A stretch of DNA of 36,111 nt from a virus. The first letter of the stretch is position 1. The number at the start of each line of letters is the position of its first letter. Positions 1 to 36,111 of this stretch are shown here, piece after piece. Under the pieces are notes generated by a model. That model made no database searches and was not told the DNA's origin. It saw nothing but the letters and a program-made list of their open reading frames with translations. The stretch lies in IMG/VR virus record IMGVR_UViG_3300035199_001176, positions 1 through 36,111 of that record, one strand, 5' to 3'. A program made the position numbers and the translations under genes.

Positions 1-1023
1 TCATCTTGCTTCCTGCCCGGTGTTCTGCGGTGCGGCCTTTGCGTCAAGCCTCACAAGCTCCACAGCGGCCCGCAATTCATCCCGCCCCACATGCGCATAG
101 CGGCGGGTGGTGGCTATGTCGGCGTGTCTGAGGGCTTCCTGGACCAGTTCAAGCGACGCGCCTTGCTGGCGCATCCAGGTTGCGAAGGTGTGGCGCAGGT
201 CGTGCCAGCGGAAATCTGACAGCGCGGCGGTCTCGCAGGCGGCCGTCCAGTGCTTGCGGCGGTTGGTGAGATCGAACACTTGGCCGGCCCGCTTCTCTTT
301 GTCGTCGGGCCTGAGATTCGCCAGCAGCTCAAAGGCGCCGGCGTTGAGTTCTATGGTGTCCCACCGTTGGCCCTTGCCGAGGATCCGCGCGGTACGCTGT
401 GTCAGGTCAACCTGGGGCCAGGCGAGGGCTGTTGTCTCGGCGCGCCGGCAGCCGGTGAGCAGGGACCAGCGCACGGCGTCGGCGATGTGGCCGGGCAGGG
501 CGGCGAGGAGCAGCGCTGCCTCGTCTTGTGTGATCCAGCGCTCGCGCGACTGAGGCTCTTTCAGCATGTGCTTGCGCCAGGAGATGGCCCGCGTCGGCCA
601 TTCCCATTCCTCGCCGGCCATGCGGTGCGCAGCGCGCAGGGTGGCAACCTCCCGATTGACAGTGGCGGGGCCGACCTCTAGGCGGCGCTCGGCGACATAC
701 TTCGCCACGTGGGCGTTTGAGAGATCAGCGAGCTTGAGGCCCATTGGCAGGCGGCTCTGAACGGCTTGTGTGTAGTAGCTGAGCGTATCGGCAGACGGCA
801 GGTGTCGCGCGTGGTCGTCCCAGTAGCGCGTGTACATGCCGGCCACGGTGGCGACATCGTCGACGGGAATGTCGCCGGCGCGGATGCGTTTCTTCAGGTC
901 GCGGATGAACCGTTGCGCTTCGCGGTACGCAGATTCTTTCGTGCTTCCCCGAAATCGGTCACCGTCGATCTGGAAGTCGTACCACCAGTATGGAGAGTCC
1001 TTGCGCTTTTGCGGTTTCGACAT
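1..1023 (-). CDS. int: Tyrosine-family phage integrase
   Basis: This 340-aa protein is a site-specific tyrosine recombinase that would integrate and excise the phage. The N-terminal part (about 10-50) is a small arm-binding region, followed by a SAM-like core-binding domain (about 55-145) and the catalytic domain (about 160-325). All catalytic positions are visible: R193 in TGCRRAE, K217 in GKG, H274 and R277 in HDLRHTF, H300 in ALRH and nucleophile Y309 in RRYAH. An SD-like GGGAGAAGG lies about 9 nt before the ATG. The stop codon is the first triplet of the window, so the gene is complete but attL is not visible. Its start lies inside the 3' end of the excisionase-like gene (130-nt overlap). 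Confidence 0.96.
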   Translation of the reverse strand: MSKPQKRKDSPYWWYDFQIDGDRFRGSTKESAYREAQRFIRDLKKRIRAGDIPVDDVATVAGMYTRYWDDHARHLPSADTLSYYTQAVQSRLPMGLKLADLSNAHVAKYVAERRLEVGPATVNREVATLRAAHRMAGEEWEWPTRAISWRKHMLKEPQSRERWITQDEAALLLAALPGHIADAVRWSLLTGCRRAETTALAWPQVDLTQRTARILGKGQRWDTIELNAGAFELLANLRPDDKEKRAGQVFDLTNRRKHWTAACETAALSDFRWHDLRHTFATWMRQQGASLELVQEALRHADIATTRRYAHVGRDELRAAVELVRLDAKAAPQNTGQEAR

Positions 1024-1193
1024 TTGGGCGCCTTCTCCCTGGCCTTGAGCCAGTTCTCTATTGTGTCGACACGATAGCGGCGGCGCTCGCCAATCTCAAC
1101 ATAGGGGATGTCAAGGGTCCTGAACGTCGGCACGGAGACGCCGATCCTGGCAGCAGCCTGGGGCGTGGAAAGGGTGAGGCGGGGCGCGGTCAT
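894..1193 (-). CDS. Excisionase-like HTH DNA-binding protein
   Basis: This 99-aa protein has a MerR/AlpA-type winged HTH in its first half (STPQAAARIGVSVPTF, then YVEIGERRRYRVDTIENWL), the architecture of phage excisionases and AlpA-like regulators. It sits directly upstream of int on the same strand, which suits a directionality factor. ATG 1193 is preferred; an upstream GTG at 1211 would add six residues. The last 43 codons overlap the start of int in another frame, which is longer than usual, and that tail has a low-complexity R/T/S composition, so only the N-terminal half may matter. Function is inferred from fold and position. Confidence 0.7.
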   Translation of the reverse strand: MTAPRLTLSTPQAAARIGVSVPTFRTLDIPYVEIGERRRYRVDTIENWLKAREKAPKCRNRKSARTLHTGGTTSRSTVTDFGEARKNLRTAKRNGSSAT

Positions 1194-1195
1194 GT

Positions 1196-1294
1196 CTAGA
1201 TGCACGGACACCAGGTCATTCCGAACAGGACCGACACGACGACAAGGGCGACCGCCGCAAGCAGCTGGAGGAATGGCGGTGTGTCAGGGATCAT
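1196..1294 (-). CDS. 32-aa predicted membrane micro-protein
   Basis: A short reading frame of 32 codons encodes a peptide beginning MIPDTPPF, with one hydrophobic helix (about residues 8-26: LQLLAAVALVVVSVLFG) and a Cys-containing tail. Its ATG overlaps the stop of the upstream gene (ATGA), and its stop lies 3 nt before the excisionase ATG, so it fits a tightly coupled operon. No family is recognised. It could be an accidental frame, but the coupling and the clean TM helix support a real gene. Confidence 0.5.
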   Translation of the reverse strand: MIPDTPPFLQLLAAVALVVVSVLFGMTWCPCI

Positions 1295-1644
1295 TGGCGG
1301 CAATCCTCATCGCACATGCTGATGATGCGCGGATCCTGGCGGAGGGCCTCGGACCAGGCGGCGGCCTTGTGCTCGGCGATCTGGGTGTGGGTCAGGCCGA
1401 GGCGGGTGAAGTCAGCTTCGGTGACGGTGCCGTCGCGCTGCCAGCCGTTGAGGATGGCGCTGGCCATGAGGTCGATCACGGTGCGCGGCTTCATGGTGAT
1501 GCGGCCGACCTTGAGAAAACCAATGGTGCGCGGCCGGGCGGCGTCGATGGCCTTTGCCCGGGCCCGTGCCGCCGGCGGAATGCGCCCGTCGGCGGCCGCC
1601 TCGAGGAGGCGTTCGGCGGAGTGGAATACCGGTTGGGTGTGCAT
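1291..1644 (-). CDS. Hypothetical small protein, first gene of the int operon
   Basis: This 117-aa protein begins MHTQPVFHSAERLLEAAADG. ATG 1644 is chosen because AAGG lies about 7 nt upstream; a longer frame reaching 1710 runs into AT-rich promoter-like DNA. It is mostly alpha-helical and ends in an acidic, Cys-containing tail (CDEDCRQ). No domain is recognised. It overlaps the 32-aa membrane peptide by 4 nt and appears to head the leftward lysogeny operon towards xis and int. Confidence 0.6.
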   Translation of the reverse strand: MHTQPVFHSAERLLEAAADGRIPPAARARAKAIDAARPRTIGFLKVGRITMKPRTVIDLMASAILNGWQRDGTVTEADFTRLGLTHTQIAEHKAAAWSEALRQDPRIISMCDEDCRQ

Positions 1645-1691
1645 GATGGACCTTATCGACTGGAGTTTGGTGAGGTGAAATGTAACAAAAT

Positions 1692-1764
1692 GTTTGAAGC
1701 GTACCAACAAAAAACAACAAATCGTTTGAATAAATGCGTACCACTGTGTCGAAACTGTTTGATT
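1692..1764. promoter_or_regulatory. Three phased GTTTGA half-sites upstream of the int operon
   Basis: GTTTGA occurs at 1692-1697, 1724-1729 and 1757-1762, all in the same orientation and 32 and 33 bp apart, close to three helical turns. The third reads GTTTGATT, exactly the right arm of the dyad operator at 4449-4469 in front of the cro-like gene. The segment is AT-rich compared with its surroundings and lies between the leftward int operon and the rightward cargo genes. Binding by the phage repressor or Cro is inference. Confidence 0.4.
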
Positions 1765-1948
1765 TTAGGGGTGATTCGCGGTCGATTTTTCCCGGCTAAG
1801 GTGTAGACTTAATGGCAATGAAACGCGGCGTTGTTCGGGAATGAGGTGTGCATGCCGCCAACTACTTCCGCTACGCGAGGCTTGCGCCCAAAGCGATTTA
1901 TCATGCTGCTATCGAGGCACTGTTGGTGGCGGAGGGCCCAGCGTGGCG

Positions 1949-3088
1949 ATGGATCGGATGGGGGTGAACAAACTAATGGATAGGCTAACAAAGCTGGTGA
2001 TGCTCGGCCTGCTTTTAGCGGTTTCCGCTGCGTTTGGGGACGGCGGTGGCGGTTTCGTTGATGAGCAGTGGCGTACGGACACGGGCAATTCGTTGCCGTT
2101 GCAGGTCGAGTTTCCCTCAGCCGCTAGTGAGGCTGTGGTACATATTCTTGAGGCGAAAGGCATGGCGCTTTCGCCCGATATGTCGGAGACGGTCTACTCA
2201 CCCTTTGATGCCGAGAGTTACATTAATGTTCTGAACTTTCGGGCCTGCAGGTTGAGAGGTCTGCCAACAGGCTTCCCAATTGAGGATGCCGGCTCCGGCA
2301 CATTGCTGTTCGGTGGCGAGATCATCACTGAAAACCCCGAGGTCGTGCGGGAGCTTAGCCGGGCTGCTTACGGCGTCGCGGACCTTGGTGATGTCGCAGA
2401 TCTCGTAAGCGACGTGGGGATATCATATTGGATATCGGATGGTTGGGAACCGGCTCCCGAAGATCAAAATTTGATATCGCCAGACGCCCATGATCAATAT
2501 GAAGAGACAGAATTTCGTCAGGCCTCACTGGTGCCGTCATTTGAAATTTTCCATGTCGTGAGGGCGATCGACAACCCGAATGTGGCGACGACCGTTGTCG
2601 GCCAACACACTCTTTGGGGCACCGATTGGTATAATCAAGTCAGTGCCGATCTCACTGAATATTCAGGCGCAGTTATTGACTATTGTTTCATATCCGCTGC
2701 TGCCGGAGTGACTAGTCCAATCTATGCATTGTCCGAATTTGCGGCACGAGTTGTGCGCGACGAAAACGCCTTATGGCGGCCACAGTTCAGCGCAATAGCA
2801 TTTGTCGAGAGTACTCTGCAGGTAAATACTCTTCCGTTGGAAGTTGGTTGGATTGCGCTTGGAGACGGTGCCGTAGAAGTGATTGACGATACCTCTTCTT
2901 TACCCACGTTTAACGCCATATATGGTAGCAGCGGTTTTCAAAACTACTACGACAGCGTGATCCAAAAATGGTCACAGCCGGGACAACCCTGGAGCTTCGG
3001 GATTGTGACGCATGCGACGTTCCGAGGCTCTCGGGGGCCATCCGGCGTTCCGCCGGAAGACGACGACGACGACGAAAACGAAGATTAG
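1949..3088 (+). CDS. Secreted protein of unknown function (cargo gene)
   Basis: A protein of about 379 aa. The start region contains MDRMGVNKLMDRL followed by a hydrophobic stretch (KLVMLGLLLAVSAAFG), which looks like a Sec signal peptide with cleavage near AFG. Starts at 1949, 1958 or 1976 all keep it; 1976 has GGGGG about 11 nt upstream. The mature part is acidic with few Cys and ends in a strongly acidic tail (PEDDDDDENED). No domain is recognised. Base composition is lower in GC than the phage core. It lies on the strand opposite int and CI, 57 bp before a 2-TM protein, so the two may form a cargo pair expressed in the lysogen. Confidence 0.65.
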   Translation: MDRMGVNKLMDRLTKLVMLGLLLAVSAAFGDGGGGFVDEQWRTDTGNSLPLQVEFPSAASEAVVHILEAKGMALSPDMSETVYSPFDAESYINVLNFRACRLRGLPTGFPIEDAGSGTLLFGGEIITENPEVVRELSRAAYGVADLGDVADLVSDVGISYWISDGWEPAPEDQNLISPDAHDQYEETEFRQASLVPSFEIFHVVRAIDNPNVATTVVGQHTLWGTDWYNQVSADLTEYSGAVIDYCFISAAAGVTSPIYALSEFAARVVRDENALWRPQFSAIAFVESTLQVNTLPLEVGWIALGDGAVEVIDDTSSLPTFNAIYGSSGFQNYYDSVIQKWSQPGQPWSFGIVTHATFRGSRGPSGVPPEDDDDDENED

Positions 3089-3145
3089 GGTGCACCTGCG
3101 CCGCAGATGCGCAACTGGTGTACTATGTTATGTTTGGATTGAGCC

Positions 3146-3817
3146 ATGTCACAGATGAGCCAAAGTAGACTTAAGAAATGGTCCGGCGGTATCCGCTACC
3201 AAGCGGACCTATCTCGGCGGTACCACCAGAGCAGGGCTGCCTTTTTGGGATTCTGGCACACGACGATTCAGGTGTTGATCGCTGTCGTTAGTAGTTCCGC
3301 GTTCATACTGCTTTTCGTGTCCGAGCCTGGAAATATCGGAGGCACCGCGCCGTTGAACTCATTTGCTTGGCTCTATCCCATTCTGGTGGCGTCCATTGGT
3401 CTACTCGCGGTCTTTTCGGCGGCGCTCGGCCTGGGTGATAAATCCGGTATGCACCGCGGATTACAGCTCATGTTCAGCTCGATCCTTCGTGCGATGGAGG
3501 ATCATCCGCTTACGCAGCAGGAGATAGAGGCGATCCAATCGCAACTTACAATGATGGAAAGCTCGGAGCCAAGTAGGCACCTTTTCTTGGTCGAGTTCCG
3601 ATGCCACAACGCGATTATGCAAGCCTACGGATTCGAGCCAGCGAAGAAAATTCGGCTGAAATTTTACCACATCCTCTATAGCCAGTTGGCGAACTGGGGA
3701 GCGGACGGATTGAAGGCGGATGCTCCATTGATTTGGGACGATTACGCGAAATCTCTTTCACTGCCACTTGCACAGAGTGCCGACAAGATGCCGGCGCAAC
3801 CAAGGCGCGTCGCCTAA
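3146..3817 (+). CDS. Two-TM membrane protein resembling SLATT-type effectors
   Basis: This 223-aa protein has a short basic helical N-terminus (RYQADLSRRYHQSRAAF), two hydrophobic helices (about 40-58 and 74-96) with a short loop, then a helical cytosolic part of about 125 aa. That layout resembles SLATT proteins (2-TM partners of SMODS/SLOG nucleotide-signalling defence systems), whose TM pair is proposed to form pores. No nucleotidyltransferase or SLOG gene is adjacent, so a defence role is not shown. Its stop overlaps the convergent CI stop by 3-4 nt. Start ATG 3146 has a weak SD; ATG 3155 is possible. The SLATT assignment comes from architecture only. Confidence 0.55.
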   Translation: MSQMSQSRLKKWSGGIRYQADLSRRYHQSRAAFLGFWHTTIQVLIAVVSSSAFILLFVSEPGNIGGTAPLNSFAWLYPILVASIGLLAVFSAALGLGDKSGMHRGLQLMFSSILRAMEDHPLTQQEIEAIQSQLTMMESSEPSRHLFLVEFRCHNAIMQAYGFEPAKKIRLKFYHILYSQLANWGADGLKADAPLIWDDYAKSLSLPLAQSADKMPAQPRRVA

Positions 3818-4392
3818 AGATCCACGATCACTTTGACGACACGTCCGACAACCTCGACGTCGCCGTCAGGAAAGATTGTATCGTGATCCACAGTTGAGAA
3901 CGGCTCGAGCCTCGCGGGTTCTGCGCGCCAACGCTTGAATGTGGCGGTGCCGCCGTCGCGAAAGACGTAATCCTTGCCTGGCCGCAATTCGCGGTCGGTG
4001 AAATCAACAATGATGATCGATCCCTCCGGGGCGATCTTGTTCATGGAGTCACCGGCGACGGTGAGGGCGATGTGATTGGGGTGCTTCAGTCCCGCGACCG
4101 CGATCATCGGTGTGCCTTCCGGCACATAGGGGTCTGCGGTTTCGGCAAATGCGCCGGCCTGGACCCAAGAGACATGGGCGACTTCGTTGCCGGAATCGTT
4201 GAACAGTTCGCCGGCGCTAATGCCGAAAGCGTCGGCAAGTTTGGATATCCACGGATCGCTCAATCGCCGTTCACCGCGCTCCAGGTAACCGATCTGTTGG
4301 TTTGACGTCCCGATCATGCTGCCGAGAACATCCTGCGACCAGCCGCGCTTTTTGCGCAGTTCCTTAATCCGATTGGGGGCAGATTCGTTCAT
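3814..4392 (-). CDS. CI-type repressor (HTH_XRE + S24 autopeptidase)
   Basis: This 192-aa repressor would maintain lysogeny and be inactivated by RecA-stimulated self-cleavage. Residues 8-62 form an XRE helix-turn-helix (WSQDVLGSMIGTSNQQIGYLERGERR). The C-terminal half is a LexA/CI-like S24 domain with a likely cleavage site at A79-G80 (QAGAFAE), nucleophile S116 in AGDSM and general base K153 in TFKRW. ATG 4392 is chosen; upstream in-frame codons lie in operator DNA. It is divergent from the cro-like gene, with dyads at 4404-4418 and 4449-4469 between them. Confidence 0.93.
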   Translation of the reverse strand: MNESAPNRIKELRKKRGWSQDVLGSMIGTSNQQIGYLERGERRLSDPWISKLADAFGISAGELFNDSGNEVAHVSWVQAGAFAETADPYVPEGTPMIAVAGLKHPNHIALTVAGDSMNKIAPEGSIIIVDFTDRELRPGKDYVFRDGGTATFKRWRAEPARLEPFSTVDHDTIFPDGDVEVVGRVVKVIVDL

Positions 4393-4403
4393 GCCCGAAC
4401 AAT

Positions 4404-4418
4404 ACAACAGATTGTTGT
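4404..4418. promoter_or_regulatory. Dyad site ACAACA-GAT-TGTTGT before the repressor gene
   Basis: A perfect 6-bp inverted repeat with a 3-bp spacer, starting 12 bp upstream of the repressor ATG. Its position suits autoregulation of CI or Cro repression of cI. Its sequence differs from the second dyad, so a different protein may bind it. Confidence 0.5.
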
Positions 4419-4448
4419 TTTCTGTTTAGGAACAAATTGGTTGAAACG

Positions 4449-4469
4449 AATCAAACGATATGTTTGATT
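4449..4469. promoter_or_regulatory. Candidate operator dyad AATCAAAC-N5-GTTTGATT
   Basis: A perfect 8-bp inverted repeat around GATAT, 9 bp upstream of the preferred cro-like start (4478). The size and spacing suit a dimeric XRE repressor. The same half-site recurs upstream of the int operon at 1757-1764 (exact) and at 1692 and 1724 (shorter). This points to one regulon covering the early genes and int. Confidence 0.65.
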
Positions 4470-4477
4470 TTGGGGCC

Positions 4478-4753
4478 ATGCGGTTATCAACATTTCTCAA
4501 AACCTATGAAGGCGGGATACCTGCCTTTGCAGAACGCGTAGAGCGCACTCCGGAAGCAGTGAGGCTGTGGGCGAAGGGTATGCGCATGGCCGGGACGCGC
4601 GATGCGCACCGCATTGAGAGCGCGTCCGGCGGCGCTGTCACCGTCGCTGATCTGCACGCGGCGTGTGTCAAGTACCTCAACCTTGATGAACCTTCCCATG
4701 CTTCCGGAGTAGACGCCGGAGCGCCAGATGTCATGGAGACTATGAATGGCTAA
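4478..4753 (+). CDS. Cro-like small HTH regulator
   Basis: This 91-aa protein begins MRLSTFLKTYEGGIPAFAERV and contains an HTH-like stretch (FAERVERTPEAVRLWAKGMR), followed by ADLHAACVKYLN. This matches small YdaS/Cro-type regulators that lie divergent to S24 repressors. An in-frame ATG at 4460 would start inside the operator dyad and has no SD, so 4478 (preceded by GGGG) is preferred. Its 3' end overlaps the next gene. It would turn down cI and allow lytic development; this role is inferred from position. Confidence 0.7.
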   Translation: MRLSTFLKTYEGGIPAFAERVERTPEAVRLWAKGMRMAGTRDAHRIESASGGAVTVADLHAACVKYLNLDEPSHASGVDAGAPDVMETMNG

Positions 4754-5330
4754 ATCCACCTACAAACCCCGCCCGCCGGCAACGCTCGGCTCTGCCACCG
4801 AGGCGCTGATCAACGCTTGCGGCGGGCCGTCGGCGGCGGCCGATCTGCCGGGCTGCCGGGTCGGGCGCAAGCAGCTCTTCAACTATACGGATGATGAGGA
4901 GGACAATGCGGACAAGTGGATGCCGGCCGATATCGTGCGGGCACTCGAAAGGCACGCCGGCGATCCGATCCTGACCCGGTTCCTGGCCGCCGAATCCGGT
5001 CATGCGCTGATCCCCCTGATGCTCGATGTGGACATCATGGCGCTGCCGCCGCAGGTGGCGCGCGCCGCCAAGGAAGCGGCGGAAGTGTTCGGCGCCATGG
5101 CGATCGACCTCGCCGACGGCACGGTCACGGCGCGGGAGGCGGGGCGGACGATCGAGGAGATCGACGATGCCCTGAAAGCCTTCGGGGCCCTGCGCGGCGA
5201 GCTGATGGCGATCCGCGATGGCGGGGTGGCGGCGGTGCGTGAGCCGCGGGCGGGCGAGTCCAAGTCAGATCCCCGCGTTCGCGAGGATGACGGGGTGGTG
5301 AGCCTTGCCGGCTCGCGGACGGAGGGCTGA
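4746..5330 (+). CDS. CII-like phage regulatory protein
   Basis: This 194-aa protein is second in the early operon and overlaps the cro-like gene. The N-terminal half (GSATEALINACGG...VGRKQLFNYTD...MPADIVRALERHAGDPILTRFLAAESG) resembles the phage CII/CP76 regulatory family: a DNA-binding four-helix segment followed by the 'vraLE...GdPiltr.LA...G' pattern. The middle (about 95-155) is helical. The last ~20 codons include a mobile palindromic repeat (5269-5288) read as SDPRVREDD, so the C-terminus may have been extended by insertion. GGAG lies 7 nt before the ATG. Confidence 0.6.
   Translation: MAKSTYKPRPPATLGSATEALINACGGPSAAADLPGCRVGRKQLFNYTDDEEDNADKWMPADIVRALERHAGDPILTRFLAAESGHALIPLMLDVDIMALPPQVARAAKEAAEVFGAMAIDLADGTVTAREAGRTIEEIDDALKAFGALRGELMAIRDGGVAAVREPRAGESKSDPRVREDDGVVSLAGSRTEG
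5269..5288. repeat. Palindromic repeat inside a coding sequence
   Basis: ATCCCCGCG-TT-CGCGAGGAT is an inverted repeat with one mismatch. It is the core of the widespread intergenic 'ATCCCCGCG..CGCGGGGAT(GAC)' palindrome of alphaproteobacterial chromosomes. Here it is in frame within the CII-like gene, near its 3' end. Confidence 0.65.
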
Positions 5331-5334
5331 GGCG

Positions 5335-5643
5335 ATGGGTTGGCGGCTGTGGACGGACGCCGAGGACGAGCAGCTGGCGGCGATGTATGCAGGCGGGCTG
5401 CACACCCGTGAAATCGGCAAGGCGCTTGACCGGTCGGCAAACGCCGTGAGCGGACGCGCCTCGGTCCTCGGCCTTAGCCGCGAGCGCATCGTCGCGCCGC
5501 GAGACGCGGCGCCTGCGGCCTCCGACGCCAACAGCCCGCGCCCGACGTCTGCAAGCAAGTATGCGGAGATGAACACGGGCTTCGTCGCGGCGATGTTCGC
5601 GGCGGGGTACGGGTGCCTCTACACGGGAGAGCACGCAGCATGA
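5335..5643 (+). CDS. GcrA/SANT-like DNA-binding protein
   Basis: This 102-aa protein has an N-terminal Myb/SANT-type helical domain: WTDAEDEQLAAMY, then HTREIGKALDRSANAV and GRASVLGL. This resembles the GcrA cell-cycle regulator, which is specific to alphaproteobacteria and binds methylated promoters, and phage relatives of it. The rest is a low-complexity linker and a short hydrophobic end (FVAAMFAAGYG). ATG 5335 has GGAGGG about 9 nt upstream. The stop overlaps the next start (ATGA). A role in tying phage transcription to the host cell cycle is inference. Confidence 0.65.
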   Translation: MGWRLWTDAEDEQLAAMYAGGLHTREIGKALDRSANAVSGRASVLGLSRERIVAPRDAAPAASDANSPRPTSASKYAEMNTGFVAAMFAAGYGCLYTGEHAA

Positions 5644-6236
5644 ACGTGGCGTCGGCGCAGAGCGAGATGGGGTCGCACGTCACCATGGTGCGGGCATCGA
5701 ACACGCAGGTCGAGATCCTCAGTTTTGGGCATGTTTATGCGGTGCTGCATGGCGAGAACGGGCAGGCGGTGTTCGATCACTACCAAGCCCTGCCGCGACA
5801 ACGCCGCAACATCTTCGCCGAAGGCATCCTCATGGGGCGCGAGGTGGCGCTGCGTTCGGCGGAGGTGGAGCGCTTGTTCGTGCGCGACACGGCTGATGCG
5901 GCGAGTTCTAACCTCGAGGTGTTCATCCAGATCGGCGGGCAGGGATTCTGCCAGGAGTTCGAGCCAAGGCGCATCTCCGACTGGCTGCGCATTTTTACCG
6001 AGGCACTGCACCGGCATTTCAGGCCTCTCGATCTCACGACAGCGAGTGCGCAGAGCGACGGGGAATTGACGGAGGCCGAGGCGGATGTGTGGTGCGCGGC
6101 GGAGCGCGAAGCGATGAAGACGAGCAATGATCCGTGGGCGTGGGAAGCGGCGGCCCGCACGGCGCTCAGGAAGTATCGGGAGGATGGAGCAAGAGTTGAG
6201 CATCAAGCGATGAGGACAGGAGGTGATGAATGTTAG
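5640..6236 (+). CDS. Hypothetical early phage protein
   Basis: This 198-aa soluble protein is translationally coupled to the GcrA-like gene by an ATGA overlap, which decides the start. No known domain is recognised. It contains a beta-rich region (QVEILSFGHVYAVLHGENG), a basic helix (LPRQRRNIFAEGIL) and an acidic helical C-terminal part (ELTEAEADVWCAAEREAMK). It is the last gene of this early block before the reverse-strand insertion. Confidence 0.7.
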   Translation: MNVASAQSEMGSHVTMVRASNTQVEILSFGHVYAVLHGENGQAVFDHYQALPRQRRNIFAEGILMGREVALRSAEVERLFVRDTADAASSNLEVFIQIGGQGFCQEFEPRRISDWLRIFTEALHRHFRPLDLTTASAQSDGELTEAEADVWCAAEREAMKTSNDPWAWEAAARTALRKYREDGARVEHQAMRTGGDEC

Positions 6237-6316
6237 CCGACTCCTCGAATGCAAAAATCAGGCGCGGTACCTGTTTCGCCTCAGGCCAAACCACCAAACG
6301 ATTGGGTCTGGCGAGC

Positions 6317-7345
6317 TTACTCGCAACCATCCGGGGGTATGTTGAGATCAGCTTCGAACCCGCCTTCTTTGAACGAGAAGTACGATATCCCGATCTGACT
6401 GTATGTGCCCCCGGGGTCGGAGATGTAGTACTCCTCACTGACGATAAAATCCCCTTCGCCGCTAAGGGTTTGCGAAATACCCGCTTCGTGCTTCTCCCTG
6501 TCTTCGAGCGGGCAGGACAGTGCCTGAAAATGGCCGCCGTCCAAAGTTTCGGTGTCTTCCCATCGCCACACCGACTCAAACTGCTCGTAGGGTCCAACAA
6601 CAGTAGCAGTCGACGACACTTCTATCGTGGAGCGTTCAAAGTTTGCGTCCGAAACATTCGCAAAGGCGAATGCTGCATTGGTCAACTCGGCATTCTCAAA
6701 CCACCCGCTTGTGACGTTCGCACCGACGAAATTCGCACCGGTGAGAATTGCATTGTCGAACGCAACATACTCAAGAATCGCTCCTGTCATATCGGCGCCC
6801 GCCAGCGTCGCCTTTTTAAACCTTCCATCAGAGAACACCGCCTCACGCATGCTCACCCTGCTAAGGTTGGCACCATCAAAATTGCTGTCCGGCGCTTTTA
6901 CAAAATTCAAATAGGTGAGCACATTGGTTGCAGCATTGGCCGGCGGGGAAAGATCGATGCCGATCAATTGAACATTTTGACTGTTCAAGAATTCAACGGC
7001 CCAGATCTTCCCGGAGTTTCCAGGCGCGTTGATCGTGAGCAATTGCCAAGCGAGGCCCAAGCGCCCTTCTTCGCGCGCCACGCGCTCCTCTTCCATGGCG
7101 GCCCGTTCGACGGTTCGTGCCGCGCGTTCTTCCGCAACCACACCACGCTCTATGAAGCGAAAGACGACATCAACAGTGAACGCGATGAGGGCGATCGGGA
7201 TTCCGATCGCAGCCATGATTCTGATGATGTGGAGTCGGTCGAACCAATCTGCGCATCTTTGAAGGCGGGAACGCGGGCTTGCGGTCGCGCCGCGAAGTCG
7301 ACGTGCTTGCACGTAATTCAGCTTAGGCTTTGGCGCTATCCTCAT
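6317..7345 (-). CDS. Membrane-anchored pentapeptide-repeat protein
   Basis: A 342-aa protein on the strand opposite all neighbours. ATG 7345 is chosen because GGGGG lies about 5 nt upstream and the frame above it is the antisense of real genes. It has a basic cytosolic N-terminus, one TM helix (about 42-62: IMAAIGIPIALIAFTVDVVF), a charged helical stretch (65-95) and pentapeptide repeats A(D/N)LXX in about 153-245 (SNFDGANLSRV, ATLAGADMTGA, AILTGANFVGA, AELTNAAF). The C-terminal ~90 aa is beta-rich and unassigned. Pentapeptide folds are right-handed beta-helices used for protein contacts. Cargo status is inferred from orientation and composition. Confidence 0.75.
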   Translation of the reverse strand: MRIAPKPKLNYVQARRLRGATASPRSRLQRCADWFDRLHIIRIMAAIGIPIALIAFTVDVVFRFIERGVVAEERAARTVERAAMEEERVAREEGRLGLAWQLLTINAPGNSGKIWAVEFLNSQNVQLIGIDLSPPANAATNVLTYLNFVKAPDSNFDGANLSRVSMREAVFSDGRFKKATLAGADMTGAILEYVAFDNAILTGANFVGANVTSGWFENAELTNAAFAFANVSDANFERSTIEVSSTATVVGPYEQFESVWRWEDTETLDGGHFQALSCPLEDREKHEAGISQTLSGEGDFIVSEEYYISDPGGTYSQIGISYFSFKEGGFEADLNIPPDGCE

Positions 7346-7427
7346 CGAAACCCCCGGCTCGTGAACTTGCCATCCGAGATCGTGAAGTTTTGCCGACGGC
7401 GGGTCAAGCGCGGCACCTCGTGGGCGA

Positions 7428-7817
7428 ATGAGGGCAGAGACGCTTTCGAAGGCGGCGCCGCTCGTCACACAAAGCGAGCGCGCAATGGTTGAAACTACGC
7501 CGTTGCGGCTACTTGCTACCCGCGCCCATGTGGCGTCGCTCAAGGGCATGGCGATGACAGACCCAGAGCGCCGCTCGTTGGCGAGCGTGTGCGAGACCAC
7601 GGCCAGCGCGATTGAGACGCCGAGCGAAAACGAGCGCGCGCTCCTGCTCATGGTGAGACTGGCAATCGAGAACCAGTTCCGTCCCGTTGCCTGCGAGCTG
7701 CTCAAGATCCATGTGCGCCGTGTGACCGCGGACATCGCACAAGCGGCACAGCGGGTGGGTCCGAAACCGGGACCCAACGACTGGACAACGAAACAAGGTC
7801 TCAATGGATATGGCTGA
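7428..7817 (+). CDS. Hypothetical phage protein
   Basis: A 129-aa protein (110 aa if ATG 7485 is used; neither start has a good SD). It is helical, with a conserved-looking segment ENERALLLMVRLAIENQF. No family is recognised. It ends 18 nt before the DnaA-domain protein and resumes the rightward early operon after the reverse-strand pentapeptide gene. The 82-bp gap before it must carry the promoter of that divergent gene. Confidence 0.55.
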   Translation: MRAETLSKAAPLVTQSERAMVETTPLRLLATRAHVASLKGMAMTDPERRSLASVCETTASAIETPSENERALLLMVRLAIENQFRPVACELLKIHVRRVTADIAQAAQRVGPKPGPNDWTTKQGLNGYG

Positions 7818-7835
7818 GCTGAAGGAGTGGCTGTG

Positions 7836-8327
7836 ATGTCGAAGAATGTCGGTACTGACGCGCCGCAGGGAACATTGGAGCAGCGGAACGAAGCCTTTCT
7901 TGCGCTGCTGGCGGCGGCGTATCCACGGATGGTGCCGCACCGCTTAGAGCTGGCCAGAGAAGTCCCGCCGACTCCCGATTTCCAACCGGCGGCACCGGAC
8001 ACGGCCGATCGCGACTGGCTATATCTGGGGAGCAATATGCCGCCCCGGGTGGGGGCAATCCTGCGGGCAACGGCGGAGGTATCCGGCGTCTCCCGACACG
8101 ACCTGATAGGTCCCGCTCGACACCGGCACCTGGTGCGCTGGCGCCAGGCGGCAATCTGGTTGGCGCGCGATCTGATCACCGCGAGCTATTCGGGCATCGG
8201 CCGGGTGATGGGCGGGCGCGACCACTCGACCGTCATGCACAGCGTCGAGCGCGTGCGCCGTCACAAGAGCCTATATGCCGACCACATCGCCCGTATTCGA
8301 GATCAACTGCAAAGGATGCACCCATGA
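7836..8327 (+). CDS. DnaA C-terminal domain (domain IV) protein
   Basis: A 163-aa protein whose C-terminal ~90 residues match the DNA-binding domain IV of DnaA: a basic-loop/HTH segment (VSRHDLIGPARHRHLVRWRQAAIWLARDL) and the signature GGRDHSTVMHSVERV. The ATPase domains are absent. AAGGAG lies 8 nt before ATG 7836. Its stop overlaps the start of the O-like gene (ATGA). It may recognise DnaA-box-like sequences at the phage origin, recruit the host initiator, or act as a regulator; the sequence cannot separate these. Confidence 0.88.
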   Translation: MSKNVGTDAPQGTLEQRNEAFLALLAAAYPRMVPHRLELAREVPPTPDFQPAAPDTADRDWLYLGSNMPPRVGAILRATAEVSGVSRHDLIGPARHRHLVRWRQAAIWLARDLITASYSGIGRVMGGRDHSTVMHSVERVRRHKSLYADHIARIRDQLQRMHP

Positions 8328-9013
8328 GGGAGTTTTCAAAAATCGCGCCCAACATTTGGAGCTCGAAAAAATTCAAGAGCCTCGAGACCAGCGACGATAG
8401 GCTTGCCTACTTCTATCTCCTGACCTCACCACACTCTAACTGGTGTGGTTGCTATAGCCTTCCCATAGGCTATATGGCGGCCGATCTGGGGTGGTCGTTG
8501 GAAGCCTCCCGAAAGGCTATCGATAGCCTATCGAAAGGCTATTTGATCAAGTACGACGAGGCGGAAAATACCGTTTTGATCGTCAATTGGTTCGCTCACA
8601 ACCCCCCGACGAACTCAAAACACGCGGTCGGCATTTGGAAAAATCTCTGTCGGGCGAACTCTGAAACCCTACAAGTCGAGGCAGCTCAAGCACTTGTGGC
8701 GATTTGCGAGGCCAAGGGCTTTGCCTTGCCGCAGGCCTGTCTCGACGAAATTGCAAAGGCTATCGATAGGGTATCGAAAGGGTATCGCCATGGAGATAGA
8801 GATAGAGATGGAGATAGAGATGGAGATGAAGACGGAGATAAGAGTGAGACAGAGAAACAGATAATTACTTCTGAGGCATCAGCGTTTTGCACGGGGCACG
8901 ACGGGCTCGGCAACGGGGCTGTGGAAAACCACGGGGCCGGCAGCACCGGCAGGCCGGGCGGCGAGGTGGTGGCGTTGCCAGGGTGCGACGAAGCGCAAGG
9001 CCGGGTCGGGTGA
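8324..9013 (+). CDS. O-like replication initiation protein
   Basis: A 229-aa protein with an N-terminal winged-helix region (REFSKIAPNIWSSKKFKSLE, YFYLLTSPHSNWCGCYSL, MAADLGWSLEASRKAIDSLSKGYL) typical of phage replisome organisers. It is followed by a helical segment, a charged linker of alternating aspartate and a Gly-rich tail. Iteron-like DNA repeats (8453-8785) lie inside the gene, as in lambda O. They give the protein two related segments, KAIDSLSKGY and KAIDRVSKGY. No helicase loader of the lambda P type follows directly. Initiator function is inferred from fold, neighbours and repeats. Confidence 0.65.
   Translation: MREFSKIAPNIWSSKKFKSLETSDDRLAYFYLLTSPHSNWCGCYSLPIGYMAADLGWSLEASRKAIDSLSKGYLIKYDEAENTVLIVNWFAHNPPTNSKHAVGIWKNLCRANSETLQVEAAQALVAICEAKGFALPQACLDEIAKAIDRVSKGYRHGDRDRDGDRDGDEDGDKSETEKQIITSEASAFCTGHDGLGNGAVENHGAGSTGRPGGEVVALPGCDEAQGRVG
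8453..8785. repeat. Iteron-like AGGCTAT repeats, candidate replication origin
   Basis: A 31-bp segment at 8512-8542 recurs at 8755-8785 with three mismatches, same strand and same reading frame. The core AGGCTAT is found at 8467, 8514, 8536 and 8757, and inverted at 8454 and 8523. The copies at 8514-8529 form a perfect 16-bp palindrome (AGGCTATC/GATAGCCT), and those at 8453-8474 an 8-bp inverted repeat with a 6-bp spacer. Clustered repeats inside an initiator gene are the lambda-type origin arrangement. Confidence 0.6.
8792..8840 (+). repeat. GAGATA/GAGATG hexamer tandem repeat
   Basis: A purine-only stretch of near-perfect 6-bp repeats directly after the second iteron-like segment. It encodes alternating Asp with Arg/Gly/Glu (GDRDRDGDRDGD). 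It is a charged protein linker and, as one-strand purine DNA, could help strand opening or vary in copy number. Confidence 0.8.
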
Positions 9014-9021
9014 GCGAAGCG

Positions 9022-9663
9022 ATGTCAGCACGGCACGAACAGAGCGTGGACTGGCGACTGGTCGCAGATGCGGTCGAGGCGCGGATCAACGGCCAGAGCT
9101 GGCCGGAGGCGGCGGCGGGTCGCGACGAGGCCGCGGCACCCGAGCCGCAAACGGCGGCGGCCTGGTACGCGCTGAAGGTGCCGGGGGGCAAAGAACTGGC
9201 GGCCGAGGAGATCCTATTGCGCCGAGGCCATGTGGCCTTCACGCCGCTTGTCATCCGGACACGTCGCCCCAACGGCTACTCGAAGCGCAAGGAGCGCGTC
9301 GAGGTGCCCATGCTGCCGGGCTACACCTTCGCCGGCTTCAGCGGGCCGCCGGACTGGCTGGAACTGTTTCAGCTGAGTTTGGTGCGCGGTGTTGTCGGCA
9401 TAGCGGGTGTACCAATGCAGATCCCACACGACGACTTGCGCCCGCTGTTCGAGTGCCACGGCCGGCCCGCGATTGTCGCCAAAACGCGAGCCAGGCTCAA
9501 GCCAGGCGACCGGGCCCGCTTCCACGTTGGTTCGTTCAGTGGCCTGTTCATGACTGTCGAACGGGTCGCCAACGGCCGCGCCGCCGGCATGCTCAACGCA
9601 CTCGGTGGCGTGGTGCCGGTTGAGGCGCCGCTGGAGTTGTTGGAGATTGGGTGCCTAGAGTAA
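9022..9663 (+). CDS. NusG-like protein (NGN + KOW)
   Basis: A 213-aa protein with a helical N-terminal extension (1-45), an NGN domain (about 47-145: AWYALKVPGGKELAAEEILLRRG, VPMLPGYTFAGF, VRGVVGIAG) and a C-terminal KOW-like beta domain (about 158-205: LKPGDRARFHVGSFSGLF, ALGGVVPVEAP). NusG/RfaH proteins bind RNA polymerase and suppress pausing or termination. As the last gene of the early block and the only transcription-elongation protein present, it is a candidate late antiterminator taking the place of lambda Q. GTG 9010 (overlapping the previous stop) is an alternative start. Confidence 0.85.
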   Translation: MSARHEQSVDWRLVADAVEARINGQSWPEAAAGRDEAAAPEPQTAAAWYALKVPGGKELAAEEILLRRGHVAFTPLVIRTRRPNGYSKRKERVEVPMLPGYTFAGFSGPPDWLELFQLSLVRGVVGIAGVPMQIPHDDLRPLFECHGRPAIVAKTRARLKPGDRARFHVGSFSGLFMTVERVANGRAAGMLNALGGVVPVEAPLELLEIGCLE

Positions 9664-9770
9664 CACCGTTCTCGAATAGAAAAGGTCGCTCACTTGTTAT
9701 TGCAATCTAGGTGCAGCGAATGCAAAATATCTTGCGGAATAATGATCAGTGGGGTCGGGGGGGTGTTTCA

Positions 9771-10523
9771 ATGAGGTCATTTAAGATTTATTCGATGCAC
9801 AAAAATGCATTTGCACTTATCTGCATTACGCTCATTTCTCTCATATCCATAGATATTGATAAACACGCTGGCGCTGTGGATATTCCATTTACAAATACGG
9901 GAAACTGTACGGCTGCAACACCATGTCTTATCCACTCACGGGCAGATCAGCTTGTCGACATTGTGCGTGTATGTCGGACAAATCTGGCCGGCGCCCACCT
10001 GATGAGCTTCCTTGGGTACGAACAAACTGCGGCTTCGGGCGTTACTCCAATTTCGGTCGCAGACACCCGACGTATCGGATGCGCCTTTATCAGCGCATCG
10101 AAAGTTTACGTAGCTATGGATCCGCAGATTACGGGTACAATAATTATTCAAGCCTTCGATCATGATAATTCCGGAACACCTACCGGAAGATTTGGCGACT
10201 ACCGAAACATCGATTTCGCTCAAGGTGGATTTAGCAGTCAAGTCCAGACGATCGCGGATACGCAGTACCCAAGAGATCATCGCATATGTGCCGGCGGTAG
10301 CAATTCTGTGAAGATCAACTACGAAAGAAATGGTTCCACTGAAACTCTCACGATCGATGGCATCTCAATGCCAGCTGGAAACGGCGTCGTTCACGCTAAC
10401 TGTGTAAGGGTGAATTCTAATCACATTGAGATCGTAAGAGTGAATGCAACCGGCCAAGGCACACCGGGCGTTGTTGTTCGGGCCGGCGACTGTTTAGTAA
10501 ACAATATCACTTGTGGACGTTGA
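9771..10523 (+). CDS. Secreted Cys-rich protein of unknown function (cargo gene)
   Basis: A 250-aa protein with a signal peptide: basic start, hydrophobic stretch (NAFALICITLISLISI) and likely cleavage after KHAGA near residue 35. The mature part has eight Cys, enough for four disulfides, and a beta-rich, Asn/Thr-rich composition typical of exported proteins. No family is recognised. It is distinctly AT-richer than the flanking phage genes, and a run of G lies about 9 nt before ATG 9771. Its last codons (ITCGR) fall in a segment duplicated 1.5 kb downstream. Expression may be independent of the lytic operon. Confidence 0.65.
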   Translation: MRSFKIYSMHKNAFALICITLISLISIDIDKHAGAVDIPFTNTGNCTAATPCLIHSRADQLVDIVRVCRTNLAGAHLMSFLGYEQTAASGVTPISVADTRRIGCAFISASKVYVAMDPQITGTIIIQAFDHDNSGTPTGRFGDYRNIDFAQGGFSSQVQTIADTQYPRDHRICAGGSNSVKINYERNGSTETLTIDGISMPAGNGVVHANCVRVNSNHIEIVRVNATGQGTPGVVVRAGDCLVNNITCGR

Positions 10524-10566
10524 TTGACTTGCGGCCTTAAGTGAGCCCAGACGCGGTGGACCCAGG
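10506..10566. repeat. Duplicated border segment, copy A
   Basis: A 14-bp block at 10506-10519 and a 26-bp block at 10541-10566 recur at 12052-12065 (identical) and 12099-12124 (one mismatch). Copy A starts in the last codons of the secreted protein and ends 22 bp before the stop of the leftward membrane gene. Confidence 0.8.
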
Positions 10567-10588
10567 TCGACGCGAATTGTAACGCGGA

Positions 10589-11575
10589 TCAGTTGCGCGC
10601 CGCGTTCAGTCTCGAGAGCGACGCTTCCAGTGCCAGCAAGTTGATCAACATTTCAGGATCTGTGTCCCAGTTCGCGAACCCGTGCCTTTGAGCATACTTG
10701 TTTCTGGCGGAACGGGTCCGCGGGCCGTCCTTACCGTCAATGGGGCCGGGATTGATGCCGATGGATGACAGTGCTCTTTGCTGGGCTTCGGTCCTCGCGC
10801 TCTCTGAGTTGCTGCGCAATTGATCGGCGAGCATGCGGGCGTCTTCACAAAGCGTCGCCGCGTTACCTTGCGAAAGGCCGGTGAACTCAACCGAAACACA
10901 CTGCTGCTCCGAGGCAATATCAGGATTAGGCACTTCTGCTGCGGCGTACAATCCCGTTATGACGACCAAAAGTGTCCCGTATGTAACCATCCGGCTTGCG
11001 ATACCAAAGGCCTTTTGCTCTGTCTCGGCTAGCTGTTTTTTGCGAGATCGAATTGCGGGCCAAAGGTTGAACTTCAGCCGGATCGGGCTGTTCAGTTCGA
11101 TAGCCCCGACATCGATGACGGCGATGCTCGGAATTTGCTCGATTTCCCAGAGATGTTGCGCGAAAGAGTTATCCAGTTCTTCGAGTTTAGGGTCGATAAA
11201 TGGGTCGATTAAGAGAGAGCGGAATCGCTTTTCACTCGGAACAAACACGTGCTCGCCCAAGATCTCCGTTTCGACAAATCCATACTCGGCCATCAGTCCA
11301 GTCGGTGGATTGACGAGGAAACGCTGCAGCAGTGATCCGTTCATGGCGATGCTAAGCAACAATCGGAGATTCTCGAGAACCGCGGCACCGGTGTTGTATT
11401 CTGCAGCGATTTTCAGGTTGTCGTGATGCGTGAGCCACCCATGACTCCGACCGCCGACGCGATCACCGAGCATTTGACTGGGTGCGTAGGTTGCCCCGTC
11501 TGCCCGCAAATCAAGCTCGCACGTCGCGCCGTATGGTGGATAGAAGATCAAGACTTTCCCCCGAAACGTCCACAA
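10589..11575 (-). CDS. Single-pass membrane protein with PG-binding-like C-terminus
   Basis: A protein of up to 328 aa on the strand opposite its neighbours. The N-terminal ~185 aa is a soluble region of unknown fold (beta-rich start, helical middle), followed by one TM helix (about 193-213: IASRMVTYGTLLVVITGLY). The C-terminal part has a PG_binding_1-like motif (about 268-300: ALSSIGINPGPIDGKDGPRTR), which would place this end in the periplasm. TTG 11575 is the first possible start; TTG 11551 has GGGGGA about 5 nt upstream and fits the predicted promoter better. Its orientation and flanking duplication mark it as cargo. Confidence 0.65.
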   Translation of the reverse strand: MWTFRGKVLIFYPPYGATCELDLRADGATYAPSQMLGDRVGGRSHGWLTHHDNLKIAAEYNTGAAVLENLRLLLSIAMNGSLLQRFLVNPPTGLMAEYGFVETEILGEHVFVPSEKRFRSLLIDPFIDPKLEELDNSFAQHLWEIEQIPSIAVIDVGAIELNSPIRLKFNLWPAIRSRKKQLAETEQKAFGIASRMVTYGTLLVVITGLYAAAEVPNPDIASEQQCVSVEFTGLSQGNAATLCEDARMLADQLRSNSESARTEAQQRALSSIGINPGPIDGKDGPRTRSARNKYAQRHGFANWDTDPEMLINLLALEASLSRLNAARN

Positions 11576-11585
11576 GAGTTACGCA

Positions 11586-11612
11586 ATAATACAGCACGAA
11601 CGGAAAAAACAA
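11586..11612 (-). promoter_or_regulatory. Possible sigma70-type promoter for the membrane protein gene
   Basis: On the minus strand TTGTTT (11607-11612) is followed after 15 bp by TATTAT (11586-11591). Transcription would start near 11579, which favours TTG 11551 as the translation start. The spacing is shorter than ideal. Confidence 0.3.
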
Positions 11613-12051
11613 AATGTGCAGTCAATACTGAAGTAAGAAGCTGAGGAAGCTAACGGTTTAATAAGTGCGTAAACCACAACCTCAAACCAGACGTCGTTGG
11701 TACGTATCTTGGTAGATATTCGCGACCATGGATGACCATGGCATCATGTGTGTACAGAACATTCGACCACACAGTATCAACCTTCTGTGAGCGAGAGAAA
11801 AATGCAGAAGTGGTATTGAACAATGGAGGACACGTACCCTCAAGAGGATCTTGTGGTCTGCGTTGTGTTTCCTTATGGGCGCATTTGCCAACGAGCCGGT
11901 AGGGAAGTTGGCCGAGATTGCGTGGGAAGCTGACAAGGCGTGGATAGCAAGCTTGCCTTAGTAACTACCCTCACAAAATGTGCTCGTCCAGGTTACAATG
12001 GGCACGCACCCAGCACCCCTTGATTTTGTGATTTGGCCGGCGTAGCGTCAG

Positions 12052-12124
12052 ATCACTTGTGGACGATCCACGATCCGACAGTCAGCCACTTCCATTGAGT
12101 GAGCCGAGACGCGGTGGACCCAGG
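12052..12124. repeat. Duplicated border segment, copy B
   Basis: Second copy of the two conserved blocks of 10506-10566, with a longer, different middle (33 bp instead of 21 bp). No open frame continues upstream here (TAG just before), so the copied ITCGR codons are a fragment, not a gene end. Confidence 0.8.
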
Positions 12125-12409
12125 CCGAGGCGCAAACCACGCCAACGACGCTTAAGGTGGAATGTGTCCGAAGTTCATTCCATCCAGCCCTCGCGGTGGT
12201 GCCCCCACTGAGGGCGGACGCATGTCCGGACGTTCGACATTGTCATCTGAGCAACTCCGGCGGGTTGGACGCCTCTTTGCCCTAAGACGGCCCCGGGCAC
12301 TGTCAACGAACCGCCCCATTTTTGGAACTCGCCGGGTCCTTCCTGCCCACAAAACGAACACGGGCGGCTTGTGCGCGGGAATCCGCCAGTTTGAGGCTTT
12401 AGAAATTGC

Positions 12410-12425
12410 CTAAAAGGCTAAAAGG
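12410..12425. repeat. Tandem octamer CTAAAAGG x2 before the terminase genes
   Basis: Two perfect head-to-tail copies of CTAAAAGG lie 61 bp before the small-terminase start, with a partial inverted copy (GGCTTTAG) just upstream at 12396-12403. The position suits a terminase-binding (cosB/pac-like) or late regulatory site. This is inference from position. Confidence 0.4.
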
Positions 12426-12486
12426 TTCGCCGGTGGTCATGATGAAAAACGGCAGTATTCAGGGAAAAACAAAGGTGTTTTAGTTT

Positions 12487-13122
12487 ATGGCATCGGTGCG
12501 GAAAACGAGCGGTGGTGCGTCGGGCGCTGCTGCGGTACCGCCCGCCGCCGAACCTGAAATTCTGACCAAGTCGGCCTATGCCCGGCATTGCGGGGTTTCG
12601 CCTGGCGCGGTGACGCAATGGATTACCGCCGGCAAAATCAGTGGGGATGCGCTTGTCGATCATGAGGGCAAAGAGCAGATCCGCGTTGAAGTGGCCGATC
12701 GGCAGATCGCCGAGCGGTTGGACCCGGGGCAAAAGATGCGCACCGATCTCGGGTCGCGCGTGCCGAGCACGGCGGATGCCGAGTACAAGCGGATCAAGAC
12801 CGCCCGGGCGCGCATCGAACTGGAAAACGCCCAGGTTGAGCAGCGCCAACGTGATGGCCTCTATACGCTGACCCGCGAAGCAAAGGCGGAAATGAACCGG
12901 GCAGTTGCGCATGTGATCAACGTGATCGATGGCGCACTGCCCGGATGGGCCGAGCAGCTGGCGGCGGAAGTCGACGCGGAACCTGCGGTGATCCTGCGAG
13001 CCTTGCGCCAGTGCTATCGCGCAACGCGGGCAAGTGCGGCCGACAACGCCAAGGCGAAAGCCGGCGCGGTACCGCAGTTCATCGCCGTCGAAGAGGAACC
13101 ATTTGTCGAGGCCGCTGAATGA
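12487..13122 (+). CDS. Terminase small subunit (Nu1-like)
   Basis: A 211-aa protein. Residues about 24-60 form a MerR-like winged HTH (EILTKSAYARHCGVSPGAVTQWITAGKI), as in lambda Nu1, followed by a long helical segment (YKRIKTARARIELENAQVEQR) and a C-terminal half that would contact the large subunit. It recognises the packaging site and hands DNA to TerL. It overlaps the next gene (ATGA) and opens the morphogenesis operon. There is no strong SD before ATG 12487. Confidence 0.88.
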   Translation: MASVRKTSGGASGAAAVPPAAEPEILTKSAYARHCGVSPGAVTQWITAGKISGDALVDHEGKEQIRVEVADRQIAERLDPGQKMRTDLGSRVPSTADAEYKRIKTARARIELENAQVEQRQRDGLYTLTREAKAEMNRAVAHVINVIDGALPGWAEQLAAEVDAEPAVILRALRQCYRATRASAADNAKAKAGAVPQFIAVEEEPFVEAAE

Positions 13123-15059
13123 CCGTGCAGCTGGTCAATGCCGAATGGCTCATGTGGTCATCGCTCGGGGATGTCATCACGCCGCCGCCGCCGGTCGATC
13201 ATCTGAGCTGGGCGGAAGAAAACGTCGTATTCGGCACCGAGAGTGATCTGCCCGGGCGATACGATCGCAGTCAGTTCCCGTTCAACGATCGCATCCTTGA
13301 GGTGTTGAGCCCGGAGCATCCGGCCCGCATCGTGGTGTGGCGCAAGTCGGCGCAGCTCGGCGGGACGGTGGTTGCGCAGATTTTTGCCGGTAGCACCCTT
13401 GATCAAGACCCGTGCGATTTTCTGTTTGTCCATCCGACCGAGCCAAACGCCAAGCGCTGGTCGAAACTGAAATGGAAAAAGTTTATCCGCCAGTCGCCGG
13501 CGTTGCGGAAACTGTTTCCCGGTCGCAGCCGCGACACCAGTGAAAGTGTGTTGTTCCAGGAGAGTCGCGACGGCCGCTCGACGCTGACCATATCGGGCGC
13601 CAACTCGGAAGCATCGCTGTCGATGATTTCGATGCCACGGGCGGTGCATGACGATCTTTCCAAATGGGAGAGAAACGCCGCCGGCGATCCAGAGACGCAA
13701 GCCAACACCCGATCGCGCGGGTTCAAGTTCGCGAAGATTTTCAAGACGTCGACGCCGTTGATTGAGCCGGGATGCCGGATCACGCGGAACTTCCTCAAGG
13801 GCACGCAGGAATATTATCACGTTCCCTGTCCGCAGTGTGGCCACTTCCAGACGCTGGAGTGGGACAACATGCTGGCGAACCTTGAAGAGGGCAAGCCGGA
13901 GTCGGCGCATTTCACCTGCATCTTGAACGGCTGCGTGATCGAGCAGAAGCACCGCCACAAGATGGTGTTGCGCGGCAAGTGGATTGCGGAAAACCCGAAG
14001 GCGACAACGATCAGCTTTCATCTGTGGTCGGCATACGCGCCGATCCAATCATGGTCTGACATCGCGGCGGAGTGGTTCGAGGCCCAGGGCGATACCGAGC
14101 GCGAGCGCGTGTTCCTGAATGACACGGTCGGGCTGGCCTTCAAGTTCAAAGGCGATGCGCCGCCCTGGGAAGAAATCAGGGATCGGGCGCTGGAATCGCA
14201 CTATGTGCGCGGCCGCGTCCCCGCCGGCGGGCTGGTGCTGACCTGCGGCATCGATTGCCAGAAAAACCGCGTTGAGTGTCAGGTCATTGCCTGGGGGCGG
14301 GATCGCCGCAAGTGGGTTGTCGAGTACAAGGTCATTGAGGGCCATATCTCCGAAGAGGGCACGCGGGCCCGTCTGTCGGAGTTCATCAAGTTGACATGGC
14401 GCAATTCGGTCGGCCGCGACATGCCGATCGCGCTTGCCGCAATTGATGGCAATGCCTGGACCGAGGATGTCTGGCCATGGGTCAAGATGCACCCGACGTC
14501 CAAGGCGATCATGGTCCGTGGCGCTCCATATGACACCGCGCCATTGTTCGCGCAGGTGAAGCGGGAGCGCAGCCGGGCAGGGAAGCTGCTCAAGTGGTCG
14601 CGTCGGTTTTTCAACTTCGGCGCCAGCCCGATGAAAATGGGCGTCTATCGCGACTTGAAAAAAACCGATCCGCATGAGCGCGGTTACATCGGCTTTCCGC
14701 TCGGTCTTGAGGATGAGTATTTCCGCCAGCTCTGCTCGGAGAGCCGGGTTCCGGTGCAAAAGCGCACGGGGTTCGTTGAGTACAAGTGGCACAAGGAACC
14801 GGGCCAGGCCAACGAAGCGCTGGACACGTTCAATCAAGCCTACGCCGCTGCAATTCGGCACGGTGTCCGCGAATGGCCCGATAGCGTTTGGGACCGCCTC
14901 GAGGGTGAGTGGGAAACCCCGCCGCCGGAAAGCCAACTGGATATCGAGGACATGTTGACCGAAGTGCCGCCGGGGCAGGGCGCGCCGGCAGATGACGGGC
15001 CGTCAGAGCTCGAAAATGCTTACGCGAAGATCCGCAAACTCAATTCTGGTGACAAGTGA
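13119..15059 (+). CDS. Terminase large subunit (GpA family)
   Basis: A 646-aa protein, close to lambda gpA in length. It is the ATP-driven packaging motor and nuclease. N-terminal motifs: GRYDRSQFPFNDRILEVLS, then the Walker-A-like VVWRKSAQLGGTVV (about 72-85), the GpA-family variant lacking a classical P-loop. A zinc-ribbon-like CPQCGH with C...C follows about 50-60 residues after the ATPase core region. The C-terminal part (LTCGIDCQKNRVECQVIAWG) matches the start of the RNase-H-like nuclease domain. The last residues would dock on the portal. Confidence 0.96.
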   Translation: MTVQLVNAEWLMWSSLGDVITPPPPVDHLSWAEENVVFGTESDLPGRYDRSQFPFNDRILEVLSPEHPARIVVWRKSAQLGGTVVAQIFAGSTLDQDPCDFLFVHPTEPNAKRWSKLKWKKFIRQSPALRKLFPGRSRDTSESVLFQESRDGRSTLTISGANSEASLSMISMPRAVHDDLSKWERNAAGDPETQANTRSRGFKFAKIFKTSTPLIEPGCRITRNFLKGTQEYYHVPCPQCGHFQTLEWDNMLANLEEGKPESAHFTCILNGCVIEQKHRHKMVLRGKWIAENPKATTISFHLWSAYAPIQSWSDIAAEWFEAQGDTERERVFLNDTVGLAFKFKGDAPPWEEIRDRALESHYVRGRVPAGGLVLTCGIDCQKNRVECQVIAWGRDRRKWVVEYKVIEGHISEEGTRARLSEFIKLTWRNSVGRDMPIALAAIDGNAWTEDVWPWVKMHPTSKAIMVRGAPYDTAPLFAQVKRERSRAGKLLKWSRRFFNFGASPMKMGVYRDLKKTDPHERGYIGFPLGLEDEYFRQLCSESRVPVQKRTGFVEYKWHKEPGQANEALDTFNQAYAAAIRHGVREWPDSVWDRLEGEWETPPPESQLDIEDMLTEVPPGQGAPADDGPSELENAYAKIRKLNSGDK

Positions 15060-15262
15060 TGACACTCGACGAAAAAATCACAGAAGCCGAAACCGCGCTG
15101 CACAGGTTGCTGATTGGTGCCGCCGAAGTTGAGGTCGGATATGAGGACGGCCGCATTCGGTACACGGCCGCGAATCGCGCCGACCTTGAAGGGTACATCG
15201 CAAGGCTCAAAGCCGAACGGGACGGCAAGCCGGCCCGCGGCGCCGTCGGGATACGGTTCTGA
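15059..15262 (+). CDS. Head-tail joining protein, gpW family
   Basis: A 67-aa protein between terminase and portal, the exact lambda W position. It has the gpW pattern: an N-terminal helix (LDEKITEAETALHRLLIG), a short beta hairpin (EVEVGYEDGRIRYT) and a second helix (RADLEGYIARLKAE). It joins both neighbours through TGATG overlaps. gpW stabilises packaged DNA and builds the portal-proximal connector. Confidence 0.9.
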   Translation: MTLDEKITEAETALHRLLIGAAEVEVGYEDGRIRYTAANRADLEGYIARLKAERDGKPARGAVGIRF

Positions 15263-16848
15263 TGGCAACACAAATCGAACTGTTCGAAGTTGCCGAAGAT
15301 GGCCGCAAGGCATCGGTGTCGCTTCCTGATGCCCAATATCGGGCAGCATCGGCCCAGGCGCAGGATCTGGCCGCATGGAATCCGCATCTCGGTTCGGCCG
15401 ACGGCGATTGGTTGCGCGACCGCGATCGTTCCGTGGCCAGGGTGCGCGACCTGGTGCGCAACGATGGGCATGCACACAGCGCCATCGTCAAAACATCGGA
15501 CATGCTTGTTGGCGGCGGCCTCAGGCTTTCCGCGAAACCGGATCATCGCGCCCTTGGGATTACACCCGAGCAGGCGCTGGAAATGGGCGATCGCATAGAG
15601 GCCGAATGGTCTCAGTTCGCCGATGATCCGCTAAAGCGATGTGACCTGCATCGACGGTACACCATGAGCGGCATCCAGATGCTGTTCATGAAAGAGCTTC
15701 GCCAGACGGGTGAGGCCTGCGGTTTGATGCAATGGAAGCCCGAACGTGGTGCACGCTATGCAACATGCGTGCAGGTGGTCGATCCCGATCGTCTGTCGAA
15801 CCCGCAAGACCGCATGGATACGGAATTCTTGCGCCGCGGTGTTGCGCTCGATGAGGATGGTGCACCAATCGGCTATTGGTTCCGTCGCGCGCATCCCGGT
15901 GACTGGATGACCTTCTCCGCCCGCAGCTCGCAGTGGGATTTTGTCGAGCGGGAGACCGAATGGGGCCGCCCGGTGGTGATCCATGCGTTCGAAGCCGATC
16001 GGGCCGATCAATCCCGCGGCGTGCCGGACATGGCCTCGATCGTCGGCGAGTTTCGCATGCTCGGCGAGTTCCGCAATCTTGAGCTGGCGAACGCCACCAT
16101 CAATGCGCTGTTCGCCGCGTTCATCAAATCAGGGCTGGACCCGGCGAGTGCGGCGGAAATGCTTGAGACTTCCGGCGGCTCGATCGCGAACATGGAACTG
16201 ACCCGCGCACAACACTACTCCGAAGCGCCGGTCAGCCTCGGCGGTGTGCGGATCCCGGTGCTGCCCATCGGTGATGAAATCTCGATGAACTCAGATAGTC
16301 GCCAAACATCGGAATTCGCCAGTTTCCAGGCGGCGTTTTTGCAGTCGATCGCAACGGCGACCGGAATGTCCTACGAGCAGCTGTCGATGGACTGGTCGAA
16401 AACCAACTATTCATCGGCGCGTGCTGCCCTCAATGAGGTGTGGCGGTGGGCCCGGGCGCGATCCAGGTTCTTTGCCGATAGCGTCATGTCGCCGATCTAC
16501 CTCGCCTTCCTCGAGGAGGCGTTCGACAAGGGGTATGTCGATATTCCCGCAGGCGCTCCCGGCTTCCATGAGATGCCGGCAGCCTACGCCCGCGCCGCAT
16601 GGATCGGCCCGCCGCGCGGTTACGTGGATCCGGTCAAGGATGCGCAGGGCGCGCAGGTCCGCATGGAAACCATGACATCGACCCTTGAACAGGAATGCGC
16701 CGAACAGGGCCTTGATTGGCGCGACGTGATCGCGCAACGGGCCCGCGAGCGAAAAGAGTTGGACGATCGCGGATTGTCTACAGACACGAGCGCCGTTCTC
16801 GGCGTGGTGCCGGCGAGCGACCGGCAGGAACAACGCCCGCAAAACTAG
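15262..16848 (+). CDS. Portal protein, lambda gpB family
   Basis: A 528-aa protein forming the dodecameric channel at the head vertex. It shows lambda-type portal features: DRSVARVRDLVRNDGHAHSAI near the N-terminus, MLVGGGLRL, the conserved RRAHPGDWM with downstream IHAFEADRADQSRGVPDMA, and a C-terminal crown region with YEQLSMDWSKTNYSSARAALNE. Length is typical. ATG 15262 overlaps the gpW stop. A gap of 12 bp with GGAG separates it from the protease gene. Confidence 0.96.
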   Translation: MATQIELFEVAEDGRKASVSLPDAQYRAASAQAQDLAAWNPHLGSADGDWLRDRDRSVARVRDLVRNDGHAHSAIVKTSDMLVGGGLRLSAKPDHRALGITPEQALEMGDRIEAEWSQFADDPLKRCDLHRRYTMSGIQMLFMKELRQTGEACGLMQWKPERGARYATCVQVVDPDRLSNPQDRMDTEFLRRGVALDEDGAPIGYWFRRAHPGDWMTFSARSSQWDFVERETEWGRPVVIHAFEADRADQSRGVPDMASIVGEFRMLGEFRNLELANATINALFAAFIKSGLDPASAAEMLETSGGSIANMELTRAQHYSEAPVSLGGVRIPVLPIGDEISMNSDSRQTSEFASFQAAFLQSIATATGMSYEQLSMDWSKTNYSSARAALNEVWRWARARSRFFADSVMSPIYLAFLEEAFDKGYVDIPAGAPGFHEMPAAYARAAWIGPPRGYVDPVKDAQGAQVRMETMTSTLEQECAEQGLDWRDVIAQRARERKELDDRGLSTDTSAVLGVVPASDRQEQRPQN

Positions 16849-16860
16849 GAGACCTCGGTC

Positions 16861-18405
16861 ATGCCGCAAGGCCAGATCCGCAATCCGATGATTGCGGAGC
16901 AGATCTTTAATGTTCCGTTGATGGTGGAGCCGCGCAAGGCGGCGGCTGTCCTGTATGGCCTTAACGGGCGCATCGGCGAAATCAGTTCCGTGCATCAGGC
17001 GGGTCAACCGGTCATAGCCCGGGACCACATTGCCGATGCCGGCGAGTGGCGGAATCTGCCGGCCATCACGTTCCATTCAAACGTGCCGCAGCAAATGGGC
17101 GTCATTTCTGATCAGTTGCACAGCAACTTGCAGGAATCCGGCAAGTGGCCGTTCGATGTCGTTGAGGACGTGGCGGTGATCACTGTCGAGGGCACGTTGG
17201 TTCACAAGGGGCGGTGGATCGGCAGTCTCAGCGGTGAGACCTCATACGAGGGGTTGTCGGCGCAAATCCGGCTTGCGGCCGACGATGCGCGGATCCGTGG
17301 CATCGTGCTTGAAGTCGACAGTTTTGGCGGTGGCGTTCAAGGGTGTTTCGACCTGGTCGATACGATATTCGAGGCCAGGGCGGCAAAGCCGATACATGCC
17401 ATCCTCACCGAGAACGCTTGCTCGGCCGGTTATGCGATTGCCTCGGCCGCCGATCACATCACGGTTCCGCGCACCGGGCTTGTCGGCTCGATCGGCGTGC
17501 TCTGCATGCATGTGGATTTCTCGCAGATGCTGGCGAAAAACGGCATGGCCGTCACGTTCATTCAGGCGGGCGAACACAAGACGGACGGCAATTCCTTCGA
17601 ACCCTTGCCGGACGATGTGCGCGCCGACTTTCAGGCTCGGGTCGACGGGACCTGGGATCTGTTTTTGGACACGGTCGGCCGCAATCGCGGCGCCCGCCTC
17701 AGTTCCGAAGAGGCACGGGCTACCCAGGCCGCATGCATTGAGGGCGATGATGCGGTGGACATTGGCCTGGCCGATGCGGTCGCGGCGCCCCTCGATGCCC
17801 TTGAAAGTTTTCTGGACCAATTGTCGGGCCGCAGCGCATCCGCGTCGACGCCCATCCGTGCGAAGCCCCCAACGAAAGGAAACAGCATGTCTCTCGCAGA
17901 TTTGAGGAATCAGGGTCGCCGCAAGGCGGAAGGCCAGACCGACGATGATGAGAAAATCATCGATGGTGAAGAGGACGATGAGGCGGAGAACACCGTCCCC
18001 GACGGCAACGCCGGAGGCGACGACGACGACGAAATGGCCGAAGACGATAACGGAAATGGCGATGACGATGATGAAGAGGACGATGCGGAAGACGAGGGCG
18101 AACAGACCGCCCAGTCGGCCGAACGGGCTCGCATCTCCGCCATCGTAAACGCCCCGGAAGCCAAAGGACGCGGGAAGCTCGCAAAGCACCTGGCGTTCGA
18201 AACCGACATGTCGGCCAAGGACGCGATCGCAGCGCTCAAGGCGTCCGGCCGTGAGGGCTCGCTCGCCGATCGAATGGCGGGAACCAAGACACCCGCCATC
18301 GGATCCGGTGGTGGCGATGGCTCGGCATCCGAAGGCGATACCGCCAAACGCATGATCGGCGCGTACGCAGCGTCCGGCGGCGGGCACCGCGTACGCAAGG
18401 ATTGA
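16861..18405 (+). CDS. Head maturation protease (S49, gpC-like) with C-terminal scaffold
   Basis: A 514-aa protein in lambda C arrangement. Residues about 100-325 form an S49/SppA-like serine protease: VAVITVEGTL, LEVDSFGGGVQG (oxyanion region), then the nucleophile Ser in ENACSAGYAIASAAD and GLVGSIGVL. From residue 343 the protein becomes very acidic and helical (DDDDEE runs), typical of a scaffolding domain, and ends in a basic tail (GHRVRKD) suited to coat binding. An internal start at 17887 would give the scaffold alone. The protease cleaves scaffold and portal during prohead maturation. Confidence 0.94.
   Translation: MPQGQIRNPMIAEQIFNVPLMVEPRKAAAVLYGLNGRIGEISSVHQAGQPVIARDHIADAGEWRNLPAITFHSNVPQQMGVISDQLHSNLQESGKWPFDVVEDVAVITVEGTLVHKGRWIGSLSGETSYEGLSAQIRLAADDARIRGIVLEVDSFGGGVQGCFDLVDTIFEARAAKPIHAILTENACSAGYAIASAADHITVPRTGLVGSIGVLCMHVDFSQMLAKNGMAVTFIQAGEHKTDGNSFEPLPDDVRADFQARVDGTWDLFLDTVGRNRGARLSSEEARATQAACIEGDDAVDIGLADAVAAPLDALESFLDQLSGRSASASTPIRAKPPTKGNSMSLADLRNQGRRKAEGQTDDDEKIIDGEEDDEAENTVPDGNAGGDDDDEMAEDDNGNGDDDDEEDDAEDEGEQTAQSAERARISAIVNAPEAKGRGKLAKHLAFETDMSAKDAIAALKASGREGSLADRMAGTKTPAIGSGGGDGSASEGDTAKRMIGAYAASGGGHRVRKD
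17887..18405 (+). CDS. Nested scaffold protein (Nu3-like), internal in-frame start
   Basis: An in-frame ATG at codon 343 of the protease gene (MSLADLRNQGRR) is preceded by AAAGGA at 6-nt spacing, a good SD inside a coding region. The 172-aa product is acidic in the middle and basic at its end, like lambda Nu3, which is made the same way from within gene C. It would supply extra scaffold over protease. Confidence 0.8.
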   Translation: MSLADLRNQGRRKAEGQTDDDEKIIDGEEDDEAENTVPDGNAGGDDDDEMAEDDNGNGDDDDEEDDAEDEGEQTAQSAERARISAIVNAPEAKGRGKLAKHLAFETDMSAKDAIAALKASGREGSLADRMAGTKTPAIGSGGGDGSASEGDTAKRMIGAYAASGGGHRVRKD

Positions 18406-18422
18406 TCCGGCGACGGATCTGA

Positions 18423-18445
18423 GGCGGGCACGCGGCACGCCCGCC
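18423..18445 (+). other. GC-rich hairpin between scaffold and decoration genes
   Basis: GGCGGGC-N9-GCCCGCC is a 7-bp perfect stem with no T-run after it, so intrinsic termination is unlikely to be strong. It may protect or punctuate the mRNA of the highly expressed downstream capsid genes. Confidence 0.6.
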
Positions 18446-18485
18446 AACTCTGATCAAGAGTGTCGTGCAGCAATTGGAGATGAAA

Positions 18486-18851
18486 ATGGCTGGAAGTGAA
18501 ACGTTTACCCGGTCGCTGGACGATATCATTGTCAGTGACTATCCGGTTCTTACCGAACCTGAAACCGTAGCGTCCGGAGCGGATCTCGCTCAGTACGGCG
18601 TTGTCGGCAGGATCACCGCTAGCGGCAAAGTTATTCTGTCGCTGGCTGCGGCCGGCGACGGCTCGGAAACCCCGATCGGCATTGCCGCCGTTGCCGCCGC
18701 GGCAGCTGCCGCCGATGTGGTCGCACCGATGTTCAAGTCCGGTCACTTCGATCCGACCAAGCTCGTTTATGGCGCTGGCCATGACGCGGCATCCGTGGCG
18801 CTCGCCTTCGAGGGCACGCCTTTGTTCCTGCGTGAACCGCTGGTTCTGTAG
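18486..18851 (+). CDS. Head decoration protein, gpD family
   Basis: A 121-aa protein at the lambda D position, slightly longer than gpD (110 aa). It has the family pattern: an acidic start (SDYPVLTEP), GVVGRITASGKVILS, an Ala-rich stretch (IAAVAAAAAAAD), then FKSGHFDPTKLVY and a C-terminal strand. It trims the expanded capsid at three-fold sites. ATG 18486 is chosen over 18480 because GGAG is 6 nt upstream. Confidence 0.9.
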   Translation: MAGSETFTRSLDDIIVSDYPVLTEPETVASGADLAQYGVVGRITASGKVILSLAAAGDGSETPIGIAAVAAAAAAADVVAPMFKSGHFDPTKLVYGAGHDAASVALAFEGTPLFLREPLVL

Positions 18852-18895
18852 GCCGGTTTACGCGCGTTCTATTCCCATAATTGGAGACTGAGACC

Positions 18896-19933
18896 ATGAC
18901 TGACATTGGTGCTTATGACACCAGGACGCTGGTGAAGGTAGTCGAAGACTTGCGGCGTCCGCGAGCGTTCCTGCTGGACACATTTTTCCCGTTCATTCAG
19001 ACGTTCGATACGGAAGCGATCGATTTTGACAAACTCGAAACAAGCCATAAGCCGGCACCGTTCGTGCATCCGGAAGTGGCGGCGAGGCCGACACGATCAC
19101 GCGGATTTACGACCAGGTCGTTTACACCGGCATATGTAAAGCCGATGGAGACGGTCAAGCCTGGCCGCGCGATGAAACGCCTTGCCGGCGAACGCTATAC
19201 GGGTGACATGACACCGGTGGCGCGTCTCGAAGCGACGATCACAGGTATCCTCGCCGAACAGCAAAAGAGCATTCTGCGACGCAAGGAAATTATGGCGTCC
19301 GAAGCATTGCGCACCGGCATGGTGACCGTCGAAGGGCAAGACTATCCGAAAGTGATTGTTGATTACGGACGTGACACCGGCTTGACGGTGACACTTGCCG
19401 GCGCGGCACGTTGGGGGCAGGCGGGCGTCAAGCCGCTCGACAGCCTTGAAGATTGGGCCGGCCTGGTGCAGGACGCATCCGGCACCTCGCCGACCGATGT
19501 TGTCATGGACAAGCTCGCATGGCGGTTGTTCCGCGAGAATGTCGATGTGAACAATGTGCTAGATAACCGCCGCGGCACGGAATCGCCGGGCCTCGAGACT
19601 GCAGCCGTTACGGTCGGAAACAGAATTTCCGACGCTCGTAATCTCGGGTCCTTCGGCGACTTCACGTTCTGGCTCTACAATGACACGTATGAGGACGAAG
19701 CCGGCGCAACGCAACGTCTGCTTCCCGATTACACCGTCATCCTTGGCAGTGTGGATATCGAGGGCGTCCAGGCGCACGGCGCAATTCAAGATGTCGGTTC
19801 GCTGCAGGAGCTGGAGATCTTCCCGAAGATCTGGGACGAGCAAAATCCATCCACGCGCAACGTTATGAGCCAATCAGCGCCCCTGCCGGTGCCAGCTCGT
19901 ACTGACGCGAGTTTCTGCGCCACCGTCAACTGA
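18896..19933 (+). CDS. Major capsid protein, gpE family
   Basis: A 345-aa protein, near lambda gpE (341 aa), with the E-family HK97-fold pattern: FLLDTFFPF near the N-terminus, EAIDFDKLETSHKPAPFVHP, an E-loop region with GRAMKRLAGERY, RRKEIMASEALRTG with VTVEGQDYPKVIVDYG, and C-terminal LPDYTVILGS. The ending SAPLPVPARTDASF is also family-like. GGAG lies about 9 nt before ATG 18896. A stem-loop follows the gene. Confidence 0.96.
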   Translation: MTDIGAYDTRTLVKVVEDLRRPRAFLLDTFFPFIQTFDTEAIDFDKLETSHKPAPFVHPEVAARPTRSRGFTTRSFTPAYVKPMETVKPGRAMKRLAGERYTGDMTPVARLEATITGILAEQQKSILRRKEIMASEALRTGMVTVEGQDYPKVIVDYGRDTGLTVTLAGAARWGQAGVKPLDSLEDWAGLVQDASGTSPTDVVMDKLAWRLFRENVDVNNVLDNRRGTESPGLETAAVTVGNRISDARNLGSFGDFTFWLYNDTYEDEAGATQRLLPDYTVILGSVDIEGVQAHGAIQDVGSLQELEIFPKIWDEQNPSTRNVMSQSAPLPVPARTDASFCATVN

Positions 19934-19959
19934 TCAGCCGGAAACGCTGACACATGATT

Positions 19960-19992
19960 GAAGGGCGCTCGCAGCGATGCGGGCGCCCCTTC
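19960..19992 (+). other. Stem-loop after the major capsid gene
   Basis: GAAGGGCGC (19960-19968) pairs with GCGCCCCTTC (19983-19992), with one bulged base. No T-run follows. With the hairpin at 18423 it brackets the decoration and coat genes, which suggests mRNA processing or attenuation. Confidence 0.55.
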
Positions 19993-20019
19993 CACACTTG
20001 AATTCAGGAGACAAAATCG

Positions 20020-20481
20020 ATGGCCAAAAAGCAATATGAAGTCGTGCGCGGAACTCTCAAGCTCGGCGAAAAGGACGATCAGACTTTTACTCTCGGAGAC
20101 ACGCTTTCGCTCGACGAAAAAGACGCCGAACGCCTAGTTGCGGCGGGAACACTCGCGCCCCTCAGCAAGCGCGCACGCGGAAAGTCGGCTGACGCCGCCG
20201 TCGAGAAAGTCGCAGAGGAGAAGCGAACTCAAATCGTCAGCGCCGCGGTGGATGAGGCGAAAAAGATCGTCGACGATGCCAAGGCGGAAGCAGCAAAGCT
20301 CACCACCGCCGCGACGGATGAAGCGAAAAAGATCGTCGAGTCTGCCGAAACTGAAGCGACGAAGATCGTCAAAGCCGCGACCGATGAAACGGAAGCGATT
20401 GTTGAATCTGCCAAAGCGGAAGCCGAGAAAACTGGCAAAACTGCCAGTGGCGGCAACCCGCCGACCGGCGGCAACGGTTAA
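20020..20481 (+). CDS. FI-position protein with 22-residue helical repeats
   Basis: A 153-aa protein between coat and FII-like genes, where lambda has FI, the packaging accessory. Residues 1-50 form a small domain (YEVVRGTLKLGEKDD, LSLDEKDAERLVAAG). Residues 75-140 are three tandem 22-aa repeats with consensus AATDEAKKIVESAKAEATKI, amphipathic and Lys/Glu-rich, likely an extended helix or coiled coil. The end is Gly-rich. FI function is positional; the repeat resembles apolipoprotein/LEA-type 11-mers but no homology is claimed. Confidence 0.7.
   Translation: MAKKQYEVVRGTLKLGEKDDQTFTLGDTLSLDEKDAERLVAAGTLAPLSKRARGKSADAAVEKVAEEKRTQIVSAAVDEAKKIVDDAKAEAAKLTTAATDEAKKIVESAETEATKIVKAATDETEAIVESAKAEAEKTGKTASGGNPPTGGNG
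20242..20439 (+). repeat. Three tandem 66-bp coding repeats
   Basis: Three imperfect 66-bp units encode the 22-aa helical repeats of the FI-position protein. The first two units are most alike (VDEAKKIVDDAK / TDEAKKIVESAE). Copy number could change by recombination. Confidence 0.8.
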
Positions 20482-20495
20482 CACGGCCAACCGTC

Positions 20496-20831
20496 ATGTC
20501 CGGTCGCGCGTTCGCACAGAAAGTTATCGATGCGAAGTATGCCCACTTCGGTGAAGCGGGAACCTATCAGGTATGGGATTCAAACCTGCAGGTTCTAGGG
20601 CCCGCGACGGATGTGACGGTTGTTCCCACCACGCGCGACCAGGTCGCCGACCTCGGTACGATCGAGGTCAGGCAAGCCGAGACCTGGTTTGCCTTCCGGG
20701 CAAGTGAAGTCGCGGCCCCGAAGAAAGACGATGCGGTCACGGAAACGGCGACCGGCATCACCTATCTGATCGACACGGCAGATCGCCGGGATCGTTATGG
20801 GCTCGAGTGGATCGTCGCCGTTACCAAGTAA
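20496..20831 (+). CDS. Head-tail attachment protein, gpFII-like
   Basis: A 111-aa protein, close to lambda FII in size (117 aa) and in its genome position. It is beta-rich with GTYQVWDSNLQVLG near the start and RRDRYGLEWIVAVTK at the end, the strand pattern of FII-type joining proteins that form the ring accepting the tail. Sequence support is moderate; position carries much of the weight. Confidence 0.65.
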   Translation: MSGRAFAQKVIDAKYAHFGEAGTYQVWDSNLQVLGPATDVTVVPTTRDQVADLGTIEVRQAETWFAFRASEVAAPKKDDAVTETATGITYLIDTADRRDRYGLEWIVAVTK

Positions 20832-20841
20832 TGAGGACATC

Positions 20842-21078
20842 ATGCCAGACCTAACAGCCGAACATTACCGCGTTGTACAAAACCGGCCGTTTCGCGGTCG
20901 CACGTTTCGGGACACGCAAAATCTGACGGTGGTTGAGACGCCGAAAACCGACGATGAAGTCACCGCGTCGATGGCAGCCGGTATGCTTGCGTGCAACCTG
21001 ATCGAAAAACAGGCCAAAGCCAAACCTGCCAAGGCTCTCCCCGCCGCCAGCACTGAAAGTGAGCCCGGCGGCGAATGA
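20842..21078 (+). CDS. Small hypothetical protein between connector genes
   Basis: A 78-aa protein starting MPDLTAEHYRVVQNRPFRG, with a beta-rich first half and a Lys/Ala-rich end (KQAKAKPAKALPAAS). The first half recalls the N-terminal domain of the FI-position protein two genes upstream (both start with a strand-rich VV-x-G/R pattern), but this is weak. It overlaps the next gene by ATGA. No family recognised. Confidence 0.65.
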   Translation: MPDLTAEHYRVVQNRPFRGRTFRDTQNLTVVETPKTDDEVTASMAAGMLACNLIEKQAKAKPAKALPAASTESEPGGE

Positions 21079-21812
21079 GACTTGGCGCCGCGTTGCTCGG
21101 TGATCTTCGCGAGGAAATGCGCGACGAAGTCCGCAATCTCGCCCCGCCGTTGCGGCGTGCGTTGCGCAGCGCCGGCGATGAGCTGAAAGACGATCTGAAA
21201 GCCCATACCGAAGCGGCTGGCCTTGGCAAGTTGGGGCGCGCCTGGCGGCACAAACATTTTTCGGGCCGCGGGAACCCGTTCGACATGGTGTCGATTATCT
21301 TTCCCAACGGCCGGGGCGTTCGCCGGGCGATCGAGGCCCTTGATCAAGGGGTAACGGTGCGCCCGACGAAATCGAAGTATCTGGCGATTCCAACGAATTT
21401 CAACCGCAAGGCGGGTCGCCGCGGCGGGCGCGTGTTGTTCAAGCCGGATCAGTTGAAGGACAGTTTTGTGGCCCGCGCCAAGAACGGCAATTTGATCCTG
21501 TTCGCCCGGGTTGCCTCGGCACAATCGAAATCGCGCCGCGGTCAGATCCAGCAAAAGGCCTTTGTCAATTCAACCCTGTCGGGACGGAACGCCTCGCGGC
21601 TGCTCGGATCTGGACGTCGCCGGCGCACCGAGGATGTCTTGAAGTTCGGCGTGGTGCCGATGTTCGTGCTGGTGCCGGAGGTGCGGATCAAGAAGCGGCT
21701 CAATATCGATGATGTGGTGCGGCTTGCCTTGAACGATCTGCCGCGCCGCATCGTTGCAGAAATGGACATTCAAGATGCCAGGCAAACACGAGGCGGCAGC
21801 GGTCGCGCTTGA
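21075..21812 (+). CDS. Z-like minor tail / tail completion protein
   Basis: A 245-aa basic protein at the lambda Z position. It contains the KSKYLAIPTNF motif with surrounding strand-rich segments and a C-terminal LVPEVRIKKRLNIDD, a pattern seen in DUF6441-type phage proteins annotated near tail completion genes. The N-terminal ~60 aa is helical and charged. It overlaps the following gene by 38 nt. The role in tail completion is inferred from order and size. Confidence 0.6.
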   Translation: MRLGAALLGDLREEMRDEVRNLAPPLRRALRSAGDELKDDLKAHTEAAGLGKLGRAWRHKHFSGRGNPFDMVSIIFPNGRGVRRAIEALDQGVTVRPTKSKYLAIPTNFNRKAGRRGGRVLFKPDQLKDSFVARAKNGNLILFARVASAQSKSRRGQIQQKAFVNSTLSGRNASRLLGSGRRRRTEDVLKFGVVPMFVLVPEVRIKKRLNIDDVVRLALNDLPRRIVAEMDIQDARQTRGGSGRA

Positions 21813-22242
21813 CACAATGCTGAAGGCTGCGGCTGCGGCAACGGTCCTGCCGGCACCGCTTGCCGGCACGCCAGAGGTGTTTCGCGGCGAGCCGAACTTC
21901 GAAGAGCTGCCGGACTCCGGTTTGATCGCCTTTGCCGACGGCGAAAGCGAAGATGGCCCGGACGTCAGCCTGTCGCCGGTCACCTACTTTTTTAACCGCC
22001 CCGTGACGATCACGGTTGCGATCGCGCATCGAAGCGATGTCACGCGCCGAGCCGGTGTCGAGGCAATCCTCGCGGCGATTTCAGCGCAGCTTGACGTCGA
22101 CGACACGCTCGGCGGTGTGGTCGACATGGCGGAGGCGGAGGGGCCTGTCTACGACGACGACGTCGAGCCCGGCTCAGAGCCGATACGCTCGGCGGAATTT
22201 TCCATAACGCTTGACTATGACGCGCCGAGCCCGCTCGGCTAA
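21775..22242 (+). CDS. U-like tail terminator protein
   Basis: A 155-aa protein at the lambda U position. It has an N-terminal helix (KHEAAAVALDTMLKAAAA), a strand region (PVTYFFNRPVTITVAIAH) and a C-terminal acidic beta part (RSAEFSITLDYDAPSPLG). This alpha/beta plan fits tail terminator rings that stop tube growth and bind the head. Start ATG 21775 overlaps the previous gene and lacks a clear SD. Confidence 0.6.
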   Translation: MPGKHEAAAVALDTMLKAAAAATVLPAPLAGTPEVFRGEPNFEELPDSGLIAFADGESEDGPDVSLSPVTYFFNRPVTITVAIAHRSDVTRRAGVEAILAAISAQLDVDDTLGGVVDMAEAEGPVYDDDVEPGSEPIRSAEFSITLDYDAPSPLG

Positions 22243-22257
22243 CCAAGGAGAGACATC

Positions 22258-23220
22258 ATGGCGAGGAACAGGGCTTACGGGTCTGACGCGCGGTTGATTA
22301 TGATCCCCGAAGTGACCTATGGGACCTTCCCGGCGGCCGGCTACAATCAGGTGCCGTTCATCAATGCCGATCCCGGTCGCGATGTGGCGTTGAACGATGA
22401 ACCTTTGGCGGGTGAGGGACCGGAGGCGCAGGATCCCGACCTCGGACCGGAAGCGGTGCAATCAAGTTTTCAGGTGCCGTTCGACCTCAAGAACATCGGC
22501 TTGTGGTTGAAACTCCTGTTTGGGGCGCCGGTGACCGTCGACAATCTCGATGGCACCTGGACACATACGTTCAAGTCCGGTGGCGATCCGCTGAGCGCGT
22601 CGATCGAGCTCGGTCACGTCCAGCTGCAAACACCGGTCTATCAGATGATCACCGGGTTTCGTCCCGGCTCCATAGCTTTCGACATGTCGCGTCGTGGCCG
22701 TGCCGTGGCAACGATCACCGGCATTGCCCAGGCGGTCGGCAAGAGTGGTGCCACACAGGACGCCGCGCCGACGGTTCTCCCCGAATTGAGGTTTCTCAAC
22801 AAACGCGGCACCGTCAAGGTCAACGGTGCGATCGATGGCATCGTTACCGGCGGGTCGTTCGAGTTCAATCACAATCTTGAAGCGATCGAGGCGTTGCGCC
22901 CCGATGACTACATTGAAGATGTGGACTACTCGCGTCAGATAGGGCGCGGTAATGTCGCGGTGCGTTACACCGGCGACACCGCCCTGGTCACAGCCATGGA
23001 CACCGGCGTCTCGGCAGAGCTGGATTACGGGTTCATCATCGATGGCGCGCAAGGTTATCACTGCACGTTCAATCTGCCGCGCGTGTGGTTGCCGCAGAAG
23101 GTGCCGCCGGTGAATGGCCCGGGCGGCGTCGCGGCGACCTACGATTGGTCCGCCTCCGGCGCGGCGCCCGGCGAGCAGCTGGTGCAGGTCACTTTGAAGA
23201 ACGATGTGGCGGCTTACTGA
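22258..23220 (+). CDS. Major tail tube protein (gpV position)
   Basis: A 320-aa protein preceded by AAGGAG at 8 nt, suiting high expression. Pattern: MIPEVTYGTFP near the N-terminus, LGPEAVQSSFQVPFDLKNIG, LWLKLLFGAP, DGTWTHTFKSG, then MITGFRPGSIAFDMSRRGRA. This is the Phage_tube_2-type tail tube fold. It would polymerise around the tape measure. It is longer than lambda gpV (246 aa). It overlaps the chaperone gene by one base (TGATG). Confidence 0.85.
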   Translation: MARNRAYGSDARLIMIPEVTYGTFPAAGYNQVPFINADPGRDVALNDEPLAGEGPEAQDPDLGPEAVQSSFQVPFDLKNIGLWLKLLFGAPVTVDNLDGTWTHTFKSGGDPLSASIELGHVQLQTPVYQMITGFRPGSIAFDMSRRGRAVATITGIAQAVGKSGATQDAAPTVLPELRFLNKRGTVKVNGAIDGIVTGGSFEFNHNLEAIEALRPDDYIEDVDYSRQIGRGNVAVRYTGDTALVTAMDTGVSAELDYGFIIDGAQGYHCTFNLPRVWLPQKVPPVNGPGGVAATYDWSASGAAPGEQLVQVTLKNDVAAY

Positions 23221-23672
23221 TGGTCGTGCGCCTGGGGGCGTTGCCGAGCGATCCTTATGACATCCCGCTCGCCAACGGCGTTAACCTGACAGTCCGCCCG
23301 CTTGAGACCGCCGTCTACGAAGCGGCGAAGTTCTATTCATACGAGCGGGTGATGGACGCGGTGAACGCCCGCGAGACCGGGAAGCCGGGCCCGGAAAATT
23401 TCGACCTGTCGACACCTGCCGGCCGTTACGGATTTGAGCAGGCGCTGTTCGCCGAGGCTCTGGGGATCCACGGCATTATCGCCTGGGATGGCGTTGTGGT
23501 TGCCGATCCAAACTGTACCGAGGACATTCCGGAAGATGACAAGCCGACGGTACCGGCGGAAGTGACGCCGCAGAACATCATCAAGCTGATGCGCGATCAT
23601 GCCTCTTGCGAGGACTTCATTGTCAAATACACGGCCGCCCATGCCGCCCTGGACGCGGAGGGAAAAGACTAA
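23220..23672 (+). CDS. Tail assembly chaperone (gpG-like)
   Basis: A 150-aa protein between tail tube and tape measure, the lambda G position. It starts with a beta-rich part (NGVNLTVRPLETAVYEAAKF) and has a helical C-terminal half. It binds the tape measure during tail assembly. The gene ends just after a GGGAAAA heptamer, at which a fraction of ribosomes should shift -1 to make the G-T fusion listed separately. Confidence 0.85.
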   Translation: MVVRLGALPSDPYDIPLANGVNLTVRPLETAVYEAAKFYSYERVMDAVNARETGKPGPENFDLSTPAGRYGFEQALFAEALGIHGIIAWDGVVVADPNCTEDIPEDDKPTVPAEVTPQNIIKLMRDHASCEDFIVKYTAAHAALDAEGKD

Positions 23673-24016
23673 GGGATCTCGCCCGCTGGCACTTTGGCGA
23701 AGGTCCCGAATATTGCGCGACGTGCCGTGATGAAGGTCTTGCCTGTTCGGAAGGCAAGACCGGTCTGGACGATAGCCGTTGTCCTTACCGTGAATATGCG
23801 CCGGTCCTGTTTGAGGCGCAGGCTTTCTGGAAAGTGATTTGCCGGTGTGAGGGGCAACTCCGCACCGCCGGCATGGGGACCATCATCGGCCTCGATTACG
23901 GGCCTGTGATGGCCATGTGTGTCGACTTGGGAGTCGATCGCCGCATCGCCGCGGCACTGTTGCCGTCCGTCGATCAGGGCGTTGTGGCCGCCATGACAAA
24001 GGGTAACGCTGAATGA
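23220..24016 (+). CDS. Tail assembly chaperone G-T fusion by -1 frameshift
   Basis: Shifting -1 at 23660-23666 joins residue K149 of the G-like protein to a 116-aa extension (RLRDLARWHFG...), giving about 265 aa. The extension frame has no good start of its own and ends in an ATGA overlap with the tape measure. It carries a Cys cluster (CATC, then C, C and CRC) and a C-terminal segment (AGMGTIIGLDYGPVMAMC) resembling DUF1799, a domain found in phage proteins at this location. In lambda the T part recruits the tail tube protein. Confidence 0.85.
23660..23707 (+). promoter_or_regulatory. -1 ribosomal frameshift site with downstream stem-loop
   Basis: The heptamer G GGA AAA (23660-23666) is in the correct zero-frame phase and is followed after 6 nt by a stem: GGGATCTCGCC (23673-23683) pairs with GGCGA-A-GGTCCC (23696-23707), 11 pairs including one G-U, with one bulged A and a 12-nt loop. 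The zero-frame stop TAA is at 23670-23672. Confidence 0.85.
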
Positions 24017-26217
24017 ACACCCGCAATCTGCCGATCAAGCTGTCGCTAAAAGATGCCGACGTCGTCGAGCGGGCCCTGGTGCAGCTCGGCACCAAGGGCC
24101 AAAAGGCTCTTGAAAAGCTGCAAAGCGCATCGCAGCCGGCAAGCCGTGGACTGCTCGCCGTCAACGCCGCCGCCAATGTCGGACGGAATGAGATTGAGGG
24201 ATGGGCGAACCGGGCGGGCGCCGGCGCGTCTGTTCTGTCGGCGTTCGGTCCTGCAGGCATTGCCGCTGCCGCCGGCGTCGGGTTGTTTACCGCAGCACTG
24301 TTTCAATCGCGTGAAGCGCTGGCGGATTATGCGGAAATCAACGATCAAGCCCGGCAGGCCGGTGTAACCCCTGAAGAATTCCAGGAACTGACGGTTGCGG
24401 CAGAGCGGTATGGGATCTCGATCGATGCGCTCACGGATTCGCAAAAAGAATTGCTGTTGCGGGCCGATGAGTTTGCCGTGAACGGCGGCGGTGCGGCGGC
24501 TGAGGCCTTCCAGCGCCTGGGATTCGAACAGGATGAACTGGCCGGCAAGTTGGGCAATTCCAGCGCGCTGTTCGATGAGGTCATCGATCGCATGTCGGAA
24601 CTCGGCACGGAAGCCGCGCGGATCCGTGTCGCCGATGAGTTGTTCGGCGGTACCGGTGGTGAACAGCTGGTGCGGTTGCTCGAAGCCGGAGCCGGCGCCA
24701 TGGCGCAATTGCGCCAGGAGGCGCGCGATCTCGGCCTTGTCATCGACAACGATGTCATCCGTCGGGCCGACGGCTTGAACGATGAATTGAAGATAATGCA
24801 GCGCGTCATCGACGTACAGGTCAACGGCGCCTTTGTCGATCTGGCGCCTCTACTGGTTGAGGGCGCGCGGTTGTTCGCCGACGTCGCCAAGTTCGTTGGT
24901 GAGACCGTCGATAATTTCCGGGGCCTCGAGACCGTCTCCATGCGCGGGCTTCAGCGCAGAGTGCAGGAAACCCGTGAGTTGCTGGAGCAGGAGGAGCGGA
25001 TACTTGAGCGATCTCGCGAGCTATCCGAGAATAACCTCTTTTTCGAATTCCTGGGGAACCGTGGCGTCAACAATGTCAATCCGCTTCGCGAGCAACTGGT
25101 ACTCCTCGAGGAGCAGCTGCTATTGCGCACAGCCGCGCAGCAGCAGCTCGAGAATGATGGCGACGGTGACACCCGATCGCCGAGACAATCTGAATTCGAT
25201 CAGATCAATCAGGTCGTGGAAGCCTTGCGTTTCGAAGCCGAGCAGCTGCGCCGGGTTGACGAAGAACAGGCGGTTCACAACGCCCTGCGCCGTGCCGGCA
25301 TTGACGAGAACAATGCGGCGGCGCAGACGATCCGGGATCTTGTTCTGGCGCTCGAGGAAGAGAAGACACAGCAAAGCGAATTGAACGATCTGCAACGTGA
25401 GGCGGAAACTCTGATCGACCGCACCCGCAGTGCCGAAGAGCGCCGCATCGAGGCGTTGGCCGACATCAATCGTCTGCTTGCCGAGAACCTGATCAGCGAA
25501 ACACAAGCTGCCCGGGCACGCGAGGAAATTGAACGCCAGGCGCTGTCGCAAGCACGGGACGCACAGAGCGGCATCCGCCGCGGCTTCGCCCAGGTGCGTG
25601 ACGAAGTTACCAACGACGCGGCATTCATGCAGAAAGCCGTCGTGTCGGCCTATCGCAGTATGGAAGACGCGGCGGTCGAGTTTGTAAAGACCGGCAAGTT
25701 CAGCTTCAAGTCGCTTGTTGATGGCGCAATAGAACAGTTCACACGGCTCGCATTCCGGCAGGGCATTGCCACTATTTTCGGCGGTGCGTCCGGTGGCGGT
25801 GGTGGTATCGGGTCACTGCTCGGCGGGTTGCTCGGGGGAGGCGGACTTGGTGGAGGCGGCTTTGGAGGCGGCGGCAATCCGATCGCGTTCTTTGGCGACG
25901 GCGGTGTGGTGTCCGACCCGTCGATCATCGTTGCCGGCGAGCGTCCGGGCGAAGATGAGGGCGTGTTTCCGTTGCGCCGCATCGGCGGCAAGCTCGGCGT
26001 GCGGGGCAGCGTTCCTGAAGTGTCCGTTCCCGTCAACATCACGGTCAACGATTCGGCCGGTGTCGACGTCCGAGCGACTGCGGCGCGCAATGATGCCGGT
26101 GGTACGGATGTTCGGGTTGATATCGCAGAAGAACTTGTTGGTGCGGTGGCATCCGGCGTGCTGGATGAAACGCTCGCAAACCGGTTTGATCTTACCCGCC
26201 CGCAGGATCTGCGCTAA
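24013..26217 (+). CDS. Tail tape measure protein (gpH-like)
   Basis: A 734-aa protein setting tail length and later ejected with DNA. Features: an N-terminal helical region, a hydrophobic segment (about 72-97: ASVLSAFGPAGIAAAAGVGLF), long Gln/Glu/Arg-rich coiled-coil stretches, a Gly-rich region (GGASGGGGGIGSLLGG) and a conserved C-terminal motif (FGDGGVVSDPSIIVAGERPG) shared by tape measures. At about 0.15 nm per residue it suggests a tail near 110 nm, somewhat shorter than lambda. It overlaps the T frame (ATGA). Confidence 0.95.
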   Translation: MNTRNLPIKLSLKDADVVERALVQLGTKGQKALEKLQSASQPASRGLLAVNAAANVGRNEIEGWANRAGAGASVLSAFGPAGIAAAAGVGLFTAALFQSREALADYAEINDQARQAGVTPEEFQELTVAAERYGISIDALTDSQKELLLRADEFAVNGGGAAAEAFQRLGFEQDELAGKLGNSSALFDEVIDRMSELGTEAARIRVADELFGGTGGEQLVRLLEAGAGAMAQLRQEARDLGLVIDNDVIRRADGLNDELKIMQRVIDVQVNGAFVDLAPLLVEGARLFADVAKFVGETVDNFRGLETVSMRGLQRRVQETRELLEQEERILERSRELSENNLFFEFLGNRGVNNVNPLREQLVLLEEQLLLRTAAQQQLENDGDGDTRSPRQSEFDQINQVVEALRFEAEQLRRVDEEQAVHNALRRAGIDENNAAAQTIRDLVLALEEEKTQQSELNDLQREAETLIDRTRSAEERRIEALADINRLLAENLISETQAARAREEIERQALSQARDAQSGIRRGFAQVRDEVTNDAAFMQKAVVSAYRSMEDAAVEFVKTGKFSFKSLVDGAIEQFTRLAFRQGIATIFGGASGGGGGIGSLLGGLLGGGGLGGGGFGGGGNPIAFFGDGGVVSDPSIIVAGERPGEDEGVFPLRRIGGKLGVRGSVPEVSVPVNITVNDSAGVDVRATAARNDAGGTDVRVDIAEELVGAVASGVLDETLANRFDLTRPQDLR

Positions 26218-26564
26218 TGGTCGACTGGCCGCTCACCTTGCCGCAGCGTCCCCTGGCGCGCGGATTCAGCTATTTGCCGCGTGGCAACATTGTCCAGCAT
26301 CAACCGGAATATTCGTTGCCACTGGAACGTTCGCGCGATTCGACGGAAGCTGTTGATATGGTCGCCGCGTTCCGGTTGACCACAGCGCAGGCCACTATCG
26401 CTTTCACGCTTTGGCGGAACAACCTTCTTTACGGAACGGTACCGGTGAATTTTCCAGATCCGATACAAGGTGACACCGTGCCGTTTTTGATGCGCCGGCC
26501 GCGATTTACAGCCATCTCCGGCAACCGCTTTTTGGCAACGGTGTCCATGGTGAGGCTGCCCTGA
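26217..26564 (+). CDS. Minor tail protein, gpM position
   Basis: A 115-aa protein, close to lambda M in size (109 aa), directly after the tape measure with TAATG overlap. It is beta-rich (RFTAISGNRFLATVSMVRLP) with a central helix (TTAQATIAFTLWRNNL). Distal tail proteins of this kind form the ring linking tube to tip. The assignment is mainly positional. Confidence 0.65.
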   Translation: MVDWPLTLPQRPLARGFSYLPRGNIVQHQPEYSLPLERSRDSTEAVDMVAAFRLTTAQATIAFTLWRNNLLYGTVPVNFPDPIQGDTVPFLMRRPRFTAISGNRFLATVSMVRLP

Positions 26565-27037
26565 TGCCCCTCACATCACCACCGGCGATCGAGGCCGCTC
26601 TCGTAAATCGCACGTCGAAAGTGTTCAAGTGGCTGCTTGAGATTTCGCACCCGCAGATCCCGAACAGTCCGCGGCGGTTCTGCAATGACACAGCGCCGAT
26701 CATCTCAAATGGCCAAACCTATGAGGAACTGCCGTTTAGAATTCAGCGGCCGAAAGAATCGACGCGCGAGCCGTCGGCACCTTTCCAAATGGCGAACGTA
26801 ACCAATGAGATCGGGATCACACTTCGCAGTGTTACCGGTCGCATCAACGTCAAGTTCATGCGCGTTCTGACGTCGTCTCCGGACACCATCGAAACCACCT
26901 ATGACCATTTGCAGCTCTATGGCGTTCGGGTCGATGCGATGCACGTCACCGGCACGGTCTCGCAAGTCCAGTATGGCCGCGAACCGGTGACACGGACCCG
27001 CATAACGCCGGCCCTCTATCCCTCGCTGTACGAGTGA
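26564..27037 (+). CDS. Minor tail protein, gpL position (DUF1833-like)
   Basis: A 157-aa protein with an N-terminal pattern LLEISHPQIPNSPRRFCNDT followed by SNGQTYEELPFRIQ, matching DUF1833-type phage tail proteins. Its position equals lambda L (232 aa), whose zinc-containing C-terminal part is not seen here. It overlaps the previous gene (TGATG). Likely a tail-tip hub component. Confidence 0.75.
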   Translation: MPLTSPPAIEAALVNRTSKVFKWLLEISHPQIPNSPRRFCNDTAPIISNGQTYEELPFRIQRPKESTREPSAPFQMANVTNEIGITLRSVTGRINVKFMRVLTSSPDTIETTYDHLQLYGVRVDAMHVTGTVSQVQYGREPVTRTRITPALYPSLYE

Positions 27038-27041
27038 CCAG

Positions 27042-27458
27042 GTGCTGTTACTCGAACGCATGCAGCGCATCCCCTATGTGCGGCGCGGCCGCACCTGGGC
27101 CGGCGCTGATTGTTGGGGGATCCACCGGATTTACTGCGCCGTCGTGAGCGGGACCGAACTGCCACTGTGGGATTGGATCGATGAGGATGATCCCGATGGC
27201 ATTGCCGGTGCGATCGCTGAGGAGAAAAACCGCCTTGTCTGGAGTCCCATAGCCGACGGTGATGAGCGCCAGTGCGACCTCGCCTTGATGCGCTGCATGA
27301 CCGAAGCAGGCCCGGCGCCGCTCCACATCGGCACGGTAACCGGACCGCGGCGGATCATGCACACGACGGCGACCACGGGTGTGATGTGCGTTCCGTTCGA
27401 TCACAAGACTGTCAAAAACAGGATCAACCAAATCTGGCGCTATGAACATTCCGCTTGA
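27042..27458 (+). CDS. NlpC/P60-like tail-tip peptidase (gpK-like)
   Basis: A 138-aa protein with the NlpC/P60 catalytic layout: C24 in GADCWGIHR, H95 in LHIGTV and H107 in RIMHT. It lacks the N-terminal JAB domain of lambda K, so it is the peptidase half only. It would sit in the tail tip and cut peptide cross-links during DNA entry or help tip assembly. GTG 27042 is used; ATG 27060 is an alternative. It overlaps the J gene by 17 nt. Confidence 0.85.
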   Translation: MLLLERMQRIPYVRRGRTWAGADCWGIHRIYCAVVSGTELPLWDWIDEDDPDGIAGAIAEEKNRLVWSPIADGDERQCDLALMRCMTEAGPAPLHIGTVTGPRRIMHTTATTGVMCVPFDHKTVKNRINQIWRYEHSA

Positions 27459-30024
27459 TCTCATCGACGTCACCGTCCGCTGCGGACCGGAGGCCGACAT
27501 TAAATGGGCCGCGCCTTATGGCCTTTCCGTGGCCGACATTGTTGCTGATGCGCCCGGGCTGATCGTGCGCGATCATGAATGCCTTGTCGTGCTCATCAAT
27601 GGTGTCCTGGTGCCGCCGGTTCTGTGGCCCCGGATCCGGCCGAAACCGTGCGCACGCGTACGTGTGGTCATGGTCACCGAAGGCGGCGATGATGTCGGCA
27701 CCGGGTTCCAGTTGTTCAACGCGGCGCTGTTCGCCTCCAATCCTGCCCTCGGCGTCTTTGCGGCGATCGGCGGCAAAGCGATTACGGACATTTTCAGCCG
27801 CCGCAAGAAAGCGAAGTTCCCCGGTGCCGAGGCCGCGTCTGAAGGTCCGAGAGATGCCGGCACGTCGATCAACCCATTGCAGCCCGGCGCGACCGTTTGG
27901 AGCGTCGTCGGCAAAGAGAAAATCGCGCCGCAGCTTGTGGCAACGCCTTACGTGGATCTCGAAGGTGTCAATCAGGTAGTGCATCTGTTGTTTGAGATCG
28001 CATCGGAGGTCGACTGGACCGGACCGATCACGGTTAATGATGTCGATATCAACGATCAAGCCGATCTGATCGAATATGAAACGTTTCAGGGACTGCCGTC
28101 GGACGGTCAAAATACCCTTGTCACCAAGACCGCGAAGTTCGTACCGCTCGGGCTTGAAGCATCCGAATATCGATTCCGCTCTAACGGTAACCAAGCGTAC
28201 ATAAGCTCACCAGGCGACACCACACAGCAAGTGTTGGACGCGCGGCCGAAATGGCAATCGCTCGGCAAATCCTCAAACTCGCCCGATGAGATCTGGATTG
28301 CCCTCCTGTGGGCCAACGGCTTTTATCTAGGCGCCGCGGCGATCGTCTCCATGGCCTTGCGCATACGGATCCGCTTGGTCGGCACGGTGCCCTGGAGAAA
28401 TCTCCCTGAGCTGAGGTTTCGCGGCCAGGAGACCGATCCGGTCCGCTATATGATCAAGCTGATCTATTCTGCCACTGAGCCCGCGACCGCCAACCCGGCG
28501 GCGGGATTGCGGTGTTTCGAGTCACACCGATTTGTCGGCGTCACAAACCCGGGTGTCGGCGCGCCCGGCAACGTCAGTTATACGGCCGATGCGTATTTCA
28601 CTGTTGATGGCACGGGCTCTCATGTGTTCGTCAATGACGATGCCACATCCATTTTGCTCGACCCGGCGCAATGGCCGGCGGGTGTGTATGAAGTGCAAAC
28701 GCTGCGGGGGCATTCTCTTGCCGGAGAGGGCGCACAAATCAACGGCGCTCATATGGACATATGGTCGATTGACGGCGGCGGCTATTTCGTTCTGGAGAGC
28801 AAATCGAGCCACGTCACGCGGCTCACGTACGAAAACCTTCAGTCGATCCGCAACGTTTACCCGGTGACCGAGACCGGGAAAGCGACACTAGCGATACGCG
28901 CCAAGACGCAGGTTTCCGCCGTCGAGGCGGTGGTGACCGGGCGGTGTCCGATATTTACCGGCGGCAATTGGAACACGGTTGCGGCGACAAGCAATGTGGC
29001 GGCCTGGGCCCGCAACAAATTGACCGGGCCCTACAACGCGAACCCGTTGCCCTTGTCCCTGCTCAATGATGCGGAGTGGCAAGCCTTCTACGAGCACTGC
29101 GTTGCCGAAGGCCTCGGGATCAACATGACGTTGAGTGAGGAGACGGTCGAAGAGTTCCTGACAATCTGCGAGCTGGCAGGTGAGGCAAAGAAAAAACGCG
29201 GTGCCTTGTGGGGCTACTGGATCGATGAAGACCGATCCGGCGAGGCCCCCGTCCAATTGTTCACGCCCATCAGCACCCGGGGCATGTCATGGTCGCGAAG
29301 CTTCGAAGATGATGTCAAAGCCTATCGGGTCGAGTTCCGTGACAGTGACGACGACTACAAGAACGCCGAGATCATCGTCTATCTCGACGGCTATGATGCA
29401 GATGGCCTCGGCGGCAACATCGCGGTTACGCGGGATCAGCTACACGGGTTTCGATTGCCGGGCAATTGGACAGTTGCCGAAGCCACGCGCCGCGCATTGT
29501 TCGCCCTGCGTGAAATCAATCATCGATCGATTGTCACGACCCTCAATGTCGGCATTGAGCACGAAACCCTTGAGATCGGCGACATGGTCGGCCTCAGTCA
29601 CGACGCCATCAACCTGCACGCCAGTTCCTCATGGGTGAAGTCGGTCACGGAAGTCGGTGGTCTCGTCACCGGTCTTGTTCTCGAGGGGGAATTGAACCTG
29701 GGCAACCCGGACGTTGCGGATATTTGGGCCGTCGATGACATCTGGGCACTGCCGGATATCTGGGACACATCGCCGGTGTCGGTGGCGATCCGGCTCACCG
29801 ACCGCACGGTCACCGTCAAGTCAATCGTCGAAACGGTCGACACGAACATTGTGACGTTCGCCGCGCCGTTCGCTCCCATCGCCACACTCAAGACCGGATG
29901 CTTGATCGCTGCAGGGTTATCGAACACCGAGTACGAGCGGCTGTATGTGGCCGATATCAAGGGTGCCGCTGATGACGGCGCCAGATTGATCCTGATGGAA
30001 GAGGCAACCGAAATTCACGCATGA
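27442..30024 (+). CDS. Central tail-tip protein (gpJ-like)
   Basis: An 860-aa protein. The N-terminal part has a ubiquitin-like I-type segment (VVLINGVLVPPVLWPRI...RVRVVMVTEGG), so lambda I and J appear fused. A hydrophobic stretch (NAALFASNPALGVFAAIGG) and baseplate-hub-like beta domains follow, with IWALLWANGFYLG-type middle repeats, a long WNTVAATSNVAAWARNKL region typical of J proteins, and a C-terminal beta part. It is shorter than lambda J (1132 aa) and would anchor the receptor-binding fibre encoded next. Confidence 0.9.
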   Translation: MNIPLDLIDVTVRCGPEADIKWAAPYGLSVADIVADAPGLIVRDHECLVVLINGVLVPPVLWPRIRPKPCARVRVVMVTEGGDDVGTGFQLFNAALFASNPALGVFAAIGGKAITDIFSRRKKAKFPGAEAASEGPRDAGTSINPLQPGATVWSVVGKEKIAPQLVATPYVDLEGVNQVVHLLFEIASEVDWTGPITVNDVDINDQADLIEYETFQGLPSDGQNTLVTKTAKFVPLGLEASEYRFRSNGNQAYISSPGDTTQQVLDARPKWQSLGKSSNSPDEIWIALLWANGFYLGAAAIVSMALRIRIRLVGTVPWRNLPELRFRGQETDPVRYMIKLIYSATEPATANPAAGLRCFESHRFVGVTNPGVGAPGNVSYTADAYFTVDGTGSHVFVNDDATSILLDPAQWPAGVYEVQTLRGHSLAGEGAQINGAHMDIWSIDGGGYFVLESKSSHVTRLTYENLQSIRNVYPVTETGKATLAIRAKTQVSAVEAVVTGRCPIFTGGNWNTVAATSNVAAWARNKLTGPYNANPLPLSLLNDAEWQAFYEHCVAEGLGINMTLSEETVEEFLTICELAGEAKKKRGALWGYWIDEDRSGEAPVQLFTPISTRGMSWSRSFEDDVKAYRVEFRDSDDDYKNAEIIVYLDGYDADGLGGNIAVTRDQLHGFRLPGNWTVAEATRRALFALREINHRSIVTTLNVGIEHETLEIGDMVGLSHDAINLHASSSWVKSVTEVGGLVTGLVLEGELNLGNPDVADIWAVDDIWALPDIWDTSPVSVAIRLTDRTVTVKSIVETVDTNIVTFAAPFAPIATLKTGCLIAAGLSNTEYERLYVADIKGAADDGARLILMEEATEIHA

Positions 30025-30033
30025 GGACACATA

Positions 30034-31110
30034 ATGGCTGATGGACAGGCACCTGTAGCGCGCCCAGGCGATCCCCCGTTGTCTGGCATGTCTTACTATG
30101 CTGCGCAAATCCAAGAGGAGCTCGACGCCGTTCAACGGGCGAAAGAAATCACCATCAATAGTGATTTCAGTATCTCCGAACGTGGTGGAAGTTATACGGC
30201 GGCAACCGACTTTCCGAACAATGATGATTCATACACCCATGACAGATGGCTGTTGCTGTCGGACGGTAACGACGTTGTAGACGTTGTCCGGGACGGCGGA
30301 GGATGGAACAGGGCGACGGTTCAAACTGCGAACAAACAATTCGGTTTCATGCAAACCCTTGAGTGGGCTGATGCGCATCACTATTTGCGCGAAAAAGTCA
30401 GTATCCAGATACGGGCGCGTTCGGCGACGATCACAAAAGTGCGTGCGGCGGTACTATCGTGGAAAGGGGCGGTCGACGCCATCACGTCGGATCCAGTTGC
30501 TGCTTGGCCCGCCGCCGGCGTCGAACCGGCCTGGGCGGCGAATTGGGAACGTGAGGGCGAGATTCTTGACCTCAATCTGGGCGCTGCATTTGCAAACGCC
30601 ACGTTGGATGGAATCACGATCGACGCACCTGGCGCCGTGCAGTTCGGTATTGTTCTGTGGGTTGACGATACGGTGATCGGCGTCGGTGAAATCCTCGAAA
30701 TCGAACATATTTCGATGGTCGGTTCGCCGCGCTATCCGGCGCATCGCCCGGTGGTCGATGAGGCGACGGAGTATCTACGCTGCGCCCGGTTCTTCAACCG
30801 CCACAATTCGGAGATTCGGCAAGGGTTTCAAATCTACGCCAACGCGATCCAGCATTGGCTGCAGGCACCAATCCCGATGCGTCTTTCAACGCCAGCGGTG
30901 ACAATCAGCTCTAACCCGACATCGGGAAACACGTTTCTTTCGTTTTCGCCCAATGCGTATTGGCACACGTTCTCTTCATTCGACAGTATCGCAATCGCTC
31001 GATCGGGCCGGATTCAATACATCGTGACGACGCATTACACCGGCGGTAATGGTGCCGGCATTGCGATCGGCACCTTCTTGCGCACCCTCTATCTTGACGC
31101 GGAGTTGTGA
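30034..31110 (+). CDS. Tail fibre / receptor-binding protein candidate
   Basis: A 358-aa protein after the J-like gene. A short helical N-terminus (MSYYAAQIQEELDAVQRAKE) would attach it to the tip. The middle resembles a jelly-roll carbohydrate-binding fold (WNRATVQTANKQFGFMQTLEWADA, VSIQIRARS, TLDGITIDAPGAVQFGIVLWVDD) and the C-terminal third (YLRCARFFNRHNSEIRQG) is found in phage fibre-like proteins. GAGG precedes ATG 30034. Host range would depend on it. Confidence 0.75.
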   Translation: MADGQAPVARPGDPPLSGMSYYAAQIQEELDAVQRAKEITINSDFSISERGGSYTAATDFPNNDDSYTHDRWLLLSDGNDVVDVVRDGGGWNRATVQTANKQFGFMQTLEWADAHHYLREKVSIQIRARSATITKVRAAVLSWKGAVDAITSDPVAAWPAAGVEPAWAANWEREGEILDLNLGAAFANATLDGITIDAPGAVQFGIVLWVDDTVIGVGEILEIEHISMVGSPRYPAHRPVVDEATEYLRCARFFNRHNSEIRQGFQIYANAIQHWLQAPIPMRLSTPAVTISSNPTSGNTFLSFSPNAYWHTFSSFDSIAIARSGRIQYIVTTHYTGGNGAGIAIGTFLRTLYLDAEL

Positions 31111-31111
31111 T

Positions 31112-31546
31112 ATGCGGTTCGAGAATCTGAAATTTGTCGATGAGGATCACGAGCAGATTTCCGCCATCGTCGATGGGCGGGCGACGGCCTTTCAAGCCGA
31201 CGTTGCCGATCGTCATTATTGCAAGGTGATCGCAGACAGGCTTGTCGTTGCCAACTATCAGGCGCCAGCACCGCATGTCGACGATGTGCTCGCCGAATGC
31301 CGGCGGCGCAAGTTGCTGGCCGCCGACGCCGAGTCTGATGCGGCATTTGAGCGGGCAAAGGAACGGGCTGTTCGTGAAAGCGTGAAACTGCTGCATCGGA
31401 AGAAGAATGAAACGCCACGTGGCAACGCTCTTGCCGCGTTAAACGATGCGCTAGAAGCAATCGACGCCGCCGCCGACGTTCTGCTCGAGGCCGATCCGAT
31501 CCCGGCCGACTATGCCGACGACAAGCACTGGCCACCTGTGCCCTGA
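31112..31546 (+). CDS. Hypothetical protein after the fibre gene (possible fibre chaperone)
   Basis: A 144-aa protein. The first ~70 aa are mixed alpha/beta (KFVDEDHEQISAIVDGRATAF), then a strongly charged helix (AFERAKERAVRESVKLLHRKK) and an Ala/Asp-rich acidic end. Small acidic or helical proteins after fibre genes often assist fibre assembly, but no family is recognised, so the role is only suggested by position. Confidence 0.6.
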   Translation: MRFENLKFVDEDHEQISAIVDGRATAFQADVADRHYCKVIADRLVVANYQAPAPHVDDVLAECRRRKLLAADAESDAAFERAKERAVRESVKLLHRKKNETPRGNALAALNDALEAIDAAADVLLEADPIPADYADDKHWPPVP

Positions 31547-31893
31547 TGACCTCCCGCTTCCCGGTCGTGCCGCTGCGCACGACGTTCGAAACTCACGGAT
31601 GCACCTGGTGGCCGGACGGCAACTATCATTCGTGCTGGGCAACCCATGACCTCGCCTACTGGCACGGCGGGTCGTGGCGAGACCGCCTTGCCGCCGACCG
31701 CGAGCTGGCGGCGTGCGTGCTGCGGGTGCGGGGCATGGGCATGGCGGCGGTGATGTACGTGGGTGTGCGTTTCGGCGGCGCCTTCTTCTGGCCGGTGCCC
31801 TGGCGCTTCGGCTACGGCCTGGAGCGCTGGCGCTGGTTCTGGGGTCTGGTGCCTCGGTTTGAGCAACCCTTGCCGATCGGCGAGGCGACATGA
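31546..31893 (+). CDS. Phospholipase-A2-like membrane-associated protein
   Basis: A 115-aa protein with a compact PLA2-type motif set: C19, PDG (24-25), C30, H34-D35 in CWATHDLAYW (compare CCxxHDxCY) and D51 in ADRELAAC (compare CDxxxAxC). The catalytic His/Asp pair is thus present, with C30 and C57 available for a disulfide. Residues about 63-82 are hydrophobic and the C-terminal part is Trp-rich, suggesting membrane contact. It lies at the head of the lysis block, coupled to both neighbours (TGATG, ATGA). Activity is not proven. Confidence 0.65.
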   Translation: MTSRFPVVPLRTTFETHGCTWWPDGNYHSCWATHDLAYWHGGSWRDRLAADRELAACVLRVRGMGMAAVMYVGVRFGGAFFWPVPWRFGYGLERWRWFWGLVPRFEQPLPIGEAT

Positions 31894-32186
31894 CGGGGAA
31901 GGGCGGCATGAAAAACGAAGACGTTGCGACCATGGTTGCGCGTATCGACGAGCGGACCCGGGGCACCGATGACCGGACGAAGCTGCTGGCCAGCCAGCAC
32001 GAGGAGTTGAGCCGCAAAATGTCGGAACAGACGCGCGACCTGCACCTCAAGCTCGACAAGCATTTCGTGCGTAAGGAAACGCACAAAGCCGAAATGGCCG
32101 GCACCCGCCGCTGGCTCGGATACATCACAACGGCGCTGATCGGCACCGCCACCGCCGTCGTCGCCAGTTTCATCAAGGGCTCGTGA
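31890..32186 (+). CDS. XhlA/holin-accessory-like coiled-coil TM protein
   Basis: A 98-aa protein with a long charged helix (about 8-60: MVARIDERTRGTDDRTKLL...KMSEQTRDLHLKLDKHF) and one C-terminal TM helix (about 74-93: WLGYITTALIGTATAVVASF). The plan matches XhlA-type proteins and other lysis accessory proteins. ATG 31890 overlaps the PLA2-like stop; ATG 31908 is an alternative. It belongs to the lysis module. Confidence 0.65.
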   Translation: MTGKGGMKNEDVATMVARIDERTRGTDDRTKLLASQHEELSRKMSEQTRDLHLKLDKHFVRKETHKAEMAGTRRWLGYITTALIGTATAVVASFIKGS

Positions 32187-32234
32187 CCGGGCCCGCCACC
32201 TAGCAGAAGCAACACCCATGCGCCCTTTTGGGCT

Positions 32235-32426
32235 GTGGGCGCGGCGGGAGTCGCGGCAACGAAGGCGGCTGTCTCGACGACGGCGCTGGCGCGCGTCTGC
32301 GATCCCCGCCCTGACGGCCAGGGCTGCGTCTCGCTGCGCGGCACGCATTTCGATTTCTTGAACGAGATCCCCCGGATCCGAATTCCGGCAGATAGAATAA
32401 AGGAGACACACAATGCCAAAGCTTAA
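32235..32426 (+). CDS. Possible small lysis-region protein (low support)
   Basis: A 63-codon frame from GTG 32235, with an Ala-rich first third (GAAGVAATKAAVSTTALA), then CDPRPDGQGCVSLRGTHFDF. A signal-peptide-like reading MRPFGLWA sits just upstream (ATG 32218) in the next frame, so the true gene may be frameshifted or this may be chance. It overlaps the endolysin start by 14 nt. If real, a small exported protein (spanin-like in position) is possible. Confidence 0.3.
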   Translation: MGAAGVAATKAAVSTTALARVCDPRPDGQGCVSLRGTHFDFLNEIPRIRIPADRIKETHNAKA

Positions 32427-32988
32427 CAAGGCCGGCATCGATCTGATCAAATCGTTCGAGGGTTGGCGCGCCAAGGCCTATCGCGACGCGGTCGGCGTCT
32501 GGACGATCGGGTATGGCCACACAGACATGACCGGCAATCCTCCGAAGGTCACATCGGACTTGCGCATTACCCGCGAGGAGGGTGAGGAGATCCTACGCCG
32601 CGACCTGCTGAAATATGAGAGCGCCGTGATTGCCGCCGTACTTGTTCCGCTTAACGACAACCAGTACAGCGCGCTCGTGTCGTTCTGCTACAACGTCGGC
32701 CCTGGCAACCTCCGCAAATCCTCCATTCTCAAGCGTGTAAACGCATCGCGTTTCGACGACGTGCCGGGGCGTCTCCTGCTCTGGAACAAAGCCGGCGGAC
32801 GCGTGCTGCGCGGCCTGACGCGCCGCCGCAAGGCCGAAGGCGAACTGTTCCTGAAACCTCTTACGACCGTACAGGACCATCACGAGCGCGATGAGCCCGT
32901 CGGCAAATCTGTCACGCCGGAGCGTCGCGGTCTGCTCCGCGCGCTCGTCGACCTTATTGCTTCATTGTTCACCGGAGGAAAGCCATGA
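32413..32988 (+). CDS. Endolysin, GH24 lysozyme
   Basis: A 191-aa muramidase with the T4-type catalytic spacing E16-x8-D25-x5-T31 (SFEGWRAKAYRD, VWTIGYGHT) and conserved NDNQYSALVSFCYNVGPG and LLLWNKAGG. No signal peptide is present, so it needs a holin. The C-terminal ~40 aa after the catalytic core is extra and ends in a hydrophobic/amphipathic helix (LLRALVDLIASLF), perhaps for membrane contact. AAAGGAG precedes ATG 32413. Confidence 0.96.
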   Translation: MPKLNKAGIDLIKSFEGWRAKAYRDAVGVWTIGYGHTDMTGNPPKVTSDLRITREEGEEILRRDLLKYESAVIAAVLVPLNDNQYSALVSFCYNVGPGNLRKSSILKRVNASRFDDVPGRLLLWNKAGGRVLRGLTRRRKAEGELFLKPLTTVQDHHERDEPVGKSVTPERRGLLRALVDLIASLFTGGKP

Positions 32989-33245
32989 CCGGATTTATCG
33001 TCACACTTCTCGTGGTTGTCGCGATCGCCTTTGTGCTTTGGCGCAACAAGGCGCGTCTCAAGGGCATCCGCTCCAACATCACCGGGATCGGCGGCAGCGC
33101 CCTGACGTTCGCCGGCCTGCTGTTGCCGCAGCTCGAGGCGTTCCCGTGGCGCCAGTATCTGCCCGACCAGGCGGCGCTGTATGCGGCGCTCGGCACGCTG
33201 GCCCTGGTGACGCTGTTCTCGGTGCTTAAGGGGACCTCGCAGTAA
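32985..33245 (+). CDS. Small holin-like membrane protein
   Basis: An 86-aa protein with an N-terminal TM helix (GFIVTLLVVVAIAFVLW), a basic loop (RNKARLKG) and one or two further hydrophobic stretches (ALTFAGLLLPQLEAF; AALYAALGTLALVTLFSVL). It is coupled to the endolysin (ATGA) and to the next gene (TAATG). Size, topology and position suit a class I/II holin or a holin partner. Confidence 0.65.
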   Translation: MTGFIVTLLVVVAIAFVLWRNKARLKGIRSNITGIGGSALTFAGLLLPQLEAFPWRQYLPDQAALYAALGTLALVTLFSVLKGTSQ

Positions 33246-33658
33246 TGTTCGCCGCACTCCTCACCGCCGCGCCGGCGTTTCTGCTCCGCTTCCTGGGCGA
33301 GGGCCTGGTGGGCGAATGGCTCGGGCACAAACGCGCGCAGGCGGAGACTGCCGCCGGTCGGGAGAAGACCAGGCTCGATCACGAGATCCGGCTCGGCGAG
33401 CACGAGCTGCGCCGCCGCGACCAGCAGCGCGATATCCAGATCAAGGAAATGGAGCACCCGTACCTGTGGTGGCCGAAGTTCCTGATGACGATGGCGGTGT
33501 GCGGCTATTGGGCGGCGCGCTTTGCGGTCAAGACGTTCGGGCTCGATGAATTTGGTGTCGCAGTGTCGGCGTTGTCGACCGAGGAGGCCGCCGTGTCCAG
33601 TATCGTGGTGAGTGCGCTCTATCTGCCGGCTGCGGTGCGGCGGATTCGGGGTGAGTGA
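33245..33658 (+). CDS. Holin-like protein (3TM/GTA-holin type)
   Basis: A 137-aa protein with a hydrophobic N-terminal helix (FAALLTAAPAFLLRFL), a charged coiled coil (about 30-75, rich in Arg/Glu) and two C-terminal hydrophobic helices (WWPKFLMTMAVCGYWAARFAV; SSIVVSALYLPAAV). This resembles the 3-TM holin family seen in gene transfer agents and alphaproteobacterial phages. It is the last gene of the rightward late operon. Confidence 0.65.
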   Translation: MFAALLTAAPAFLLRFLGEGLVGEWLGHKRAQAETAAGREKTRLDHEIRLGEHELRRRDQQRDIQIKEMEHPYLWWPKFLMTMAVCGYWAARFAVKTFGLDEFGVAVSALSTEEAAVSSIVVSALYLPAAVRRIRGE

Positions 33659-33745
33659 GTGGGCCCGTCAGTTGTCGGCTTCTTCATCGTCACCGGAATT
33701 GCTGGAGCTCAACGGATCTGTCGTAGTTTCGGTGACAGCCCAAAT

Positions 33746-33766
33746 CCCCGGTTCTTGAACGCGGGG
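33746..33766. terminator. Hairpin between convergent operons, possible terminator
   Basis: CCCCGGTTC / GAACGCGGGG forms a 9-bp stem with one bulge and a minimal loop, between the end of the late operon (33658) and the end of the leftward membrane gene (33771). T-runs are weak on both sides. The flanks (AATCCCCG..CGGGGAC) also resemble the palindromic repeat at 5269. Confidence 0.4.
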
Positions 33767-33770
33767 ACTT

Positions 33771-35558
33771 CTAATCCGCACACCGCCCAAGATTTCGCTC
33801 ATGATTGATTTCGTACACCAGAAAATCGGCGTCTGCGTAAATTGGAACAAAAGCGTCACAAAGCATGAGTTCCATGGCAACCCAGGTTTCGACTCCAGGG
33901 TCGTTGGTGGTGTCCAGGACCAGATAGTCAACGCTGTGGTGCGCCAAGAACTGCATGCTTGGCGCGGATGGGAAGCTCGCGAAGTCGCGAACCGCATTGT
34001 GGAACGTTTCGGGGAAAAAGCCTGAAATGCCGTTCACCATGTGGAGCTGGTGTTCGCGCGCGAACCGCATGTAACTGAACTGACGTTGAAACCGTGACTC
34101 ACTTCCATTCAGAGGGTGGAGGGGGAGCGGAACGAATACGACCGAGTCTCTGGCAGGCAGCGTTCCGAGAAACTCATACACCGGTGGGGGTGCTAGAGAT
34201 GCGTTCGAGACGTCGGCTTCAGGGTTTGCAAAAATCGCGCGGTTTTCCAACAGCACCAGAAAAACCAGTAAACCGCCCAGACCAAGCCTTCCAGCTTCCG
34301 TGAGTCCGCCGAACACCCGCGCCAGGTACGGGCTCAACGCTACGAACAAAATGGCGAATCCGACATAAGCGAACTGCGGCAGAAAGCGCGTCGCGGAAAG
34401 CACGTTGAACCACTCGACCGCCGCAAATATCGGATTAGGCGCGATGTAGGCGCCGCTCCACATGAACACCGACCCCATTGACGAACAGAAGAGCAACAGT
34501 GCCGCGGTGGCGAAGGCAGGAGTGAACGTCACGCCCTCTCTTCGCTGGAAATGCCGGACCATCGACACGAGGCCAACCACTGCCACGGCGATAACGCTAT
34601 AGCCGAAGAACATATAGCCCAGCATGTTCCCAAAAGACGCCGAAAACCGGACCGCCCACAGGTACGTCACCTGGTATTGAGAAGGGCGGAAAAAGTAGGA
34701 GAGATCGAAAGCGTAGACGTTCAGGTGATGTGCATCGCGTTCAAAACCGTCGAGAAACAGCTGGAGGTATGGCTTCCACAAAGGCAGTGTAACAACGAAC
34801 GCCACGACAATGGCTGCGGACAGTTTAACCGCCGGTACGATGTGTCGAACGCCTTGACGGCTACTCGATACCACGAATATTAAAACGAGCGGCGCTTCCA
34901 CGAGGAACAGGGCCGCAAAGTGGTACGAAGGTCCGCAAAACACCGGCACGTGAAGCAGTGCGGATGCCACAAGGAACAACGGTTTCCTGTCGCGCAAATA
35001 AAGCACAGTGAACAGCAGCGGCAGCAGGAAGATGTAAATGGAGACGAGTTGCGCGTGATCCAGATGGTTGATGCGATAGATGGCGAAACCGAATGTAAAG
35101 CCTATGATCGTGGAAACGATCGAAGACCGAGAAACCGCGTAACACAAGAAGTACATTGAGGCCGCAGTCGCCGCCGACGATACGGTGAGGATTATGGCGT
35201 AGACCATGGCATCCGACGCGCCCAGTTGGGCCAGAATCCCATAGATCAAGGAGTGAAAGGACTCGATTTCGGAGTACGCCGAGGAAGCGTTGTCGGGGTA
35301 GAAAATGTTCGCAGTGAGCGGCGGTTCACCTCTCAGGACGTTGCTTACGTTCCTGCTCCATATCCATATGTGATGAAAAACATCGCCGCCTCTAAGAGCG
35401 ACCAGGTGCGGATTGGCAAGGTAGGCGCCGTACTGGAAACACGCCGTCAGGCTAAACAAAAGGCATACGAAAAGATGATGCGATGTGGCATACGAAGTTC
35501 GCTGCCCACCGTCGGTCGGAGGCAAAGTTGAAGGGCGATCCGAACCTGAAGCTATCAT
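33771..35558 (-). CDS. Polytopic membrane protein, GT-C glycosyltransferase-like
   Basis: A 595-aa protein with roughly ten to twelve hydrophobic helices between residues 25 and 430 and a soluble C-terminal part (about 440-590). A GGDVFHHIWIWSRN segment after TM1 resembles the acidic first periplasmic loop of GT-C/GT39-type enzymes that use polyprenyl-phosphate sugars, and RDSVVFVPLPLHP starts a domain common in such proteins. It would modify surface glycans. It lies convergent to the phage late operon, so it is either a lysogenic-conversion gene or the first host gene; no attR is recognisable to decide. Confidence 0.7.
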   Translation of the reverse strand: MIASGSDRPSTLPPTDGGQRTSYATSHHLFVCLLFSLTACFQYGAYLANPHLVALRGGDVFHHIWIWSRNVSNVLRGEPPLTANIFYPDNASSAYSEIESFHSLIYGILAQLGASDAMVYAIILTVSSAATAASMYFLCYAVSRSSIVSTIIGFTFGFAIYRINHLDHAQLVSIYIFLLPLLFTVLYLRDRKPLFLVASALLHVPVFCGPSYHFAALFLVEAPLVLIFVVSSSRQGVRHIVPAVKLSAAIVVAFVVTLPLWKPYLQLFLDGFERDAHHLNVYAFDLSYFFRPSQYQVTYLWAVRFSASFGNMLGYMFFGYSVIAVAVVGLVSMVRHFQRREGVTFTPAFATAALLLFCSSMGSVFMWSGAYIAPNPIFAAVEWFNVLSATRFLPQFAYVGFAILFVALSPYLARVFGGLTEAGRLGLGGLLVFLVLLENRAIFANPEADVSNASLAPPPVYEFLGTLPARDSVVFVPLPLHPLNGSESRFQRQFSYMRFAREHQLHMVNGISGFFPETFHNAVRDFASFPSAPSMQFLAHHSVDYLVLDTTNDPGVETWVAMELMLCDAFVPIYADADFLVYEINHERNLGRCAD

Positions 35559-35862
35559 CCACCTATACGCTCACGAATGCACCAATCAGACGCGCGAACC
35601 TACCAATGGCGTTCAGACAGCCCGCATCAGTCAAACAGAGGGGGCAGGCTAGTCCTCACAATATGCTGGTAGCCAATCGCGCGAGTGCCGTGTACTTCGA
35701 GCGGTTTTCCCAGTCCCCCAAATCCGTGGCTCGAATGTGCGCGAGTTGTCAGTCGGCGACAACAAAAAAGTTGCTTCCTGTCGCGTAATCCTGCGCGACC
35801 TGTCGCCCCCTGGCAGGATTGCTTCCTATGCTCGGTCACATTTTGAATCCCGCAGCACAACG

Positions 35863-36111
35863 TCAACAGTTCGGTGATCTCCGGCGGGTGATGCGCACTC
35901 TCATGTGCCGAGTTTCCAACTCGGCCGCACCGGGTTGTTCTGTTCTGGTTCGCAACAAATTCAAACTCTGCGGCGATGTCAGGATAGTGCCGCACCAACA
36001 AATCCACGAGCTTGTCGTTTTACATCGGCGATGCGATGAAGGCACCGGAAGAACGAGGTTGAGCTGGTCGCCGGCGTAGGCTTGCTCAACAGCCTTGGCC
36101 TCCCATTGCAT
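35863..36111 (-). pseudogene. Apparently frameshifted gene fragment at the window edge
   Basis: A frame starting at the last base of the window reads MQWEAKAVEQAYAGDQLNL...SSHRRCK and then loses coding character. Adding one A to the run of four at 36018-36021 joins it to the frame NDKLVDLLVRHYPDIAAEF, which continues to about 35930 and reads like protein. It is probably a broken gene. Its upstream part is outside the window and no family is recognised. The rest of 35559-35862 shows no supported gene. Confidence 0.35.

Follow-up and report, generated by a model that had tools for sequence, protein, structure and literature searches.

Layout of the locus

The window, by which we mean the whole stretch of DNA analysed, is a 36,111-base IMG/VR virus record. 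Since it carries genes for an integrase, a CII-like regulator, terminase, portal, capsid and tail proteins, it belongs to a temperate tailed phage. The host is likely alphaproteobacterial, given that its terminase is closest, within the phage collection, to that of Sinorhizobium phage phi2LM21 (44.5%) and that genome matches to the initiator discussed below include the MAGs Aestuariivirga and Dongia, both alphaproteobacterial. Two window ORFs (6230-7492, 420 aa, and 33771-35558, 595 aa) have no match in the family libraries searched, and a 66-bp tandem repeat (2.9 copies, 20233-20423) lies in or beside a coding region 3' of the capsid gene.

The features of interest (Table 1) are concentrated in an initiator gene that, as the initial annotation had stated, directly follows a gene for a DnaA domain IV protein. 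The latter has an intact GGRDHSTV signature and is devoid of an AAA+ domain. Immediately 3' of the initiator lies a gene for a NusG/RfaH/UpxY-like antiterminator (9010-9663), which probably starts near 9010 rather than at the TTG at 8887. In the window, no gene next to the initiator was recognised as coding for a helicase loader, although some nearby ORFs have no identification.

Table 1. Coordinates of genes and sequence features at the initiator locus (window positions).
Feature	Position	Strand	Description
Stand-alone DnaA domain IV (DNA-binding) protein	7827..8327	+	166 aa; PF08299, E 1.8e-20
Initiator (O-position, replisome-organizer-like) gene	8324..9013	+	229 aa; PHROG matches and AlphaFold model
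Possible inverted pair of iteron half-sites	8454..8473		ATAGCC..GGCTAT; extra to the clusters
Iteron cluster 1	8501..8542	+	11-bp tandem units AAAGGCTATCG / ATAGCCTATCG / AAAGGCTATTT; overlaps codons 60-73
Perfect 16-bp palindrome	8514..8529		AGGCTATCGATAGCCT; inside cluster 1
Iteron cluster 2	8755..8787	+	AAAGGCTATCG ATAGGGTATCG AAAGGGTATCG
Purine-rich tract	8790..8855	+	6/12-bp period (GAGATA/GAGATG); peptide DRDRDGDRDGDEDGD

In a PHROG profile search, the initiator protein matches phrog_25711 (E 3.7e-32) and phrog_1701, labelled 'DnaD-like helicase loader' (E 2.4e-27), both across the N-terminal domain, and phrog_6251, labelled 'replisome organizer DnaA-like' (E 1.7e-12); no Pfam family was found for it. 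All 34 homologs in alignment A4 match both phrog_1701 and phrog_25711. The AlphaFold model, with a pLDDT of about 90 or more for residues 11-150, predicts an N-terminal winged helix (residues 1-92) with its third helix at residues 59-71 and its wing at 75-86, a helical part up to about residue 151, and a disordered linker and tail from about 152. A sequence search of the PDB returned no credible relative and a Foldseek search of the model against the PDB no match below E 0.001; the structural matches are to generic winged helices and plasmid RepA_N initiators.

Within this gene, a 31-bp repeat had been reported to occur twice in one reading frame, along with extra cores and a palindrome. All three are present: the 31-bp copies lie at 8512-8542 and 8755-8785 and are identical at 28/31 positions, GGCTAT/ATAGCC cores occur at 8454, 8468, 8515, 8523, 8537 and 8758, and the palindrome is perfect. 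The true repeat unit, however, is 11 bp rather than 31, the longer match being made up of three 11-mers. As 11 cannot be divided by 3, successive copies of this iteron are read in different frames. Cluster 1 reads AAAGGCTATCG-ATAGCCTATCG-AAAGGCTAT, with the palindrome inside, and cluster 2 encodes the stretch in which the last helix ends and the disordered linker begins. No further iteron cluster was seen in the window. The pair of half-sites upstream of cluster 1, for which conservation in relatives is not demonstrated, may be due to chance.

The purine-rich tract starts directly after cluster 2 and coincides with a local GC minimum (0.44) and a strong purine strand bias, close to the top among the 66-mers of the window, whose maximum is 0.848 at 8792. 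Its hexamer period and its adjacency to the repeats are as first described; it is not purine-only, though, but 83% purine, with 9 T and 2 C among 66 bases. Likewise, the array does lie at 8453-8840, where it had been placed, but runs slightly beyond, with the tract extending to about 8855.

Repeats are conserved as DNA

To separate what the protein requires from what the DNA retains, we generated 5,000 synonymous shuffles of the initiator gene, keeping both the protein and its codon usage. The observed lag-11 score was reached by 1 of the 5,000 shuffles. Identity between the two 31-bp stretches averaged 20.5/31 across shuffles, and a value of 28 was reached once in 5,000. None of the 32 other genes in the window (33 tested in all) exhibits lag-11 repetition at p<0.01.

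The same periodicity recurs across the family. In a set of 30 homologs retrieved by protein similarity, lag 11 scores highest of lags 5-30 (mean z 2.74; above 2.5 in 15 of the 30), followed by its double, lag 22 (1.49), with a smaller signal at lag 12 (1.06). Of the two peptide patterns behind the search, one (KAIDSLSK) is iteron-encoded, so that part of this set leans towards iteron carriers. Some homologs (L002, L070, L078, L079) have a 12-bp rather than an 11-bp spacing, and no 11-bp array was found in L010, L015, L016 and L058. When we searched instead with a DNA-only pattern, TATCGATAGSSTATCGA, which contains no protein information, we recovered 38 viral loci, most of them with a homolog of the window initiator, and the pattern usually lies inside the initiator gene, adjoining a short-period tract. 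These pattern-found loci were left out of the lag statistics and of the comparison of clusters within and between phages below, because they had been selected by their own iterons. A search of plasmid DNA yielded short chance matches only. At three further viral positions (L027 5909, L028 6932, L040 5567) the pattern stands in a similar context, close to short-period repeats in the case of L027 and L028, and the profile finds no initiator; possibly these loci hold more diverged initiators that use the same iteron.

Iteron sequence itself diverges widely among phages (GGCTATCGA, GGGTTTCGA, GGGGCTTCGA, GATACCGTATC, GCTCGG), while the period of roughly 11-12 bp and the placement stay constant. 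Despite this divergence, the two clusters of a given phage resemble each other: the match between cluster 1 and cluster 2 is 15.9 within phages versus 10.2 between phages (rank test p 4e-10). Moreover, in several phages (L003, L013, L066, L072, L077) cluster 2 has the opposite orientation to cluster 1, so that the encoded peptide changes (EGASKGL versus APSEPLS, for example) while the DNA motif stays. Iterons that are alike within a gene, unlike between phages and at times inverted indicate that it is the DNA, not the peptide, that is conserved.

Codon choice points in the same direction. When nine alleles from the enterobacterial/Acinetobacter group are compared, conserved residues have a codon identity of 0.75 in cluster 1 and 0.89 in cluster 2, compared to 0.55-0.59 elsewhere, and every one of the top 9-codon windows for synonymous conservation begins at codons 60-64 or 143-149. 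Shuffles, codon identity and inverted clusters thus favour conservation of the repeat DNA beyond what the protein sequence requires, and the refuting condition set in the initial annotation, repeats no better conserved than the protein demands, is not borne out.

An iteron cluster on the recognition-helix codons

The position of cluster 1 deserves attention because it overlaps the codons for residues 59-71 (nt 8498-8536), which are predicted to form the recognition helix. We asked whether this placement is general by probing the upstream part of each of 40 genes with that gene's own cluster-2 iterons. Significant upstream matches were obtained in 18 of the 40, and in 18/18 the midpoint falls at codons 58-70.5, which fold order and topology would assign to the recognition helix. 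Eleven of these matches are direct and seven inverted. The control genes, lambda O and those of r1t, Tuc2009 and TP901-1, lack an iteron copy on the recognition helix, setting r1t and Tuc2009 apart from the window gene in this regard. The literature searched, whose coverage is incomplete, contains no earlier description of such a placement, and a literature search with the iteron strings and the encoded peptides gave no match, most subscription journals lying outside its coverage.

That this cluster has a functional role falls a little short of being likely on present evidence, and the more specific idea that a functional iteron, the initiator's own recognition site, doubles as the coding sequence of the helix is offered tentatively. 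With an iteron cluster fixed on the recognition-helix codons throughout a large phage family, one mutation could alter the site and the specificity of the protein together. If true, new origin specificities would arise as locked pairs of site and helix, and this self-referential coupling could account for the fast divergence of iterons between phages. The placement would also render co-evolution of a DNA-binding protein and its site directly testable.

A natural case in which iteron copy number breaks the initiator gene is found in the E. coli OkiPb01713 prophage (L089 61-571): compared to L088, its cluster 1 contains an additional 11-bp iteron, which shifts the reading frame, and the record marks the gene as frameshifted.

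Comparison with known in-gene origins

Origins inside initiator genes are already known from lambda O, SPP1 gene 38, Tuc2009/TP901-1 and the rep gene of plasmid pSK41. How does the window gene relate to these? The closest likeness in layout is to the replisome organizer genes of lactococcal phages r1t (orf11) and Tuc2009 (orf16), our positive controls, in which 11-bp iterons are followed by a 5-bp tract. As in the window, their origin repeats lie inside the initiator gene, after the N-terminal DNA-binding domain, in the linker-coding part; the iteron sequence is different and the tract has a period of 5 rather than 6. The organizers of Tuc2009 and TP901-1 bind repeats inside their own genes, and these repeats act as ori (PMC8965321). 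The Tuc2009 genome record carries the annotation 'contains origin of replication'; for r1t, the data come from the genome record and from a paper that cites the original work. The N-terminal domains of r1t and Tuc2009 score 4.4 and 2.3 bits against the HMM of the window family, which is not significant, and r1t matches phrog_1701 at its C-terminal part only. It is therefore through layout, and not through homology, that the experimental evidence carries over. An 11-bp array is absent from TP901-1 orf13, which is a known in-gene origin and has repeats at a 15-bp period instead.

The label 'lambda-type' given in the initial annotation holds by analogy only. Lambda O does have an iteron origin inside the initiator gene, adjoining a compositionally biased region, as in the window. 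However, it is built of 18-bp iterons at a spacing of about 20-23 bp in a single cluster, as opposed to 11-bp units in two clusters, so that the repeats are, as had been noted, unlike known lambda iterons. Relatedness of the proteins is not detectable: by PHROG and HMM the families are unrelated, lambda O scoring -1.4 bits against the window family profile and the window protein having no match to an O-family (phrog_277-type) PHROG. The window is thus best described as a putative 11-bp-iteron in-gene origin that is lambda-type neither by iteron nor by protein, with the recognition-helix cluster as its unusual feature.

Two further systems offer partial parallels. In plasmid pSK41, the origin lies centrally in rep and encodes a linker; its Rep, of the RepA_N type, is a winged-helix initiator with the origin in the linker-coding part of the gene, a likeness to the window gene (PMC5703833). 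RepA_N initiators align with the window model from residue 1 over 87-88 residues with Z 8.0-8.4, a score that is similar to those of generic winged helices and not decisive, and no RepA_N Pfam match is found in the window protein or among the eight families matched by the 34 homologs. SPP1, a lytic Bacillus phage rather than a temperate one, has a direct-repeat origin, oriL, in its initiator gene 38 (gp38), with an AT-rich unwinding element (PMC6316719). The iterons of phage B83 were dropped as a parallel, as they serve partition and not an origin.

The ydaU gene of the E. coli Rac prophage was likewise discarded as a link to oriJ, since its N-terminal part is not detectably homologous and it lacks 11-bp iterons. 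As a separate observation, YdaU (L090 3620-4477, E. coli K-12 Rac) shares its final residues, IPPGFRG, with the enterobacterial initiators L009, L012 and L018, its N-terminal part is unrelated, GTTCAAACA-like repeats lie inside the gene, and Rac carries the origin oriJ. This suggests that DNA-binding domain and iterons may have been exchanged together on a common C-terminus.

A candidate origin and its alternatives

The proposal that an origin lies inside the initiator gene is well supported by DNA-level conservation, by the family-wide layout and by the like layout in genes whose origins are reported to have been identified experimentally. Judging from sequence, we consider it likely that the gene embeds the theta-replication origin that its own winged-helix product binds. 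The components of this model differ in strength: the iterons are very probably bound by the encoded 229-aa protein and the initiator gene probably functions as an origin, while the case for strand opening at the tract is finely balanced. Under this model, the N-terminal winged helix would bind the 11-bp iterons in cluster 2, and probably also those in cluster 1. As 11 bp is about one helical turn, the copies would present themselves on one face of the DNA. Binding to the array, perhaps with the DNA looped between the two clusters (a speculative addition), would promote opening at the adjacent tract, a candidate unwinding or single-strand element onto which the host replicative helicase would then be recruited. 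Note that the unwinding role is uncertain because not every relative's tract is AT-rich; some carry GAACCC repeats, for example.

Several other scenarios might account for the repeats. Imagine that they constitute an operator from which the initiator mainly represses or road-blocks its own transcription within the gene, with the origin located elsewhere. In-gene binding sites would indeed give autoregulation too, and two separated clusters could loop. However, operators are normally positioned at promoters, no other iteron cluster was seen in the window, and both the adjoining short-period tract and the identical layout of the r1t and Tuc2009 genes, annotated or reported with origins, favour an origin over this model, which we regard as improbable. 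Less probable still is that the repeats merely mirror the protein, as a repeated peptide (KAIDSLSKGY / KAIDRVSKGY) or as slippage-born low complexity with no function in the DNA. The two 31-bp copies do encode similar peptides in one frame, and the tract amounts to a simple dipeptide repeat. This explanation might apply to the hexamer tract alone. For the iterons it is rejected by the synonymous tests, and it sits badly with 11-bp units that shift frame at every copy and with inverted copies in relatives that encode unrelated peptides; we consider it extremely unlikely.

A further scenario, raised in the initial annotation, has the DnaA domain IV protein bind the iterons in a DnaA-like initiation system distinct from that of lambda O. 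Its gene is directly upstream of the initiator, and the close relatives L060, L061 and L067 likewise have a DnaA-C gene in their records. Yet in the virus and phage records examined, several of which are fragments, a PF08299 gene occurs only in these and the window, and is absent from L049 and L051, whose iterons (AGGCTATCGATAGCC, AGGCTATCGATAGGC) are of the same kind as those of the window; in the two bacterial genomes searched, the only match is presumably their own dnaA. Nor do the iterons resemble DnaA boxes: no exact box (TTATNCACA) occurs at 7000-10000, and the six one-mismatch boxes in 36 kb are about the number expected by chance. As L049 and L051 share the iterons but lack the DnaA-C gene, a role of the domain IV protein as initiator is not supported, and we deem it very unlikely. 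The iterons do not appear to require this gene, whose product would be a neighbour and possible accessory factor; their common partner across records is the winged-helix initiator.

Implications of the origin model

To our knowledge, origins of temperate phages are mostly unmapped outside a few models. If the candidate origin in the initiator gene is borne out, the signature of 11-bp iterons plus a short-period tract in a winged-helix initiator gene would allow the origin to be located directly in the sequence of many proteobacterial and Firmicutes prophages, those of E. coli included. It would also suggest that the DRDRDR, QEQEQE and EPEPEP stretches in these initiators have a cause at the DNA level. 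For E. coli prophages, a homolog of the gene from phage PhiR5_2, an E. coli relative with K-12 MG1655 as its listed host, is present in 540 of 5,426 complete genomes.
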